Shown: in pieces, positions 1 to 64,000 of the stretch
How positions within the stretch are numbered: the stretch's first letter is position 1
Layout: every line of letters begins with the position of its first letter
DNA from: Nitrososphaeria archaeon
Lineage (GTDB): Archaea; Thermoproteota; Nitrososphaeria; JACIWG01
DNA length: 64,000 nucleotides
NCBI GenBank assembly: GCA_029776065.1
Contig: JARVJP010000008.1
Location: 1-64,000 of the forward strand
Direction of reading: 5' to 3'
Program-made: the position numbers and the translations under genes
Notes under the pieces: generated by a model
The model's database searches: none
Seen by the model: the letters and a program-made list of their open reading frames with translations, nothing else
Told to the model about the DNA's origin: nothing

Positions 1-448
1 ATTGTGTCGGTAACTCAATAGCAGAGATTTCAGTGGAAGAACCTTGTGATTCAAAGTTGCTTTCTAAGTTGATTCTTTCAAAGTCTAGCATATCCGATCT
101 AGCCAACCTCTCAATCCACTTGTTAGCCTTCTCATTGAGGACAGACAGAGCAGTCACCTTACTTTTTTCTTCTAGATGTTCTTGTAAGGTGTAAAGTGCA
201 TTTGCCCAATAATAGGCACTATGAAGGTTCAGATCCTCCGTCTTTGAATAAAGGAACTTTAGTGTTTTGTTCTTATTGGGTATTTTCTCTCCAAGTAGCT
301 TCAATGAGGCTAAAGCGTAGTAAGTGTCGTCAATTGACGATTCAAATATGTCCTCGTATTGATAAAAGAGGTAACCTCCGTCTTCACCCTGCCGGCTTTT
401 GATATAAGCGACAATATTAGGTATAACCTTTGATGGGATCTTAATCAT
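1..448 (-). CDS. Prenyltransferase/squalene-cyclase-repeat-like protein (3' end outside window)
   Basis: The reverse strand reads open from an ATG at 446-448 to the window edge, about 149 codons, so the C-terminus is missing. The N-terminus holds 'GEDGGYLFYQYEDIFESS' followed by 'DDTYYALASLKLLGE'. A G-G-Y/F turn followed by D-T-Y-Y-A-L-x-x-L-K is the pattern of the alpha/alpha-barrel repeats of squalene cyclases and protein prenyltransferases. No catalytic DxDD or zinc site is visible in the part present, so the function is unknown. The start lies 4 bp after the stop of the upstream DUF6062-like gene, so the two probably form one operon. Confidence 0.6.
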   Translation of the reverse strand, partial: MIKIPSKVIPNIVAYIKSRQGEDGGYLFYQYEDIFESSIDDTYYALASLKLLGEKIPNKNKTLKFLYSKTEDLNLHSAYYWANALYTLQEHLEEKSKVTALSVLNEKANKWIERLARSDMLDFERINLESNFESQGSSTEISAIELPTQ

Positions 449-451
449 ATA

Positions 452-1123
452 TTAGTAAACTCCCCCTCTCAAAACCTTACCTGCTAATTCTTTAGCAGAA
501 GCCTCTTTAAAGGTTGGGCTTTCATTTGCATCCCAAGCCGATTTACTGATGAACGACTTCAAGTTACGGTTCAGTTCCTCTAATTTGTCTAATTGTATTT
601 TAAGCAGAAGCTCTTTGTGTTCGTACTTAATTTTACCAGAAACAGATCGGAAATGGTTTAGACATAGAATAGAGGGTGACGCTTTGTAGACTTCTAATAA
701 TTCAGCTTCAAGCCATGAAATTAAAGAAGCCAAATAATTTTCTTCTGACTCAGCTATAAGTTTGCATAATATGCATTTATCGCCCCAAAATTTGTCATCA
801 TTTTCTGCACGGATCAACTTCCCAATTTGTGATTCTAAGACGTCTTGCATAATTATTGAAATCCCTAGTCCATCTAGACCAGGATGATTGTTTGAGTACG
901 AGAATATGTCCCATAAATGCCTTCTACAAAATCCATCATTTCTTATTTTCTCTCTTGTATTTGGGTCGGTCACGTGCTCATATAACAAGTTATCGATCCA
1001 TCTCTCCTTTCCCTTGTTTAAAAGAAAGCAAATAGGGCAGTCTTCCTTCAAGATGGCGTCTTTTAAAAGTACATAGAAGATATCTTTACTCTTTTTTGGT
1101 TCCCAAGCCTCCAATATATTCAC
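452..1123 (-). CDS. DUF6062-like cysteine-motif protein
   Basis: 223 residues with no signal peptide or membrane segment. The conserved features are 'CPICFLLNKGKERW' near residue 30, 'FCRRHLW' near residue 65, 'CILCKL' near residue 117 and a 'CLNHF' near residue 152. Paired CxxC and FCxxH motifs in a helical protein resemble the DUF6062 family, whose function is unknown, and suggest bound metal or a redox role (inference). It is followed 4 bp later by the prenyltransferase-repeat-like gene. Its 5' end overlaps a possible 50-codon ORF. The family assignment is from memory and is tentative. Confidence 0.62.
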   Translation of the reverse strand: MNILEAWEPKKSKDIFYVLLKDAILKEDCPICFLLNKGKERWIDNLLYEHVTDPNTREKIRNDGFCRRHLWDIFSYSNNHPGLDGLGISIIMQDVLESQIGKLIRAENDDKFWGDKCILCKLIAESEENYLASLISWLEAELLEVYKASPSILCLNHFRSVSGKIKYEHKELLLKIQLDKLEELNRNLKSFISKSAWDANESPTFKEASAKELAGKVLRGGVY

Positions 1124-1238
1124 CTAAATTTTTGATAGGCGTCATTATCCAACTTGCTGCTGGCGGTTTAGGCTTGAGACCTAGGTGGACGCCATCGCCT
1201 CTTCGCTCCCAGATATCATAGGGTTCAGAAATAAACAT
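1086..1238 (-). CDS. Possible small protein overlapping the DUF6062-like gene start
   Basis: A 50-codon reading frame (ATG at 1236-1238, TAA at 1086-1088) fills the leader of the DUF6062-like gene and overlaps its first 38 bp in another frame. The product, about 'MFISEPYDIWERRGDGVHLG' at its start, has balanced protein-like composition rather than random AT-rich codons. The frame stays open upstream to about 1317, where a TATA-like stretch lies, but I see no earlier ATG. It could be a real small protein, a leader peptide or chance. No family is recognised. Confidence 0.35.
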   Translation of the reverse strand: MFISEPYDIWERRGDGVHLGLKPKPPAASWIMTPIKNLGEYIGGLGTKKE

Positions 1239-1385
1239 TTCTAGAACATATAATGCCCTTCTAAGGATTAGAGTAGGAATGTTTAATGTTAAAATTTGTG
1301 AACTAATAGTTAAATACTAAGTAAAATACTCCTTTCTTGAATCATTTGAGTGTGAGAACTTCTGGAAAACAAAAACGATAGTGCT

Positions 1386-2591
1386 ATGGTAGATAAGCAA
1401 CAACGTTCAAGGAAGAACTTGATATATACGATTATGGAGGTACTATATGCGCCTCATAAGGCGTTCAAGGAGATCGTTCAGGAGCCAAAGTACATCGGAT
1501 TGATTTTGATACTTGTTCTTTTTATAGCTACAAGCACTATGTACGGCTACACTATCCTATCAAAAAGCTACGTTGAAAAGATTCTTCCTAACGTTGATCC
1601 ATCAATAGGGCAGTTCGATACATGGACTGAGAATTCAACCATGTGGTCCTCACCGCAAAGAGCAGAAATCACAGAGGACTTCAACGACTTCATAAATGGC
1701 AGCTACTATGGCAACAGGAGCATTGTGTTCTCGGTGCCAAAAAGTTCCAAGATATCCATGACGCTAATGGAAATAGGGCCTGTGAACTGTTCTGGCCCTG
1801 AGGGCTATAAGAACTTGTCGCTGAGGATAAAGATCGTCGATCCAAAGATCGTGCCATCAACAGCATCAATCTACCTATTTTCAGGAAAGGGTTCCAACTA
1901 CTTCTACTACAATCTAACTGATTCCTTATCACGTAGCACAGCCGGTGCCTGGATCAACCTTACGATCCCTCTTGCAACCGAAAATTGGGTTAAAAGTAAC
2001 GGCGATTGGAGTAACATCACAGGAGTCGGTCTAGCATTTGACTGGCCTAAAGACTATAACATTTCCGTGCTTGTTGACGGCCTCTACTTCCGAGGGATCT
2101 TCAAAACTCCAATTGAAATCGATGCTACAGGATACTTACTAAGCTATTCAGTGTCCAGCCTTCTACAGTTTACTATCCTATGGTTTTCTATAAGTGGCAT
2201 CATCTTCATCGTTCTGAGAATCTTTAGAGTGGCGACGGTGTGGAAGCCAATACTTGTCTCAGTCGGTTCCGCACTAATAATACTCTCTGTGCAGGCATTA
2301 GTAAACATGGTCGCTGTCTTATTGACGTTGGCAAACATATACTATCCACTAGAATATTTTGGGGGAACTATGACAGAAATGATAGCTGTTGCTACTAAAA
2401 TGAGCGAACAAGCATCGCTCTTTTTAACCGTCAGAAGTTACATAGAAATAGCGATATACACATGGATCACACTACTATGCACAATCGCCAACCGCCTGCT
2501 GACACAGCTTTCGTGGACAAAAAGTTTTCTAGCAAGCGCGGTAGCACTATTCTTCGCCCACATAATCAATACGCTCTTTGTACTTTTATAA
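1386..2591 (+). CDS. Yip1-like membrane protein with an extracytoplasmic insert domain
   Basis: 401 residues. The N-terminus 'LYAPHKAFKEIVQEPKYIG' followed by a hydrophobic helix (about residues 37-57) is the usual opening of archaeal Yip1/YIP1-family membrane proteins. Between that helix and four or five C-terminal helices (from about residue 255) lies a soluble insert of about 190 residues with many Asn-X-Ser/Thr sites. It ends in 'WSNITGVGLAFDW' and 'ISVLVDGLYFRG', a pattern of jelly-roll carbohydrate-binding-like domains. The insert should face outside the cell. It stands alone, divergent from the DUF6062-like gene. The role is unknown and may be in membrane or envelope organisation (inference). 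Confidence 0.6.
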   Translation: MVDKQQRSRKNLIYTIMEVLYAPHKAFKEIVQEPKYIGLILILVLFIATSTMYGYTILSKSYVEKILPNVDPSIGQFDTWTENSTMWSSPQRAEITEDFNDFINGSYYGNRSIVFSVPKSSKISMTLMEIGPVNCSGPEGYKNLSLRIKIVDPKIVPSTASIYLFSGKGSNYFYYNLTDSLSRSTAGAWINLTIPLATENWVKSNGDWSNITGVGLAFDWPKDYNISVLVDGLYFRGIFKTPIEIDATGYLLSYSVSSLLQFTILWFSISGIIFIVLRIFRVATVWKPILVSVGSALIILSVQALVNMVAVLLTLANIYYPLEYFGGTMTEMIAVATKMSEQASLFLTVRSYIEIAIYTWITLLCTIANRLLTQLSWTKSFLASAVALFFAHIINTLFVLL

Positions 2592-2842
2592 AAAGTTGGG
2601 ACAAATATTAAATGGAGTGTTAAATTGATATAAGTATTGGTAAAAGCTCATTAGGCATCTAAGTTTAAATGGATCGTTTTTTCCTATTACTGGGTAGACA
2701 CATATCCCATAATCTTACAGTACTATGACCATAATACAACTGAAGACTGTAAAAAGCTAGAAAGTTGCATTTAGAGTTAGGCTAACGCAAAAGGATTTTT
2801 AATTATCGGATTAAATGCCTATTTCTATTCTTTGAATAACAA
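2592..2842. other. Intergenic region with no recognisable gene
   Basis: About 250 bp between the 3' ends of the Yip1-like gene and the mgsA region. It is AT-rich with frequent stops in all frames. I see no tRNA, hairpin or conserved element. Confidence 0.5.
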
Positions 2843-2920
2843 CTATTTGGGAATGATGCTAATAACATCTCCTTTTTTCAGATATTCCACACCATGCCTT
2901 TTACGATTTTGACTTGATTG
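2843..2920 (-). pseudogene. Possible TGS-domain-like remnant in frame after the mgsA stop
   Basis: Directly after the TAG stop of mgsA (2921-2923), the same frame stays open for 25 codons to a second TAG (2843-2845). The end reads 'RHGVEYLKKGDVISIIPK', which resembles the C-terminal strand-turn-strand of TGS domains such as the end of DRG-type GTPases (x-G-x-x-x-x-L-x-x-x-D-V-x-x-I). Known MgsA C-termini do not look like this. It may be the relic of a lost gene, or a chance match in a short stretch. Confidence 0.25.
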
Positions 2921-3298
2921 CTATTTATGGAACAATGGACTTGATATTATCAGATCTGCTGTTGCCCTGTTACAGGCTGTTGGGATGTTATATAAAACAG
3001 ATATTCTAAGAAGTGCTTTAACGTCTACATCGTGTGGAAGGGGTGTTAGAGGGTCCCAAAAGAAGATCAGGTAATCTAATTTCCCATTAGATATCATAGC
3101 GCCTAGTTCCATATCTCCGCCATGTGAACCGTCCTTAAGTAAAGTCACATTTAATCCTGTTTTCTCAATTATCTTACGCCCTGTATGGCCTGTGGCATAC
3201 AAGTTATGTTGGGCCAAAGTTCCTTTGTTAAAATCAACCCATTCTACAAGGTCTTCTTTTTTATTATCATGCGCTACTAAAGCAATTGATTTCTTCAT
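2921..3298 (-). CDS. mgsA: Methylglyoxal synthase
   Basis: 125 residues. MgsA converts dihydroxyacetone phosphate to methylglyoxal and phosphate, a bypass of lower glycolysis. Family landmarks run in order: 'ALVAHDNKKEDL' at the N-terminus, 'LYATGHTGRKI' (phosphate site, about residues 33-43), 'GSHGGDMELGAMI' with the catalytic Asp (near residue 62), and 'LIFFWDPLTPLPHDVDVKAL' (about residues 77-96). The final helix of bacterial enzymes, after 'ADLIISSP', is shortened, and the gene stops at TAG. It is a single gene, convergent with the Yip1-like gene. MgsA is uncommon in archaea, so it may have been acquired by transfer (inference). Confidence 0.9.
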   Translation of the reverse strand: MKKSIALVAHDNKKEDLVEWVDFNKGTLAQHNLYATGHTGRKIIEKTGLNVTLLKDGSHGGDMELGAMISNGKLDYLIFFWDPLTPLPHDVDVKALLRISVLYNIPTACNRATADLIISSPLFHK

Positions 3299-3413
3299 GT
3301 TATCGTCTTTTTTACTTGAAGGTTTCTAGGCTTAAACCTTTCCATTATAATTAGGGAATCGTAGTGCGACACCCTAATGTTATTTATCTACAAACACCTC
3401 ATGCCATTGCAAA

Positions 3414-4574
3414 CTATTCAGTCATAGTTGACAACTTAGAAAACAATGGCAAAATAATTAGCATAGATCCGATAACAATCACTGTTGTAACCGCTAAAAA
3501 CTGTTCGCTGACTATACCCTTGGCAACTGCTTCTCTTGCAATTATAAAGGACATTTCTGCCCTTATAGCGAGTCCTATCACCGACGTGAGAAGGATTCTT
3601 TGTCTTAGACCGCCTAACAATCCACCTAGAACACCACCAAAGAGTCTAGCACCGATCGCAAAGACCAATATAGCAAGTGACACTGGAAAAATATTGAGCA
3701 CATCGTATGGATTTATGCTTAAGCCAATAGTAGTAAAGAAAATGGTCGCAAATACCTCCTTCATCATATAAAGCCTGTGACCCACCTTTTCCCCTATCTT
3801 TTTATAAGGGATTATTGCGCCCATTATGAACGCCCCGGTTATAGCTGCAAGGCCCACCTGTGTTGCTGCGAAAGCTAATATTAACCCAAAACCTAGAAGT
3901 ATTGAAAAAAGAACTTCTTCTGATAATGTTTTACCGAATCGGTAGATCGCCTTTGGTAGAATTTTACTTCCAAGATATATAGATAAAAGAATAAATAAGG
4001 TAGATTCAAGGCTTAGCCAGAACATGTCACCTATTTGCCATGATTCTTTTGAAATAGCCCCTAGTGCAATGGATATTAATAGGACTCCTTCTACGTCGTC
4101 AACTACACATGCGGTTAGTAGGGTTGAACCAAATTTTGTCTGCACCTTTGCTTGAGAGTTCAAAACCTGTGCTATCACACTGGTCCCACTTGGAGCGATA
4201 ACAACACCCAAGAGGAAGGCTGCTTTCTCACCCCACCCTAAAGCTAAACCTAGTGCGTAACCTGCTATTATGGAGGAGATTACTCCGATGGTCGTTAGTA
4301 GAAAGGCTCTTTTCCCAGACCCCCAAAAAGATTCTGCGTCAAACTCTAATCCTGTAGTGAAGAGAATTAAAACCGAGCCTAAAATTGCAAGCGTGTTGAT
4401 CACGTTAAGGTCGTTGACGAATCCAAGGCCACCAGGCCCTCCGAGAAAGATCCCGACCAATATGGCTCCTATGAGGCCTGGCAGTCTGATACGTTTGAAG
4501 ATCTCAATAGCTATGGAGGAGACGACTATCAACAACCCTATCTCATATAAAAGTACAAGGGAGGGTTCTACCAT
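3414..4574 (-). CDS. CPA2-family Na+/H+ (or K+/H+) antiporter
   Basis: 386 residues and about 12 membrane helices, without the C-terminal TrkA-N domain found in KefB/KefC. The opening 'GLLIVVSSIAIEIFKRIRLP' and 'GAILVGIFLGGPGGLG' fit the Kef/NapA-type exchanger fold. 'VIAPSGTSVIAQVL' followed by 'CVVDDVEGVLLISIAL' provides the paired-aspartate motif (DD) of electrogenic Na+/H+ exchangers. It probably exports Na+ or K+ in exchange for protons. A TATA-like 'TTATTTATAAG' lies about 30 bp before the start. It is transcribed alone. Confidence 0.85.
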   Translation of the reverse strand: MVEPSLVLLYEIGLLIVVSSIAIEIFKRIRLPGLIGAILVGIFLGGPGGLGFVNDLNVINTLAILGSVLILFTTGLEFDAESFWGSGKRAFLLTTIGVISSIIAGYALGLALGWGEKAAFLLGVVIAPSGTSVIAQVLNSQAKVQTKFGSTLLTACVVDDVEGVLLISIALGAISKESWQIGDMFWLSLESTLFILLSIYLGSKILPKAIYRFGKTLSEEVLFSILLGFGLILAFAATQVGLAAITGAFIMGAIIPYKKIGEKVGHRLYMMKEVFATIFFTTIGLSINPYDVLNIFPVSLAILVFAIGARLFGGVLGGLLGGLRQRILLTSVIGLAIRAEMSFIIAREAVAKGIVSEQFLAVTTVIVIGSMLIILPLFSKLSTMTE

Positions 4575-4658
4575 GATTTCTCTTTACCGCAAATGGTAGG
4601 TGCTTCTTATAAATAAGCTCGCTGTAATCAAGTGATCTGAGTTAAATTCATGTTCCTT

Positions 4659-5624
4659 CTAGACCGCCTCAATAGTTGAAGGAGGCTTTGTCGCTATATT
4701 GTATGTAACACTGACCACACCTTGGACTTCCGATGTCAACCTACTGGCTAAACGAAAGAGAATGTTGTAAGGGATCTTTGTAGGAGTGGCTGTTTTAGCG
4801 TCTACACTATCCCAGCATCTGACCTCGACCTGGAGGCCAAATTCTCTCTTTCCACTTCTTAAGCCTGTCACCTTGTCTGAATGTAGAATGGCGAGGCATT
4901 GGAAGGCTTTTATGCCTTGCAACTCTTCTTCCACAATATTCGTAGCTTTTCTAACTATTTCAACCCTTTCTGGTGTTACTTCCCCTATTATTCTCGCAGC
5001 CAGTGCAGGTCCTGGAAAGGGGGGTCTAGCATATATGCTCTTTGGCAACCCGAGGTATTTTGCTATCTTTCTCACAGCGGGTTTCCTTAACTGGATTATT
5101 GGCTCTATGACTTTGTATCCAAATTCTTTTTCTGTGTTGATGCCTAGTTGTTCTAACACATTATGTTGTCTCTTTATCTTAGCCACCGTTTCCTCAATAT
5201 CTGTGTAGTTGGTTCCTTGCAGGAGGAATTTTATTCCACTGTCTTTAACGATCTTCCCAAACACTCTTTTGTAGAAGGTTTGGGTTATAGCCTCCCTCTT
5301 AATCTCAGGGTCTTCAATACTCTTCAAAGCTTCGAAAAACTCTTTCTTAGCATCTACAAGCTCTACTTTGACGCCTAACTTCTTGAATGTATTCACAACA
5401 TTTGTTGGTTCACCCTCTCGCATTAACCCATTCTCTATAAAGTAAGTCTCCAACCTATCACCTATGGCTCTATGCGCTAACATGGTTACAACAGACGAGT
5501 CAACTCCACCAGATAACGCGTTGATTGCCCTGTTCTTTCCAATAATCTCCCTAAGCTCTGCAACCTTCTCTTCAATGAACTTTTTTGGGTCTAACTCTTC
5601 TAACTTTATTTCTTGAATCTCCAC
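4659..5624 (-). CDS. Divergent GMP synthase subunit B (PP-ATPase) paralogue
   Basis: 321 residues, clearly of the archaeal GuaAb type: a PP-loop 'LSGGVDSSVVTMLAHRAIGD' near residue 37, then 'PFPGPALAARIIGEV' and a C-terminal dimerisation domain ending 'ATKPPSTIEAV'. It has no glutaminase domain. Several near-invariant GMP synthase positions have changed: the IKSHHNVGG loop reads 'IKRQHNVLEQLG', RHPFPGPGL reads 'RPPFPGPAL', and the MTADxxxLP segment reads 'TATPTKIP'. A complete guaA lies 3.5 kb away, so this copy is unlikely to be the housekeeping enzyme. It may adenylate another substrate (inference). The start is a GTG at 5624 about 20 bp after an 'AATATAAG' box. Confidence 0.8.
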   Translation of the reverse strand: MEIQEIKLEELDPKKFIEEKVAELREIIGKNRAINALSGGVDSSVVTMLAHRAIGDRLETYFIENGLMREGEPTNVVNTFKKLGVKVELVDAKKEFFEALKSIEDPEIKREAITQTFYKRVFGKIVKDSGIKFLLQGTNYTDIEETVAKIKRQHNVLEQLGINTEKEFGYKVIEPIIQLRKPAVRKIAKYLGLPKSIYARPPFPGPALAARIIGEVTPERVEIVRKATNIVEEELQGIKAFQCLAILHSDKVTGLRSGKREFGLQVEVRCWDSVDAKTATPTKIPYNILFRLASRLTSEVQGVVSVTYNIATKPPSTIEAV

Positions 5625-5694
5625 AATTAGGGTTCGTCATAGATTTACTTATATTTCTTTACCTTTAGTTCTTGGAAAAGTTAACGTGCAGGTT

Positions 5695-6474
5695 TTATAC
5701 GCTATGTGTGAAGTAATCGCGTCTTCCTCCATCGATCACTATTACTTGCCCTGTAATAAAACTTGATTTGTCCGAAGCCAGGAAAACAGCTAAGTTAGCT
5801 ACTTCTTCAGCTGTGCCGACTCTCCTTAGAGCAGTGTTTGTTTTGACTCTTTCAAACAGCTCCTTAAGACTTTCTTCACTTCTGTCACGTAGTAGGTCTG
5901 TGTCGATGTAGCCAGGCGCTATAGCATTGACATTAATATTGAACTCACCCAGTTCGTCAGCAAGCTTCTTCGTTAGCATAATAACCGCTGCTTTGGAGAC
6001 CTCGTAAGCTATAGACCTTTTACCTGATATCCCAATCCCTGCGATCGAGGAAATGTTGATTACCTTACCATACCTTTGCTTTATCATATAAGGTGCCACT
6101 GCTTGCACACAGTACTGTATCCCATATAGATTGATTCCCATCAACCTTTCCCATTGCTCTTTCTCTGCTTCCAGCACGCCTCTCGTCTTCCAGAAAACGC
6201 CTGCATTGTTAACCAGTATATCTATTCGACCAAACTCTTTGATCACCATTCCAACCATTTCGTTTACCGCTTCTTGTTTAGAAACATCTACTTGAATAGC
6301 TAGTGCCCTCCTTCCCTCTTTATTAATGAGGTTAACAACTTCATCTGCTTTATCCTTTCTAACAGAATAGTTGATAGCAACATTCGCACCCTCCTTTGCA
6401 AGGCCCAGCGCAATTGCTCTACCAATTCCACGGCTCCCACCTGTAACTAAAGCAATCTTATTAAAAAGACTCAT
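5695..6474 (-). CDS. SDR-family oxidoreductase (FabG-like)
   Basis: 259 residues, the usual length of a classical short-chain dehydrogenase. It shows the Rossmann motif 'TGGSRGIGRAIA' near residue 10, 'NNAG' near residue 90, the catalytic Ser in 'ISSIAGIG' and the Tyr/Lys pair in 'YEVSKAA' near residues 157-161. It ends with 'ITGQVIVIDGG', typical of FabG-like 3-oxoacyl/sugar dehydrogenases. An Arg after the glycine motif and 'YSVRKDK' after strand 2 favour NADP(H) (inference). The substrate cannot be read from sequence. It lies between GuaAb-like and UroD-like genes with no clear functional link. Confidence 0.85.
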   Translation of the reverse strand: MSLFNKIALVTGGSRGIGRAIALGLAKEGANVAINYSVRKDKADEVVNLINKEGRRALAIQVDVSKQEAVNEMVGMVIKEFGRIDILVNNAGVFWKTRGVLEAEKEQWERLMGINLYGIQYCVQAVAPYMIKQRYGKVINISSIAGIGISGKRSIAYEVSKAAVIMLTKKLADELGEFNINVNAIAPGYIDTDLLRDRSEESLKELFERVKTNTALRRVGTAEEVANLAVFLASDKSSFITGQVIVIDGGRRDYFTHSV

Positions 6475-6557
6475 ATTTCAAGATAACTCTAAGCATTTAC
6501 TTAAACTTTAAAGGATTTCTTTTTACTTGAATGCTCTTAACTTGTCATCTTTACCTT

Positions 6558-7730
6558 TTAATAATTTAGCTTGCTTTTTATGTAGTCTGCGTATTCCCTA
6601 AACCTTTCCAAAGTGAATTCAACGTGAACGTTATGGTCTACGGTAGGTATGTACCCGCCCATTTCTTTTAGGATGGGGACTTTGGAGTCAACTTCTCTCC
6701 TCATCCTTTCACCGCCTTCGGCAAGCTCCCTCTTATCTAAATTACCTAGAAGGAAGAACTTGTTCCCATACTTCCTTTTTACGTCGATGGCGTTCATCCC
6801 GGCGTTAACTTCAAGTGGCCATAATCCGTTTATTCCTGCTTCTGATATCAATTCTAGTAGGGCATGTATGTTTCCGTCGCTGTCCATCATAATACGTTTG
6901 ATCTTGTTCTTTCTAAAAAATGAAGTTACGTTCTTATAGTGTGAGAGGAGGAATTCTCTGTATATCCTTGGAGAGATGCATGGGCCGTTCTTTTCAGCGA
7001 GGTCTTCCCACCAGTATATCAAGTCGATTCTGTCCTGGAGTGTCTCGATTACGTCCCTTAGCGTCTCTATTGTAAAGTATTCCCAGTGTGAGACCATATC
7101 CCTCATAAGCTCAGGGTCCTTGTAGAACATGGAGACGAAGGTAGGTATGCCCATCAATTCGGCACCAAACCCGTAGAAGCCTGGAATGTTTATACAGGTC
7201 GTGCCTTTGGTGTGCTTCTCATAATCTTCAATATAAGCAGATTCGTCCCAGTCTTTTGGGTACCTACATGGGGTATGTGGGTCAAGTCTTTTCTTATAGT
7301 CTTGCCAGGTTTTTGGGTCTTTGACTGGGAAGTCAAGAAACATGGGCATGTTGTACCATACGTACTTAGACTTTTTGAAACGCCTAGCAATGGAGCCCTG
7401 CCCCATGACAAAGTCGACGTATCTTTCCGTCTCCGCTATTGCTCTAATCTTATACCTTGGGATAGGGCCTAGATCGATTGGGAAGACCAAACTTTGGAAG
7501 TTGGAGATGCCAAAATAAGAGTAGAGATCGAACCCCTTTAGCCTAGGCCAGCTGACAATCGATATATTTCCTTCCCGCATTACCCACTCTATTGACGCGG
7601 TTTTATCTGCTGGCAGTCCTTGGGTAAGCCAGCCGATGATTCCTTCATCATAAAACTTCTCACACCAAGGGAGTACATCGGGCTTCTTGAAGTCCATAAC
7701 AGCTTTAATTCTTTCTCTTCCAGTCATCAT
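6558..7730 (-). CDS. Uroporphyrinogen decarboxylase-family protein
   Basis: 390 residues. The N-terminal 'TGRERIKAVMDFKKPDVLPW' and the C-terminal 'GGYIPTVDHNVHVEFT' with 'LLGNLDKRELAEGGERMRRE' are the signature of UroD-superfamily (beta/alpha)8 proteins related to MtaA/CmuA methyltransferases. The His-x-Cys...Cys zinc ligands of MtaA are not visible: the region reads 'IMMDSDGNIHALLE'. It is therefore probably neither a classical haem enzyme nor a typical methylcobamide:CoM methyltransferase. No corrinoid protein is encoded nearby. Function unknown. Two adjacent Met codons can serve as the start. Confidence 0.78.
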   Translation of the reverse strand: MMTGRERIKAVMDFKKPDVLPWCEKFYDEGIIGWLTQGLPADKTASIEWVMREGNISIVSWPRLKGFDLYSYFGISNFQSLVFPIDLGPIPRYKIRAIAETERYVDFVMGQGSIARRFKKSKYVWYNMPMFLDFPVKDPKTWQDYKKRLDPHTPCRYPKDWDESAYIEDYEKHTKGTTCINIPGFYGFGAELMGIPTFVSMFYKDPELMRDMVSHWEYFTIETLRDVIETLQDRIDLIYWWEDLAEKNGPCISPRIYREFLLSHYKNVTSFFRKNKIKRIMMDSDGNIHALLELISEAGINGLWPLEVNAGMNAIDVKRKYGNKFFLLGNLDKRELAEGGERMRREVDSKVPILKEMGGYIPTVDHNVHVEFTLERFREYADYIKSKLNY

Positions 7731-7874
7731 CGTTAACTCGTATAATAGTCGATGTTTAATATAATAAATGTATCTGATGGGCTAAATAGAAATTTTGGAG
7801 AAGTCTTTAAACTTTTTAGTAAAAGTGTGAGAAGTTGATTTCGTACGAAAATTAACATAGTCCAGATTAGTTGA

Positions 7875-8954
7875 TCAAGTTTTTCTTTTAAAGAAGTTGA
7901 TAATAAATATAGGTAACAGTAGAAGTTGTCTAACTATGGCTATCCATTGAACAGGGCTATTAACTGACCATGGATTCCCAAAGTTGAACGTAGGAGAAAA
8001 CCACCAAAAAATTATCATCACGTTCAATAGGTTTGATGTTATAAAGAGCATGTAGTTTGAAGGGTATAATGCGAAGAATGGTAGCAAAAGTATCATATAT
8101 TGAGGAGGAAACTTGTATGAGACTAAAACAAACCCGAGAAGTGCTAGAAATGAGGATTCAAACAAGCTGAATTTTCTCTTCTTCCAGAATAGAATCAGAC
8201 ATACGATCCAAAAGTATAGCATACCTGAAACAGATCGATAATATGTTGGGATTAGGTTTAACCAGCTGTCCTCAACAACCCAGCTGAGTTGATACGTATA
8301 CGGGTAAATAAAACCTTCAAAGTTCATTATCATAAAGTAGGCGTTTGTAGAAAGCCATGATAAGGAAGAGGTTAAGATAAATAGAAGCCTATCTCTTTGC
8401 TTAGAATATTCTTTTATAATAAATGGCGCGCAAACTAGAGGAATAAGCCTGGCGGAGACCGATAATCCCATAAATAATCCTGATTGGAGCGCTTTTCCTT
8501 TAACGGCGTAAAAGAGGGAGAGGAGGAGGAACATTATGCCCAACCAGTCAAAACTGTAGACTGAAAAGAAAATGAACGATGGTGCGAAGATCATATAATA
8601 AGCGATTGAATCGAATGATTTACCCGATTCCTTAAGCATTTCATAGATTACATATAAGCTCACTAACATCGAAAAATAGGAAACCAAACTTATGATATAA
8701 TAGTAAGTATATAGTTCTCGCCAAATCGAAGCCACATAAATTAAGATTCCAGAGAGAGCTGGGTATTCTAAATTATAATCGATATAAGGGATCATTTTAT
8801 CGTAGAGATGTATCCTTGTCCAGATTATGTCAACTATATCTGTATAAAAATTTGGTATACCCATTGGATAATGTAACCAGAAACCAACTATAAATATAAT
8901 AGTGGCTAAATAAGCCATATGACGGAATTTAATGCCACTATCACCTTCTTGCAT
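7875..8954 (-). CDS. GT-C fold polyprenyl-linked glycosyltransferase (GT87/DUF2029-like)
   Basis: 359 residues and about 8-10 membrane helices. After the first helix comes 'FYTDIVDIIWTRIH', then 'IDYNLEYPAL', a loop pattern typical of GT-C mannosyltransferases (acidic loop, then a tyrosine/E-Y-P segment), followed by 'SARLIPLVCAPFIIKE'. Such enzymes use lipid-linked sugars to build glycolipids or glycoprotein glycans on the outer face of the membrane. Sugar and acceptor are unknown. It is transcribed alone with an AT-rich 3' flank. Confidence 0.68.
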   Translation of the reverse strand: MQEGDSGIKFRHMAYLATIIFIVGFWLHYPMGIPNFYTDIVDIIWTRIHLYDKMIPYIDYNLEYPALSGILIYVASIWRELYTYYYIISLVSYFSMLVSLYVIYEMLKESGKSFDSIAYYMIFAPSFIFFSVYSFDWLGIMFLLLSLFYAVKGKALQSGLFMGLSVSARLIPLVCAPFIIKEYSKQRDRLLFILTSSLSWLSTNAYFMIMNFEGFIYPYTYQLSWVVEDSWLNLIPTYYRSVSGMLYFWIVCLILFWKKRKFSLFESSFLALLGFVLVSYKFPPQYMILLLPFFALYPSNYMLFITSNLLNVMIIFWWFSPTFNFGNPWSVNSPVQWIAIVRQLLLLPIFIINFFKRKT

Positions 8955-9155
8955 CTTATAAATTAATTCACACCACTTTCTGATAAGTCTTATTGCTCTT
9001 GATAAATAGTTTTGTCCGAACGACTAATAACATAATCTCTGAGATAAATCCATGGCGTACAAAATTGTAAAGCAAGGTTTGTTTTCAAAGCGTTATTTAT
9101 AAACCTAAGTTACCAACACTCTAACTAGATCCGATGGGACGGCTATTAACGAAGT

Positions 9156-10697
9156 TTATTGGGGCTCTATTGTGGCTGGTGGTTTACTAGATACGCAGTA
9201 GCTGACAGAAGCAACGTCTTTTACCTCGTTTGTTATTCTTTGACTTATTTGCTCTAACAACTTCGATGGTAACTTAGCCCAGTCAGCAGTCATCCCATCT
9301 CTTGATGTGACGACTTTAACAGTGACCATGTACCCATACATCCTAGTATCACCTACTACTGCAACTGCTTTATCATCACCTACATACGCAAACGCCTGCC
9401 AGACCTTGCCATAATATCCCGCTTTTTTGAGCTCTTCCTCAACAATTGCACTCGCTTCTCTACTAACTCTCAGCTTTTCTTCATTAACTTCGCCAATTAT
9501 CCTAGCAGATAGGCCAGGGCCTGGAAAAGGGTGTCTTTTAACAATTGAATCGGGTAGACCAAGCTTAGACGCGATCCTTCTGACTTCGTCTTTATACATG
9601 TATCTAAGGGGTTCTATTAGCTTATACGGTAGTTTAGAGGGCAAGCCTCCCACGTTATGGTGGCTTTTTATGGTTGCAGCCGGGCTACCTGCCTTCGCAC
9701 TCTCTATTACGTCAGGGTAAAGTGTTCCCTGAGCCAGGTATGCGAATGGCCCGTGCTTCGCTGCGACTTCATCAAATACTTCCAAAAAGGTTTCACCCAC
9801 CACCTTCCTTTTAGTCTCTGGGTCGGCAACGTTTTTTAGACATTTAAGAAACCTTTCCGAGGCGTCAACGTATACAATATTTAGACCTAGCTTGTTAAGT
9901 GACTTTATCACTGATTCAGGTTCCCCTTTTCTGAGCAGTCCGTTATTGACGAAGACGCATACAAGGCTGTCTTTAGCCACCTTTTTAACCAAGACAGCTG
10001 TAACTGTAGAATCTAATCCGCCGCTAACTGCGCAAACCACCTTACCACCATTATACTCTTTTTTAATTTCTTCAATAGCTTGGAATATAAAGTTCGAGGC
10101 CTTCCAGTTAGGTTTGCAACCGCAAACTTTGTAAAGAAAATTCTTTAAGATCTTTTTTCCTTCAACTGTGTGAACAACTTCTGGGTGGAACTGTACACCA
10201 TATATCTTTCTTTTAGGGTTGTAGAAAGCTGCGAACTTGCTGTGCTGTGTTATAGCTAGGTTTATGAAACCTTTAGGAAGCTTTTCCACCTGATCGCCAT
10301 GGCTCATCCAGACTATTGTCTCCTTTCCCACACCTTTGAAGAGTCGATCTTCTTTTTTGATAATGAGTTTTATCCGCCCGTATTCGCGGTAGTCTGCTTT
10401 AGAGACGACCCCATCAAACTGGGCTGCTATAAGTTGATGGCCATAGCATATACCTAGAATTGGAATATTAAGAGAGTACACGCTCGCGTCTATTTTTGGT
10501 GCATTCTCATCATAAATACTAGAAGGTCCTCCAGAGAAGATGATTCCTTTCAAGTTTAGAAGGTCTTTAAGAGTGTAAGGTGCCTTATCCCATGCTATAA
10601 CCTCACTGTATACTTTGAGTTCTCTGATTCTTCTACTTATCAAGTGTGCGTATTGACCCCCAAAATCTACTACAGCAACTGTGTCGTACGATACCAT
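9156..10697 (-). CDS. guaA: GMP synthase (glutamine-hydrolysing), full length
   Basis: 513 residues. It converts XMP, ATP and glutamine to GMP, the last step of guanine nucleotide synthesis. The N-terminal class I glutaminase (about residues 1-192) has nucleophile Cys in 'GICYGHQ' and the His/Glu pair in 'VQFHPEVVH'. The PP-ATPase domain has 'AVSGGLDSTVTAVL' (about residue 217), then 'IKSHHNVGGLP', 'KRHPFPGPGLSARIIGEV' and 'RDGMTADWAKLP'. The C-terminus 'SSKPPATIEPQ' replaces the more common ATIEWE. All key residues are present, so this should be the working enzyme. It is the fused type, unlike the two-subunit form of many euryarchaea. Confidence 0.96.
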   Translation of the reverse strand: MVSYDTVAVVDFGGQYAHLISRRIRELKVYSEVIAWDKAPYTLKDLLNLKGIIFSGGPSSIYDENAPKIDASVYSLNIPILGICYGHQLIAAQFDGVVSKADYREYGRIKLIIKKEDRLFKGVGKETIVWMSHGDQVEKLPKGFINLAITQHSKFAAFYNPKRKIYGVQFHPEVVHTVEGKKILKNFLYKVCGCKPNWKASNFIFQAIEEIKKEYNGGKVVCAVSGGLDSTVTAVLVKKVAKDSLVCVFVNNGLLRKGEPESVIKSLNKLGLNIVYVDASERFLKCLKNVADPETKRKVVGETFLEVFDEVAAKHGPFAYLAQGTLYPDVIESAKAGSPAATIKSHHNVGGLPSKLPYKLIEPLRYMYKDEVRRIASKLGLPDSIVKRHPFPGPGLSARIIGEVNEEKLRVSREASAIVEEELKKAGYYGKVWQAFAYVGDDKAVAVVGDTRMYGYMVTVKVVTSRDGMTADWAKLPSKLLEQISQRITNEVKDVASVSYCVSSKPPATIEPQ

Positions 10698-10769
10698 ACT
10701 TAGGTTAATGGCAAAAAAGAGCTTATATTAACTTTTTAATCGGTGCAAAAGTAGACTTCTTTTTTGTTA

Positions 10770-11957
10770 TTAATCGTTTGGCCTAACAATTTCTAAGATT
10801 TTTTGGAACAAGATATCTGCTTTCCTTTTGTCGTCATCAAGTGCTCGGCCTTTAGTTAATATAGTCGGATCTACTACAGTCATGCCACATTCTGCGAGCT
10901 TCTTCTTTAAGAGTTCAATGATATTGCTTCCCCAGCTAAAGTTAGCAAAGATTCCAAAGGGTTTTGACCGTACACCCTTTATCCTTATATACTCTAGCAT
11001 GTTTGTAATAAGTGGAAAGATCGATCCCTCATATGTTGGAGTGCCAATTAATACAGCCTTCGCATCTATTAGATCAGTTAGCACGTAGCTCGGATGTGTT
11101 CTAGATAAATCAAATGACTTAACTAATATGTTTTTAGCCTTAAAATTCTCTTCAAAGTATTCTGCGAGCTCCTTCGTGTGCTCATACATGCTTCCATATA
11201 TTATCAAAACTTTGTTTTCGTCTCTATCTGAACTCCATTCTAAGTATTTTTTTATTGGGTAGCTTGGGTCCTTCCTATAGACTGGTCCGTGTGTGGTGCA
11301 TAAGGTTTTGATTGGAAGATTTTTTATCTTCTCTCCTGCTTTAATTACAAACTTGGAGTAATGTGAAACTATGTCTGCGAAGTATCTCTTCATCTCCATG
11401 TTTGGAAGGTCGATTTCGTCATCAAAGAGCTTCCCATTTAAAGCACCGAAGGTACCGAAGGCGTCACCGGAAAATAGAATCTTATCTTCTATGATGTAAG
11501 TGGAGATGGTTTCAGGCCAGTGAAGCCAAGGTGTTAAAAAGAACTTTAGAGTGCATCCCCCTAGTTGTAGGGTTTCACCATCGTTTACTTGAATGCTTTC
11601 AAATTTTTGAGTGTAATATGCCTTTGCAATGTTAATGGCTAGCCGGGATCCTACCACTCTAGCATTAGGCGCTAACTGTAAAATTTGGTCTAAGGCACCA
11701 CTATGGTCTGGCTCTAAATGGTTTAATACAATGTAGTCGATACTTGATGGTTCTATAACCTCTTTGATGTTTGTTATAAAGTTCTTCGCATAGTACTTGT
11801 CGACTGTATCGATTAACGCAATCTTCTCTTTGCCTTTTACAATATATGAGTTGTAAGAAACACCGTTTGGTATAGGCCATAAGCCTTCGAATAAAATGTC
11901 CCTGTAGTCGTCCACCCCCACCCAATAGACTCCATCTGATATCGTCTTCGAAGCCAT
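10770..11957 (-). CDS. Flavodiiron protein (A-type flavoprotein)
   Basis: 395 residues. The N-terminal metallo-beta-lactamase domain (about 1-250) carries diiron ligands in 'NHLEPDHSGALD' (HxExDH), 'LHWPETISTY', 'FSGDAFGTFG' and 'CTTHGPVYR'. The C-terminal flavodoxin domain (from about 252) starts 'VLIIYGSMYEHTKELAEYF', the FMN phosphate loop. FDPs reduce O2 to water or NO to N2O in the cytoplasm using reduced rubredoxin, F420H2 or similar donors. No rubredoxin gene is adjacent. The presence of the gene supports an anaerobe with oxygen defence. It is divergent from the por operon. Confidence 0.93.
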   Translation of the reverse strand: MASKTISDGVYWVGVDDYRDILFEGLWPIPNGVSYNSYIVKGKEKIALIDTVDKYYAKNFITNIKEVIEPSSIDYIVLNHLEPDHSGALDQILQLAPNARVVGSRLAINIAKAYYTQKFESIQVNDGETLQLGGCTLKFFLTPWLHWPETISTYIIEDKILFSGDAFGTFGALNGKLFDDEIDLPNMEMKRYFADIVSHYSKFVIKAGEKIKNLPIKTLCTTHGPVYRKDPSYPIKKYLEWSSDRDENKVLIIYGSMYEHTKELAEYFEENFKAKNILVKSFDLSRTHPSYVLTDLIDAKAVLIGTPTYEGSIFPLITNMLEYIRIKGVRSKPFGIFANFSWGSNIIELLKKKLAECGMTVVDPTILTKGRALDDDKRKADILFQKILEIVRPND

Positions 11958-12044
11958 TTCGAATCACATTCTTGTTGTAACGCTTAGATATAAGACTTTA
12001 GAAACCATTAACACGTACCTTTTGTATAAAATTTTTATCTTTTT

Positions 12045-12058
12045 AAAAGATATTTATA
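12045..12058 (+). promoter_or_regulatory. BRE/TATA promoter of the por operon
   Basis: An A-rich BRE-like run (AAAAGA) is followed by TATTTATA at 12051-12058. The expected transcription start, about 25 bp on, falls at about 12080, just before the ATG at 12090, so the mRNA would have a very short leader or none. Confidence 0.6.
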
Positions 12059-12089
12059 CTAGTTTGGCATAATTGATTTGAACTTAGAC

Positions 12090-12644
12090 ATGTTATACGA
12101 GATAAGATTTCATGGAAGAGGAGGTCAGGGCGTTGTTACCGCAGCAGAGCTTCTTGTAAAAGCAGCCAATGTCGAAGGAAAGTGGGGTCAATCTATCCCA
12201 TTTTTTGGGGCTGAACGTCGTGGGGCTCCTATAACGGCTTCTGCTAGATTTTCTGACGCAAAACTTTCCATCCATAGCCAAGTATACAACCCTGACCTTG
12301 TGGTTGTTTTAGATAAGAAGATTCTAGACTTTATGAATGTGACACAAGGGCTTAAGAGAGAAGGCTCTATCCTTATCAACTCACCATCACACTTTAGTGT
12401 AATGAAAGATTCAGCATATAAAACATGGTTGGTCAATGCGACAAAGATCGCTGAAGAGCTCGGTTTGAAGATGGCTGGATGGACTATTGTTAATACGGCT
12501 ATGCTTGGAGGTGTGATTAGAATATTCAATTGGATCAGATTAAGCAGCTTGATTGAAGCAATAAAGTCAAACTGGGTCGGCCAAGTTGGTGAGTTAAATG
12601 CCAAAGCTGCAGAGAGAGCCTTTGAAGAGGTGCAGATTGCATGA
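12090..12644 (+). CDS. porG: Pyruvate/2-oxoacid:ferredoxin oxidoreductase, gamma subunit
   Basis: 184 residues from the ATG at 12090; an in-frame TTG at 12078 adds four residues, but family members begin close to the 'EIRFHGRGGQGVVTAAELL' motif. The subunit then shows 'IPFFGAERRGAPITASARFSD', also typical of the gamma chain, which helps bind CoA. It is the first gene of a gamma-delta-alpha-beta operon, the order found in archaeal POR/VOR clusters, and overlaps the delta gene by 4 bp (ATGA). The complex decarboxylates a 2-oxoacid to acyl-CoA, CO2 and reduced ferredoxin. Confidence 0.92.
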   Translation: MLYEIRFHGRGGQGVVTAAELLVKAANVEGKWGQSIPFFGAERRGAPITASARFSDAKLSIHSQVYNPDLVVVLDKKILDFMNVTQGLKREGSILINSPSHFSVMKDSAYKTWLVNATKIAEELGLKMAGWTIVNTAMLGGVIRIFNWIRLSSLIEAIKSNWVGQVGELNAKAAERAFEEVQIA

Positions 12645-12895
12645 AGAAGATAACTGTTATCTCTGAACCAGCAGAAGGTGTGGCTGGCAAGACAGGCTCT
12701 TGGAGGCTTAAAAGACCTGTCATAGATAATGCAAGATGCATAAGATGCCTTATCTGCTGGATATATTGCCCTGATGACACGATCTCCATAAAAGAAGATG
12801 GCTCTGTTTCAGTTGATTACGATTATTGTAAAGGCTGTGGGATCTGCGCACAAGAATGCCCTGTTAAAGCGATTACGATGATGGAGGAGGAATAA
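12641..12895 (+). CDS. porD: Pyruvate/2-oxoacid:ferredoxin oxidoreductase, delta subunit (2[4Fe-4S])
   Basis: 84 residues. Two ferredoxin-type cluster motifs are complete: 'CIRCLICWIYCPDD' (CxxCxxCxxxCP) near residue 31 and 'CKGCGICAQECPVKAI' near residue 61. 'GKTGSWRLKRPVID' upstream is the usual delta-chain N-terminus. The protein passes electrons from the TPP site of the beta chain to soluble ferredoxin. It starts inside the gamma stop codon and ends 2 bp before the TTG start of alpha. Confidence 0.94.
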   Translation: MKKITVISEPAEGVAGKTGSWRLKRPVIDNARCIRCLICWIYCPDDTISIKEDGSVSVDYDYCKGCGICAQECPVKAITMMEEE

Positions 12896-12897
12896 CT

Positions 12898-14082
12898 TTG
12901 CTAAAGGTCCTTTCTGGTAACCACTCTGCAGCATTTGGTGCTTTATTATCACGTATTAACTTCGTGGCAGCTTACCCTATTACCCCACAGACTCAGATCA
13001 TTGAGAAGCTTGCTGAATTCGTAGATAATGGGGTGCTAAATGCGAAATACGTCCGTGTGGAATCTGAACATAGCGCGATGGCTGCTTGTGTAGGAGCCTC
13101 TTCGGTCGGGGCTAGGGCCTTCACGGCTAGTTCCTCGCATGGGCTTATTTATATGGCTGAAATGGCGTTTTGGGCTAGTGCCTCGAGGTTACCAATCGTG
13201 ATGGCAATAAGTTGTAGAGCGCTCGGGCCACCATGGAACATAGGAAACGAGCACACAGATATACTTGCATTGAGAGATTCAGGTTGGATTCAAATCTTTG
13301 CAGAAAGTAATCAAGAAGTACTAGACACGGTCATCCAAGCTTATAGGATAGCTGAGGACGAACGCGTCCTACTGCCTGTGATGGTAGGTCTAGACGCCTT
13401 CACCCTTTCACACACATCAGAACCAGTTGAGCTACCTAATCAAGAAACAGTAGACCATTTCCTACCACCTAGGTCTGACAAGCCCTACCTATTGAGTCCT
13501 GAAAACCCGTTTACCTTTGGGAACATGTCAAATCCTACGGAACATATGGAGTTGAGGTTCATGCACCATACAGCTTTACGGGATGCCAAGAATGTGATTT
13601 TAGAGGCTGACAAAGAATGGGAATCCCTTTTTGGACGAAGCTATGGTGGCCTTTTAGATGAATTTATGTGCAAAGACGCAGAGGTTGTAATTGTAGTGAT
13701 TGGAGCATCTTCAGGTGACGCTAAAGAAGCCGCGGTCGTTCTCAGAAAAGAAGGTATTAAAGCTGGTGTTTTAAGGATAAGGGTTATTAGGCCGTTTCCA
13801 TCGGAAGAAGTACGAAATCTTCTATCAAGGGTTAAGGCTGTCGCTGTTGTCGACAGAGACCTTTCCCCAGGAAGTGGAGGGATATTGGTGTCCGAAGTCA
13901 AAAGTGCACTGTATAACTTGAGGTGTAGACCATTTGTCAAAGGGTACATTGTAGGGCTAGGCGGAAGAGATGTGACTGTAGGTGATTATCTAGCAATCTT
14001 CAGGAGGACTTTAAAGTCGTATGAGGAAGGAGATGTTCAGGAAGACTGGTTCAATCTAAATCTAGAGGTGCTTGAGAAATGA
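12898..14082 (+). CDS. porA: Pyruvate/2-oxoacid:ferredoxin oxidoreductase, alpha subunit
   Basis: 394 residues. 'GNHSAAFGALLSRINFVAAY' followed by 'PITPQTQIIEKLAEF' and 'VESEHSAMAACVGAS' match the POR alpha chain closely, as does 'VDRDLSPGSGGILVSEVKSAL'. The C-terminal 'YIVGLGGRDVTVGD' is also diagnostic. The start is a TTG at 12898, supported by the strong Shine-Dalgarno-like GGAGGAGG at about 12883-12890. The close match to the pyruvate form makes pyruvate the likely substrate, but branched-chain 2-oxoacids cannot be excluded. It overlaps the beta gene by 4 bp. Confidence 0.93.
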   Translation: MLKVLSGNHSAAFGALLSRINFVAAYPITPQTQIIEKLAEFVDNGVLNAKYVRVESEHSAMAACVGASSVGARAFTASSSHGLIYMAEMAFWASASRLPIVMAISCRALGPPWNIGNEHTDILALRDSGWIQIFAESNQEVLDTVIQAYRIAEDERVLLPVMVGLDAFTLSHTSEPVELPNQETVDHFLPPRSDKPYLLSPENPFTFGNMSNPTEHMELRFMHHTALRDAKNVILEADKEWESLFGRSYGGLLDEFMCKDAEVVIVVIGASSGDAKEAAVVLRKEGIKAGVLRIRVIRPFPSEEVRNLLSRVKAVAVVDRDLSPGSGGILVSEVKSALYNLRCRPFVKGYIVGLGGRDVTVGDYLAIFRRTLKSYEEGDVQEDWFNLNLEVLEK

Positions 14083-14963
14083 GTTTACAGATTAAGGAAC
14101 TAGACAGGAAAGAGTACCTACTACCTGGCCATACAGCATGCCCTGGTTGCCCTGCGGCAATGGGGCTTAGGCTTTTAGGGAAAGCGTTAGGAAGTAATAT
14201 AATTCTAGTTATACCTGCGAGTTGTGCTACAATAATACAAGGAGCCTTTCCAAAGACTTCTTTGACAGTTCCTGTCATTAATGTTCCATTTGCTTCATCA
14301 GCTGCAATAGCGTCAGGCATAAATGGTGCACTAGGTCTCCAACACAAAGACGTCAATGTAGTGGTCTTTGCAGGAGATGGGGGTACTGGTGATATTGGGT
14401 TACAGGCTCTAAGTGGTGCTGCAGAAAGAGGTGAGAACATACTTTTCATCTGCTATGATAACGAAGGCTACGAAAATACAGGTATTCAACGAAGCTGTTC
14501 AACTCCTTATGGTGCTTGGACAACTACAACGATAAAGGGTAAGCAGGAGAAACGGAAGGATATTCCATCAATCATTGCTGCGCACGGTGTTCCTTACGTT
14601 GCAACAGCGTCAGTATCATACCCACTCGACTTTATTGAGAAGGTCAGAAAGTCTTCGAAGATGAAGGGACTAAAGTACATACACCTCCACGCTCCATGCC
14701 CAACGGGTTGGCGTTTTCCAAGTGAGAAGACAATTGAAGTTGGGAAGTTAGCGGTTTTAACAGGTACGTGGATACTTTTTGAGATCGAATATGGTTCTTT
14801 CAGACTAACAGGGCCCAGCCGTTTTCTTTTAGATAAAGGTAAAAGGAGACCGGTTGAAGAGTACTTAAAGGCTCAGGGAAGGTTCAAACACCTGAATAGC
14901 GAAATGATAAAGAGGATCGTCGAAGAAGTGGAAAGTAAATGGGTGGAAATAAAAAGGCTTTAA
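14079..14963 (+). CDS. porB: Pyruvate/2-oxoacid:ferredoxin oxidoreductase, beta subunit (TPP-binding)
   Basis: 294 residues. 'HTACPGCPAAMGLRLLGKAL' near residue 22 supplies two of the Cys for the proximal [4Fe-4S] cluster. 'FAGDGGTGDIGLQALSGA' with the following 'CYDNEGYENTGIQRS' is the TPP/Mg2+ motif (GDGx..D..N). 'HAPCPTGWRFPSEKTIEVGK' near residue 206 is the third conserved block. The gene ends the por operon; the next gene begins 77 bp downstream after an AT-rich spacer. Confidence 0.94.
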   Translation: MSLQIKELDRKEYLLPGHTACPGCPAAMGLRLLGKALGSNIILVIPASCATIIQGAFPKTSLTVPVINVPFASSAAIASGINGALGLQHKDVNVVVFAGDGGTGDIGLQALSGAAERGENILFICYDNEGYENTGIQRSCSTPYGAWTTTTIKGKQEKRKDIPSIIAAHGVPYVATASVSYPLDFIEKVRKSSKMKGLKYIHLHAPCPTGWRFPSEKTIEVGKLAVLTGTWILFEIEYGSFRLTGPSRFLLDKGKRRPVEEYLKAQGRFKHLNSEMIKRIVEEVESKWVEIKRL

Positions 14964-15040
14964 TTTATAAAAAAGTAAACGTTAAACTGCACAACATGGA
15001 CATAAATGTTTAAATTTTTAGGAAGTTAATCCCTTAATAT

Positions 15041-15289
15041 ATGGATATAGCCTATGCAGGCTTATTTTTCTTAATAACTGGGGCTGTCCTAGTATTGGTA
15101 GGGATTCTCCTTTTAACACTAAGCAGAACTTATAGAAAGGAGGTCAAAGTTGAAGGTGGCGGTATGATTCTACTTGGTCCTATACCAATAGTTATTGGAA
15201 CCAGTACAAAATGGGTTATAATCGTGCTCATCCTAGCGATAATTCTGATGCTTTTATCTTTGGTTGCGAACCTTGGGTGGACAATTTGA
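15041..15289 (+). CDS. DUF131 (TIGR00304-type) small membrane protein, copy 1
   Basis: 82 residues with two or three membrane helices. The pattern 'GGGMILLGPIPIVIGT' between helices is the signature of the archaeal DUF131/TIGR00304 family of unknown function. Its stop codon TGA overlaps the TTG start of a second copy, so the two are translationally coupled. The start is an ATG at 15041. Confidence 0.8.
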   Translation: MDIAYAGLFFLITGAVLVLVGILLLTLSRTYRKEVKVEGGGMILLGPIPIVIGTSTKWVIIVLILAIILMLLSLVANLGWTI

Positions 15290-15546
15290 GTAAGAACATT
15301 GCAACTACTCTAATAGTTGTTGGAATTGCGCTCTGCTTTTTAGGCATTATCCTTCTGTTTGTTGGGTCCTTCCTTATTATTGATAACGTCTCCACAGGCG
15401 GTGTTATATTCATAGGTCCTCTGCCTATAATCTTTGGTTCAGGAAAATACGGTTATCATCTCATTTTGGTAAGCTTAGCAATAACGATGTTAATGATAAT
15501 TATTAGTTATTTAGTGTTAAAGCGTAGAGTTAGGAACGATGAATGA
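15286..15546 (+). CDS. DUF131 (TIGR00304-type) small membrane protein, copy 2
   Basis: 86 residues from a TTG at 15286 that overlaps the TGA stop of copy 1 (15287-15289). A GGTGG sequence lies just upstream as a ribosome-binding site. An in-frame ATG at 15211 would add residues unlike the family, so the TTG is preferred. 'TGGVIFIGPLPIIFGS' repeats the DUF131 signature of copy 1, which indicates tandem duplication. Three membrane helices are expected, followed by a basic C-terminal tail. Function unknown. Confidence 0.78.
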   Translation: MSKNIATTLIVVGIALCFLGIILLFVGSFLIIDNVSTGGVIFIGPLPIIFGSGKYGYHLILVSLAITMLMIIISYLVLKRRVRNDE

Positions 15547-15562
15547 TATCTGGTCATTTAAG

Positions 15563-15964
15563 CTACCCTCCTATAGAGAAAGGAGGCATTACTATCTCAA
15601 AGAGGTCGCTGATGTCTTTCTGAACAACTTCGTTTGCTAGGGCTTCAAGTTCATCCCACGGTCTATTAAAGTAGCGTGATAACAAATTCACCTTTAATGT
15701 CATTTTTATCTTCTGTTGGCCATTAAAGTATATGAATGAAAGTCCTTCATATTCTTCATGTATTATTTCGCACTTTGATGAAGCCTTTACCCCGTCTAGA
15801 GCACAGAGATATGGTTTTCTTCCTATTGTTCTAACCACACATTTTGTGACATTTCCTAACACACTCTTAGCATACAAGCAAGTCTTTAAACCTAGCATCA
15901 AAGAAGGCCCATAATGGCCATGAATTGAAACTGCCCTTTTAATGTAATATTCATTAGAGGGCAA
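15563..15964 (-). CDS. FmdE-like domain protein
   Basis: 133 residues. 'AVSIHGHYGPSLMLGLKTCLYAKS' near the N-terminus matches the HGHxGPxLxLG opening of the FmdE family, named after the E subunit of formylmethanofuran dehydrogenase and also found as a stand-alone domain. 'CALDGVKASSKCEII' matches the downstream D-G-V/I block. The C-terminal zinc ribbon of full-length FmdE is absent. The start is probably a TTG at 15964 that overlaps the 3' end of the ECF S-component by 11 bp, so the two are coupled. It may handle a metal or cofactor linked to that transporter (inference). Confidence 0.7.
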   Translation of the reverse strand: MPSNEYYIKRAVSIHGHYGPSLMLGLKTCLYAKSVLGNVTKCVVRTIGRKPYLCALDGVKASSKCEIIHEEYEGLSFIYFNGQQKIKMTLKVNLLSRYFNRPWDELEALANEVVQKDISDLFEIVMPPFSIGG

Positions 15965-16481
15965 TCTTCTTTCTAACCCCTGTCCTCTCTAAAGCAGCTA
16001 AAATGGAATATGTTATTAGAAGTGCGAGTATTCCGCCAACTACATGTAATGGGCCCCAAATGAATAGGGCGTAATCCAAAGAGCCAGTCATAAAGAAGAA
16101 CCCAATTATGGCGCCTGCAATGTATGCTGACAAAGCAACCATGGCTGAAACGAGAATTATATTTTTTATTTTAAAAGTGATCTCATACTTTATTGCGTAG
16201 AGTAGAAGGTCAAGAAGTATTGAAGAGAATGCGAAGGCTGTAACAAGGAACATACCTGGTCTTAAAAACAGGAATACCAACGAACTTACTATACCCACTC
16301 CTGACACGCTTCCAACCTTTCTGATCACCCAACCAGAAAGTAAAAGGGGAAAGAAGACTAATATGTCGTGCCCAAAGGGTAGTCTTAATATTGCAAATGT
16401 TAAAGGCGCAAGATATGCTTGGAGCACCCCACCGAGTGCACTTATTATGCTTACGAAAGCTATGTATCTGGATCTAGACAT
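15954..16481 (-). CDS. ECF-type transporter S-component-like membrane protein
   Basis: 175 residues with five or six hydrophobic segments. The opening 'YIAFVSIISALGGVLQAYLAP' followed by a short loop and 'LPFGHDILVFFPLLLSGW' fits the small integral S-components of energy-coupling factor importers. Substrate unknown. No ATPase or T-component is adjacent, so it would have to share an EcfA/T module encoded elsewhere. It is the upstream partner of the overlapping FmdE-like gene. Confidence 0.65.
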   Translation of the reverse strand: MSRSRYIAFVSIISALGGVLQAYLAPLTFAILRLPFGHDILVFFPLLLSGWVIRKVGSVSGVGIVSSLVFLFLRPGMFLVTAFAFSSILLDLLLYAIKYEITFKIKNIILVSAMVALSAYIAGAIIGFFFMTGSLDYALFIWGPLHVVGGILALLITYSILAALERTGVRKKIAL

Positions 16482-16563
16482 TTAACCCGCCCCAGTTATA
16501 TTACTTTTATCCTAAAAAGTAATATTATTTAAGCATTTAGTTTATCAATAGGTTTTCTATTTG

Positions 16564-17259
16564 TTAATAATTCTCTCTGATAAGGACTATTTGATTTAAA
16601 AGGCGTTCTCTGTTACGATAGTCTGGGCAGTATCCTTTCAAAATTTCATGGAACCTTTTTGAATGGTTAAATTCTAAATTATGGGTAAGTTCATGTAAAA
16701 CAACATATTCCTTAAGTTTTTTTGGTAATGCTGCTAATTGTAGGTTAAAGAATAGCTCCCGCCTTCTATTACAATATCCCCACTTTTTCAAGTCCATTAC
16801 ATAGAAGTTCGCGTATTCTATGTTCAACTTTTTAGAGTAAAATGGAAGTTCTTTATTTAAGTATTTTATCGTACGTTTTTTCATCCAGAATTTGATGGTC
16901 TGAATTATATTATCGTCTTTTGTCTTGATAATAGCTAGCCCATTACTAAGCTTGACACAATTCTTTTTTGAGTTTTTAGTGATTAACGGGTATTTTTTTC
17001 CATCTATCATTAACTCTTTCCCATTTAAGACGTACCTTCGTTGGAGGAGTTCGTTATATTTTTTTATGATCCACTCCCTTTTTTCGTCCACGATCTTTTC
17101 CGGGTCTTTTGAACAAAAGTGGGGGAGAACAACTTCGAGTTTTAGATCTGACTTAAATCTTATGTATATGTACTTCGAACGGGAAGCTTTAACTGTGTAT
17201 TGGATCTCACTCCCTTTATCATCTACTTTAAGAGTACCCTGATTAGGCATTTCTTCCAA
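16564..17259 (-). CDS. YgjP-type metallopeptidase-fold protein (M48-related, DUF45)
   Basis: 231 residues. The C-terminal 'VVLHELTHNLEFNHSKRFHEIL' contains the HExxH zinc motif (near residue 190) and the third His of the YgjP/DUF45 family. The upstream 'MDLKKWGYCNRRRELFFNLQ' is the usual W-G-x-C/S block. The N-terminal beta-rich part 'YTVKASRSKYIYIRF' also fits. It lies 1 bp after the HAD phosphatase gene in the same direction. E. coli YgjP has been described as a UTP-related pyrophosphatase; the role here is unknown. Confidence 0.82.
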   Translation of the reverse strand: MEEMPNQGTLKVDDKGSEIQYTVKASRSKYIYIRFKSDLKLEVVLPHFCSKDPEKIVDEKREWIIKKYNELLQRRYVLNGKELMIDGKKYPLITKNSKKNCVKLSNGLAIIKTKDDNIIQTIKFWMKKRTIKYLNKELPFYSKKLNIEYANFYVMDLKKWGYCNRRRELFFNLQLAALPKKLKEYVVLHELTHNLEFNHSKRFHEILKGYCPDYRNRERLLNQIVLIRENY

Positions 17260-17260
17260 A

Positions 17261-17968
17261 CTAGCTTCCTAAGAGGGTTTTAATAACTTCTTGTGTGTTT
17301 CTAAGATTTGTGAAGACAAAGTCTGCACCCGCCTTTTTCAAATCCTCCATAGAATGGCTTCCTGTAGCAACACCAACAGTTTTCACTCCAACCTCTTTCC
17401 CTGCTTCAATATCTCTTGGTGTGTCCCCAAAGATGTACACATTATTTTCAAATAAGAAGCCATGGTTTCGTTCTGCTCTAGCTATTGCTGTTCTTATTAA
17501 GTCTGCTCTTCTAATGCCATCGCTTCCAAAGCCTCCGAACTGGAAGTATTCGTTAAGCTTGACTTTATCCAGCTTTCCTCTAGCAATAGGCTCAACGTTT
17601 CCAGTTACTAACGCTAAGAGGACATCACGCCTTTTTAATTCATCTAAAAGCTCCTGTACTCCAGGAAGTACCTTTATTGGGAAAACGTCAACGACCTTTT
17701 TGAATGTGTCTACCATGTTGTCTACAACCTCTTGTAGCTTTGACTCAATTAATTGGTCGTTGAAGCCCTTATTTTTTAGAACCTCCTTTATAATCTGTTT
17801 GTCAGTCTTTCCTAAGTAATCAAATGTATTTATATCAAACTTAAATCCAAACACCTTTTCCAATGCAACGCCTAAGGCGTATTTGTGACCATCTGCGCCA
17901 TCAACAAGTGTATAGTCAACGTCGAATAGGAAAAGCATCCTTCTATAAGAAGTACTTCTTAGTGCCAA
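17261..17968 (-). CDS. HAD-superfamily hydrolase (phosphoglycolate phosphatase-like)
   Basis: 235 residues. Motif I 'LFLFDVDYTLVDG' carries the nucleophile and acid-base Asp pair, motif II is 'ALVTGNVEP', and motif IV is 'YIFGDTPRDIEAGKEVG'. The cap between them is helical, as in subfamily I. The Tyr in D-x-D-Y-T replaces the usual Gly. The coordinates use a TTG start; the Met at residue 11 (about 17938) is a plausible alternative that begins 3 residues before the nucleophile strand. It is probably cotranscribed with the YgjP-like gene. Confidence 0.83.
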   Translation of the reverse strand: MALRSTSYRRMLFLFDVDYTLVDGADGHKYALGVALEKVFGFKFDINTFDYLGKTDKQIIKEVLKNKGFNDQLIESKLQEVVDNMVDTFKKVVDVFPIKVLPGVQELLDELKRRDVLLALVTGNVEPIARGKLDKVKLNEYFQFGGFGSDGIRRADLIRTAIARAERNHGFLFENNVYIFGDTPRDIEAGKEVGVKTVGVATGSHSMEDLKKAGADFVFTNLRNTQEVIKTLLGS

Positions 17969-18056
17969 ATTCTCTTCGCACTAATACCTGTTTAAATATT
18001 TCTTAAATGCTTTATCATAGTAATTTTTATTCCAATCAAATCATAAAAAGGAAAGG

Positions 18057-18242
18057 TTACTTCTCCTTTGAACCATCGCTTCTATATAGCTTGTAGAAAG
18101 CGAAGAGTGTGAAGAAGGCAACGACAACCGAAAATGATATTAACGGGTTGATCATCGCAGAGAATAAAATTGTGAACCCCACTAGAATTGTTAGTGTTCT
18201 CTCGAGTTTGGTTGCCAATCGAATACACTGTTTTAGTTGCAT
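18057..18242 (-). CDS. Small two-helix membrane protein
   Basis: 61 residues from an ATG at 18240-18242. Two hydrophobic helices (about residues 17-34 and 35-51) are followed by the charged tail 'KLYRSDGSKEK'. A TATA-like TTTATTTA lies about 25 bp before the ATG, supporting this start and a leaderless mRNA. No family is recognised. Confidence 0.55.
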   Translation of the reverse strand: MQLKQCIRLATKLERTLTILVGFTILFSAMINPLISFSVVVAFFTLFAFYKLYRSDGSKEK

Positions 18243-18319
18243 AGGCAATTATATATCGGTAAATAAACTTTTTCTAAAAAGTTTGAGCCTCTTATTTTAT
18301 AATTTGAAGAGAAACGGGA

Positions 18320-19048
18320 TTATTTTGGTGTATAGATGAATTCTTCCCCAGGATTTAGTGCGATTACTTTGGTGATGGGGCTGAGAGATCGCACTCTTCC
18401 AATAAAGTCCTTAGCCTCGTTAGAGTTCGGGTCAAAGTGTGTTGGTATAACAATTTCCGGGTGTACCCATTGAACTGCGAGCGACGCTTCCCTGGGGGCT
18501 AGATGTGTCCATCCTCCAGTAAGCTTAGGTGCCCCACCAATAGGTACTAATGCAATATTTGGTTGGTAAAGTTCGCCTATGAGCTTCATGTCACTGAAGA
18601 TAGCTGTATCCCCTAAGTTGTATACTCTGACCCCATCTTCAGGGCTTACGATAAAACTAATGGGAAGGTCTGAAATGAAGATATCACCTGATTTAAAGAA
18701 CGATATGTGCCTACATTCTACGCATTGAATCTTGATACTCTTCACTTCAATAAAGTCACCCCAGAGGACGCTTATCGCCTTTTCTTTTGCTACACCTAAG
18801 CGGAGCGCATGTTCTCTCACGCCTGGGGCTGAAACCAAGGTTGCTCCTGTGCGCTTCTGTATTTCTATAGCGTTACCCATGTGGTCTGGGGCTCCATGTG
18901 TCACTAGAATTAGGTCTGCTTTGGTGATATCATCCAATTTTATCGGGCAAAGAGGGTTCCCTTCAACGCATGGATCTATGATGATCTTTTTTCCTCTCGT
19001 TTCTATTTCTAAGAACGAGATGCCGTAGAATCTAAACTTTGTAGTCAT
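18320..19048 (-). CDS. UPF0173-type metal-dependent hydrolase (beta-lactamase fold)
   Basis: 242 residues. The opening 'KFRFYGISFLEIETRGKKII' followed by 'DPCVEGNPLCPIK' is typical of UPF0173/UlaG-like enzymes. The metal motif reads 'VTHGAPDHMGN' (THxxxDH), with later ligands in 'CRHISFF', 'NLGDTAIFSDMKL' and 'IPTHFDPNS'. It is close in length to the family norm of about 225. Substrate unknown. It stands alone between two small genes. Confidence 0.87.
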   Translation of the reverse strand: MTTKFRFYGISFLEIETRGKKIIIDPCVEGNPLCPIKLDDITKADLILVTHGAPDHMGNAIEIQKRTGATLVSAPGVREHALRLGVAKEKAISVLWGDFIEVKSIKIQCVECRHISFFKSGDIFISDLPISFIVSPEDGVRVYNLGDTAIFSDMKLIGELYQPNIALVPIGGAPKLTGGWTHLAPREASLAVQWVHPEIVIPTHFDPNSNEAKDFIGRVRSLSPITKVIALNPGEEFIYTPK

Positions 19049-19157
19049 CTAAATCGTTAAAGTTGCACCGAACTTATATTTTTATGTATCTATAAATCAT
19101 TAACGTCATTGTCATTTATTCACAATATTTAGAACTGTTAGTTTGTCATATAGGGTT

Positions 19158-19634
19158 TCAGATCTGTTTTGTTATCCATGCCTCTCTTGTCCAGAGGTTT
19201 TCCCAGATATCTTGTTCCTCTATAACTTCATATCTCATTACCGCTTCTTTTAATGTTTGGAATATTTTATGATGCCTTATTTCATCTTCTATTATAACTT
19301 CTAGTATTGCCTTCACTTTAGGGTTTGTTTCTTCGTCTGCTAACTTTCTTATTTCTTCTAAGTTCTTAGATTCTTCTTGTATATGGTATTCAAGATTGTT
19401 TTGGATCTTCGCTAGCTCAGAAGGTTTGGTCATCTTTCTAGAAGGATCTAGTAAGTTGGCTGCGCTCTTGTACAGTTTTGCATGCCTCTCGGTGTCAAGT
19501 ACTATGACTTGCAGTATAGACCTTACAGCGTCGCTCCTTATACTATTTGCAAGTTTGCTAATTTCTCTAGAAATTTTTTTCTCTTCGTTAGCTTTCTCCT
19601 CTAACAAATTGACCTTTTTGTTTCTATACCTCAT
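19158..19634 (-). CDS. Ferritin-like/rubrerythrin-related four-helix protein
   Basis: 158 residues, almost all helical. Possible diiron ligands appear as 'LDTERHAKLYKSA' (ExxH) near residue 50 and 'IEDEIRHHKIFQTL' (ExxH) near residue 120, with 'EEKKISREI' and 'EESKNLEEI' supplying further Glu. That spacing fits a ferritin-like carboxylate-bridged diiron fold. No rubredoxin domain follows. It may act in iron handling or peroxide defence (inference). Confidence 0.68.
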   Translation of the reverse strand: MRYRNKKVNLLEEKANEEKKISREISKLANSIRSDAVRSILQVIVLDTERHAKLYKSAANLLDPSRKMTKPSELAKIQNNLEYHIQEESKNLEEIRKLADEETNPKVKAILEVIIEDEIRHHKIFQTLKEAVMRYEVIEEQDIWENLWTREAWITKQI

Positions 19635-19961
19635 GTTGTTATTGTACTATTAAGGCACTAATAAGTTCTTCTAAATATTCTTGTTGGTTAGGAATTGATT
19701 AAATCCCATTATAAATAAATATGGTTAAGACGCAAAATAGGCTCTGGATGTAAAAAGGCAATTCCCCTATTAGCTCACAGTACTCTTTAACAACTAATTA
19801 CTAATAATAAGACTAAATAAAAAAATTTGAAGTAGAGCTAAAAGTATTATTAAACAAGATTTTTTACTAATATTCATCAAATAATCGCTTATTTATTGTA
19901 TTTAAATTTTATTAACTTGTGACTTGATTGCCTATAAAATGGTTGCATAAAGAAATTAGTT
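19635..19961. other. AT-rich intergenic region without a recognisable gene
   Basis: About 330 bp between the ferritin-like gene start and the 3' end of the orphan permease gene. It is very AT-rich with many stops in all frames. I see no tRNA, hairpin or repeat. It probably holds the ferritin-like promoter and the permease terminator. Confidence 0.5.
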
Positions 19962-20774
19962 CTATTTTACCATGTTTAAACTAAGCCCTCTGATTAGATA
20001 TCGTCTTATCAGTAATCCAAAGATTATCATTGGTAGAGCGACTATCAAGCCTGAGGCACAAAACATGCCTGGGCTAAATCCCATGGAGGATGCTATCTGG
20101 CCTGTAAGTGTCCTAGCGTCTTTCCCAGTTAAAAGAAGTGCTACAGCAAATTCGTTCCATGTAAAAATTAGGCAAAATAAAGCAGTTACTAAAAGGCCTT
20201 TAGATATCAATGGTAAAGTGACCTTAAAGAAAACCGAAGTCTTAGATAAACCGTCTACTTCAAATGTCTCCTCTAAGTCTTTTGGAACATCGACCAAATA
20301 TCCACTCATTAGAAGAACGACAAAAGGTAGGTTCAAAAGTACGTATACCAGGATTAACCCAAGCAAAGTGTCGTAAAGTCCTATTTGTGCATAGATTAGG
20401 TAGATTGGTATGGCTATGGCTATCGTTGGGAGGAACCTTATCAATAGAATCGCGCTGAAAATTATTTGCTTTCCTTTAACATCATATCTTGACATTACAT
20501 AAGTTGATGGGAGGCCGATGATAACAGATAATATGACAGAGCATGTTGTGACAATTACGCTGTTCATTAAATAGTTTGTAAACTTGTAAGATCCTATCAC
20601 GAATATGAAGTTTTCCAAGGAGGGGGTGAAGATGAATTTTGGTGGATAGCTGAAGATAGACGCATCAGGTTGGAACGCTAACGAGAAGATTAGGTATATT
20701 GGGTATATGAAAAAGACTAGGACTATAGATAATATTAATGGGAAGAGATAGGTGCTAACTTTCGTTTCTATCAA
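19962..20774 (-). CDS. ABC sugar-type permease, MalG family (orphan)
   Basis: 270 residues and six membrane helices. The EAA loop is 'EETFEVDGLSKTSVFFKVTLPL' (shown in part: EExFxxDGxxxxxxFxxxxLP), the contact site for the ATPase. The end 'RRYLIRGLSLNMVK' is close to the 'RGLTAGAVK' ending of MalG-type permeases. No binding protein, second permease or ATPase is adjacent, so the gene is separated from its system or is the remnant of a lost operon. Confidence 0.85.
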   Translation of the reverse strand: MIETKVSTYLFPLILSIVLVFFIYPIYLIFSLAFQPDASIFSYPPKFIFTPSLENFIFVIGSYKFTNYLMNSVIVTTCSVILSVIIGLPSTYVMSRYDVKGKQIIFSAILLIRFLPTIAIAIPIYLIYAQIGLYDTLLGLILVYVLLNLPFVVLLMSGYLVDVPKDLEETFEVDGLSKTSVFFKVTLPLISKGLLVTALFCLIFTWNEFAVALLLTGKDARTLTGQIASSMGFSPGMFCASGLIVALPMIIFGLLIRRYLIRGLSLNMVK

Positions 20775-20992
20775 CTCCCTCTGAAATCATAGTATGTACC
20801 AATTAAATTTATAAAGGCCTTATAGGTGATTATCATACACTACAATTCCATAGCGTACTATTATGAATAATTAAATATTGTGAATCAAATTTAAATAATG
20901 TGTATGATTTAATGTCAAATCAATTTTTTAGATGTGTTAGACAAACTTTTTTTATCTAGGTCATTTTAAGTTGTCTGCCTTATTGGAATATT

Positions 20993-21268
20993 GTGCCAAT
21001 ACCAACAAGAGTTAGGAATGGGCGCATCTGTATACCGGTACCATTTAGACAAAAGCACAGACTATGGGAGGGTTCTGTTGTGGAGTTGATCTCCTCAGAT
21101 GAGGGAATACTAGTGAAGCCGATGATTCAGAAGGAGGAGAGGAATGAAATGATAGATAAATACTTTGAAATCAAGCCCTCTATTGAGGCGGAGATAACGA
21201 CGATCGTGTGTTCTCTTACCTACCCAACAAGTGGTGGGCTAATCCTAGAGCAAAAGAGCCGAGCATAG
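20993..21268 (+). CDS. AbrB/SpoVT-type DNA-binding-like protein
   Basis: 91 residues from a GTG at 20993. The N-terminal 'RVRNGRICIPVPFRQKHRLW' followed by 'EGSVVELISSDEGILVKP' matches the swapped-hairpin AbrB fold (R..G.I.IP..FR....L..G..V). Such proteins act as transition regulators or antitoxins. No toxin gene is adjacent. The C-terminal 45 residues have no match. The neighbouring gene begins 220 bp downstream. Confidence 0.75.
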   Translation: MPIPTRVRNGRICIPVPFRQKHRLWEGSVVELISSDEGILVKPMIQKEERNEMIDKYFEIKPSIEAEITTIVCSLTYPTSGGLILEQKSRA

Positions 21269-21488
21269 GACGTAGTTGCTCCATTTGGAATATTACGTTA
21301 GTCGGGTCTATTGCCCTTTGATAGGTAGAATTAAGTGTAGTCAAGATTTATTTACTGTTGTTTGGCTCTTTCCATTTTCTATTCAACCTTTGTAATTAAA
21401 TTATTAAAAATTCAAAGGTACCATGTATTAAGATAAACCAGTTGGAGGATAAGAAAAGTAAAAAAAGGTTGACGGCGAACGTTACTGT

Positions 21489-22049
21489 ATGCCAGTAAAC
21501 TTTGATTTGGAATTGAAGGGTGAAGCTGCATTAGATGTGGCTCAAAAACTTGCGATAGCAGCTAGAACAGCGCCTAAGGCTAGAGGAAGAGACGACCTGT
21601 TGATTTCTATTTTGACAAATGAAGAGAAAGAAATGGTAGCGAATAAGCTTGATTCGCTTGCGGAAGAGAAAGGTTTCCAGTGGTTCAAACGGGATGCAGG
21701 AAACGTGAGGAACAGTCAAGTCGTTATTCTATTGGGTGTGAAGGGTTCTGGTGCGAGGAACTTGAATTGTAGTGGGTGCGGCTATAAGGACTGCTCTGAA
21801 TTTGATAAGGTAGAAAAGATGGCTCGAACAGACTTTTCAGGTCCAAACTGCATCTTCCCGATTATAGACTTGGGAATAGCATTAGGTTCTATGGTCAAAC
21901 TAGCAAGTGAGTACTGTGTTGACAATAGGATCATGTATACAGTAGGCCTTGCAGCGAAGAAGCTGAATCTTATGGACGCGGATGTGATAATGGGGCTACC
22001 GCTCTCAGTTTCAGGTAAGAGCATCTACTTCGACAGACCTAAGGTCTAA
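21489..22049 (+). CDS. DUF2148 ferredoxin-like domain protein
   Basis: 186 residues. 'AARTAPKARGRDDL' near residue 27 and 'NCSGCGYKDCSEFD' near residue 97 (CxxCGxxxC) followed by a fourth Cys in 'SGPNCIFPIIDLGIALGS' are the DUF2148 signature. The cysteines probably hold an Fe-S cluster. The function of this family, common in anaerobic bacteria and archaea, is unknown. It is convergent with nurA, 5 bp apart. Confidence 0.85.
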   Translation: MPVNFDLELKGEAALDVAQKLAIAARTAPKARGRDDLLISILTNEEKEMVANKLDSLAEEKGFQWFKRDAGNVRNSQVVILLGVKGSGARNLNCSGCGYKDCSEFDKVEKMARTDFSGPNCIFPIIDLGIALGSMVKLASEYCVDNRIMYTVGLAAKKLNLMDADVIMGLPLSVSGKSIYFDRPKV

Positions 22050-22054
22050 TCGCT

Positions 22055-23230
22055 TCAAAACTCCTTTTGAGGGTTCATAGGGAAGAAGAAAGCTTTAACT
22101 GCGTTTTGGTCATCGATCTTTTCTAAGGTTTTTGCTTCGATCTCTTTAGAGAAGTCCCTACCGAATTCCCTTGGAAGGCTTACAGACTGGTCCATGACAT
22201 CGATATATATTGGTAAGCCTGTGGCTGGGTTGAACATGTTCTTGACTTCTAAGAGTCCTTGCACGACTTCCTCGGCATCGCTAGGGTATTCAAATTCGCA
22301 AATAGGTGCTTCATTAGAAGATTTTACCATCATGCGATCTAGTTTCTTATATGTTTCCAACGACTCTAAAACTGAGCTAGGCATCCTCTTGTCTAAGAAA
22401 GGTCTATAAACCCTTTCTTCAGCCTCTTTTAGGATCCCCTGGGGATCGGCTTTATCCTTTGAAGCCAGATAAGATACGTAAGAGTATATCCTAAATGCTC
22501 CTGCTTTCTTGAAAAGGTCGGCGTACTTTAGAAGGTGGTTGGTGTTCAATATTTGGGCTAAAATATATTTGTCGAGCATGTTAATCGTCTCCGTCCCATG
22601 ATCTATCTCAGAGTAAACCTTCCCACCTATTGCGCGTGTGTGAGACCTCTTTATTACACCAATAACCCGATTGGATTCGATAAGCTTCATTGTAGACTGA
22701 GATATTTGGTCTACAAGTTCTTTATCAACCTCACTTAATGGCTTAGTATCTCGAATCGCTGCATAGAGGAAGCTGTAGAAGGATCCATCGACTAGTACAA
22801 CCTTAGCTTTCTTAAGCGCTTCAAGCGCAGCCAGTCTCTCTATCAGGGTCATTTTGAAGTATAGTGTTCTTTTAACAGATTCCTCATATGCTCCAGTTCG
22901 CTTTGCGAGTATGTTAGCGAAGTATCTCTCATCATAGACACCTTTATTGTTAAATAAGATGAATCCTGCTGCGTATAATGCAGCACCTAAGCCGAGCTTC
23001 GATATAGGAATAGGCGTGTTAGAGCCGTCAACTGCAGCAATAACATAGTCGAGTTTCTTGCTAGGTCTAAATGGCTTCGCATATTTTTGGATAAGGTGGC
23101 GAAGCTTTCTGATTTCGTTTACATTCTTAGATATTCTCTCCGCTATAGCCTTAGCTTCTTCTTCAGCCTTTACGTAGTATTGCTCTTGTAGATCAAAAGG
23201 TAGTTTACCCCAGCTCGCCTCTTCACTCAT
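22055..23230 (-). CDS. nurA: NurA 5'-3' nuclease
   Basis: 391 residues. NurA resects DNA ends together with the HerA translocase during recombination. The conserved acidic motifs are visible: 'YVIAAVDGSNTPIPIS' (D-G-S near residue 68), 'VVLVDGSFYSFL' near residue 146, and a C-terminal 'LPIYIDVMDQSVSL' with the last Asp near residue 350. It is directly downstream of herA, 4 bp apart, on the same strand, the usual arrangement. Mre11 and Rad50 genes are not in this window. Confidence 0.92.
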   Translation of the reverse strand: MSEEASWGKLPFDLQEQYYVKAEEEAKAIAERISKNVNEIRKLRHLIQKYAKPFRPSKKLDYVIAAVDGSNTPIPISKLGLGAALYAAGFILFNNKGVYDERYFANILAKRTGAYEESVKRTLYFKMTLIERLAALEALKKAKVVLVDGSFYSFLYAAIRDTKPLSEVDKELVDQISQSTMKLIESNRVIGVIKRSHTRAIGGKVYSEIDHGTETINMLDKYILAQILNTNHLLKYADLFKKAGAFRIYSYVSYLASKDKADPQGILKEAEERVYRPFLDKRMPSSVLESLETYKKLDRMMVKSSNEAPICEFEYPSDAEEVVQGLLEVKNMFNPATGLPIYIDVMDQSVSLPREFGRDFSKEIEAKTLEKIDDQNAVKAFFFPMNPQKEF

Positions 23231-23234
23231 AAAT

Positions 23235-24659
23235 TCACCCTTCTAATTCAAAGGACATCAGTAGAGGCATAGGTGCTGGATTCATTTTACCAGCGAAATA
23301 AAAGTGCCCCGGAGGTAAACGTAGCAAAAACTCTATCTTAACACCATAAGGTGTGAGCCACTTGCTTGCTTCTTCGATATCTAATGGGTGTATGCTCCCA
23401 AAGAACTGGGTGTTTAGGTTTCTTCTAACAGCAGCGTTAATACCTATGTCGCCAGCTATCCCTTGTGAGAGAAGTATGATCACTAGGCCGTAGGATCGTC
23501 CGAGTGCGCACAGGTCCTTGATTATCTCGGTCGTATCTTCTTGAAGGCCTTTTGGTTGGAATGGGGCGTACTGTGGTGCTTCGTCGATTAACAATGCAAG
23601 GTTTACGTTTTCATCTTTTTCCATCCTCTCTTTCAAGTACTTCGCTATTGAGAGGAAGATGCTTAGTTTCTGCGGGCTTCCCGCCTTCACCATGTTGATG
23701 ACTAGAAGATGTTTCTCATGGGCTTCGGCTACGATGTCTTTAGGTTCCTTCCTCCCACAGACTTCAAGGAAGTGTTCTTCCTTCAGCCTCCTTAGACCAC
23801 GTTCGAGTTTCCTTAAATACTGCCTTGCGTATTTGCTCTCATCTTCACTTAGACCTTTTTCTATCTTAGATCTAAGATCGACCTTGAAACCTTCGAACCC
23901 TAGATTTCTCCACTCTGAGTCCTCCATGTACTCTTTGAACGCGTTGATTAGAGGATTCGAATCCCTATAAGATGATACTCCAAAGAAGTTCATCTTATCT
24001 AACAAGTAGTCCGCTGCCACTAAAGCATCTATAGCAACATCTTCTAAGCCGATGGTGTTCTCCTTGAAGTAGGGTGCGTAATCTCTTCCTTTCCAATCGA
24101 ATACTATCACATCATATTTGAGTGTTCTAAGTAGCGGGATTAGAACATGGCGTGCTAGATAGGATTTGCCACCACCCGTTGACGCAAATACACCTATGTG
24201 ATAGGGGATAAAAGTAACATTAACAGGGATCCTCCAGGTTTTGTGACCGGCGTAGTACCCGATGTAGGCTGCCTTCTCTAGTCCTTTACTCAAATATCGC
24301 ATTGGGTTCTCGTTCGAATCGAAAGCGTAGACCTTTGATCTGGGTGCGATAACTTTAAGGTTCTGCTCTAGCCTGTCCCCTATTTTCCCTATAGAAAAGA
24401 CTTTGAAGTCAAAGACTTCTCTGCTTGAGGATGGAGTACCACCTTTTTTTGTGTACGCTACTCCTGGCCTGTATTCCCCTGCCTTTAGAGCTTCGTTTAT
24501 TCCTAATCCTTCTCTTATGACACCTATAATTTCTTCTCCACCTATGTTCTTTATTAGAACTAAGTCTTCTACTGCGGTTTCCTTTTCTTTGCCTTCAAAG
24601 ACGATCACCCTCGCTGTGCTTTCTGTTGAATCACTAGCAACAACTCCTATCTGATTCAT
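23235..24659 (-). CDS. herA: HerA DNA translocase
   Basis: 474 residues, a little under the usual 490-500. The N-terminal HAS barrel (about 1-130, 'NQIGVVASDSTESTARVIVF') is followed by the RecA-type motor: Walker A 'GVFASTGGGKSYLARHV' near residue 157, 'YDVIVFDWKGRDYAPY' after it, Walker B 'LALLIDEAPQYAP' near residue 355 and 'IILLSQGIAGDIGINAAVRR' as sensor region. HerA is a hexameric pump that partners NurA in end resection. The Walker A has G-G-G-K-S in place of G-S-G-K-S, a minor change. Confidence 0.92.
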   Translation of the reverse strand: MNQIGVVASDSTESTARVIVFEGKEKETAVEDLVLIKNIGGEEIIGVIREGLGINEALKAGEYRPGVAYTKKGGTPSSSREVFDFKVFSIGKIGDRLEQNLKVIAPRSKVYAFDSNENPMRYLSKGLEKAAYIGYYAGHKTWRIPVNVTFIPYHIGVFASTGGGKSYLARHVLIPLLRTLKYDVIVFDWKGRDYAPYFKENTIGLEDVAIDALVAADYLLDKMNFFGVSSYRDSNPLINAFKEYMEDSEWRNLGFEGFKVDLRSKIEKGLSEDESKYARQYLRKLERGLRRLKEEHFLEVCGRKEPKDIVAEAHEKHLLVINMVKAGSPQKLSIFLSIAKYLKERMEKDENVNLALLIDEAPQYAPFQPKGLQEDTTEIIKDLCALGRSYGLVIILLSQGIAGDIGINAAVRRNLNTQFFGSIHPLDIEEASKWLTPYGVKIEFLLRLPPGHFYFAGKMNPAPMPLLMSFELEG

Positions 24660-24704
24660 TAAACATCATCTGCTTATTTGATCTTAATAAGTTTAAAGCC
24701 TATG

Positions 24705-25925
24705 TTACTCGTATCTCAATGCGACTATTGGCGGTACCTTTGAAGCGCGCAAAGCAGGTATTAACCCTCCGACCGTGCCAACGAAAACAGCCATGCTTAA
24801 AGACCTTAGAATTAAATCGGCTGTTATAGCTGGTTGTGCTGTAATAGAGAACCCTTGTGCTCCAACACCTACTGAGAAAGAGCCTATTGATGATAATAGG
24901 TATGCCCCAGTAGCCCCAATGATTATTCCCACTGTTCCGCCGATTATACTCATGATTATTCCTTCTGTTAGAATCAAGACAAGGATGTTTCTACTAGAGT
25001 AGCCAAACGCCTTTAACACACCGATTTCCTTGGTTCTTTCAATTATCGACGTGAACATTGTAGCCATGGTTCCGGTGACAGCGACAGCAAACGCTGAAAT
25101 AGATAATGAGAATAAGAGGAAATCTAACGTGTCGATTATTTGATTTACTGTCTGAGCTATCTGCTGGAATGCTATAATTTGCACAAGGTCTCTATACTTG
25201 TCTTTAAGCTGTTTCGTTATACTTCCAATTATTGCTTCATTTTCGGCTACAATGAATAATCCTGTGTACTGCGTCACCCCTAAGATGCTCTTCCCTGCGC
25301 TTAAAGGCAAGAATATCGTCATATCAGGGTTAACGAATATAGAACTCCCGTACTTCTGGAAGGCTCCGACGACTCTTAAAGAGACTGTTTTGAACTCTAG
25401 CTTTTCATCCCTTATAACAGGTATCTTTAGTGAAATAGCGTTTCCAACGTTATAAAGCTTGGCACCGTCCTCCGTGTGAATTATCTCGTATCCAACTGCA
25501 GCTGAAGTGATCATCGACTTCTGAGGGATTGTTCCCTCTTCTAGCTTAAGGCTTCCTAGTGTTTTTAAGAAGACGTCCAAGTCTGTTGCATATATCTGAA
25601 CCTTTACAAGTGAGCCGTCGGCCCTCTTGAAATTTCCCTCAGTCATATAAAATGGTGTAACACTGTCCACTCCTTTTAATCCTTCAACATAGGAAACTGT
25701 TGTATCGCTTATTGTGTACCCTTTCTGAGGGAAGACTACAATAGTATTACCTCCCAATGAAGTCAGCTGATCTAAGATAGTCTGCGAATAGCCTTGAGTT
25801 GTGCCTATGATGGTGATCATCGAAGCAGGCCCTATTGCAATGCCTATAATTGTGAGCACAGCTCTTAACTTCTTTTCTGTAAGGACCTTGAACGAGAAAC
25901 GCAGGACGTCGACTGGCTTTATCAT
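24705..25925 (-). CDS. MacB/FtsX-type ABC transporter permease
   Basis: 406 residues. One N-terminal helix ('VLTIIGIAIGPASMITIIGT') is followed by a periplasmic-type MacB_PCD domain (about 45-250) and three helices of the FtsX core from about 270, with 'ERTKEIGVLKAFGYSSRNIL' between the first two, the classical FtsX motif. It is the third gene of a three-gene set: ATPase, large exported protein and this permease. Type VII ABC proteins of this kind transmit force across the membrane rather than import solutes. Confidence 0.9.
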   Translation of the reverse strand: MIKPVDVLRFSFKVLTEKKLRAVLTIIGIAIGPASMITIIGTTQGYSQTILDQLTSLGGNTIVVFPQKGYTISDTTVSYVEGLKGVDSVTPFYMTEGNFKRADGSLVKVQIYATDLDVFLKTLGSLKLEEGTIPQKSMITSAAVGYEIIHTEDGAKLYNVGNAISLKIPVIRDEKLEFKTVSLRVVGAFQKYGSSIFVNPDMTIFLPLSAGKSILGVTQYTGLFIVAENEAIIGSITKQLKDKYRDLVQIIAFQQIAQTVNQIIDTLDFLLFSLSISAFAVAVTGTMATMFTSIIERTKEIGVLKAFGYSSRNILVLILTEGIIMSIIGGTVGIIIGATGAYLLSSIGSFSVGVGAQGFSITAQPAITADLILRSLSMAVFVGTVGGLIPALRASKVPPIVALRYE

Positions 25926-25933
25926 CTAATGGT

Positions 25934-28900
25934 TCACGCAGGAACTTGTTGCTTTGTCTTTTGATACATCTTGTAAATGATGTAGCCACTGACAACCAAG
26001 AAAAACACTATAGCAATCATCAAAGCAAACCTGTAAGTGTCACCCAGCTCGAAAAAGATCGGTTTTGTGGTTTCTGTCTGCGTCGGCTTCTGAACTACTG
26101 TCACATTTATTGGGAAGGTTAGAGTGACCGGTTCGTTAAAGACGTTTCTATAATTAATTACAAGATATAGAGTTTTGTCTCCAACTCCTTCTCTAAGCTT
26201 TGAAGTAAGGCTGACAGGAACCTGTGCACCAACATCAACGTCACCAACATAAGCGTAGTTACCACTCACGTTGAGTAATGCATCCCCAGCGATCACGGCT
26301 TCAACGTTCCGCGCTTTATATGTCCCAAGGTTCAAGAGGGTTGTAGATACTGTTATCGTATCTGCTGAATAAAGAACCTCAGGAGTGATCGAAGTGTCCA
26401 TCAACTTGATCTCTATGACCCCTTCAACGTATATAATAGCTGTCTGGTTAAAGGTACGCCTGTTCCCAAGTATGTCTGCGTAGTTTATAACGACGACTAT
26501 TGGGAGGGAGCCTGTATAAGGTGTTTGAGGGTTGACCGAAGCAAGCCAACTCATATTAACCTCATTCTTTGGTGCGATTTCAGGTAAATATTTGATAGCC
26601 GATGAAACGGAGATACCTTGAGGTGCACCTCCTATTGCGACATAAACATCTTTAATTGGTGCGGTACCATTATTCTTTAAAAAGAGTTGGATCGATGCTG
26701 TTCTCACACCGATAAATAGCTTGGACTTGCCTTCAACGATATCAATGGTTCTCGTCGCTCCAGGCAACCAAAAGGATGCTTTTGAATCTGCCTTTAGAAT
26801 GCTGTTCCAAGGGTCTATGAAATTCAGTTCAAAGTCTAATACGTAGTTCCCTAACTTTGTGGATTCGTCGACATTGACTTGAATCTGTAATGCTATTATG
26901 TCCCCTCTACCCGCCTGTGTTTGCGGGGTTGGTGTGTACTGGCTTGGGAATTGAATTTGACCAGAGAGAAGGCTAACTATATCTTGAATTTGAGCTGTTG
27001 ATCCATAGATTGTTGGGGTTATGTTAACATTTCTTAAACCAGTGAACGTGGAAGAAAAACCTTCTGGTAGTTTTACAGAAGCATAAACACCTCTCATCTG
27101 TGGTAAATCATTATTCCTAACTAAAATCAGTAATATCGCCCCTGTACTCCCAGGCCCTGGGCTACTCCCTAACCAATTAGAGTATATGGTCTCAAACCCT
27201 CCAAGCTTGTTAACCCCTACAGTGACATCAAATCCTTCTACGATCCTAAGATTGTCTCCTCCGCTGAGCAATGTGTATTCTACTTGTAGCTTACCCACAT
27301 AGTTTGTAGGTGTAAGGTCTGCGCCCACGTTAACGCTGAATGAAAGCGTCGCCGTCTGCCACTGACCTATGGGTCCTGCAACATAAGCTTCAAGGCCGTT
27401 TTGGCTACCTCTAGTGAATCCTCTTGGGAGGGAAAGTGCTGCCGATAAACCTGTGATAGAATAAGGTGCTTGATTAGCGATTAGGATGTTAAATGTGGCG
27501 TTTTCAGTTCCAGGGTATACCGGATTACCATTAGCCCATGAACCGCTGATTAATTTTAGATAGGGTGCTTTGACTAAGGGTTCAAAGACCTCTAACTGGA
27601 ACGTGATGTTACGTGATCTTATAAGTTGGGCTCCATAGACTTCTAGGAAATAGTTCTCGAGGACAGTAAAGTTATATTTGCCAGGTTTAATTGATTCATC
27701 TAAGCTTAAATATAAAGTGGTTGTTGCTGAACCTCCACTGGCAATAGTTGATACCAGATCCACTTGTTCTACTATACCCTTAAACGAAGTGTCTGAAGTT
27801 AGTTTCAAATACGCTCCTCGTATAGGGTACAACCCTCTGTTTGAAAGTTCAAGTGTTAGAGGTACAAACTTTGAACCGGGGTACACTGGTCTTGGGTTTC
27901 CAGATGTACCCCAGTAAGCGTTGACTAGAATCAAGTTCGAATTATACCTACTAGAGTCCTCAACATTAACTGGAACAATTATTTTTGTAGATGCCATTGA
28001 ATTACCCGAGTCAGGGTTTACGTTGAACATTAGTGTTATAGGTATGTTATAAACTCCAGCATTGAGACTCTGGCTCAAGTTAAAGTTAAAATTCATATTA
28101 AGTTGAGAAGCTGAAGGGATCGGGCCTGTACTGTAACTTGAGCCGATGAGCTTGAAACCTGAAGGGGCTTGGACAGAGGCTTTCATTCCTGATAGTGTGT
28201 CCTCTCCCCTGTTTACTAACCCTATGGATAGCACTATGTTACTTGCACCTGGTAGCGCTACAGCGGGTTGCCCATTATATGTCCAAGAGACGCTTGTAAG
28301 GTCTATGTAGAACGAAATTCCACTCACCACAATAGGTAAAGTGAAGTTCTGCTTCAGTATAAGCTGTGAACCGTCTCTTGAGCCAACACACGTAAACTCG
28401 GCTTCAGCATGATGCGCCCCAGAACTGACACCAGCCCCTATGTAGATGGGGCCTATGGTAATTAAAGCAAAATCACCATATGCTATCGACGTTGAAGAAG
28501 TCGCGTTTATAGTGCTCTTTCCATAAGAATCCATGAAACCATTAGGCAGGTTAACAGATACTAGAGTATCAGTTATTGTGAACTCTCCAAGGTTTTGAAC
28601 CTCCACATCCAACATAACTTTTTTCGCTCCAGGATAGTTCTTGTCGAAGTTACTCCAATGAATACTAACAATTTGGAGGTTTGGAGAAGGATGAGGAGAG
28701 ATAATTAATGTTGCTAGAACCGTGTATGAAGTGGTGCTGACTACATTCCCATATCCGAGGAAGGTGCAGTTAAGTTGCAGCTCTCTAACATATGTTCCCT
28801 GGTCTGTAGTAGCAGGTATAGAAATCGGTGAAAACATTAGTGTAAATGTGTCACCCTTTCCGACATTGTTCGCGTTAGAAGTGGCCTCGGAGGGAAAGAA

Positions 28901-29563
28901 GTTACTTCCCAGTTTTAAAGCAGCAGTTAACTCGTCGATCCCATCTTCTCCCACATTTTTAAGCACTATGTTGAAGTTAAAGTTACGTGCACCTGGTGAC
29001 GCGTTAACTCTATACCCTCCAGTAGTAGTCCAATAGTTATCGATCACTTGAAATGAGAAGATGGGATAGTCGCTTATGGTCATTGTAGTAGTAGCGTTCT
29101 CATGTTCGTTGACGTAAGACGCTCCATCAAAGTATGTATACGATATTTCTGTCACGCAATCGTAAGCCCCAGGTGGTGTCGATTCAAGGACCCTCAGTGT
29201 GTAAATGAACTGAAATATTTCTCCTGGTTTCACTCTGAAGCTTGTAGTTCCGTTTCTTTGAAGTGATCCTGTTGAAGTGGCGTTTGATTTCCCGTCATAG
29301 CTTTCAATACCTTGAGGTAAATAGAGTGTGCCAGTAACACTTATTAACTCAACCCCTCGATCGTTTCTAAAGGAACTCATTAGGGCTACATTAGTGCTGC
29401 CAGGGTACGCTTTTTGAGGGTTCGAGTACGACCCCCAAACCGAACTTATAAACTCAAAATTCCCTTGGGCCTTCACCAAGCTAACCAAGCAGGGAACATA
29501 GATTTGGAGCATTAGGATAAATAATAACAAATACGAAACCCTCTTAATACCGTTCAGCTTCAA
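25934..29563 (-). CDS. Very large exported protein with repeated COG1361/CARDB-like modules
   Basis: 1209 residues. A signal peptide (about 1-32, 'LLLFILMLQIYVPCLVSLV') begins it and one C-terminal helix (about 1178-1198) with a basic tail anchors it. Between them, seven modules of about 124 residues begin near residues 37, 172, 297, 421, 545, 669 and 790. Each starts with a W/Y-rich strand and 'YPG', as in 'GSWANGNPVYPGTENATFNI', followed by 'N-x-G/R...P-x-G-F'. Two further beta-sandwich modules follow near 945 and 1060. Many N-glycosylation sequons fit a surface location. It lies between a MacB-type ATPase and permease, so it probably works with that machine. Confidence 0.82.
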   Translation of the reverse strand: MKLNGIKRVSYLLLFILMLQIYVPCLVSLVKAQGNFEFISSVWGSYSNPQKAYPGSTNVALMSSFRNDRGVELISVTGTLYLPQGIESYDGKSNATSTGSLQRNGTTSFRVKPGEIFQFIYTLRVLESTPPGAYDCVTEISYTYFDGASYVNEHENATTTMTISDYPIFSFQVIDNYWTTTGGYRVNASPGARNFNFNIVLKNVGEDGIDELTAALKLGSNFFPSEATSNANNVGKGDTFTLMFSPISIPATTDQGTYVRELQLNCTFLGYGNVVSTTSYTVLATLIISPHPSPNLQIVSIHWSNFDKNYPGAKKVMLDVEVQNLGEFTITDTLVSVNLPNGFMDSYGKSTINATSSTSIAYGDFALITIGPIYIGAGVSSGAHHAEAEFTCVGSRDGSQLILKQNFTLPIVVSGISFYIDLTSVSWTYNGQPAVALPGASNIVLSIGLVNRGEDTLSGMKASVQAPSGFKLIGSSYSTGPIPSASQLNMNFNFNLSQSLNAGVYNIPITLMFNVNPDSGNSMASTKIIVPVNVEDSSRYNSNLILVNAYWGTSGNPRPVYPGSKFVPLTLELSNRGLYPIRGAYLKLTSDTSFKGIVEQVDLVSTIASGGSATTTLYLSLDESIKPGKYNFTVLENYFLEVYGAQLIRSRNITFQLEVFEPLVKAPYLKLISGSWANGNPVYPGTENATFNILIANQAPYSITGLSAALSLPRGFTRGSQNGLEAYVAGPIGQWQTATLSFSVNVGADLTPTNYVGKLQVEYTLLSGGDNLRIVEGFDVTVGVNKLGGFETIYSNWLGSSPGPGSTGAILLILVRNNDLPQMRGVYASVKLPEGFSSTFTGLRNVNITPTIYGSTAQIQDIVSLLSGQIQFPSQYTPTPQTQAGRGDIIALQIQVNVDESTKLGNYVLDFELNFIDPWNSILKADSKASFWLPGATRTIDIVEGKSKLFIGVRTASIQLFLKNNGTAPIKDVYVAIGGAPQGISVSSAIKYLPEIAPKNEVNMSWLASVNPQTPYTGSLPIVVVINYADILGNRRTFNQTAIIYVEGVIEIKLMDTSITPEVLYSADTITVSTTLLNLGTYKARNVEAVIAGDALLNVSGNYAYVGDVDVGAQVPVSLTSKLREGVGDKTLYLVINYRNVFNEPVTLTFPINVTVVQKPTQTETTKPIFFELGDTYRFALMIAIVFFLVVSGYIIYKMYQKTKQQVPA

Positions 29564-29619
29564 CTTCCACTCACATTGCTCCCTTTTATATGAAAAGATA
29601 TATATGTATCGTATCAGGC

Positions 29620-30339
29620 TTATTTAAAAACGCATTTAGATGGATCAGGCACTTCCTCCTTAATGATGGAGCCATCCCTTATGTAGAGAACGCGCCTTGT
29701 ACATGACGCCACTTCCGGGTTATGCGTTACAGCTATGATGGTCTTCCCCGAATCATTTAACCTCATAAACGTCTGCATGATGATCTTAGATGATGCTGTG
29801 TCGAGGTTTCCAGTCGGCTCATCAGCCAAGATTAGCTGGGGGTCGCCTATAATCGCTCTTGCAATTGAAACCCTTTGCTGCTGCCCCCCAGATAGTTGAT
29901 TAGGTTTCTTTGTGAACCATATTTCCTCTCCTCCTACTAACTCAATTGCTTTTCTAACGATTTCCACCCTCTCCTTTTTTGAGACGCCCCTCAAAATTAA
30001 TGGTATCTCAATATTTTCGAGGACGTTCAGTCTATTTATTAGGTTGTACTGTTGAAATACAAATCCTATCTTCTCGTTTCTCAGCTTCGACAGCTGAACA
30101 TCGTCAAGCTTTGCAGTGTCGACCCCGTCTAGTATGACTTTACCATAGGTAGGCTTGTCGAGCAACCCTATCAAGTTCATCAAAGTGGTCTTCCCATGTC
30201 CTGAAGGCCCCATGATCGATACGAACTCCTTCTCATAGACCTCTAAGCTGACGTCTCTTAAGGCCCAGAATTCTTGGCCTCCTAAGATCTTATAGACCTT
30301 TGAAGCCTTCTGAAGCTCGACAAGCTTTCTCCTACCCAT
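29620..30339 (-). CDS. MacB/LolD-type ABC transporter ATPase
   Basis: 239 residues. Walker A is 'GPSGHGKTTLMN' near residue 44 (His in place of the usual Ser), the Q-loop is 'FVFQQYNL', the signature is 'LSGGQQQRVSIARAIIGDP' and Walker B is 'LILADEPTGNLD', all near the family norm. The 'KVYKILGGQEFWALRDVSLEV' opening is that of LolD/MacB ATPases. It is the first gene of an operon with the modular exported protein and the FtsX-like permease. Confidence 0.94.
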   Translation of the reverse strand: MGRRKLVELQKASKVYKILGGQEFWALRDVSLEVYEKEFVSIMGPSGHGKTTLMNLIGLLDKPTYGKVILDGVDTAKLDDVQLSKLRNEKIGFVFQQYNLINRLNVLENIEIPLILRGVSKKERVEIVRKAIELVGGEEIWFTKKPNQLSGGQQQRVSIARAIIGDPQLILADEPTGNLDTASSKIIMQTFMRLNDSGKTIIAVTHNPEVASCTRRVLYIRDGSIIKEEVPDPSKCVFK

Positions 30340-30437
30340 TTTAGACTACCCAAAGTCCTTCCTTAACTTGAACTCTAATAATAAGATTATTGTTAGGATA
30401 TGTAATTCAATTGTCTTGTTTAAATTCACTAGATATG

Positions 30438-30446
30438 TTTTTATAC
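30438..30446 (+). promoter_or_regulatory. TATA box of the KARI-like gene
   Basis: TTTTTATAC at 30438-30446 sits about 35 bp before the ATG at 30477. This favours the ATG over an upstream in-frame ATG at 30390, which would lie before the promoter. Confidence 0.55.
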
Positions 30447-30476
30447 AATAAAAAGTATTTGAAGTGCGTGATTTAT

Positions 30477-31487
30477 ATGGGTGGAAAGCTGTTTACTGAC
30501 GGCGACCTTTCACTTATAAAGGGCAAGACGATATCAATAATAGGCTACGGGAACCAAGGGAGAGCCCACGGAATTGTTCTTAAAGAAGTTTACGGCATGG
30601 ACGTGATCGTCGGAAGCATAAAGGATGCAAGTTGGGACAAAGCTGTATCCGATGGCTTCTCTGTATACCCTATACGAAACGCCGTTGAAAGATCTAATAT
30701 AATACTACTTCTGCTCCCTGACGAAATAGCTCCAAAGGTTTATGAGAAAGAGATCGAACCGGTGTTAAAAGAAAAGAAATGGTGTTTAATCGATTTTGCT
30801 AGTGGTTACAATGTGATGTACAACTATATAAAATGCCCTACTAACGCGGATGTCATTATGGTTGCACCTAGAATGATAGGTGCGGGTATCTTAGACCTTG
30901 TAAAGGGGAAGGGGCGTGGTTACCCTGTTCTTTTGGGCGTCGCACAAGACGTATCGGGTAAGGCGTGGGATTACGCATGTGCGCTCTCAAAGGGGATAGG
31001 CGCGTTCCTTCCTGGCGGTATTGCGGTTGAATCGAGCTTTGAGGAGGAAGCTATGATAGACCTTTTCACAGAACACTTCATTGGTCCCCAAATGATAGCG
31101 GTTACAACAGCCGCCTTTGAGCTGCTGACAGAAGAATATGGTGTATCACCTGCAGCTGCTATACTTGAGCTTTATGCTTCAGAAGAGTGGAGCGAGATCT
31201 TTAAGGCGATGGCTGATGTAGGTTTTTACAAGCAGATGAAGTACCACTCGAGGACTAGTCAGTATGGACAGTTTACTAGAGCTCACAAGATTCTACAAGA
31301 TCAAGAACTTAAACAAAAGATGAGAGAAACCCTAACAGGTATAGTTAACGGGGAGTTTGCAAGAGAATGGTCTTCAGAGCAGGCGCTGGGCTACCCGGTC
31401 TTCAATAGAATTTGGAAACTGTTCGAAGAAAGTAAGATGTCAAAGGAAGAGGATCGGCTCTACCGAGCCCTAAAAAGGAGACAGTAG
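30477..31487 (+). CDS. Ketol-acid reductoisomerase homologue
   Basis: 336 residues from the ATG at 30477, close to the about 330 of class I KARI (IlvC). The NADP motif is 'ISIIGYGNQGRAHGIVLKE' (GxGxxG). Mg2+ ligands appear conserved: 'MIDLFTEHF' (D-x3-E near residue 190) and 'LELYASEEWSEIF' (near residue 230), followed by 'YHSRTSQYGQF' replacing the usual S-N-T-A-x-Y-G. Elsewhere it departs from IlvC: 'FASGYNVMYNYIKCPT' replaces the conserved FAHGFNIHF block, and MVAPKxPG reads 'MVAPRMIGAG'. No ilvB, ilvN or ilvD lies nearby. It may be isoleucine/valine KARI or a paralogue with another substrate. Confidence 0.75.
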   Translation: MGGKLFTDGDLSLIKGKTISIIGYGNQGRAHGIVLKEVYGMDVIVGSIKDASWDKAVSDGFSVYPIRNAVERSNIILLLLPDEIAPKVYEKEIEPVLKEKKWCLIDFASGYNVMYNYIKCPTNADVIMVAPRMIGAGILDLVKGKGRGYPVLLGVAQDVSGKAWDYACALSKGIGAFLPGGIAVESSFEEEAMIDLFTEHFIGPQMIAVTTAAFELLTEEYGVSPAAAILELYASEEWSEIFKAMADVGFYKQMKYHSRTSQYGQFTRAHKILQDQELKQKMRETLTGIVNGEFAREWSSEQALGYPVFNRIWKLFEESKMSKEEDRLYRALKRRQ

Positions 31488-31564
31488 AGAAACTACTCTT
31501 AGAAGGTAGTGGTTACCCCATAGGATGTGCTATCGAGTTTTAGGATGAGGTTTTCTGGTTATTG

Positions 31565-32746
31565 TTAGATAGCCTTACTTTTTAGAAGCAAAATTATGGC
31601 AACAGCCTGCATCATGATAGCATAACCAATGACCAAAGGAAATGCTATTGAAGCGTCAATAAAGAACCCAAATATAATCCCACTAGCCAAAACCCCAGCT
31701 CCATATATCGTGTTAAATACTCCATAGGCAGTACCTCTTATACTAGGTGGAGCAAAATGTACGACGGCTGCTCTATAAATGGACTCTTGCATTCCTAGGA
31801 CAACACCGTAGACAGCGCTCGCTACCACCAAAGAGACAATGTCCGTGTTATAGTATACAAATATTGATGGAATAATTGAGACAATAAAAGGTAAAAGGAG
31901 GACCTTTATCCCGAGTCGATCAAACAATATTCCAGAAAGCAAGGCACTTGGTGCGTCAACAAGCTGTACAAGCGTGAAAAGTAGGGGGACGATCCATTGT
32001 AAACCGACTGGGTTCAAGATTAGAGAAGCTTTATAGAGTATGAGCGAGACGTGAACAAGCCCTAAAACATTAATCGCTACTGCAAAGATGTAGAAATAAA
32101 ACCCTCTTGAAATACTTCCCGTCCTCTTAGACCTGCTCGCCACTTCTTCAGCTACTTTACCCTTCAATCGCGTAAACATGTAAAAAAGAACTATGATTAG
32201 AATAGAGTACGGTATAAACAATAATCCGAAGGTAAGTGAATAGTTATTCACCGTAACGAACATAATAGTAGAAACCAATAGTGGTCCAATAACTGCGCCG
32301 ATCTGGTCAAAAAGCTCATGTAAACCAAAGGCTTTACCCACTCCTACACCTTTACTTACAACCGATACGATTGTATCTCTAGCTGGTGCTCTGATTGCCT
32401 TTCCCAACCGCTCTAAGATTATCAGAAAGACTGCAACAGACCAGACATTCGCAATTGAGAGAAGCGGTATAGCTACTACTAAGCCGTAGCCAATGAACAT
32501 AAATCCCCAGTAAACCCTTTTCTCGTCTACAAGATACCCGCTTAGAAGCCTTACACCATATCCTATAAAATCACCTAATCCATATACAAGACCAACTATG
32601 AAAGCAGAAGCACCAAGAAACTGTAGATAGTCAGGAATAACCCCTCTCCCGCCTTCATAAACTACGTCGCCCATCATGCTGACGACGCCTAAAAGCATGA
32701 TCATGAAGTAGATCGATTTTGTTTTGGTATCCAAGGAGAGGATCAC
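31565..32746 (-). CDS. MFS transporter
   Basis: 393 residues and about 12 helices. 'YGLGDFIGYGVRLLSGYLVD' near residue 60 and 'RLGKAIRAPARDTIVS' near residue 115 resemble a group of MFS proteins in archaea and bacteria (MFS_1) whose substrate is unknown. The second-half repeat 'LLSGILFDRLGIKVLLL' provides the matching G-x-x-x-D-R motif. It starts 30 bp downstream of the deoxyhypusine synthase stop region and may be in one transcript with it. Confidence 0.8.
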   Translation of the reverse strand: MILSLDTKTKSIYFMIMLLGVVSMMGDVVYEGGRGVIPDYLQFLGASAFIVGLVYGLGDFIGYGVRLLSGYLVDEKRVYWGFMFIGYGLVVAIPLLSIANVWSVAVFLIILERLGKAIRAPARDTIVSVVSKGVGVGKAFGLHELFDQIGAVIGPLLVSTIMFVTVNNYSLTFGLLFIPYSILIIVLFYMFTRLKGKVAEEVASRSKRTGSISRGFYFYIFAVAINVLGLVHVSLILYKASLILNPVGLQWIVPLLFTLVQLVDAPSALLSGILFDRLGIKVLLLPFIVSIIPSIFVYYNTDIVSLVVASAVYGVVLGMQESIYRAAVVHFAPPSIRGTAYGVFNTIYGAGVLASGIIFGFFIDASIAFPLVIGYAIMMQAVAIILLLKSKAI

Positions 32747-32776
32747 TTAAGCTATTATCAAAGCCAAATGGCTGTA

Positions 32777-33859
32777 TTATTTATTTATATGATCAATGTA
32801 ACTTTTCCGCATATCATTCGTCCATTCGTCCTTATGTAAATATATGTTCTTTAATTCTGACTTATGCTCCTTTGCAAACATATATGAAAAGAGGAGAGGC
32901 CCCGCGATTGTTATGTCAGAGTAGACTGTGACCTTGTTTACTTCTTCCCTCGGTCTTATCTTACCCCAAGAAACTGCCTCCTGTAGGGTGGCTCCTGACA
33001 GTCCACCGTATTGCGGGACATCAACTGAAATCTGGATAACGTAGTCGTGCCCACCTCTACCAATACCTAGTATTTGGTCTAACATTGGCTGTGTTTGAAA
33101 GTAGAAGTTCTTGGGAGAACCCCCACCAAGAACTATTACACCGTTCTTAGAACTATTATAGATTATTGAAGCGGTTTCCAAGACATCTATATCTGGGTCG
33201 ATGATCAAACCACCGTTCTCAAGCTTCAACTTGGCTGTGTTCATCCCAATACTTGAATCACCTGGCGAAGGCGTATATATTGGGACATTACACTTTGCCG
33301 CAGTAGCGAGTATCGATTCATCAGGCTTAGGGGCTACCTTAAGTAACTCCTTCCCGAGAATGTAGTGGAGATCGGCTGAGGAGATGGGCGTAGACAGGCT
33401 TTCTCTATATTTCACAACCACTTCTTGAACGAATCTGTCTGTCTTAAAAAGTGTTTCTTCAGGGATGAAAATATCGTATATTCTAACGATCCCTTTTTTT
33501 AGAAGGTCTGAGTCATCAACATTAGAGCTTCCTTGATGGACTGGAAGATCGAGGGCAAGATGCATGTCATGGTAAAGGTTTGACCCAGTTGATATAACAA
33601 CGTCAACTAACCCCCTCTCTATAGCTAAACTTACATAACCACCTAAACCTGTTGGTGTGAAAGCACCTGCTAAAGTCAGAGCTATCGTAGTATTGTTCCT
33701 AACCATTCTTTCATAAAGTCGGCAAGCTTCAGCTAACCTTCCCGCGTTATAAGCACCTGAGCTATCTAAGGTTCGAAGAAAGCTAACAATGTCCTTGGCA
33801 TCATACGGTTTTAGCCCCCTAATTCTATATCCGGACAGATAATCATTTTTCGTCGGCAT
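32777..33859 (-). CDS. Deoxyhypusine synthase-family protein
   Basis: 360 residues. Deoxyhypusine synthase transfers the aminobutyl part of spermidine to a lysine of aIF5A. 'LAGAFTPTGLGGYVSLAIER' is the N-terminal NAD-binding block, and 'SGATLQEAVSWGKIRP' holds the active-site Lys (near residue 300), as in human DHS (SGARPDEAVSWGKI). 'IVLGGGSPKNFYFQTQPML' matches the G-G-G-x-x-K-N segment. The family includes homospermidine and DHS-like enzymes, so the exact role is inferred, but the Lys is retained. aIF5A is not in the window. Confidence 0.82.
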   Translation of the reverse strand: MPTKNDYLSGYRIRGLKPYDAKDIVSFLRTLDSSGAYNAGRLAEACRLYERMVRNNTTIALTLAGAFTPTGLGGYVSLAIERGLVDVVISTGSNLYHDMHLALDLPVHQGSSNVDDSDLLKKGIVRIYDIFIPEETLFKTDRFVQEVVVKYRESLSTPISSADLHYILGKELLKVAPKPDESILATAAKCNVPIYTPSPGDSSIGMNTAKLKLENGGLIIDPDIDVLETASIIYNSSKNGVIVLGGGSPKNFYFQTQPMLDQILGIGRGGHDYVIQISVDVPQYGGLSGATLQEAVSWGKIRPREEVNKVTVYSDITIAGPLLFSYMFAKEHKSELKNIYLHKDEWTNDMRKSYIDHINK

Positions 33860-34093
33860 AGTACTAAACTCCTACCAAACACATAACCCTACTATTGCAT
33901 TAATTAACATTTATTGGTCGCCTAATCGGTACTTCATCTGCCTTTTATAAACCAGTAACAGTTTGTGTAGTTGCTTCAAAGGTTTTCCAATCCTGCTTTT
34001 GTGTTCAAGATTAATGTTGGGTTTGTAAAGGATAGCCAACGCTTCTCAAAGCACCAGAATATGTTCGTTAAGAAGGTCGTGTATAATCTGATC

Positions 34094-35836
34094 CTACGAG
34101 AATAAAGGAAGAAGTTTTTGTTGAAGCACATCGAATATTCCGTAGTCGGTCATCCGAACCATTGGAGCTACAGGTAGAGCAAGTACCATAATTGGTATTA
34201 TCGAGGAATGGTAACCAACTATGCCCATCTCTTTTGTAATCCCTCTAAAATTAGAAACCTTTTTGGCTATCACTTCAACTGTCTCTTCAGACATAATTCC
34301 TCCTACTGGAAGCTCGACAAGGGCGATAACTTGTCCATCCTTTACAGCAACGAGGCCACCTTGTACTTCAAGAAGTTTATTAGCCGCAACGCTTAGGTCA
34401 AATGGGTTTTCACCAACACATACCAAGTTATGAGAATCATGTGAGACCGTCGACGCGATTGCGCCTGTTTTGACGAAGTTCTTTATCAAGCCTAATCCCC
34501 TGTTACCTGATTTCCCATGTCGCTCTAAAACTGCTATGATTTGTAGCCCATCAGGCTTCAAAAAACCATTTTCTACTTCAACTTCTTCGGTGACCAGGTT
34601 GATTAGAAGGCTTGCCGCATCAAGGACTCTAGCCTTTACCTTCCCATTTTGTATAGGCGCCTTTATCATAAAGTCTTGTGGTGTGAAGTTTTTAGAAAAT
34701 TTAACTGTTCTCTTAGCTTTTAAAGGTACTTTGTAAGATGGTATTTGTCCAACAAACTTACCTTTTTCTCCAACGATTTTCCCATCTGCTATAACCATGT
34801 TGGCTTCGAACTTCTTTAAATCTTGAACAAGGATAACATCGGCGATTTTACCAGGTGCAATCGCTCCCAGATTAAACAACCTTAAATGCCGTGCAGGCCT
34901 TATTGTAGCTGCTTGGATTGCGTCAACAGGGTCATAGCCATTTGCTATAGCCGCTCTTACTGTATCATCAAGGTGGCCGTGTGCTTGTAACTCATCTGGA
35001 AGGATATCATCTGTTACAAATATTACATTTTGATGGTCTGGGATCTCGTTAAGTTTTTCCACGAAGTCAGGTTGATAGAACAGGTTTTTCCGAAGTTTAG
35101 CATACATCCCTACCCTTATTTCTTCAGGTATTCCAGTGAATTCAAAGTTCTCATGATTTGCGTCAATACCTGTTGAAGCGTAAGCGCAAAGCTCTCTATT
35201 ATTCAACATGATGTGATGCCCATCGAGTACAACGTTGGCCTTTATACCCGCCTTAACAATCTTTGTTATCCTATCATGGAGATTGATGACGCCCGGGTAG
35301 TCCATGATTTCTGCAAGACCAATCACTCGCTCCCACTTGAGCATCTCTTCGATATCTTCAGAGAAGAACTTCGCGCCTGCAGTTTCAACGTTTAGGAGGG
35401 CAGGGCCACACGGCGGAACCAGTACAAAAACCTTAAGTGGAAGCCCTCGACTCGACTCAATCATTAAACTCACACCTTCTTTCCCTATAACGTTTGCAAT
35501 TTCATGAGGGTCAATAGCTACAGTCGTCGTTCCATGTGGAAGAACCGCTTCAGCAAATCTAGTTGGAATAACCATGCTACTTTCAATATGTAAATGTGAG
35601 TCAACAAGTCCAGGTACTGCATACTGTCCTTTCGCATCGATGCTTTTAACGGTCTCTAACTTTTCTGCTTTTGCTGGCGCGACATAAGCGACTTTGTCAC
35701 CAATAATACCTATGTCTGCATCGTAAATTTCTCGCGTGAACACATTTACTAGCCGAGTGTTTAGTATCGCTAGGTCTAAATGTGTCTTGCCCATAGCGGC
35801 TTTAATGACTTCTTCGTAGCTCATATTCTGCATCAC
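34094..35836 (-). CDS. ade: Adenine deaminase (amidohydrolase superfamily)
   Basis: 580 residues, the normal length. It deaminates adenine to hypoxanthine with a dinuclear metal site. Metal motifs are 'PGLVDSHLHIESSMV' (HxH/E), 'AEIMDYPGV' and 'FVTDDILPDELQAHGHLDD' (Asp, His). 'NHENFEF' carries a further His. The GHAPGL segment of most family members reads 'DGHHIMLNN', which may shift substrate preference. The C-terminal adenine deaminase domain ends in 'VGGIMSEET' and 'LPVAPMVRMTDYG'. Its 5' end overlaps the EcfT stop by 4 bp, so it is translated with the ECF transporter. Confidence 0.88.
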   Translation of the reverse strand: MMQNMSYEEVIKAAMGKTHLDLAILNTRLVNVFTREIYDADIGIIGDKVAYVAPAKAEKLETVKSIDAKGQYAVPGLVDSHLHIESSMVIPTRFAEAVLPHGTTTVAIDPHEIANVIGKEGVSLMIESSRGLPLKVFVLVPPCGPALLNVETAGAKFFSEDIEEMLKWERVIGLAEIMDYPGVINLHDRITKIVKAGIKANVVLDGHHIMLNNRELCAYASTGIDANHENFEFTGIPEEIRVGMYAKLRKNLFYQPDFVEKLNEIPDHQNVIFVTDDILPDELQAHGHLDDTVRAAIANGYDPVDAIQAATIRPARHLRLFNLGAIAPGKIADVILVQDLKKFEANMVIADGKIVGEKGKFVGQIPSYKVPLKAKRTVKFSKNFTPQDFMIKAPIQNGKVKARVLDAASLLINLVTEEVEVENGFLKPDGLQIIAVLERHGKSGNRGLGLIKNFVKTGAIASTVSHDSHNLVCVGENPFDLSVAANKLLEVQGGLVAVKDGQVIALVELPVGGIMSEETVEVIAKKVSNFRGITKEMGIVGYHSSIIPIMVLALPVAPMVRMTDYGIFDVLQQKLLPLFS

Positions 35837-36597
35837 TTAGCCCAAGGCATGAACGTGGAAAGAAGTTGTGAGGGGGTGCCTAGAGTAAAGGCATATATAA
35901 AGAAAGCAATTATCCAAGCAGCTAAGAAAATTTTATCCCATTTAGTCGCCTTTGTCACGTAGGTGTAAGTTCTATTAGGATACGCTCCAAAGGCTCTGTT
36001 CTGAACCGCCATACTTGTCAACTGCGACCTCCTTATAACACCTATCAGAAGAGGTTCAACAGTGATCTGCAACTTTTTGAACCTCCCCCTTATACCCTTT
36101 AACTCCATGTCTACGCCCCTTACGATGTGCGCGTTAGTTATGCTATTCAACTCATCCTCAAAAATCGGAACAAATCTGTAAGCAGTGTTGATCATAAAAC
36201 CGAACATATAAGGAAACTTTAAAACTTGAACTAAACTAAAGGTAAGTCTTCTCGGATCAGTCGTCTTGGAAAAGATCACACCAGGAATAACGACTGCAAG
36301 CATTCTCAACCCCATCGCAGCCCCATATAGAAGGTCGCCTATCACAAATATGTTTAGAAGGCTTACTGTGAGGGCTGCTGGCGCGATTATAACCAATGCA
36401 CGAGCCATTTCGCTAAGTCCCATCTTAGCACCTATCTTCCCCATTAATATTTGGAGCAATAAAAGTCCTAACACAGAGAATGGGTCGGTCATTATGAAAA
36501 GCAGAAGTACTATTATAACCATCCAAATGAACTTTATACTTGGGTCCATTTTATGGAAGAGCGAGTTTCCCGGTCTATATTGGAATTTAAGCTTCAT
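35833..36597 (-). CDS. ECF transporter T-component (CbiQ/YkoC-like)
   Basis: 254 residues with about six helices. The N-terminal 'FQYRPGNSLFHKMDPSIKFI' is the usual T-component opening, and the coupling motif 'RGVDMELKGIRGRFKKLQIT' contains the first A-R-G/R-G element that grips the ATPases (the second copy is 'VQNRAFGAYPNRT', an A-R-x-G-type). It overlaps EcfAA' by 4 bp and Ade by 4 bp. Confidence 0.87.
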   Translation of the reverse strand: MKLKFQYRPGNSLFHKMDPSIKFIWMVIIVLLLFIMTDPFSVLGLLLLQILMGKIGAKMGLSEMARALVIIAPAALTVSLLNIFVIGDLLYGAAMGLRMLAVVIPGVIFSKTTDPRRLTFSLVQVLKFPYMFGFMINTAYRFVPIFEDELNSITNAHIVRGVDMELKGIRGRFKKLQITVEPLLIGVIRRSQLTSMAVQNRAFGAYPNRTYTYVTKATKWDKIFLAAWIIAFFIYAFTLGTPSQLLSTFMPWAK

Positions 36598-38264
36598 GTT
36601 ACCACCTGTTTAGCTAAACATGTACAGAATTGTTCGATAGTAATTATTTCTGGGCAGCCTAGTTTGGTGGCAAGCTTATGGACAGGTGGGTCATCAAGTC
36701 CTGCTGTTGTTAGTATTCTTTTTTCATTAAAAAGTTCAACTACATCTCCTTGGAAGATTACTTTGCCTTCGTTTATGACTATTACGTTGTCAGCGCATTG
36801 AGCAAGGAAATTCATATCATGTGTAGCTATAATGATTGTTATCCCTTGGCTCTTTAATTTATCGATTAACTTGATTAGATATTGTGTCCTCCTTCGATCT
36901 TGACCTATCACTGGTTCATCCATTATCAAAACCTTTGGTTCAAGGATGAGCATTGTAGCAAAACTAAGTCGCCTTTTTTCTCCCATTGATAGCGTAAGAG
37001 GGTGTCTGTCTTCAGTCTTTTCAAGACCGAACATTTCCAAAAATTCTTTTGACTTGCTTTCTATGATTGATTTGTCTAGGTTCCTGATCTTCAAACCGTA
37101 TTCAATCTCGTCTTTTACAGTCTTTGTTACAAATTGGTGTTCAGGGTATTGGAAAACATATCCTATATCTCGAAAAACACTTTTTTTATCAAGTGAACTT
37201 AATTCCACGCCATTAAACAGTATTTTGCCTTTAGTCGGCTTCAACAAGCCAATTATGTTCTGAAGTAGTGTAGACTTTCCAGAGCCATTTTGCCCTACAA
37301 TAACGGTTGTCAGTCCCTGTGGAATTGTAAAGTTAACGCCATTTAAGACATTACCATTGCCATAGCTAAACTCTAAATCTTTAACAGTTATTATAGGGAT
37401 ATTGTTTTTACTACTCCGGTTTGAAGCTATTGCGTTAATGTCGAACTTGCTGCAATCAACTTCGCCAATATGAAGCGGTACTGGTGTGATCCCTAAACGA
37501 AGGGCTAATTCCACTATTTGTGGAAGAGCGAGACCAAACTCATCCATCATAACTCTCCCGTGCTTTGCAAATATTTCTCTTGGTCTCCCATTTAAAACGA
37601 TCTTTCCATTGTCCAGTACCACAACCCTATCGTCTTCGTCTAAAAGCTCTATTACGTTATCGACTTTATGTTCAACTAAGATGATCGTCTTTTTTAGCTC
37701 TTTTAACTTCTTGATCACTTGAAAGACCTCGTTTGTGCCCTTTGGATCTAGATGGGCTGTAGGTTCATCCATCGCGATTATTTCAGTGTTCATAGCCAAA
37801 GCGGCAGCTATCGCTAGCCTCTGTTTTTGTCCACCACTAAGCTCATTTACAATGCAGTCCTTTTTCTCATATAAGCCAACAAACTTGAGTGCTGACTCAG
37901 CGGCTAGAATAATTTCTTCTTTAGGCCTAAGGAGGTTTTCAGGGCCGAAAACGACTTCGTCAAATACAGTCATCTGCGTTAACTGGACCTCTGGATCTTG
38001 CATAACTATTGAAATTGTAGTCGCCATTTCAAAGACCTCTTTCTCAGTCGGGTTTTTGCCATTGACTTCGATGTGGCCTTTTATTCTTCCCCCTATCTCA
38101 TGTTGTAAGATACCGTTGAGCGCAAAGAGAAGAGTGCTCTTCCCAGACCCTGATGCGCCTACAATTAAAACAAACTCGCCATCATTGATTTCTAAATTTA
38201 CTCTATCCAGAGAAGGAGACTCCATTCTCGGATACCAGTAAGTTAAATCATTTATTTTAATCAT
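36594..38264 (-). CDS. ECF transporter fused ATPase (YkoD-like, two ABC domains)
   Basis: 556 residues with two complete ABC domains. The first has Walker A 'GASGSGKST', signature 'LSGGQKQRLAIAAALAM' and Walker B 'EIIAMDEPTAHLDP'. The second (from about 285) has 'GQNGSGKST', signature 'LSMGEKRRLSFATML' and Walker B 'VLIMDEPVIGQDR'. LSxGxKRRLS and GQD in the second half are typical of YkoD-type fused ATPases. It powers a vitamin-importer-like complex with the S- and T-components encoded on either side. Confidence 0.9.
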   Translation of the reverse strand: MIKINDLTYWYPRMESPSLDRVNLEINDGEFVLIVGASGSGKSTLLFALNGILQHEIGGRIKGHIEVNGKNPTEKEVFEMATTISIVMQDPEVQLTQMTVFDEVVFGPENLLRPKEEIILAAESALKFVGLYEKKDCIVNELSGGQKQRLAIAAALAMNTEIIAMDEPTAHLDPKGTNEVFQVIKKLKELKKTIILVEHKVDNVIELLDEDDRVVVLDNGKIVLNGRPREIFAKHGRVMMDEFGLALPQIVELALRLGITPVPLHIGEVDCSKFDINAIASNRSSKNNIPIITVKDLEFSYGNGNVLNGVNFTIPQGLTTVIVGQNGSGKSTLLQNIIGLLKPTKGKILFNGVELSSLDKKSVFRDIGYVFQYPEHQFVTKTVKDEIEYGLKIRNLDKSIIESKSKEFLEMFGLEKTEDRHPLTLSMGEKRRLSFATMLILEPKVLIMDEPVIGQDRRRTQYLIKLIDKLKSQGITIIIATHDMNFLAQCADNVIVINEGKVIFQGDVVELFNEKRILTTAGLDDPPVHKLATKLGCPEIITIEQFCTCLAKQVVT

Positions 38265-38310
38265 TAAAGGTCAGTCTCTTAAAAAAAGGTAAGAGAGGCG
38301 CATTCCAGTC

Positions 38311-38931
38311 CTATGACTCAACCTTTAGTTCACTGCCTTTGAATCCTACTGTACTAAGGAGTTTTGAGATACCCCAAACAACTACTCCAGTTATGATGCC
38401 TCCGATTACCGCTAAAAAGTAGTACCAGCCTAATAGGAAGTATAGTGGAGCATCTGGAAATTGTTGAGTGGGAAGCCTGGCGACACCTAGCCAAGCTAAG
38501 AATATCGTTGACCCAAAAACTAAAGCGACGACGGAAGCTATGAATACCTTTGAGAACCTGTTTAACTTGTATCTAAAAAAGACTGCGCCGACATCAGCAG
38601 CCAACCCCTCTATGAAGTTGTAAACGAACACTAACGCGCCATATGGGTTGCCAACTGCTAACTCAATAAAGGTTCCAGGAACCATTACTATTGTCCCAAC
38701 ACCAACTTTGCCAATAAGCACAGCAGCAAGAACACCCCACATGTAAAAACCTACTGAGAACACAGGGCCAATGAGAGGGCCAACGACTGCTTCAATTTGG
38801 GCTCTACCTATCCCCCAGAAGCCTTTGAAAACACCGCTGACAGCGATGAGAGCACCCATTAGGACGACGTCCCTGACCGTATACATGCTCATAAAACCTT
38901 TTTTAGAGACCTTTTCGCCCATAACTTTCAC
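38311..38931 (-). CDS. ECF S-component, YkoE-like (thiamine-precursor type)
   Basis: 206 residues and about five helices. 'YTVRDVVLMGALIAVSGVFK' followed by 'FWGIGRAQIEAVVGPLIGPV' and 'LAVGNPYGALVFVYNFIEGL' match the YkoE family, the S-component associated with thiamine precursor uptake in bacteria. The coordinates use a GTG at 38931; an ATG at 38922 is an alternative. The next genes are YkoD- and YkoC-like, completing the operon, which continues into adenine deaminase. A substrate other than thiamine or HMP, such as a purine, is possible given the last gene. Confidence 0.78.
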   Translation of the reverse strand: MKVMGEKVSKKGFMSMYTVRDVVLMGALIAVSGVFKGFWGIGRAQIEAVVGPLIGPVFSVGFYMWGVLAAVLIGKVGVGTIVMVPGTFIELAVGNPYGALVFVYNFIEGLAADVGAVFFRYKLNRFSKVFIASVVALVFGSTIFLAWLGVARLPTQQFPDAPLYFLLGWYYFLAVIGGIITGVVVWGISKLLSTVGFKGSELKVES

Positions 38932-38947
38932 TACTCTAAGTAAAAGT
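38924..38947. promoter_or_regulatory. Inverted repeat over the start of the ECF operon (operator candidate)
   Basis: ACTTTCACT (38924-38932) is mirrored by AGTAAAAGT (38939-38947) with a 6-bp spacer and one mismatch. A TATA-like AATTATATATG lies at about 38952-38962, so the repeat covers the predicted transcription start and the GTG codon, where a bound repressor would block initiation. An RNA hairpin is the alternative reading. Confidence 0.45.
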
Positions 38948-39092
38948 TCAATACATATATAATTCTTTTTACCATAATCATGTTAATATTTGCTTTTTAG
39001 TCTCACCAATAGACTAAGGCATAGGATTTGGTGCCAATGATTCTATCTTACACTAGTAAAGTTATTAGCATAATATGTTGTTAATCTTCGCT

Positions 39093-39425
39093 ATGAGCCA
39101 AGAATATTCTGTTGAAGAGTTTTGGACGTTTGACTTAAGAGTTGGGTTAATAATTGAAGCAGAAAAAGTGGTTGGCTCACAAAAGCTGCTCAAGTTAACC
39201 GTGGACTTTGGCAACGAGCTAAGGACAATTGTCACAGGAGTCGCTGACCAACATGATCCTTCTGAGTTTAAAGCTAAAAAGATGGTCTTTGTGACCAACC
39301 TTAAGGCAAAAAAGGTCTTCGGGGTTGAAAGTAAAGGAATGTTGCTACTAGCAGAAGACGCAAACAAACAGACGTACTTGGTTGAAGTTAGGGAAAATGT
39401 TCCTGTCGGGTCCCGCTTCTATTAA
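39093..39425 (+). CDS. tRNA-binding domain protein (CsaA/MetRS C-terminal-like)
   Basis: 110 residues from the ATG at 39093, 18 bp inside a longer frame starting at 39075. 'FDLRVGLIIEAEKVVGSQKLL' (in part), 'IVTGVADQHDPSEFKAKKM' and 'ESKGMLLLAED' match the OB-fold tRNA-binding domain found in CsaA, Trbp111 and at the end of methionyl-tRNA synthetase. As a free-standing protein it may be the MetRS beta subunit or an independent tRNA chaperone. It precedes pfkA by 36 bp and may share its transcript. Confidence 0.86.
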   Translation: MSQEYSVEEFWTFDLRVGLIIEAEKVVGSQKLLKLTVDFGNELRTIVTGVADQHDPSEFKAKKMVFVTNLKAKKVFGVESKGMLLLAEDANKQTYLVEVRENVPVGSRFY

Positions 39426-39460
39426 AGGTTAATAACCGTTTAACTTGTCTCTATCGCTGT

Positions 39461-40429
39461 ATGGCCAATCTTAGAGTAGGAATAGTTACCGCTGGTGGAG
39501 ACGCGCCTGGAATGAATGCTGCAATCAGGTGCTGTGTACGTTCCTTATTAGCTAATGATGTTAAAGTCTTTGGGATAAAAAGAGGGTATAAGGGCTTGAT
39601 TGAAAACGACTTCGAAGAAATGTCTGCTAGAAGTGTTGGAGGAATTATCAATCTAGGAGGAACAATATTAAAGACTGCTAGAAGTGAAGAAATTAAAACT
39701 GATGAAGGTTTAGAATTAGCAGCAAAGAACTTGAACATCCTTCAACTAGACTATTTGATCGCAATAGGAGGAGATGGCACTTTCAGAGCAGCTAAAGAAG
39801 AGTGTAAGAAGAGTGGTATTTATTCGATTGGAATTCCAGCGTCGATAGATAACGATATAGAGGGAACAGAGGAGACAATAGGCTTTGACACAGCGGTTAA
39901 CACAGCACTAGACGCGATAGACAAAATAAGGGATACAGCTATATCCCATGAGCGACTTTTCATCGTTGAAGTTATGGGTAAAGGAAGCGGGTTCATTGCC
40001 ATTACTGTCGGATTGGCTTCAGGCGCTGAGTTCGTCTTGATACCCGAGATACCCTTTGACCTTGCTACATTAGTTAAAAAATATTTTAAGATGAAGGAAA
40101 TGGGGAAGAAGTCCACGATCATCGTACTAGCTGAGGGTGCCTCAAACGGCTATCTTTTAGCAGAAGACCTCAGGAAAAACGTTAAGGCAGAGGTTAGATT
40201 CTCTTCAATAGGCTATATTCAAAGAGGTGGTCCACCCACCGTCCGTTCGAGAATACTTGCAAGCCTGTTTGGATTAAAGGCTGTTGAATGCATTTTATCA
40301 AATCAGAAAGACATTATGGTAGGGATGGTGGATGGCGCTGTGAAGACAAGCCCGTTAACTGGAGACAAGAGGACGTTGACAAAAAAGGAGATTACAATGT
40401 TAGAGCTTACGGAAAAGCTCGCGATCTAA
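39461..40429 (+). CDS. pfkA: 6-phosphofructokinase, bacterial PfkA type
   Basis: 322 residues, the normal length for PfkA. It phosphorylates fructose 6-phosphate to the 1,6-bisphosphate. Motifs are 'VTAGGDAPGMNAAIR' (Thr-Ala in place of the more common Thr-Ser), 'LIAIGGDGTFRAA' (Gly at the ATP/PPi selector, so ATP), 'IPASIDNDIEGTEETIGFDT' and 'EVMGKGSGFIA' near residue 170. Ala in PASIDND sits where ATP enzymes have Gly and PPi enzymes Lys. Bacterial-type PfkA is uncommon in archaea, which mostly use ADP-dependent kinases, so it may come from transfer (inference). Confidence 0.93.
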   Translation: MANLRVGIVTAGGDAPGMNAAIRCCVRSLLANDVKVFGIKRGYKGLIENDFEEMSARSVGGIINLGGTILKTARSEEIKTDEGLELAAKNLNILQLDYLIAIGGDGTFRAAKEECKKSGIYSIGIPASIDNDIEGTEETIGFDTAVNTALDAIDKIRDTAISHERLFIVEVMGKGSGFIAITVGLASGAEFVLIPEIPFDLATLVKKYFKMKEMGKKSTIIVLAEGASNGYLLAEDLRKNVKAEVRFSSIGYIQRGGPPTVRSRILASLFGLKAVECILSNQKDIMVGMVDGAVKTSPLTGDKRTLTKKEITMLELTEKLAI

Positions 40430-40432
40430 GAA

Positions 40433-40876
40433 CTAGCAGTGAATTCCCCCTTCTAATTTATCTAACCTTCTTTTCGCTTTTTTATTCGCTAATATAAGTA
40501 ACTGGCTTGCCTCTCCAGACATATGAGCGACTCTCTCTGAAATAGATAGGTATAGTTTAGAAAGCTCTCTCTCAATTGTTACAGCTCTTTTTCCACCATC
40601 TAATCCATCAGCCTTTATCGTCTCCATGATCTTGTTTATGTGGATGCTCAAATTAAGCCCTGATATAGCTTCCAGAGTAAACTCTATTACTGTCTCCCTT
40701 TTTACTGCTTCCATCTTTTCTTTGACGCCTTTATGCTCTTCCGAGTAGAGGTAAAACAGGCTCTTGGTTTCTTCATCTAAATTAGAGTTTATGTTCTTAT
40801 AAAAGTCAACTACTTTGCCCTCTATTTCTATCATTGTACTTAGAAGCGAGCCTAACGTATACGTGTAATCGCTCAT
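40433..40876 (-). CDS. Helical protein, possibly ferritin-like
   Basis: 147 residues, almost all helical. 'IEIEGKVVDFYKNINSN' near residue 16 and 'YLYSEEHKGVKEKMEAV' near residue 43 resemble helices 1 and 2 of rubrerythrin-like proteins (E......Y and EExxH/K). The second pair of ligands is not clear: 'IERELSKLYLSISERVAHM' holds Glu residues only. It may be a degenerate ferritin-like protein without metal. It ends 3 bp from pfkA in the convergent orientation and starts 1 bp after the aldehyde dehydrogenase. Confidence 0.5.
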   Translation of the reverse strand: MSDYTYTLGSLLSTMIEIEGKVVDFYKNINSNLDEETKSLFYLYSEEHKGVKEKMEAVKRETVIEFTLEAISGLNLSIHINKIMETIKADGLDGGKRAVTIERELSKLYLSISERVAHMSGEASQLLILANKKAKRRLDKLEGGIHC

Positions 40877-40877
40877 G

Positions 40878-42368
40878 TTACCATCTTTCTATGACTATCT
40901 TCTTATCTGTGAAGAAATCGACACAATCTATTTGACCGTGGAGAACTCCAAAGAAGGACTCCCTTCTTCCTCCAAATGGAAAGAACGCCATTGGCGCGGG
41001 TATTCCCACATTAATCCCAATATTTCCAGCGTTCACTTTCCTCCTGAATTCTCGAGCGTTTGCACCACTTTTCGTAAAAAGTGAAGCAGCATTACCATAG
41101 TTGGTTTTATTGTTTATCATGTCTATTGCCTCACTTAGAGAACTTGCTTTTATGATTGAAGCCACAGGCCCAAAGATCTCTTCCTTAGCTATGGTCATAT
41201 CGGGTGTAACCTCATCGAACACGGTGCAGCCAACGAAGTAACCGTTAGGACAGCTCGGCACTTCAGGGTCTCTGCCATCTAATATGAGTTTCGCCCCCTC
41301 ATCCACTCCTTTCTGTATAAGTCCTGTTACACGTTCCTTTGACCTCTTAGTTATAACCGGCCCCATCATAACAGATTCATCAAGCCCGTAACCTAACTTC
41401 ATCTTAGAAGCTATGTCTACAAATCTATCCCTAAGCCTGTTATAGATGCTGCCTATTGGAACTAGATTTGCCCCTGATAAACACCTTTGACCTGTGTTCC
41501 CAAAAAATGAAGGCATAAGTGCTTGAACTGTTTTGTCGACATCTGCGTCTTCAGCAACGACAACATAGTTCTTCGCTCCTGCCTGGCAGATAGCTCTTTT
41601 ACCATACTGTCCTGCTAATCTGTAAACCTGTTTACCAACAGCGGTGGATCCTACAAAACAGACCCCTTGAATATCAGGGTTGGTGATTATGGCTTCACTA
41701 ACCTCCTTTCCCCCATGAACAACGTTAATCACGCCTTCTGGGAATTCAACTTCCTCCATCACTTTTATAGCCCATTGCAACGGAAGTGGGGCAATTTCAC
41801 TGGGTTTAACAACCACGGTACAACCTGTAACTAAGGCGAATGGAATGAACCAGAATGGGGCAAGTGATGGGAAGTTAAAGGGGCCTAAAATGCCAAATAC
41901 ACCTAGTGGCTCCTTAATCAAGCTCTCATCTATTCCTGTGGCTATCTGGTCTAGGTGCTCGCCCTTTGCTAATGTATATGCGATCGAGCACGCGGTTTCT
42001 ATGTTTTCAGTTAACCTCCGAGTCTCACCCCTTGCTTCATCGATTATTTTACCATGGTTCTGTGTCGTAATCCTAGCAATCTCCTCAATGTGTTCGTCAA
42101 TCCTTTGTTTCAGCTTGTAGATGTAACCTGCTCTAGTTGGAACCGGCAATTCCCTCCACCTTTCAAATGCTTCTTGAGCCACCTTTACTGCTTCATTCAC
42201 TTCATCAGTTTTGCTGAACGGCACTTCACCTATTATTTTATCGAAAGCCGGGTTCATAATAGGCTGATAAACAGAGGTCTTAGATTCAACCCATTCACCG
42301 TTTATGTAAAGACTTAATTTCCCATAGTCGTTTTTAACTTCCTCGAGAATAGCCATAATTTTTCTCAA
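40878..42368 (-). CDS. CoA-dependent aldehyde dehydrogenase, methylmalonate-semialdehyde dehydrogenase type
   Basis: 496 residues. The catalytic Cys is in 'GQRCLSGANLV' near residue 290, and 'AGAKNYVVVAEDADVDK' replaces the E-L-G-G-K catalytic-Glu segment of ordinary ALDHs. That Gln-Ala-Gly-Ala-Lys-Asn block and the C-terminal FGGRxxSFFG...DFFTxxK...RW are the marks of ALDH6 (MmsA), which makes acyl-CoA. 'FVGSTAVGKQVYRLAG' holds the NAD motif. Substrate is likely malonate or methylmalonate semialdehyde, or inositol-derived semialdehyde. An alternative Met lies at residue 5. It is the upstream gene of the helical protein. Confidence 0.87.
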   Translation of the reverse strand: MRKIMAILEEVKNDYGKLSLYINGEWVESKTSVYQPIMNPAFDKIIGEVPFSKTDEVNEAVKVAQEAFERWRELPVPTRAGYIYKLKQRIDEHIEEIARITTQNHGKIIDEARGETRRLTENIETACSIAYTLAKGEHLDQIATGIDESLIKEPLGVFGILGPFNFPSLAPFWFIPFALVTGCTVVVKPSEIAPLPLQWAIKVMEEVEFPEGVINVVHGGKEVSEAIITNPDIQGVCFVGSTAVGKQVYRLAGQYGKRAICQAGAKNYVVVAEDADVDKTVQALMPSFFGNTGQRCLSGANLVPIGSIYNRLRDRFVDIASKMKLGYGLDESVMMGPVITKRSKERVTGLIQKGVDEGAKLILDGRDPEVPSCPNGYFVGCTVFDEVTPDMTIAKEEIFGPVASIIKASSLSEAIDMINNKTNYGNAASLFTKSGANAREFRRKVNAGNIGINVGIPAPMAFFPFGGRRESFFGVLHGQIDCVDFFTDKKIVIERW

Positions 42369-42493
42369 TTCAAACCATTGTGGTCATAACTAATAAACCT
42401 ATCTACAACACGAATAGAGTCACTATCAAGTTTATAAAAACGATAAAATTCATTATTTTTCCTCATACATGATCATTTTAACTAGATAGTTGA

Positions 42494-43591
42494 CTAAGGC
42501 TTAAGAAATGAGCTTACGCTTGACAGAGATTCTTTAGGACATAAGAGAGAGTTTGGAAGGTATCTTAGGCAGGCTTTGCCAAGTTGATTTTCCTTTTCCT
42601 TGAAGATTTCTTCGTGATGGTACCAAGGTTGGTCACAGGATATTTTCTTCAAATTTCTGATCAAGATCAGACTGTTCAGAAGATGTGAGAATACTGGACT
42701 TATTTCCCATCGCTCTCCGTTGAACAGTATGCTTTGCCTGGAAGAAAAATCTCCTGGTTGATCGCTTCCAGGAGCGTAGTATGGTAAACAATCTTCTAGA
42801 ACCTCTTCTGGTATTATACTAGATATCTTTCGTATTTTCTTAAATCTTTCATAGTAACTTAGGTCGAGCCCATAAATAGCCATATCGTAATTATTCCAAG
42901 CGAGCTCCATAATATTTTCTAAAGCTAGGACGATGAATCTCATGTCATAGTTGTTAAAGCTTTTGAGGAGATATTGTATGGCATCTTGAGAGATGAAACC
43001 GTAGAGGAAAACTTTCTCAACCTTTGACTCGACGGCATCAAGTGCTTGAACTGTTCTTTTAATCGCCACGTCAGCCGAAGTGCCAGTTGCGAATGTGTCT
43101 GGCACTAAAAGGTTCACTTTACATCTTGCCGGGATATGAGATAAGTCCTCGTAGATGATCTTTAATCTTCTTTCTATATGATCTCGATAAGAAGATTGAA
43201 CGTATTTTGTGCGAATCCAAGCTTGGTAGAACTTTTTACTAGCGTCTTCTAGTGCCCTAGATATCATGTAACCTGGGCCTGCCCTAAGAATATTTAAGAT
43301 CAAAAGAGGGGTTTCAGGATTTATCAAATCTTCTAATATTTTTATGGAAAATTTTGCGGTTGCAGAAGATCGCGCCTCTAAACATCTTCCTACAATATGG
43401 GGGTTACATGTAATCTCTCTGCATTGAGGTGTATCGATGATGTATACCTCTACATCGTGATTTTTGAAATCAACTTTATATATTCTTCCATCACCGTGTT
43501 TTTTGTTAATGTTAACCTTCTTAGGCGATTCAACGTCTAGTTTGAAGACTTGGACTATCTGATCTTTATCTATTCGTTCTGAAGACAGCAA
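42494..43591 (-). CDS. UPRT-like phosphoribosyltransferase with a C-terminal extension
   Basis: 365 residues against about 210 for uracil phosphoribosyltransferase. The PRPP loop reads 'LLVPDTFATGTSADVAIKRT' (D-x3-A-T-G-x-S), and 'LLILNILRAGPGYMISRALE' matches the ILRAG block. 'YYAPGSDQPGDFSSRQ' resembles the uracil-binding PG.GD.GDR loop. About 90 further residues follow with no known match. It lies 37 bp downstream of a nucleoside phosphorylase gene on the same strand and next to a nucleoside-type ABC transporter. It probably converts a free base to its nucleotide, but the changed loops make substrate uncertain. Confidence 0.65.
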   Translation of the reverse strand: MLSSERIDKDQIVQVFKLDVESPKKVNINKKHGDGRIYKVDFKNHDVEVYIIDTPQCREITCNPHIVGRCLEARSSATAKFSIKILEDLINPETPLLILNILRAGPGYMISRALEDASKKFYQAWIRTKYVQSSYRDHIERRLKIIYEDLSHIPARCKVNLLVPDTFATGTSADVAIKRTVQALDAVESKVEKVFLYGFISQDAIQYLLKSFNNYDMRFIVLALENIMELAWNNYDMAIYGLDLSYYERFKKIRKISSIIPEEVLEDCLPYYAPGSDQPGDFSSRQSILFNGERWEISPVFSHLLNSLILIRNLKKISCDQPWYHHEEIFKEKENQLGKACLRYLPNSLLCPKESLSSVSSFLKP

Positions 43592-43628
43592 TTTATTGAA
43601 ATCAGGGTTTAGCTTTTTATAAATCTTC

Positions 43629-44567
43629 TCACCGTAGCGTCTTATAAAGATGGTTTATTATTGGTTTAATATCTAAAACCGATGTTTCTAATCCTTTAAA
43701 GTAGGCCTGGTCAAGTTGATACTTTGTGGCAAGAGATTCTAGAACAAGTTTGATTAATGTATTTTCAGATTCATCAGATGTTTTGAATTCTACATTTACT
43801 GATTGGGCGTAATATGGTGAGACAATCAATAGAGCAGAGGAGTAGCTGATCTTCACATCCAATCCATAGTCTAAGAGTTTCTTGTTGTAAAAGTCGGTGA
43901 GAACTATGAAGGGTGCTGATTCCATAGATGTGGAGAGCGCTCCTAATGCTTCATACGCTTGCTGATCGAGCTTAACTTCTTGGTGAATTGCAGATCTCCT
44001 CTCAGGATCCTCGTCCGCGTAAAGTGTGTCCTTGCAAATTCCTATTCCAATATGAAGTCGGTGAGAAAGACCCATTCTATGTGCGGATTCACATATAATT
44101 AAATCTGTCAAGATATCGGTTAATGCAGGCCATTCAATCGGCGCGATCTTCTTGGAAGCACCATCATTCCTAACCACCCCTGTTTCTATCACGATATCGT
44201 TGAGAAGTACATTTGGATGCCAGCTTCCGGCTGTACCCGCTCTTATTATCGTTGGTCTCTTGAACTTTAAAAAGTCTATATTGAAAAGTAATTCTGTAAA
44301 AGCGATTTCTGTCGAGCTTGGACCCATACCACTACAGAAGATTGTAATAGGTGCTGTCTTGTAAAAACCGTTGATCACTGTGAGTCCTCTGTTATCGTTA
44401 ACAAGCTTCGGTTCATCAATTAACTCCCCCGCTTTTAATACCCTTTCTCGACTTCCGCAAGTCATCACATATCCATTTAGCTCATTCCGCCTTGCTTTTA
44501 TATGGTAGGTTCTACCAAGATGATCTCTTTGAACATCGAGCTCCCTAAAAAAACCATCCACCGCCAT
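43629..44567 (-). CDS. Uridine phosphorylase-like nucleoside phosphorylase
   Basis: 312 residues, PNP_UDP_1 fold. 'YVMTCGSRERVLKAGELID' aligns with the G-D/S-x-x-R-V phosphate block, 'IFCSGMGPSSTEIAFTELL' with the S-x-G-x-G-x-x-S block, 'IIRAGTAGSWHP' with the R-x-G-T-x-G block, and 'STSMESAPFIVLTDF' holds the M-E-S ribose motif. The usual VIIPGDP reads 'VMTCGSR', so the N-terminal Asp is lost. A TATA-like TTTAAAAG sits about 27 bp before the ATG. It faces the BMP transporter gene across a shared promoter region and probably splits imported nucleosides for the neighbouring UPRT-like enzyme. Confidence 0.76.
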   Translation of the reverse strand: MAVDGFFRELDVQRDHLGRTYHIKARRNELNGYVMTCGSRERVLKAGELIDEPKLVNDNRGLTVINGFYKTAPITIFCSGMGPSSTEIAFTELLFNIDFLKFKRPTIIRAGTAGSWHPNVLLNDIVIETGVVRNDGASKKIAPIEWPALTDILTDLIICESAHRMGLSHRLHIGIGICKDTLYADEDPERRSAIHQEVKLDQQAYEALGALSTSMESAPFIVLTDFYNKKLLDYGLDVKISYSSALLIVSPYYAQSVNVEFKTSDESENTLIKLVLESLATKYQLDQAYFKGLETSVLDIKPIINHLYKTLR

Positions 44568-44653
44568 ATTCTCGAATAGATGACGATTCCTTTTAAAGCT
44601 TTACAAACCAACCTCGCATATGAAGATGGCTCTGTTGAATGTCTCTTTACAGA

Positions 44654-44667
44654 TTAGATAAATCTAA
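44654..44667. promoter_or_regulatory. Palindrome between divergent nucleoside-locus promoters
   Basis: TTAGAT-AA-ATCTAA is a perfect 6-2-6 palindrome. It lies between the TATA-like box of the phosphorylase gene (about 44591-44600) and that of the BMP gene (about 44692-44700), a position suited to control of both. TTTACA half-sites occur on either side (44600-44605 and 44647-44652), and the same half-site forms a palindrome in the other intergenic region of the locus. Confidence 0.4.
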
Positions 44668-44723
44668 CCATAATAAAAAGTTCATAAAAAGGAATATATA
44701 GAACCAAGTACTGCTAAATAGGT

Positions 44724-46187
44724 ATGACTCCTAAATATAGGAGGGCAGCACTTAAGACCAGTGTCTTGATTATTATCGTCATTATAATAATCGCAGGCCT
44801 TGTTGGCGGATATTATGTGATGACTTCAACTACGCCTACAACTATCACGACTACCCAAACTACAACACAATCTACCACTACCATAACGACGGCGACGACC
44901 ACAACGACATCAGTTAGTACGACGACTTCGGCCTCAACTACGACTGCGACTACAACTACGACTACGACTTTTACATCCACAGTTCGCCCCATCAAAATCG
45001 CTGTTGTATCAGATATTGGTGGAAGAGGGGACTTGTCTTTTAACGACATGGCGTTCAAAGGTGGGGCAGAAGCAGAAAAAGACTTCGGCGTTGAAATGGT
45101 GGAGATCATAAGTGAGAAGGAATCAGATTATGTGCCTAACCTACGGACTGCGGCAAGTGACCCGGATGTGAAATTAATAGTTGGTGTCGGTTATCTCCTC
45201 AGCGACGCATTAGCTGAAGTAGCTCCGAAGTTTCCTGACAAGTTTTTCGCAGGTATCGACACATATGCTCAGTCGATCATTATAAGCAAAACTAATACCT
45301 ATGCACCAAACTTGTTGGATATTGCCTATGAAGAGCATAAAGGAAGCGCGTTAGTAGGTGCGTTGGCTGCACTGACTGCTATACATTATGGGAAACCTTA
45401 TATTGGAGTTGTACTAGGAATCGAAATCCCTGTTCTTTGGAAGTTTGAAATCGGATATAAATGGGGTGCTGATTGGGCGATAAAATGGTACCAAAAAAAG
45501 TTTGGTACAACGACAGTACCTGGAATAGGTATAACCCCAATTAAAGAGAGGGTCCTCTGGACCTACACAGGAACATTTAGTGACATTACAAAGGGATATG
45601 AAGCCGCTAAGGCTATGTACGCTAAAGACGCCGTGGCAGTATACAACGTAGCTGGTCCTTTAGGTCTTGGCATTAACCAAGCCATACAAGAAATATCTAA
45701 ACAAAAAGGTCTCACAACTGGCCCACCATTTTGGATCGGTGTTGACGCAGACCAGGACTGGATAAACCCCGGTTTCATATTGTCGAGTATGATGAAGAGG
45801 GTCGATAAAGGTGTTTACTTCTCAGCAAAATGGGTAGTCGAAAACAAGTTTAGGGATATAGTAAAGGGCTCAAACGGTTCAATTGTTTTAGGTATTGGTA
45901 CTAAGGTTGCTGGAGAGACATTTGAAGGAATTTCAGTAAGCACATTATCTGACCTAGACGCGTTCATACAAATGGGGCTTGATGCAGAGAAGTTGACAGG
46001 TAAGAAGGTTCTTCCAATGCCCCCTGATGAAATAAAGACAGTTGCTAAGGCAATGAGAGAGGCGCAACCTAGCTGGGTATGGGAAGGGATGGATGCGTTG
46101 CAAAGCGAGATCAGAAATGGACAAGTTACTGTACCTCTTGCTTTGACTAAAGATGTTGTAGATTACTGGAGAGGACAACTAGGTTAA
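44724..46187 (+). CDS. BMP-family nucleoside-binding protein of an ABC importer
   Basis: 487 residues. An N-terminal hydrophobic helix (about 11-31, 'SVLIIIVIIIIAGLVGGYYV' in part) anchors it, then a threonine-rich linker of about 55 residues, then the Bmp domain: 'IKIAVVSDIGGRGDLSFNDM' (PnrA/Med-type opening), 'LIVGVGYLLSDALAEVAPKF' and 'WIGVDADQDWINPGFILSSM'. Such proteins bind purine or pyrimidine nucleosides outside the cell. The anchor is a membrane helix rather than a lipobox. The partner ATPase and permeases follow, the ATPase on the other strand. Confidence 0.9.
   Translation: MTPKYRRAALKTSVLIIIVIIIIAGLVGGYYVMTSTTPTTITTTQTTTQSTTTITTATTTTTSVSTTTSASTTTATTTTTTTFTSTVRPIKIAVVSDIGGRGDLSFNDMAFKGGAEAEKDFGVEMVEIISEKESDYVPNLRTAASDPDVKLIVGVGYLLSDALAEVAPKFPDKFFAGIDTYAQSIIISKTNTYAPNLLDIAYEEHKGSALVGALAALTAIHYGKPYIGVVLGIEIPVLWKFEIGYKWGADWAIKWYQKKFGTTTVPGIGITPIKERVLWTYTGTFSDITKGYEAAKAMYAKDAVAVYNVAGPLGLGINQAIQEISKQKGLTTGPPFWIGVDADQDWINPGFILSSMMKRVDKGVYFSAKWVVENKFRDIVKGSNGSIVLGIGTKVAGETFEGISVSTLSDLDAFIQMGLDAEKLTGKKVLPMPPDEIKTVAKAMREAQPSWVWEGMDALQSEIRNGQVTVPLALTKDVVDYWRGQLG
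44823..44987 (+). repeat. Threonine-rich low-complexity linker
   Basis: About 55 codons, mostly Thr (ACN), with short runs such as STTTITTATTTTTSV. It is a typical O-glycosylated stalk between membrane anchor and binding domain in archaeal ABC binding proteins. The antisense strand reads as a Val-rich ORF by composition only. Confidence 0.8.
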
Positions 46188-46193
46188 TGACGA

Positions 46194-46209
46194 GCCCCCT
46201 TCTTTTTTA
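46194..46209 (+). terminator. Pyrimidine/T-rich terminator after the BMP gene
   Basis: CCCCCTTCTTTTTT follows the BMP stop codon within 12 bp, the T-rich type of archaeal terminator. The convergent ATPase gene ends at 46207. Confidence 0.35.
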
Positions 46210-47751
46210 TTGATTTATTCCTCCCATTAATAATCCTATTTCTTCTTTTGTTGTTTCGCTTGTCCTTTTGATATCGAGAAACTTTCCCTCATATATTACT
46301 GCTATCCTATCACTTAACTCCATTATCTCGTCGAGGTCAGCAGAAACTAATAAAATCCCTTTTCCAGCGGTCTTCATTTTGATCAAGACTTCATGCATAT
46401 AAAAAGTTGATGCAATATCAAGGCCCCTTGTAGGATGAACTGCGATGATGAGCTTAACATTTCTCTTGCTAAGCTCTCTTCCTACAATTAGCCTTTGCTG
46501 ATTGCCGCCGCTTAGGCTTTTCGCTACAGTATCTATACTAGGAGCGATTACATTGAATTCTTTCATAATCCTAGACGCTAACTCTCTTATTCTTGGGAGA
46601 TTTAGTCTCGAAAATGTGAGGAGAAAATCTGGTTCCCATTGTCTACCAAGGATGCTGTTTTCTGCGATTGAAAAATCTAGGACAAGACCATGTTTATGCC
46701 TATCTGCAGGTATGTGGACCATCCCTGCTCTAAATAGCTCGATAGGATTCTTGTTAGTGACTTCAAATCCCCCAACACTGATCTTGCCAGACTCAGCTTT
46801 CCTTAAACCAGTTAATGCTTCAACAAGTTCTGCTTGTCCATTACCTTCTACACCTGCCACTGCAAAGATCTCTCCCTCCTTAAGATCAAAGCTTATTTCC
46901 TTAACTGCCAAAGTGTCAAAGTCGCTTTTAACCGTCAGTCTATCGACTTTTAGTAAGTCTTTGCCTGCAAATCCCTTTTCCTCGATCTTAGGCGGTTGGA
47001 ATTCTCTTCCAACCATCATTAATGCTAGACTTTCTGGACTAGCTTTTGAAGTTAATGTTTCACCTACAACTGAGCCGTTTCTCAAGACAACTATTCTATC
47101 AGTTGCCTCAAGAACTTCCTTGAGTTTATGAGTGATGAAAATAACCGATTTATTATCCTTTTTTAGGTTTTTCATGATCTGGAACAGTTCCTTAACTTCC
47201 TGCGGTGTAAGAAACGAAGTAGGCTCGTCCAATATTAGAACATCGATCCCTCGGTAAAGGACCTTTAAAATTTCAACCCTCTGCTGTATGCCGAGTGACA
47301 GACTGCCTACTGGCGCGTCAAGGGGTACCTCTAAACCAGTTATCTCAATCAACTTATGTATTTTTTCTCTGGCTCTTTCTAGCTTTAGACTAGACAACAA
47401 GTCAATCGAATTCTTCACACCTTCCTGTCCTAGTATAATATTCTCAAGTACTGAGTAAATTGGTACTAAAGCAAAGTGTTGATGAACTATACCGATTCCC
47501 CTGCTGAGGGCATCTATTGGATTCTTGAAGTTGACAGATTCACCATTGATGATGATTTTTCCTGAGGTTGGTTGCAATAAACCAGAAAGAATCTTCATAA
47601 GTGTTGTCTTTCCAGCTCCATTTTCTCCTAAGAGACCCACTATTTCTCCTCTCTCCACTTTGAAGTGGACATCGGTCAGAGCGGTTGTGCCATCTGGATA
47701 GATCTTTCCAATTGACATCATAGAAATAAACGGCGTAATAGAGTCATTCAT
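46207..47751 (-). CDS. Nucleoside ABC importer ATPase, tandem domains (NupO-like)
   Basis: 514 residues. Domain 1 has Walker A 'GENGAGKTTLMK', Q-loop 'IGIVHQHFALV', signature 'LSLGIQQRVEILKVLY' and Walker B 'VLILDEPTSFLTP'. Domain 2 has a degenerate Walker A 'VEGNGQAELVEAL', signature 'LSGGNQQRLIVGRELS' and 'LIIAVHPTRGLD' in place of Walker B. This is the usual asymmetry of BMP-system ATPases. It is transcribed convergently to the BMP gene and divergently from the permeases, so it is not in one operon with either. Confidence 0.92.
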   Translation of the reverse strand: MNDSITPFISMMSIGKIYPDGTTALTDVHFKVERGEIVGLLGENGAGKTTLMKILSGLLQPTSGKIIINGESVNFKNPIDALSRGIGIVHQHFALVPIYSVLENIILGQEGVKNSIDLLSSLKLERAREKIHKLIEITGLEVPLDAPVGSLSLGIQQRVEILKVLYRGIDVLILDEPTSFLTPQEVKELFQIMKNLKKDNKSVIFITHKLKEVLEATDRIVVLRNGSVVGETLTSKASPESLALMMVGREFQPPKIEEKGFAGKDLLKVDRLTVKSDFDTLAVKEISFDLKEGEIFAVAGVEGNGQAELVEALTGLRKAESGKISVGGFEVTNKNPIELFRAGMVHIPADRHKHGLVLDFSIAENSILGRQWEPDFLLTFSRLNLPRIRELASRIMKEFNVIAPSIDTVAKSLSGGNQQRLIVGRELSKRNVKLIIAVHPTRGLDIASTFYMHEVLIKMKTAGKGILLVSADLDEIMELSDRIAVIYEGKFLDIKRTSETTKEEIGLLMGGINQ

Positions 47752-47790
47752 TTCATTCGATAAATTCTTTGTAGGTCTTTCCTTAAAAAC

Positions 47791-47805
47791 TTTACAGTTT
47801 GTAAA
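47791..47805. promoter_or_regulatory. Perfect palindrome between the ATPase and permease genes
   Basis: TTTACA-GTT-TGTAAA is a perfect 6-3-6 palindrome in the 122-bp gap between the divergent ATPase (start 47751) and permease (start 47874) genes. The permease TATA-like ATTTATAAAT lies about 30-40 bp before its ATG. It is the best operator candidate of the nucleoside locus. Confidence 0.45.
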
Positions 47806-47873
47806 TTTAGAGTTCGAGTTGAGCTTGCTGCGATAAAAGATTTATAAATTAGGCAATAACATTACTATAACTA

Positions 47874-48914
47874 ATGAAATTATCATCAAGGGCTAAAGCT
47901 GTTAGTCAATCGTTTTTTGCGATAATTATTGGGTTGTTGATAGGTTCCTTTTTGATGATCATATTCGGATTTAACCCAATTAATGCGTATTATGCTCTTT
48001 TTGTTGGCGCTTTTGGAACCGTCACTGATGTCCTTGAGACCTTAGCTTTCGCGGTTCCCTTAATGCTTACGGGATTGACATTTGCTGTAGGTGTTCGAGC
48101 AGGGTTATTCAATATCGGATCTGAAGGACAGATGTACTTGGGTGCTCTTGCTGCTGTAGTTATCGGTGGAACTCTGGATCTACCATTTGGTCTTGGCGTC
48201 GTCTGTGCCACTCTTGCAGGTGCATTTGTGAGTCTACTTTGGTCTTTGACTCCTGCTATATTGAAGGTTACTAGAGGGGTGCATGAAGTTATTTCTACAA
48301 TTATGTTTAACTGGATCGCTTTTTGGCTTACAACTTATTTAATTGTGTACCATTTTGGGGATCCCACAAGTGCTGAAAGATCTATTCGAGTTCTACCAAG
48401 TTCTCGTTACTTGATTCTCTTTGAAGGTTCGACACTCACAACAGTTATATTTGTCGCTGTTGCCTACTGCGTCCTCGTATATTTTATTCTTTGGGGCACA
48501 AAGGTAGGCTATGAATTGAGGGTTGAAGGATCAAATCCGGATGCCGGCCGTTACGCAGGGGTAAAAGTATGGAAAACAACTCTTTTAGCATTTATGCTTG
48601 GGGGGATAGCTTCCGGGCTTGCGGGTGCATCCCAGATAATTGGGAGGCCCCCTGTATGGTCTTTCTATGCCACTTTAGGCAATGTTGCGGGACTTGGATT
48701 TGATGGGCTTGGAGTAGCTTTGATAGGTAGAAATCATCCAATTGGTGTGATAGCTGCCTCGATCTTTTTTGGGGCGCTAATACAAGGTAGTAGGTATATG
48801 CAATACAACGCTGGGGTCTACTTTGAACTGGTTAGGGCAATAACGGGGATAATCATCATTGCCTTGTCCGTCCCAGAAGCTATAACAGTACTTAGGAGGT
48901 GGGTTAAGAAGTGA
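47874..48914 (+). CDS. Nucleoside ABC importer permease 1 (NupP-like)
   Basis: 346 residues and about 10 helices. 'AVPLMLTGLTFAVGVRAGLF' followed by 'NIGSEGQMYLGALAAV' is the classic opening of the first BPD_transp_2 permease of BMP systems, and 'LRVEGSNPDAGRYAGVKVWK' is its ATPase coupling loop. The stop codon TGA overlaps the GTG start of the second permease (48911-48914), so the pair is translationally coupled. Confidence 0.94.
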   Translation: MKLSSRAKAVSQSFFAIIIGLLIGSFLMIIFGFNPINAYYALFVGAFGTVTDVLETLAFAVPLMLTGLTFAVGVRAGLFNIGSEGQMYLGALAAVVIGGTLDLPFGLGVVCATLAGAFVSLLWSLTPAILKVTRGVHEVISTIMFNWIAFWLTTYLIVYHFGDPTSAERSIRVLPSSRYLILFEGSTLTTVIFVAVAYCVLVYFILWGTKVGYELRVEGSNPDAGRYAGVKVWKTTLLAFMLGGIASGLAGASQIIGRPPVWSFYATLGNVAGLGFDGLGVALIGRNHPIGVIAASIFFGALIQGSRYMQYNAGVYFELVRAITGIIIIALSVPEAITVLRRWVKK

Positions 48915-49906
48915 GGAGCGGGTTCAATCTAAAGGTGAGTAGGTTCATGAGAATCGCCCTAGGAGCAATAAGCTTGTTGATAGTTTTCGGTATTGCAGGG
49001 ATCTTCGGTCTTGATAGCAAGAGTATACTAGAAATAGGCTTGTTGGCTATGACACCGTTGGCACTGACTAGTGTAGGGGAAGTCGTAAATGAAAAAGCAG
49101 GTCTCGTTAACATAGGTCTAGAAGGGATTTTACTTATCTCGGCAATTCTCGGGGTTGTTGGCGCTGAATTCTTTAACAACGGGTATTTCGGTCTCCTCGT
49201 AGGGTTAATGAGTGGGGCTGCTATTGGATTCGTATTTGGCATACTGAGTATATATGGTAGAGCAGATCAAGTTATAACTGGAATAGGGATAAATGTTTTT
49301 GCACTAGGATTTATACCATACCTCTTTATGGTCATTTGGGGTGTTCCTGGAATTCGCGTAGTACCAGCAGAGTTGCATGTTCCAGCCTTTTCAATCTTCC
49401 TGTTCCGCGTTCACATAGTGACCATTATTGCTATTGTAGTGGCTCTTTTCAGCTACTACATGTTAAACATGACACCATTAGGTCTAAGGATAAAGGCAGC
49501 AGGCGAACAGCCAACTGCCCTTGACGTTGCTGGTGTTAGAGTTGATAGAATAAGACTGTTCGCAGCAATATTTGGAGGAGCCCTCTGCGGCTTAGGGGGA
49601 TCTTTCATGTCCATAGGGTGGTTTGGGAGCGCAGTAAAGGAGATATCAGCGGGTAGAGGGTTCATCGCCCTAGCATGTGTTGTCTTCTCAGGCCTCGAGC
49701 CCCTTCTGGCCTTAGCGGGGGCATTTATCTTCGGTCTTGCAGGTGGGTTTGCAACGACAATAGCAATCACACCAGGGATCAAGGAAACGATACCATTCTA
49801 TTTCGTTAACATGATACCTTACATTACAACACTTTTTGTGGTAACAGTCGCCATTGGTAAAAAGAGGTTTCCAAAAGAAAGTGGGAAACCATATAGAAGA
49901 GAGTAG
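48911..49906 (+). CDS. Nucleoside ABC importer permease 2 (NupQ-like)
   Basis: 331 residues from a GTG at 48911, about 9 helices. 'LAMTPLALTSVGEVVNEKAG' and 'VNIGLEGILLISAILGV' mark the second permease of the system, and 'IKAAGEQPTALDVAGVRVDR' is the coupling loop. It overlaps permease 1 by 4 bp. Together with permease 1, the BMP protein and the tandem ATPase it makes a full nucleoside importer. Confidence 0.93.
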   Translation: MRSGFNLKVSRFMRIALGAISLLIVFGIAGIFGLDSKSILEIGLLAMTPLALTSVGEVVNEKAGLVNIGLEGILLISAILGVVGAEFFNNGYFGLLVGLMSGAAIGFVFGILSIYGRADQVITGIGINVFALGFIPYLFMVIWGVPGIRVVPAELHVPAFSIFLFRVHIVTIIAIVVALFSYYMLNMTPLGLRIKAAGEQPTALDVAGVRVDRIRLFAAIFGGALCGLGGSFMSIGWFGSAVKEISAGRGFIALACVVFSGLEPLLALAGAFIFGLAGGFATTIAITPGIKETIPFYFVNMIPYITTLFVVTVAIGKKRFPKESGKPYRRE

Positions 49907-50009
49907 ACAATAAAATAGTTTTTGACAACCTTTATGATTAAACCTTTACAACCATCTATTAGTTGCTTCTACTTGGACGCATCCCCTGTTCAATTGACAA
50001 TCTAATAGG

Positions 50010-51245
50010 TTAAGATAACCCTGTTATAGTTAGAATTTCATCTAATTTTATATCTTTTGGAATGCATGGGAAGTCTCCGAAGATTTGTCTCACATCTGTA
50101 ACATCCTTTAATCCCGAACCAGTGACAACTATAACAATCTTTTGATCAGCATCTACCTTTCCCTTGTCGACCAGTCTTCTTAAACCGGCGAGTGAGGCTG
50201 CGGCACCAGGTTCTACGAATAAGCCCTCTGTTTTCCCGAGGGTTGCGACCGCTTCTAAGATTTCTTCATCGCTTACATCAACGAATTCGCCTTTGACTTC
50301 TCTTACCGCCTTTAAAACGTCCCTTTGCTCTAGGGGATCTGAAACCTTCAAAGATTTTGCTATCGTTTGAGGATCTTCTACAGGTTGAACCTCCTTTAAC
50401 CCTTCACTAAATGCCTTAACATAGGGTGCTGAACCAGAAGCTTGAACCCCTATTATTTTTGGTAGGTGTTCAGCCATCCCCAAGTTTGATAGTTCTTTTA
50501 GGGACTTCCAAGTCCCCAAAACATGTCCTCCCCCTCCTGTTGGTATTAATATTGTGTCAGGTAACGTTCTCTCCATTTGTTCAAAGACTTCTAAGATGGT
50601 TGTTTTCCAACCTTCAAGTGTGAAAGGTTTTAAATCCCAACCTGCTGAAATAATGTCCTTCTCCTTAGAAAGCTGTATTGAAAGCCTTCGGCAATCATCG
50701 AATATTCCTTTTACTCTAATTGTTTTTCCACCGTAGGCGGCTATCATAACCATCTTCTCGTCTGGTGTATCCTCTGGAACTAGAACAAGGCATTTAATGC
50801 TTGAAAGCGTACAAGCTCTTGCTATGGCTGAGGCGAAGTTACCACTTGACGCAACGTTAACAGCTAGGTAGCCTAGCGTCTTCGCTGCAGACACCCCTAT
50901 GACAGCGCCTCTGTCTTTAAAAGAGCCAGAAGGGTTTCTTGTCTCATCCTTGATGTAAAGGTTCTTTAAACCTAAAAGTCCTTCAAGTTTTCTCGCATGG
51001 ACTAAAGGTGTGTTTCCAACAGTGTGGTCTATTATTTCCTCGGCTTCCAAGGGTAAGAGAGAGCAGTATCTTAGGATTGAGTGAACGTATCTTGTTAATG
51101 GAAACTCTTTAGGTTGGGGGTATCTTATTTGGAATAAAGCTGATGGATAACCGCATATTGGGCAATCCGATCTAAAGCCTTTAACATCCTTTTTATATCC
51201 ACACGTTGGGCATTCTAAAAAGAGGTCTCTCCTCAAACATTTCAC
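50010..51245 (-). CDS. thrC: Threonine synthase
   Basis: 411 residues, fold type II PLP enzyme. 'KDETRNPSGSFKDRGAVIGV' carries the PLP Lys (near residue 110), and 'LIPTGGGGHVLGTWKSLKEL' is the glycine-rich phosphate loop. An N-terminal zinc-ribbon-like 'CPTCGYKKDVKGFRSDCPIC' precedes the catalytic domain, as in many archaeal threonine synthases. It converts O-phosphohomoserine to threonine. Its ATG shares base 51245 with the stop of the upstream aminotransferase gene. Related PLP enzymes (threonine dehydratase, cysteate synthase) are alternative readings. Confidence 0.87.
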   Translation of the reverse strand: MKCLRRDLFLECPTCGYKKDVKGFRSDCPICGYPSALFQIRYPQPKEFPLTRYVHSILRYCSLLPLEAEEIIDHTVGNTPLVHARKLEGLLGLKNLYIKDETRNPSGSFKDRGAVIGVSAAKTLGYLAVNVASSGNFASAIARACTLSSIKCLVLVPEDTPDEKMVMIAAYGGKTIRVKGIFDDCRRLSIQLSKEKDIISAGWDLKPFTLEGWKTTILEVFEQMERTLPDTILIPTGGGGHVLGTWKSLKELSNLGMAEHLPKIIGVQASGSAPYVKAFSEGLKEVQPVEDPQTIAKSLKVSDPLEQRDVLKAVREVKGEFVDVSDEEILEAVATLGKTEGLFVEPGAAASLAGLRRLVDKGKVDADQKIVIVVTGSGLKDVTDVRQIFGDFPCIPKDIKLDEILTITGLS

Positions 51246-52390
51246 TAGCCTTTTCTAAAACCGATTCCATGTAATGTGTTTTCAAGGGCTATAGCGGTCT
51301 TTCTAACAAAGTCTTTGTTTGCAGTATAGCCCATATGGCCAATCCTAATTATCTTCTCGGAAAGTTCATCCATACCACCTGCGATTAATATTGAATAATC
51401 TTCTTTCATAGCTTGTCTTATTTGCTTTCCTTGGAAGCCTTCTGGGACTTTAAAGGCTGTAACTGTAGGCGAAGCTAAGGTAGCATCTGGGAAAAGCTCT
51501 AACCTGATTTCTTCACCCATGTCTCGCATCATTTTAGCCACTTCTTCTGTTGCACTGAACCTGCTCTCCAACCCTTCTTCAAGCATTATCTTTAAGGATT
51601 CATTCAATCCAAGAATTAGGTGTGTTGGAGGGATAACAGGGAAGCTTCTTCTACCACGTAAAAGTAGACCGCCTCTCTCCTTTTTAACCCACATCTGCTT
51701 CCATCTAAGAAGGTCTAGTGTGAAGCTTTTTATGGTATTCCGTTTTAAAGCCTTCTCCCAAGCCTTCTTACTTACACTAACTATCGAAACACCCACTAAG
51801 CCTCCTAAAGCCTTCTGGGCGGCACTTATGCAAACATCCACGTTCCACTTATCTACAGGGACACTTGCACCGCCCATTGAGGAGATGGTGTCGACCAAAA
51901 ATATCTTATCTAATCTTCTAGCAAGATTTCCAATTTCTTCAACTTCTTTGTTATATATTGCAGCTGTAGATGTCTCGTTATGGACAATAGCTATTTCTGA
52001 AATATCTTTATTTTCGTCTAGAGTCTTCTTCACCTCTTCCAAATCGATTTTCCCCCCCTTAGGAAAGGAAAGGGCTAAAACGTCTGCCCCATGTACCTTT
52101 AGGATATCAATTAACCAGTTTCCGAATGTTCCTGTTGTTATTGCTAAAACCTTGTCATTCCTTTCTATAAAGGATAGCGATGCGCATTCGATTCCTGTAC
52201 GTCCTGAACCAGGCAGCATAATTATGTCACTTTCTGTTTGGAAGACCCTTCTCAAAAGCTCCTCAGTTTCATCATATAATGAGATGAATTCTTGGTCGTA
52301 GTGATATATAGCTGGTCTTAGCATGGCTTTAATGACCCTTGGGTCTACTTCAGTAGGTCCTGGTGTCATTAAGAGTATCTTTTCACTCAT
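51245..52390 (-). CDS. Serine-pyruvate / alanine-glyoxylate aminotransferase-family protein
   Basis: 381 residues, PLP fold type I, class V. 'LMTPGPTEVDPRVIKAMLRP' and 'IIMLPGSGRTGIECASLSF' are diagnostic of the SGAT/AGAT group. The PLP Lys sits in 'CISAAQKALGGLVGVSIVS' (near residue 191) and its Asp in 'IFLVDTISSMGGASV'. The reaction could be serine or alanine with glyoxylate or pyruvate. It ends on the first base of the threonine synthase gene, which suggests shared amino acid metabolism. Confidence 0.9.
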   Translation of the reverse strand: MSEKILLMTPGPTEVDPRVIKAMLRPAIYHYDQEFISLYDETEELLRRVFQTESDIIMLPGSGRTGIECASLSFIERNDKVLAITTGTFGNWLIDILKVHGADVLALSFPKGGKIDLEEVKKTLDENKDISEIAIVHNETSTAAIYNKEVEEIGNLARRLDKIFLVDTISSMGGASVPVDKWNVDVCISAAQKALGGLVGVSIVSVSKKAWEKALKRNTIKSFTLDLLRWKQMWVKKERGGLLLRGRRSFPVIPPTHLILGLNESLKIMLEEGLESRFSATEEVAKMMRDMGEEIRLELFPDATLASPTVTAFKVPEGFQGKQIRQAMKEDYSILIAGGMDELSEKIIRIGHMGYTANKDFVRKTAIALENTLHGIGFRKG

Positions 52391-52437
52391 ATTTGCTATG
52401 GGGAGGTATTACTCTATTTATGTTTTTAGGGTTGAGT

Positions 52438-53955
52438 TTAATGCCCTCTGAGTTTGATGAAGATGTCTTTTAACCTCAAGTAAGATTCTTTATAGATCGA
52501 ATAGTACATGTCATACGTTTTTGCAAGTGTCGCATCAGGGGTCTCTTTCCCAATAGCTTTCACCATCACGTTTTTCGCGTCTTCTAAGTCTTTGTAAAAT
52601 CCGATCGAATTCAGAAAGAGCATTGTGTTCCCTAAAGCTGCACAATCTATAGGATTTTCTAAGAGTACGCCTTCAACCTTGAGGTTTGATGCAATCGTTT
52701 TCCTAAGTCGCATATTTCTAGCTCCTCCGCCACAAAATGCCAAATACTTAATTCTGATACCCATGTCATTAAGATATACTTCGTAATTTTCTCTTAAAGC
52801 GAAACTTACCCCCTCCAAAATAGCTTTATACAGGTGTTCTACTCCATGGTTTATGTCTAGTCCAATAAACGCGGCTCTAGCAAGGGGATCAAGCAAAGGC
52901 GATCTCTCTCCAATAATATAAGGCAAGTACAGCAACCCCCCTGACCCCGCAGGAACGCTTTCGCTTTTTTTATTCAAAAACTCTACAACATCTTCTATCG
53001 ACTTTGATGAAGTGTTTCTCAAGATCTTGTTTAAAAACCAATTGATAGAATAACCTGATACTGTTGTAGCAGACGAGTACCAATGGTTTTTTAGAGCATG
53101 GCATCTAACAGGAACTCTTAACTTAGGATCTAACTTTAGCTCCTCCATTGTTAAATCTACTTCGGGTGCGGTACCGAGGTAAACGTCTCCAGTGCTATCC
53201 TTGATCGCACCTGCACCGTATAACGTTGCAGCACAGTCCCCTGCCCCAACGGTGACTGGAATCCTTTTTATGCCGAGGTTGTCAGCAATGTCATCCTTTA
53301 ACTCTCCCACAACTTCTGTAGATTCCCTCACATCCACCATTTTGTCAGGTGAAATACCAGTTTCTTCAAGTATTTCGTAAATCCATTCCTTTTTCCGAAT
53401 GTCGTAGGCCATGGTTGCAGAGGCATCGCTGTAGTCTGTAAATGGTGTGTCTCCTTCAACTAAGTTCTCGACTACGAAATCTTTGTGAGAAACGAATTTT
53501 CTTATCTTCTCATAAGCTTTTGGCTTGTGCCTTTTGTACCACATCATCTTCAAAAGTGTAGGAACAGGTGTTAGAGGGTTACCTGTCCTTTGATAGACAA
53601 AGATTTCGCCGAACCTTTCTCTAATAAATTCTGACTCTTCTAACGCTCTCATGTCAGAATAAAGTGGGATCCTATTTAGGGCTGCCATGCCCCATTTCTC
53701 AATTGGTACTAGTGTGCCTACTGTTGCATCAATGCATAGGCCTTTAACCTCTTCCTTTGTATAATTCTTTTTGCAGAGGCGTTTTAGACATCTTAGAGCA
53801 GCGTTAACCCAATCGTGAGGATTTTGTTCGACGATATTACCTGAGCTAAAATATGTTTCATATCTGGCCTTCGCACTTAAGAGAATTTTTCCTTCTGAAT
53901 TGATTAAGTATCCTTTACACCCACTTGTTCCTAGGTCTAAAGATATAATTATCAA
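52438..53955 (-). CDS. FGGY-family carbohydrate kinase (xylulokinase-like)
   Basis: 505 residues with both FGGY domains. 'SLDLGTSGCKGYLINSEG' is the N-terminal phosphate-1 motif, 'IPVTVGAGDCAATLYGAGAI' sits between the domains with the catalytic Asp, and 'LAFCGGGARNMRLRKTIASN' near residue 405 is the adenosine site. The second-domain opening resembles xylulokinases and other pentose or polyol kinases. The sugar cannot be read. The downstream aminotransferase and upstream alcohol dehydrogenase lie on the same strand. Confidence 0.9.
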   Translation of the reverse strand: MIIISLDLGTSGCKGYLINSEGKILLSAKARYETYFSSGNIVEQNPHDWVNAALRCLKRLCKKNYTKEEVKGLCIDATVGTLVPIEKWGMAALNRIPLYSDMRALEESEFIRERFGEIFVYQRTGNPLTPVPTLLKMMWYKRHKPKAYEKIRKFVSHKDFVVENLVEGDTPFTDYSDASATMAYDIRKKEWIYEILEETGISPDKMVDVRESTEVVGELKDDIADNLGIKRIPVTVGAGDCAATLYGAGAIKDSTGDVYLGTAPEVDLTMEELKLDPKLRVPVRCHALKNHWYSSATTVSGYSINWFLNKILRNTSSKSIEDVVEFLNKKSESVPAGSGGLLYLPYIIGERSPLLDPLARAAFIGLDINHGVEHLYKAILEGVSFALRENYEVYLNDMGIRIKYLAFCGGGARNMRLRKTIASNLKVEGVLLENPIDCAALGNTMLFLNSIGFYKDLEDAKNVMVKAIGKETPDATLAKTYDMYYSIYKESYLRLKDIFIKLRGH

Positions 53956-54077
53956 GTAAGCTTTAGAAAAAAATAGATGTTATATATATTTATTCAATCA
54001 TTAGGATAGCTAGCATCGACATTCTCGAACCCTATTAAATTAAAGAAGGTGTAAATAAAAGGTATACTTCTCTGTTA

Positions 54078-55226
54078 CTATTTTATAGCTGGTCTCCCTT
54101 TGAAAGCCTTCTCAACTATGGCAGTTAGATCTTTCTCCTCCAACTTTACAGGATTATTTTCTAGATTTCTTCTGAACGATAACCCTTCTTGAACGATTTT
54201 ATTCTTATCGTCAACCTTTATTCCCAGCTCTCCTAAGCTCTTCGGCACGTCAACTTGGTTTAGAAGTTCACCTAATTTTTCTGTGAATTGTTCAGCAGGT
54301 GCACCGAGTTTGATTCCGTAGGAAAATTCTTCGATCCTTCCCTTAATAGACTCGATTTCGTAGTCTATAACATGCGGTAAGAACATAACCGTTGCAATAC
54401 CGTGGGGAATATGGTACTTTGACGATAAGTAGTACCCTAAGGCGTGAGCCGCGGTTGTTCCAGCAGTATTTATCGCAGCCCCTCCTAGACAGCTCGCATA
54501 GAGCATCCTCTCTTTAGCTTCTTCATCGCCATTGAACGCTTTAGGTAGGTATTCGAAGGTTATCTTTGCTGACTCAACAGCGAACATGTCAGAAAAGGGT
54601 GATCTTTTGTTGCTTGTGAAGGATTCGATGCAATGACATATCACATCAGCTCCTGTAGATGAAATAATGCTTTTAGTAAGGTACTTCAGCGTGTTGGCGT
54701 CTAGTAATGCGGCCTTCGGAAGAAGGGTGTCGCCTAGAACGGTCTTCTTCTTGCCTGTCTCGTCTTCAGTTATAATGGCGTATTTTGTCACCTCGCTCCC
54801 TGTTCCACATGTTGTAGGGATCGCGATTATCGGGTACAATTCTTTGTCAACTACGTTTGGAAAGTAGTAGTCCCCTATCTTCCCACCTAACTTGGCCAAA
54901 AGAGATACAGCCTTAGCAGCGTCAATAACACTCCCACCTCCGAACGCGATTATTACATCACATCTGCTGTCGACGAAAAGCTCGTTTATCTTATTTACTC
55001 CCCTTTCTGTAGGGTTCATCTCAACTTCATCATAGAGGTAGACAGAGAGCTCGCGCTCGCTGATCTTATCAAGGATGTATTCTGTGAAGCCGTATTTTGT
55101 CGCGAATTCGCCCATCGTCATCAAAAAACATTTCTTCCCATATTTTGAAGCCAATTCACCTATTTTTGATAGACAACCTCTCTCAAAGATAATTCTAGTC
55201 GGCAGGTAAAACTGGAATTTATCCAA
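54078..55226 (-). CDS. Iron-containing alcohol dehydrogenase
   Basis: 382 residues, the normal length for type III Fe-ADHs. 'VIIAFGGGSVIDAAKAVSLL' near residue 92 is the NAD(P) motif, 'IAIPTTCGTGSEVTKYAII' follows it, and metal ligands are in 'GADVICHCIESF' (D, H) and 'AAHALGYYLSSKYHIPHG' (two His). It reduces an aldehyde or oxidises an alcohol, perhaps the aldehyde product linked to the FGGY kinase pathway (inference). It is divergent from the TPR gene. Confidence 0.92.
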   Translation of the reverse strand: MDKFQFYLPTRIIFERGCLSKIGELASKYGKKCFLMTMGEFATKYGFTEYILDKISERELSVYLYDEVEMNPTERGVNKINELFVDSRCDVIIAFGGGSVIDAAKAVSLLAKLGGKIGDYYFPNVVDKELYPIIAIPTTCGTGSEVTKYAIITEDETGKKKTVLGDTLLPKAALLDANTLKYLTKSIISSTGADVICHCIESFTSNKRSPFSDMFAVESAKITFEYLPKAFNGDEEAKERMLYASCLGGAAINTAGTTAAHALGYYLSSKYHIPHGIATVMFLPHVIDYEIESIKGRIEEFSYGIKLGAPAEQFTEKLGELLNQVDVPKSLGELGIKVDDKNKIVQEGLSFRRNLENNPVKLEEKDLTAIVEKAFKGRPAIK

Positions 55227-55320
55227 AAACGATCACATGAGAGCTTACAAGATTAAAGTTAAAAACATTTCCACTACAAAAGTTTTTATCTCTAATTTGT
55301 AAGTAAGAGTAGAGTGATAA

Positions 55321-55671
55321 TTGAACCTACCCGAGATAATCACATTAATTCATAAGGGGGATTACCAGAGTGCGATTACTCTTCTCGAGAAAAATGTAGA
55401 AGATAAAGGCAAATCTTCTCAAGAAAAGATCGAGTACTGTAGATGGTTAGCTGAATGCTACAAGAACATAGGTGATTATAAAATGAGCGGTGACTGGTAT
55501 TTAGAAGCCGTCAAATACGTTCTAGCACAGCAATTAGATGTGAAGATCAAAGCTAAGCAAGGTGTCCCATTCTGTGAGAAAGCTTTAGAACAGTATAGAG
55601 AAGGCGGTGACGCTATCGACGTCCTAGAGGCCACTAAGTTGAAACATAAGTTAATAGAACTCTCTAGATAG
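55321..55671 (+). CDS. Small TPR-like helical protein
   Basis: 116 residues from a TTG at 55321, weakly supported by GAGTGA just before it. Paired helices such as 'GDYQSAITLLEKNVEDKG', 'YCRWLAECYKNIGDYKMSGD' and 'WYLEAVKYVLAQQ' follow the TPR spacing, with about three helix pairs. No enzymatic motif. Its 3' end overlaps by 8 bp the remains of a gamma-glutamyltranspeptidase gene on the other strand. Confidence 0.6.
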   Translation: MNLPEIITLIHKGDYQSAITLLEKNVEDKGKSSQEKIEYCRWLAECYKNIGDYKMSGDWYLEAVKYVLAQQLDVKIKAKQGVPFCEKALEQYREGGDAIDVLEATKLKHKLIELSR

Positions 55672-56026
55672 GCTCATGTTGCCTGCCCGATCGGATATCA
55701 TTCCCTCTAATATCGCACGAAGCCCACTTAACACCCTTCTTCACTAGAACCATCTGTGCAATGCCTAACTTCCAATGGTAAGGAGTTCTATGAACTTTAT
55801 ATCCATCTGATAGTATAGTGCAATAAATCTTCGCCCAAACCACCCATATGTGGGCTCACAACAGATAACGCAAAGCTTGTCGCCACTGCGGCGTCAACGG
55901 TATTTCATCATGAATCAAGGGCATCAACCCCAAACTTCGAGGCAAGGTGATGTTCACTGGCTACAACATCCTTCCTTGGAATAAAGGGAGCCTTAACACC
56001 ATGCTTAAAACTCCTACAAATTATTA
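55664..56026 (-). pseudogene. Decayed gamma-glutamyltranspeptidase gene
   Basis: The reverse strand carries two GGT fragments. The N-terminal one reads about 'VASEHHLASKFGVDALDS', two TGA codons, then 'NTVDAAVATSFALSVVSPHM' followed by 'GGLGED'. Family members have GGN there, so both TGA codons stand where Gly (GGA) is expected. The frame ends shortly after at about 55800-55830. The C-terminal fragment, in another frame, reads 'SDGYKVHRTPYHWKLGIAQM' onward to 'WASCDIRGNDIR' and a stop at 55664-55666, like the GGT C-terminus. About 400 codons between them, including the catalytic Thr, are gone. The gene is dead. Confidence 0.78.
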
Positions 56027-56127
56027 ATTAAATATTAACTGGTTAGAAGTAAAAGTTGGATATAAGTGATAAGGCGCATTTGAATTTGATTCTACAATCT
56101 ATAATAAAAAAGTGAAGGAATAGATGT

Positions 56128-56274
56128 TTATTGCAGTTTTTTTCCTACAACAAACATCTTAGTACCACAAACAGCACATACGCCTTGAACAGCAGGCTTT
56201 CCATTTTTCAAAGTCGTCTCAGTGGCATTTTTCATTTCTCTTTTAGTTTTACATTTGACGCAGAAGCCTTCCAT
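56128..56274 (-). CDS. DUF5679-like small zinc ribbon
   Basis: 48 residues: 'MEGFCVKCKTKREMKNATET' followed by 'TLKNGKPAVQGVCAVCGTKM' and a basic tail. Two CxxC pairs form a zinc ribbon, as in the archaeal/bacterial DUF5679 family. A TATA-like TAATATATAA lies at 56301-56310, about 30 bp before the ATG. Function unknown. Confidence 0.8.
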   Translation of the reverse strand: MEGFCVKCKTKREMKNATETTLKNGKPAVQGVCAVCGTKMFVVGKKLQ

Positions 56275-56387
56275 GTCGCTCACCAATGGCTTGGAGCCTT
56301 TAATATATAAAGAAGATTTCTCTAGTGAAAACTCTATAACATTTCAAAATCTTAACATCTTTACTTCATAAATTTGGGTGGGAAATA

Positions 56388-56395
56388 ATTTATAA
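56388..56395 (+). promoter_or_regulatory. TATA box of the DUF99 gene
   Basis: ATTTATAA lies about 26 bp before the TTG start at 56418, supporting this start and a leaderless mRNA. Confidence 0.55.
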
Positions 56396-56417
56396 GACCC
56401 ATTTATTATATATCACA

Positions 56418-57023
56418 TTGCGTCTCCACCTCCATAAGAAAGCAATTCGTTGCTTTGGGATAGCTGAAAGCTTTAGGAAGGGTGCTCTCCCAAATTCCAT
56501 ACTCGCAGGAGTTGTGATGAGAAGTGATTTCATCATCGATGGCTTCTCCTTTGGGAGGGCGACACTAGGCGGCAACGACGCAACCAACGCTATAGTGCTG
56601 ATGTTTAAAGGATTGCATAGAAAGGATGTCAACTTTCTAATGGTTGGGGGTAGCATTGTAAGCCTTTTCAACATAATAGACGTAGACGGGCTTTATAGCA
56701 CCATCTCCATTCCTGTTATCTCAATAACCTACCATCCGTCGGAAGGCTTAGAGGATCATTTAAAACATCATTTTCCCTTTGACCAAGGTAAGGTCGAAGC
56801 CTATAAGCGTCTAGGAGATAGAGAATGTATAACACTGCACACAGGGAAACAAGTCTTCATAAGATGTGCAGGGATAGGCAAAGATGAAGCGAAAGAGGCA
56901 GTAGACCGGTTTACATTACAGGGTGGTGTACCAGAACCGATCAAGGTGGCAAAGCTGATATCTCGTGCGATGTTGAACTACCTTTCTAACGGCAGTACCT
57001 TAGGTAGTCCCGACCATACATGA
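56418..57023 (+). CDS. DUF99 (UPF0215) protein, endonuclease V-related
   Basis: 201 residues from a TTG at 56418. 'KKAIRCFGIAESFRKGALPN' opens the domain, then 'VMRSDFIIDGFSFGRATLGG' followed by 'NDATNAIVLMFKGL' and 'MVGGSIVSLFNIIDVDGLYS' are the archaeal DUF99 blocks, related in fold to endonuclease V. Role in DNA repair is inferred from the fold and from the neighbouring glycosylase. Its last 38 bp overlap the convergent ogg gene. Confidence 0.86.
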   Translation: MRLHLHKKAIRCFGIAESFRKGALPNSILAGVVMRSDFIIDGFSFGRATLGGNDATNAIVLMFKGLHRKDVNFLMVGGSIVSLFNIIDVDGLYSTISIPVISITYHPSEGLEDHLKHHFPFDQGKVEAYKRLGDRECITLHTGKQVFIRCAGIGKDEAKEAVDRFTLQGGVPEPIKVAKLISRAMLNYLSNGSTLGSPDHT

Positions 57024-57915
57024 ATATGTAGAGTTGAGCGTATCCTGCGTATTCCCCAAAGACTTTTCTTGCGCTATTAGCCAACTTAAGATATAATCCT
57101 TTGTCAAGTCTATTCTTAAGGCAAAGTCTCTCAAAATAATATTTCGATTCCTCTTCTGGCAAAAGTTTATCAAAAGCGGTTGTATAAACTCTTGAAACCC
57201 AAACATCTATGGGAAAGGCTTCCATCTTTTCGAAGCCATAAAGAAGTATGCAATCAGCAACCTTAGGCCCAACTCCAATTAGTTTCATATTACCCGCCAC
57301 CATCTCGTTCCAGGCATTCACATAACTCATCTCCTTAATCTTGTTGATATAGTCCACATCTTCTTTGAGCGCTTTTGAAGCCTCAAGTAGGTACTTAGCT
57401 CTATATCCAAGCCCCACTCTTAAGAGCTCGTTGACATTTGAACGAGCTATTCTCCCAAATCTAGGGAACGTGTAGAAGGTTGTTCCATCAAGTTCAACTC
57501 TGTCACCAAATTTCCTTGACAGCTCAAAGATCATCCTTTCGATGGCAGGTATATTCTTGTTCTGCGCGCATAAGTAACTCAAGATGGTGTTCGATGGATC
57601 TTGCCTGAAGATCCGAACCGCCGAATATCTTGAAATAGCACTTCTCATGAACAAGTTTAACGCTAACCTTTTATCAACATCTTTTTTCTTGTCCTTTAGT
57701 CCTAAAAAGTGGATAATTTCTTTTTCACTTATCTCTTTAGAAGCATGGATTTTGAGCCTATCACTGATCTGACTTAACCTGAGCACTACATCGTCATATG
57801 GTCCATACCAGTAACTATCCATTTTTCTCCACCCAAAAATTTGACCACTCTTAAAACAATAGTCCAAACTAAAGGAAGAGTATTTGCTTAAGTCTAATAT
57901 TAACTCATTTACCAT
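56986..57915 (-). CDS. ogg: 8-oxoguanine DNA glycosylase/AP lyase (Ogg1-like)
   Basis: 309 residues, near the length of archaeal Ogg1 members. 'LDYCFKSGQIFGWRKMDSYW' is the OGG N-terminal domain, 'ILSYLCAQNKNIPAIERMIF' contains the N-x-N-I-x-x-I block, and the HhH-GPD 'LIGVGPKVADCILLYGFEKM' carries the catalytic Lys (in GPKVAD) followed by 'AFPIDVWVSRVY' with the Asp. It removes 8-oxoguanine from DNA. It overlaps the end of the DUF99 gene. Confidence 0.91.
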   Translation of the reverse strand: MVNELILDLSKYSSFSLDYCFKSGQIFGWRKMDSYWYGPYDDVVLRLSQISDRLKIHASKEISEKEIIHFLGLKDKKKDVDKRLALNLFMRSAISRYSAVRIFRQDPSNTILSYLCAQNKNIPAIERMIFELSRKFGDRVELDGTTFYTFPRFGRIARSNVNELLRVGLGYRAKYLLEASKALKEDVDYINKIKEMSYVNAWNEMVAGNMKLIGVGPKVADCILLYGFEKMEAFPIDVWVSRVYTTAFDKLLPEEESKYYFERLCLKNRLDKGLYLKLANSARKVFGEYAGYAQLYIFMYGRDYLRYCR

Positions 57916-58083
57916 CTTTATTACCTAATCATTATGCTAATTGAACATATGGGGTTGTCATTTGACTAACCATCCACACTGTATAGACTTATGTTTAAAA
58001 AATATTACCAACTTCGAAGACAATAAGAATTAGAGAGCATGAGACAGAATCACCTCTTAAATATTTAAATCGTTTCCCCCTTT

Positions 58084-59598
58084 ATGGTTGTCATGCGAAG
58101 TACAACGACTTTCTTATCAAGTATACATGAAAACAAGAAAATGCTGTTGTACTTAATTTTCCTAATAATTTCACCTTTCATATTCTATACCATATTTTCA
58201 AACATTTTAATCCCAGAAACGCCATCATACATATACAAGGGCTGGACCAAGTATAACGAACCTGAATTCATATTCAAGCAGACAATTAGTATTGCAATAT
58301 TTGGTATGGTGATCTTTGCAACACTACTTTTCTGGAAATATAGGGTCCCAGTTGCGATGGCTGGGACAGCGTTGCTTCTTTTAGGTGGGTTTGTTGACAT
58401 CAGCACTCTTGTGGAGTATATGAATATACCTGTGATACTTTTCCTTTTGTGTATGATGGTGGTTGTAAGCTATATCCGTAGTCTTGGTTTCTTCGACTAC
58501 TTTCTTGAGAGGACCATGTTGGCTACTAAGTTCGAGCCTAAACTTCTTTTGGTTTTTTTTGTGCTCATGTCGGCTTTTATGGCGGCTGCGGTTGATGAAG
58601 TAAGCTCAATATTATTTATGAGCGTGTTAATATTCGATTTAGCAAAAAGATTTGATATTAATCCAATACCTTACCTTATCTGCGCTATCTTTGCAACAAA
58701 CATAGGAAGTAGTGCAACTGTACTAGGAAATCCTGTCGGTATCTATGTTGCTTTTTACGCAGACTTAACTTTTGGGGACTTCCTTATGTGGTCGACTCCT
58801 GCAGCAGTTCTTTCGGCACTCATAATAATCCCAATCTTATTCAAGAACTTTAATATTTTTCTTAATGAGTTCAGAGCAAAAATCGTGGCCAAAGAAATAA
58901 CGTCTGGGGTGCCTACACTTACAGGAGAATCTAAAAAGGGAGGAATACTGTTTTTAATTATGATAACTCTCTTAGCTCTGCATAGTACACTAGAAGTCCT
59001 ACTCGAGCTTCCGACTAACTCTCTGCTTATCGCCATTCCTTTATGTTTAGCTTCTTATGTTCTTCTCTCGCTAAAAGATGAAGCTGCATCATTCTTTGAG
59101 AAGAATGTTGAATGGTGGACTATAGTTTATTTCATGTTTCTGTTTTCAATTTCCTCGACAGTCGAATTCACAGGTGTTTCTGCAAAGCTTTCCATCCTTC
59201 TCATCGACTTATACAAGTTCCTTGCTGAGATCCTACCATCCCCCTTTCAGATAATAGTCATATTTATACTAGCTGTTATTATAATTGGTACGCTTAGTAG
59301 TTTAGTAGACAACATCGTCTCTGTAGCAGTCTTTTTGCCTATCATCTCGGAGGTTGTTGCCTTAAATGTCCCATTTGGTGGCATATTGTGGTGGAGTACG
59401 TTAATTGGTGGCTGCTATTTTGGAAATGCCACACCAATTGGGTCGACCGCAAACATAGTTATGCTAGGTCTTTTAGATAAAAGGTACAATAAATCGATAT
59501 CGTTTAGGTCGTGGATTAGTTTAGGATTGAAGATAAGTCTTTTAACGTCACTTATTGCTTCATCATATGTCCTTCTATTAAAAATAATGTGGGGGTGA
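58084..59598 (+). CDS. ArsB/NhaD-type ion transporter (IT superfamily)
   Basis: 504 residues and about 12 helices. 'FWKYRVPVAMAGTALLLLGG' is the opening repeat block, 'FATNIGSSATVLGNPVGIYV' the first hairpin loop with the S-x-x-x-x-x-G-N-P signature, and 'YFGNATPIGSTANIVMLGLL' the mirrored second loop. Family members export arsenite or exchange Na+/H+ or dicarboxylates; the substrate here is open. AAATATTTAAAT about 20-28 bp before the ATG supports the start. It stands alone. Confidence 0.85.
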   Translation: MVVMRSTTTFLSSIHENKKMLLYLIFLIISPFIFYTIFSNILIPETPSYIYKGWTKYNEPEFIFKQTISIAIFGMVIFATLLFWKYRVPVAMAGTALLLLGGFVDISTLVEYMNIPVILFLLCMMVVVSYIRSLGFFDYFLERTMLATKFEPKLLLVFFVLMSAFMAAAVDEVSSILFMSVLIFDLAKRFDINPIPYLICAIFATNIGSSATVLGNPVGIYVAFYADLTFGDFLMWSTPAAVLSALIIIPILFKNFNIFLNEFRAKIVAKEITSGVPTLTGESKKGGILFLIMITLLALHSTLEVLLELPTNSLLIAIPLCLASYVLLSLKDEAASFFEKNVEWWTIVYFMFLFSISSTVEFTGVSAKLSILLIDLYKFLAEILPSPFQIIVIFILAVIIIGTLSSLVDNIVSVAVFLPIISEVVALNVPFGGILWWSTLIGGCYFGNATPIGSTANIVMLGLLDKRYNKSISFRSWISLGLKISLLTSLIASSYVLLLKIMWG

Positions 59599-59639
59599 AT
59601 TGTTTATATACTTGATAAAACAAATTATGGTAGAATAAA

Positions 59640-60065
59640 ATGAAGCGAGCAGATGGTAAACCTTTGGTTGAAAATTGGAACGAAGTTGCCTCATCATTGC
59701 TAAGATGGGGTGACATGCTTATTCGTTTTGGGGTCTTCCTCGCTCTAGTATATGGTACATACTATGCAATATCAGCTGGGGTCCAAGTAATTAATGGGGA
59801 AGCGGTGTCAATAGGTTCTAAACCTCTTTCCTACCTGATAAACGCTATAATAACCTTCATCTGTATCACTATCCTTTCACGAATTGTAGAACGTAAGATA
59901 GCAAACAAAAGTTTCAGAGTAGGTGGTTTAGCCGCGCTGATCGTTGGCGCAATACTCCTTGTTGTTGCAACCGTCTCAGGTTTTATAATCATCTTCGGCG
60001 GTTTTTTCGTGATCCTTGCAGTAGAGATTAGGAGACCATCAGCAAGTTTCGAGGTTGCGTTATAA
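59640..60065 (+). CDS. Small membrane protein, three or four helices
   Basis: 141 residues. Hydrophobic helices lie at about 29-52, 64-83 and 93-131 (probably two). No conserved motif is recognised. A TATA-like TTTATATA lies about 35 bp before the ATG. It is 41 bp after the ion transporter gene and on the same strand, but has its own promoter. Confidence 0.6.
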   Translation: MKRADGKPLVENWNEVASSLLRWGDMLIRFGVFLALVYGTYYAISAGVQVINGEAVSIGSKPLSYLINAIITFICITILSRIVERKIANKSFRVGGLAALIVGAILLVVATVSGFIIIFGGFFVILAVEIRRPSASFEVAL

Positions 60066-60125
60066 ATCACCTAACAATGTTTATCATAGAAGATTTAAAT
60101 ACTAAGTTTCTATTTTTAACTTTTA

Positions 60126-60392
60126 ATGGCTTCCCAATTTAAGCAATTGGAAAAGCGAGTTCTCCTCAGGAAAAAGCTTTCGGAGAGTGGATTTGAAGTC
60201 AGAATGCACAGTTACGATTACTACGTAATAAAGGAGAAGTTTGTCTCAATAATCTCATTGGAGCCTGAATTTAATAAGGCATCTATAAAGAAGATAAGCT
60301 GTAATCTTAAAGGCTCAATTCCGGCGATAGATAAAATCTATAAGATAGTAAAGGAAATAGACCCAAAGATAACGATAGAAGTAAGGGAGTAG
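60126..60392 (+). CDS. Small hypothetical protein
   Basis: 88 residues, soluble, with mixed alpha/beta pattern: a charged helix 'QFKQLEKRVLLRKKLSESGF' then strands ('YYVIKEKFVSIISLEP'). The Lys-rich C-terminus ends 'ITIEVRE'. A TATA-like ATTTAAAT lies at about 60093-60100, 27 bp before the ATG. No family recognised. The ABC ATPase gene starts 17 bp downstream. Confidence 0.55.
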   Translation: MASQFKQLEKRVLLRKKLSESGFEVRMHSYDYYVIKEKFVSIISLEPEFNKASIKKISCNLKGSIPAIDKIYKIVKEIDPKITIEVRE

Positions 60393-60409
60393 AGTGCTTA
60401 ACGAGTCGT

Positions 60410-61324
60410 GTGTCATCTACCGGTCTACGTAAAAGATATTATAGGCTAGACAAGACTCTAAACTGTGCAATGACAGGTGCAAACAAGATGTTAAATAACG
60501 CCTTTGGAAGATACGATCCAACACAAGCAACGCTTTACGTGTATAATCTCTGGAAAGCTTACGATGGTATCCCTGCATTAAATGGTCTCTCCCTCTACAT
60601 GAACAAAGGTGAAGTGTTGGGTTTGCTTGGACCAAATGGTTCAGGGAAGACAACCACCATCAAGATCATTCTAGGGCTTTTGAAGAAAGATGAAGGCATC
60701 GTAAATGTGCTAGGGTACAATATCGACAAAGAACCTTATGAATATAAGAAGTTAATTGGCTACGTACCTGAATCTTCAACAATACCTGAATACTTGAACA
60801 CATACGAGTTCCTATATTATATGGGGAGAATACGCGATATCAGTGAGCCTGTTCTTAGACCCCGTATAGATGCCCTCCTCACGCGATTTAACTTGGCTGA
60901 GAAAAAGAAAGCCCTTGTAACCTCATTATCTAAGGGTATGAAGCAGAAGCTCATATTTTCCTCAGCGTTGCTTCAAGAGCCGAAGATACTCTTCCTCGAT
61001 GAACCCTTCATAGGGATAGACCCAGAAGGCCAGTTTGAGCTTAAATTGATTATAAAGGAGCTGATGCAAAATGGATGCTCAGTTCTTTTATCAACCCATC
61101 TCCTCGACCTTGCAGAGCGATTCTGCGACAGGGTTGCAATAGTCAACAAGGGTAGGAACGTTGCCACAGGTAACCTTAAAGAATTGAAGGAGTTAGCGCA
61201 CCTAGGTAAGGATACTACCCTTGAACAGATATTTTTAACTTTGACTAAAGAGTCAAAGGTGCAAGTAGAAACTGGGCCTTCTGAACAAAAGAAAAGAAAG
61301 TTCTTAGGTTTTCTAAGTAGGTAG
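60410..61324 (+). CDS. ABC-2-type transporter ATPase
   Basis: 304 residues from a GTG at 60410. Walker A 'GPNGSGKTTTIK', Q-loop 'YVPESSTIPEY', signature 'LSKGMKQKLIFSSALLQEP' and Walker B 'ILFLDEPFIGIDP' fit the CcmA/DrrA group. The first 40 residues have no ABC motif and are an N-terminal extension, so the true start could be the ATG at about 60470 or 60488. The permease gene follows after 7 bp. Confidence 0.9.
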   Translation: MSSTGLRKRYYRLDKTLNCAMTGANKMLNNAFGRYDPTQATLYVYNLWKAYDGIPALNGLSLYMNKGEVLGLLGPNGSGKTTTIKIILGLLKKDEGIVNVLGYNIDKEPYEYKKLIGYVPESSTIPEYLNTYEFLYYMGRIRDISEPVLRPRIDALLTRFNLAEKKKALVTSLSKGMKQKLIFSSALLQEPKILFLDEPFIGIDPEGQFELKLIIKELMQNGCSVLLSTHLLDLAERFCDRVAIVNKGRNVATGNLKELKELAHLGKDTTLEQIFLTLTKESKVQVETGPSEQKKRKFLGFLSR

Positions 61325-61331
61325 AACAGAT

Positions 61332-62852
61332 TTGGCTATAAAGGAAATCTATCTGATGAGGCTGATAGCATCCTTCGGTTCGTTCAGAAGGTCTAAGTCG
61401 ACAATACTACTACTTCTGATCTATTCTTTATCTGGTTTAGGGTTGATCCCTCTGATCTTAAGCGGTGAAGAATCAACCGGAAACCTGTTCACTCAGATGA
61501 TCCTGCAGTACCCTATACTCTACCTATTCCCAACACTTTTCCTCTTCTATTCTATAATAAGCCAGATCAGCGTAGTAGATTATGAACGCGACTTTATATT
61601 TTCTACGTCTGTTAAGCCGTACGAAGTCTTTTACGCTAAAACTCTGTACGACTTAACGATGATACTTTTTATCCTTTTTCTTCCATTTATTTTTGCGTTT
61701 GTAGCTGTTATTCTGTTATTAAAGGTCTTTTATATCGCCTTTTTCGCGATAGTGTTCCTGATCCTCAGCCTTTCGGTCATACTTGAGAACAGCTTTAAAG
61801 TGCTTACTATTTTCTATAAGAAGAACTTAGTCAGGCTACTGATAGTATTCGTTATATTGGCATTCTGCGCCCCGGTCATACTTAACTTCGCCTTTGGAGA
61901 CACTCCAAGAGCGATTAACTTGATTTCTCCAATAGGAGCTCTACAAGAACTTCTAATTAGCAGAGCTAATCCATCAGAAATGATAGCGCCTGTAGCTTCA
62001 TTCTTCATTTGGGCTATTTTCTCAATTACCTTATTTTATAAGGCATCAAGGTTCAACTTTTTGCCATTCGCACAGGTTGTACCTCTTAGAGCTGCCTTCG
62101 ACACTAGCTTTAGATACCAGGTTCAAAAGCAACAGTACCTTCTATCTAGGATGAATCGTTTTTCAATCCCAATCTACTTAGAAAACGCACCTCGAAGCAA
62201 GGTGCTGTTTTATGCCAAAGAATCATTCGTCCGAACATTACGCTTTGGAGACATATATGGATTGATACTCACACTAGTCTTCCTAAGTTTACCATACTTT
62301 CTTATTGGTAACTCTAATCTTGAAGATTTTACTCAAACAAGTTTCCCTATGGTGATGTTTTTAGCGGTGTTCTTTCCAATAATTTTAACACAACTTTGGA
62401 TAACAGAATTCGTTGACTACTTTTGGATAATAAAAGCATTTTCATCCGAGGTGCGCTCATACATAATTGGGACATTCACGTGGCAGATGTCTATCTTCCT
62501 TCCGTTGATGCTTATCTCCCAAGTGATAGTCTACTTATTAACGGGCCCAATTTCGTTTGACTCAATACTCTTCTCGACGTTACTGGTTATAGTGAACTCA
62601 TCATTCGGGGTCTACTACGGTATTTGGACCATTAAAAGAAAGTCTTTCACTCCATATATCTTCATGATGGGTATGCTTTTCTTCGTCTTATTGTCTACAC
62701 CAATAATAATGATGAACTTTATTGGAAAACTCTTCATGTTACCATCACTTTATAACTTAGCATTAACAATTGCCTCGCTTATATACACAATAATAGCTGC
62801 ATCTGTATTCCTATTTTTATCAATTAGAATGTTCGAGTTGATGGAGGTATAA
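61332..62852 (+). CDS. ABC-2-type transporter permease
   Basis: 506 residues from a TTG at 61332, about 12 hydrophobic helices. 'VDYERDFIFSTSVKPYEVFY' followed by a long helix resembles the cytoplasmic coupling loop of ABC-2 permeases. It is twice the length of simple ABC-2 permeases and appears to contain two six-helix halves. It is directly downstream of the ATPase and probably its sole partner. Substrate unknown. Confidence 0.75.
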   Translation: MAIKEIYLMRLIASFGSFRRSKSTILLLLIYSLSGLGLIPLILSGEESTGNLFTQMILQYPILYLFPTLFLFYSIISQISVVDYERDFIFSTSVKPYEVFYAKTLYDLTMILFILFLPFIFAFVAVILLLKVFYIAFFAIVFLILSLSVILENSFKVLTIFYKKNLVRLLIVFVILAFCAPVILNFAFGDTPRAINLISPIGALQELLISRANPSEMIAPVASFFIWAIFSITLFYKASRFNFLPFAQVVPLRAAFDTSFRYQVQKQQYLLSRMNRFSIPIYLENAPRSKVLFYAKESFVRTLRFGDIYGLILTLVFLSLPYFLIGNSNLEDFTQTSFPMVMFLAVFFPIILTQLWITEFVDYFWIIKAFSSEVRSYIIGTFTWQMSIFLPLMLISQVIVYLLTGPISFDSILFSTLLVIVNSSFGVYYGIWTIKRKSFTPYIFMMGMLFFVLLSTPIIMMNFIGKLFMLPSLYNLALTIASLIYTIIAASVFLFLSIRMFELMEV

Positions 62853-62900
62853 TCTTTAAAGAATGCTTCTATAAACCGAACCAATACTCCTTTTAATTAG

Positions 62901-62916
62901 GAAAGATGTTTATATA
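62901..62916 (+). promoter_or_regulatory. BRE/TATA promoter and SD of phosphoenolpyruvate synthase
   Basis: GAAAGA (62901-62906) and TTTATATA (62909-62916) predict a transcription start near 62937-62942. A GAGGAT sequence lies just before the ATG at 62951, so a short leader with a ribosome-binding site is expected. Confidence 0.6.
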
Positions 62917-62950
62917 CAAGTTATTTAACGCCCAAAGGCAGAGGATAAGA

Positions 62951-64000
62951 ATGCCAAGTAAAGAAAGATTTTATCTAGACTTCGAAGAACTCAGAAAAGA
63001 AGATGTACCTCTAGTTGGCGGAAAGAACTCAAGCCTTGGTGAGATGATTAACGCAGGAATCCCTGTACCTCCAGGATTCGCTCTAACATCAGCAGGATAT
63101 GACTACTTCATCGAATCGTCAGGCGTTTCCGCAAAGGTAAAGGAAATTTTAACAGGGCTAGATTCATACGACTTAGAGAAACTCACTGAAGCATCGAAAA
63201 AGATCCGTGCTATAATCGAAGCAAGCACCTTTCCCAAGGTTTTAGAAGAAGAACTCATGGCTCACTATAAAGCATTGGGGAAGAAGGTGGGAGTCGACAA
63301 CCCAGAGGTTGCGGTAAGAAGTAGTGCTACAGCAGAAGACCTGCCAACAGCCTCTTTCGCTGGGCAACAAGATACATTCCTGTTCGTTTCAGGTAGAGAA
63401 GCCTTGGTAGATGCTACAAAGAAATGTATAAGCTCGCTTTTCACACCCAGAGCTATCGCTTACCGAGTGGAGAAAGGCTTTGACCATTTCAAGGTTAAGC
63501 TTTCAGTTGGGATACAGAAGATGGTGAACAGCAAAGCCGCAGGAGTAATGTTCACTGTGAACCCGGTAACTGGTGATAAGAACGTGGTGGTAATAGAAGG
63601 GGCATGGGGTGTAGGTGAATCAGTGGTACAAGGACACGTGGATCCAGACAGGTTCGTCGTAGAAAAGGGCACATACAAGATTGTTGATAAGTTCATTTCA
63701 ACGAAGAAGGTCATGACCATAAAGGGAAAGAGTGTAGAGGGCTTTAGCAAAGAAGTCCCAGTGCCTGAGAACCTAATGAACGCGCCATGTTTAAACGACG
63801 AACAGGTGATCGAACTAGCCAAAGATGCTGAACTGATAGAGAGACACTATGGAAGACCGATGGATATCGAATGGGCACTTGACACAGATACAAACAAACT
63901 CTACATAGTCCAAGCTAGGCCAGAAACAGTTTGGTCTTCAAAAACAGCTCCCGCTCAAGTTGAAAAAGTTACTGCTGCACAAGCAAATGTCTTGGTAAGA
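62951..64000 (+). CDS. ppsA: Phosphoenolpyruvate synthase, N-terminal part (cut by window end)
   Basis: 350 codons are present of an expected 750-800. The first domain matches PPDK_N: 'LVGGKNSSLGEMINAGIPVP' near residue 21, 'VAVRSSATAEDLPTASFAGQ' (Arg of the nucleotide site, near residue 120), 'AGVMFTVNPVTGDKNVVVIE' and 'DIEWALD' near the end. PpsA makes PEP from pyruvate and ATP for gluconeogenesis. The catalytic His and PEP domains lie beyond the window. The start is an ATG preceded by GAGGAT. Confidence 0.95.
   Translation, partial: MPSKERFYLDFEELRKEDVPLVGGKNSSLGEMINAGIPVPPGFALTSAGYDYFIESSGVSAKVKEILTGLDSYDLEKLTEASKKIRAIIEASTFPKVLEEELMAHYKALGKKVGVDNPEVAVRSSATAEDLPTASFAGQQDTFLFVSGREALVDATKKCISSLFTPRAIAYRVEKGFDHFKVKLSVGIQKMVNSKAAGVMFTVNPVTGDKNVVVIEGAWGVGESVVQGHVDPDRFVVEKGTYKIVDKFISTKKVMTIKGKSVEGFSKEVPVPENLMNAPCLNDEQVIELAKDAELIERHYGRPMDIEWALDTDTNKLYIVQARPETVWSSKTAPAQVEKVTAAQANVLVR

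Follow-up and report, generated by a model that had tools for sequence, protein, structure and literature searches.

GMP synthetase is the textbook case of a glutamine amidotransferase with an obligatory glutaminase. In the two-subunit archaeal form (P. horikoshii 2dpl/3a4i, M. jannaschii 6jp9), the GuaAb protein is a stand-alone ATPPase with a dimerisation domain. In the fused form, GuaA, a homologous ATPPase half is joined to a GATase domain, and a survey table covering 730 genomes lists bacterial guaA as 100% fused, so that a glutaminase-free class of GMP synthetase is not recognised there (PMC3376133). Isolated ATPPase domains of known enzymes can aminate XMP with NH3 in vitro (PMC10526850). 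The NadE proteins are a PP-loop amidase family in which some members carry a glutaminase and others lack one, and both kinds sometimes occur in the same genome (PMC3376133).

Here we compare these systems with P0001, a GMP-synthetase-like ATPPase encoded in the window, our term for the whole stretch of 64,000 nucleotides that was analysed. P0001 belongs to a family that we call QHN, composed of clade A (the P0001 type) and its sister, clade B; we found no description of it in the open-licence papers searched. Weighing the sequence evidence set out below, we favour with modest confidence the reading that P0001 is a glutaminase-independent GMP synthetase (an NH3-dependent XMP aminase) of a separate sister family.

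The locus and its setting

P0001 carries the PP-loop SGGVDSS, PFPGPAL and KPPSTIE, the landmarks from which an earlier note on this DNA had rightly recognised a GMP synthase B-type enzyme, together with IKRQHNVLEQLG and a Pfam GMP_synt_C domain. Domain search finds no glutaminase in it, as that note had said, but two-subunit GuaAb normally lack a fused glutaminase as well. Against TIGR00884 (guaA_Cterm) the protein scores 313.1 bits, below the curated cut-off of 338.75, which some clade-B members exceed (357.5 in G276). Its AlphaFold model (pLDDT 84, pTM 0.83, with low confidence in the lid and the C-terminal tail) is structurally closest to GuaAb, including the XMP complex 6jp9 (TM-score 0.85-0.91 on target). 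The plus strand at these positions is full of stops and has no open frame. With P0001 as query, a genome scan identified 45 loci, the majority of them nearly full-length and 63-75% identical, in Nitrososphaeria, Bathyarchaeota, Diapherotrites, Desulfobacterota, Omnitrophota, Elusimicrobiota, WOR-3 and Shapirobacteria MAGs, and judged by this conservation the gene is under constraint.

The complete guaA reported nearby is indeed a full fused gene on the same strand; its product is 41% identical to P0001, which differs from it in having no GATase domain and in its changed lid and alpha-12. Between the two lie three genes, whose products are an SDR, a URO-D-like protein and one with no Pfam match. 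The description of P0001 as a paralogue beside guaA fits this window but not the related genomes: within the same GTDB family the QHN gene and guaA lie on different contigs, so their closeness is not conserved.

Table 1. Positions in the window of the P0001 gene, its functional segments and the comparison gene
Feature	Position	Strand	Remarks
QHN-family GMP-synthetase-like ATPPase P0001	4659..5624	minus	321 aa; GTG start at 5624; no glutaminase domain
PP-loop SGGVDS, residues 38-43, pyrophosphate binding	5496..5513	minus	coordinates computed from residue numbers
Alpha-11/lid segment D142..E145..K151-R-Q153-H154-N155-V156	5157..5201	minus	catalytic D, E, K, H, N kept; PfH388 to Gln153; roles from PMC10526850
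Alpha-12 RKPAV, residues 180-184	5073..5087	minus	PPi lysine K181 kept; Mj D167/E168 glutaminase-docking acidic pair is P182/A183; roles from PMC10526850
C-terminal KPPSTIE, residues 313-319, XMP-phosphate loop	4668..4688	minus	roles from PMC10526850
Canonical fused glutamine-hydrolysing GMP synthase GuaA, comparison gene	9156..10697	minus	513 aa; NF000848 712 bits, above cut-off

Elsewhere in the window, a fluoride riboswitch (RF01734, 1129-1208, minus strand; 40.7 bits, which exceeds the gathering threshold) immediately precedes the gene for a DUF6062 protein (452-1123, minus strand), which, given the riboswitch, may respond to fluoride. Downstream of a Na+/H+ exchanger, this archaeal genome encodes a small MGS-like (methylglyoxal synthase-type) protein (2921-3298, minus strand).

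Active site, lid and docking helix

We scored residues in 85 clade-A, 31 clade-B, 37 two-subunit-type and 50 fused-type sequences, grouped by motif and ORF length (116 QHN and 87 canonical sequences in total), at XMP/ATP contact and catalytic positions taken from PMC10526850 and PMC11448925. The four PP-loop positions scored (S, G, D, S) are each kept in 116/116 QHN and 87/87 canonical sequences. All 116 QHN sequences likewise have the xanthine-O6 Arg (R110), the phosphate Lys (K313), the phosphate Arg of the other chain and PGP, as well as the catalytic Asp (D142) and Glu (E145), the lid Lys (K151), the second lid His (H154) and the lid Asn (N155); the ribose Gln (Q242) is present in 114 of them, and the phosphate contacts R260, K313 and E319, and also K181 and R185, are essentially kept. 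QHN retains essentially all XMP and ATP contacts and catalytic residues, the TIE loop included.

The earlier note had taken the ATP-activating residues to be kept and the XMP-loop residues to be lost. The first part stands, but the XMP contacts are invariant or nearly so (PMC10526850, PMC11448925): when the sequences were scored at these positions, the contacts known from published structures proved to be kept in QHN. What has changed among the substrate-facing loops is the lid, which differs and has Gln for His, while the published contacts persist. PFPGPAL does replace PFPGPGL, but some ordinary archaeal GuaAb with a canonical lid (L280-L282) have PFPGPA too, and the loss of MTAD is not diagnostic, the solved archaeal GuaAb having MTAN (P. 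horikoshii) or MTAH (M. jannaschii).

In the lid, the first His (PfH388) is Gln in 116/116 QHN sequences, so that the invariant motif IK(T/S)HHN is absent. The lid S/T (PfT387) is Arg in 84/85 clade-A sequences and the alpha-12 Tyr is Arg in clade A; clade B retains the canonical Y/F and S/T where clade A has these two Arg. At the position of Mj G106, clade A has Thr and clade B Arg. Five clade-A invariants (R152, R180, T114, Q153 and A207) are absent from canonical enzymes. Clade A has Ser at Mj R294, a change that is not diagnostic because the fused GuaA of the window's relatives vary there too. A longer lid or an insertion was considered and rejected: total lid length is unchanged (29 in QHN versus 28-31), so the segment is re-registered.

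The glutaminase-coupling Asp (PfD412/MjD167) is present in 87/87 canonical sequences, fused and two-subunit, and in 16/116 QHN sequences, having been lost from the other 100; the alpha-12 cross-talk motif KD(D/E)V(K/R) is absent from QHN, P0001 having Pro/Ala. Because this Asp docks the glutaminase, its loss argues that QHN enzymes would use free NH3, and it supports the suggestion already made of a different amine source, with free NH3 in place of a docked glutaminase.

Two further readings can be weighed on these residues. A LarE-type sacrificial sulfur transferase is hardly credible: LarE shares with QHN the PP-loop fold and adenylation of the substrate, and P0001 has a secondary LarE HMM match of 55.8 bits as well as Foldseek matches to LarE, which rank after all GMP synthetases, but the HMM score is far below the cut-off of 150 bits and P0001 has a full GMP_synt_C domain. 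Neither the sacrificial nor the three cluster-binding Cys of LarE has a counterpart, there being no invariant Cys in clade A (C270 in 39/42, C243 replaced by Tyr in most). A catalytically dead paralogue retained as a regulator or scaffold would account for the loss of one catalytic His and for coexistence with GuaA; with the other catalytic residues invariant across two domains of life, and QHN the sole homologue in some genomes, we hold it to be very improbable.

Family extent and genomic company

In an unrooted tree of 80 sequences, calculated with the lid columns removed, QHN (A+B, 100/99) lies outside all fused and two-subunit enzymes, with clade A at 100/100 and clade B at 98/94; on this evidence QHN is a monophyletic family distinct from fused GuaA and two-subunit GuaAb. 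Motifs form a gradient from canonical IK(S/T)HHN..PGPG through clade B IK(S/T)QHNVLEQIG to clade A (I/V)KRQHN(I/V)LEQLGID..PGPA. QHN resembles two-subunit GuaAb in architecture and in its XMP/ATP contacts, and differs in the lid (KxQHN..LEQ(I/L)G versus K(S/T)HHN), in DxxET versus DxxES, in the lost docking Asp/Glu and in forming a separate clade. The expectation that P0001 belongs to a divergent GuaAb-like clade outside ordinary GuaA and GuaAb was borne out, as was its usual coexistence with an intact guaA; adjacency to guaA was not.

It is quite improbable that QHN proteins are ordinary two-subunit GuaAb whose glutaminase activity is supplied by the resident GuaA, through its GATase domain, or by an unlinked GATase. 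Two-subunit GuaAb is indeed known from archaea, and in M. jannaschii the association of the two subunits is only transient (PMC10526850), but the docking Asp/Glu pair that is invariant in two-subunit enzymes is lost from QHN, the tree places QHN outside those enzymes, and tblastn of about 100 QHN loci found no GuaA-type GATase near any of them, the single match being a canonical-type locus (L305).

The archaea of L305 (G1067) and L306 (G1032) carry a second GuaAb-type protein with the lid VKAHHN, in G1067 in tandem with the first GuaAb; it falls beside bacterial GuaA in the tree, which suggests transfer. GMP-synthetase homologues are also found on viral contigs (L320-L340, IMG/VR). A viral origin of QHN was rejected, the IMG/VR relatives being at 33-45% identity only and none at clade-A level.

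QHN is found in both archaea and bacteria with an anaerobic way of life, ranging over Nitrososphaeria, Bathyarchaeia, DPANN, Desulfobacterota, Omnitrophota and WOR-3. It is present in 62/345 sampled genomes of the Desulfobacterota-type phylum and in about 9/156 genomes of the phylum to which the small L030 archaeon belongs; in the window's phylum 40/398 genomes match at E<=1e-75, most of these being the sister group at 44-54% identity.

Full-length GuaA accompanies QHN in 23 of 29 QHN genomes of one sample. At least 14 genomes have an IMPDH-family gene (PF00478, which does not tell IMPDH from GMP reductase) and QHN as the sole GuaA-ATPPase homologue found; two of these are single-contig cases, most genomes being fragmented MAGs in which gene absence is weak evidence. 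Nine are Desulfobacterota-type (G070, G255, G276, G312, G494, G512, G569, G069, G075) and five are small-genome archaea (G132, G203, G208, G232, G145); the evidence is firmest for G276 and G070, each on a single contig (a chromosome in G070), and for G255, the sister of G070. QHN, a PurA-like gene and IMPDH share one contig in G203, and in G658 an IMPDH-family gene lies 1.7 kb from QHN. These sole-QHN genomes are supportive of GMP synthetase activity rather than proof of it. They also speak, together with the retained XMP contacts, against the new adenylation substrate that the earlier note had deduced. On the single-contig chromosome of G070, canonical guaA is reduced to a C-terminal 142-residue remnant (L311:5262-5690) directly before a hisH-like gene.

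Some small genomes with QHN have no IMPDH-family gene (G081, G172, G187, G087, G076). The argument that small genomes lack IMPDH, and hence that the substrate is not XMP, was rejected: in several small-genome archaea an IMPDH-family gene accompanies QHN as the only GuaA homologue found, and PF00478 is missing at this threshold from 2/14 control genomes, both archaeal, as well. Replacement of guaA by QHN was likewise rejected as a general explanation, since guaA loss is not enriched in QHN-positive Desulfobacterota (missing in about 10/58 with QHN versus 3/24 without).

The chief rival to an NH3-dependent GMP synthetase is a neofunctionalised enzyme in which XMP, or a closely related purine nucleotide, is still adenylated but is then attacked by another nucleophile (an amine, an amino acid or a sulfur donor), or which acts on another purine-like nucleotide. 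The clade-A invariants, among which the two Arg could bind a carboxylate, would fit such an enzyme, as would coexistence with guaA in most genomes and the presence of QHN in genomes without guaA and without an IMPDH-family gene. We nevertheless consider it unlikely: the xanthine-O6 Arg, the ribose Gln, the phosphate ligands, and the lid Asn and alpha-11 Glu of the ammonia step are retained, genomes with IMPDH and QHN as sole GuaA homologue need QHN for GMP, and sister clade B retains Y/F and S/T at both Arg positions.

Across about 100 QHN neighbourhoods we found no conserved neighbour except HisF2, an orphan HisF paralogue, in Desulfobacterota. HisF2 adjoins QHN in 8 genomes, in upstream, downstream same-strand and divergent arrangements. 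In the 345-genome Desulfobacterota-type sample it is present in 49/62 genomes with QHN versus 32/283 without (Fisher p about 7e-26, a value inflated by relatedness; adjacency is the better evidence). In all, 81 of the 345 genomes carry HisF2 (motif MPCLDM; for example L241:7752-8513, L200:9977-10738 and L038:265-1068), which occurs in many of them beside a canonical HisF. HisF2 keeps the Asp-11 region, and in nearly all copies the Asp-130 region, but E167 is Val, Thr or Ala in nearly all copies and L170 is Pro, whereas the four readable canonical HisF copies of the same genomes keep Glu and Leu. E167 is a HisH-interface residue, and E167A weakens HisH binding 10-fold (PMC9032424). From these parallel sequence changes, which we offer as a lead, QHN and HisF2 look like synthase halves without their glutaminases. 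A purine/imidazole nucleotide pathway in Desulfobacterota in which QHN, acting with HisF2, adenylates XMP or a near analogue and couples it to a nucleophile other than NH3, such as an amino acid held by R152 and R180, seems to us rather doubtful.

At one HisF2 locus the next genes are asnS-like and asnA, whose product is the ammonia-dependent asparagine synthetase. A conserved operon with CarA, CarB, GatB/GatCA, AsnA or UPF0047 was rejected, each being found at one to a few QHN or HisF2 loci, which is too few. UPF0047 (YjbQ) is a direct neighbour of QHN at a few unrelated loci, and in Bathyarchaeia the clade-B paralogue has an RtcB-like gene about 95 bp upstream (L044:4400-5887, L158, L151).

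A candidate ammonia-fed GMP synthetase

As an NH3-dependent GMP synthetase, P0001 would hold ATP.Mg in its PP-loop, with XMP occupying the customary pocket at the dimer interface. Adenyl-XMP would be formed by the retained D142, E145, K151 and H154, and N155 with E145 would guide the attack of ammonia, yielding GMP, AMP and PPi. Without a glutaminase partner, the docking residues of alpha-12 would have drifted, and the lid would have been rebuilt (His to Gln, LEQLGID for GGLP), perhaps to close the site unaided. We infer XMP as the substrate, NH3 as the nucleophile and the physiological role, which would be that of an NH3-dependent isozyme beside glutamine-dependent GuaA, like NadE beside NadE-long or AsnA beside AsnB, and of the sole GMP synthetase in some genomes. 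Single-domain NadE is an analogue in the way it works, but it has another acceptor and no XMP domain.

Several observations count against this reading. Most genomes hold an intact guaA, which leaves the need for a second GMP synthetase to be explained; some small genomes have QHN but no IMPDH-family gene; R152, R180 and T114, invariant in clade A, lie near the active site and are not explained by NH3 use alone; and Q153 occupies the position at which PfH388A significantly lowers adenyl-XMP formation (PMC10526850).

If the reading is right, a widespread glutaminase-free sister family, with its link to HisF2, would represent an ammonia-fed branch of purine and histidine nucleotide amination in anaerobes, and QHN would be a natural experiment on the role of the invariant lid His and the cross-talk helix. 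If the nucleophile is not ammonia, QHN would be a new nucleotide-modifying enzyme.
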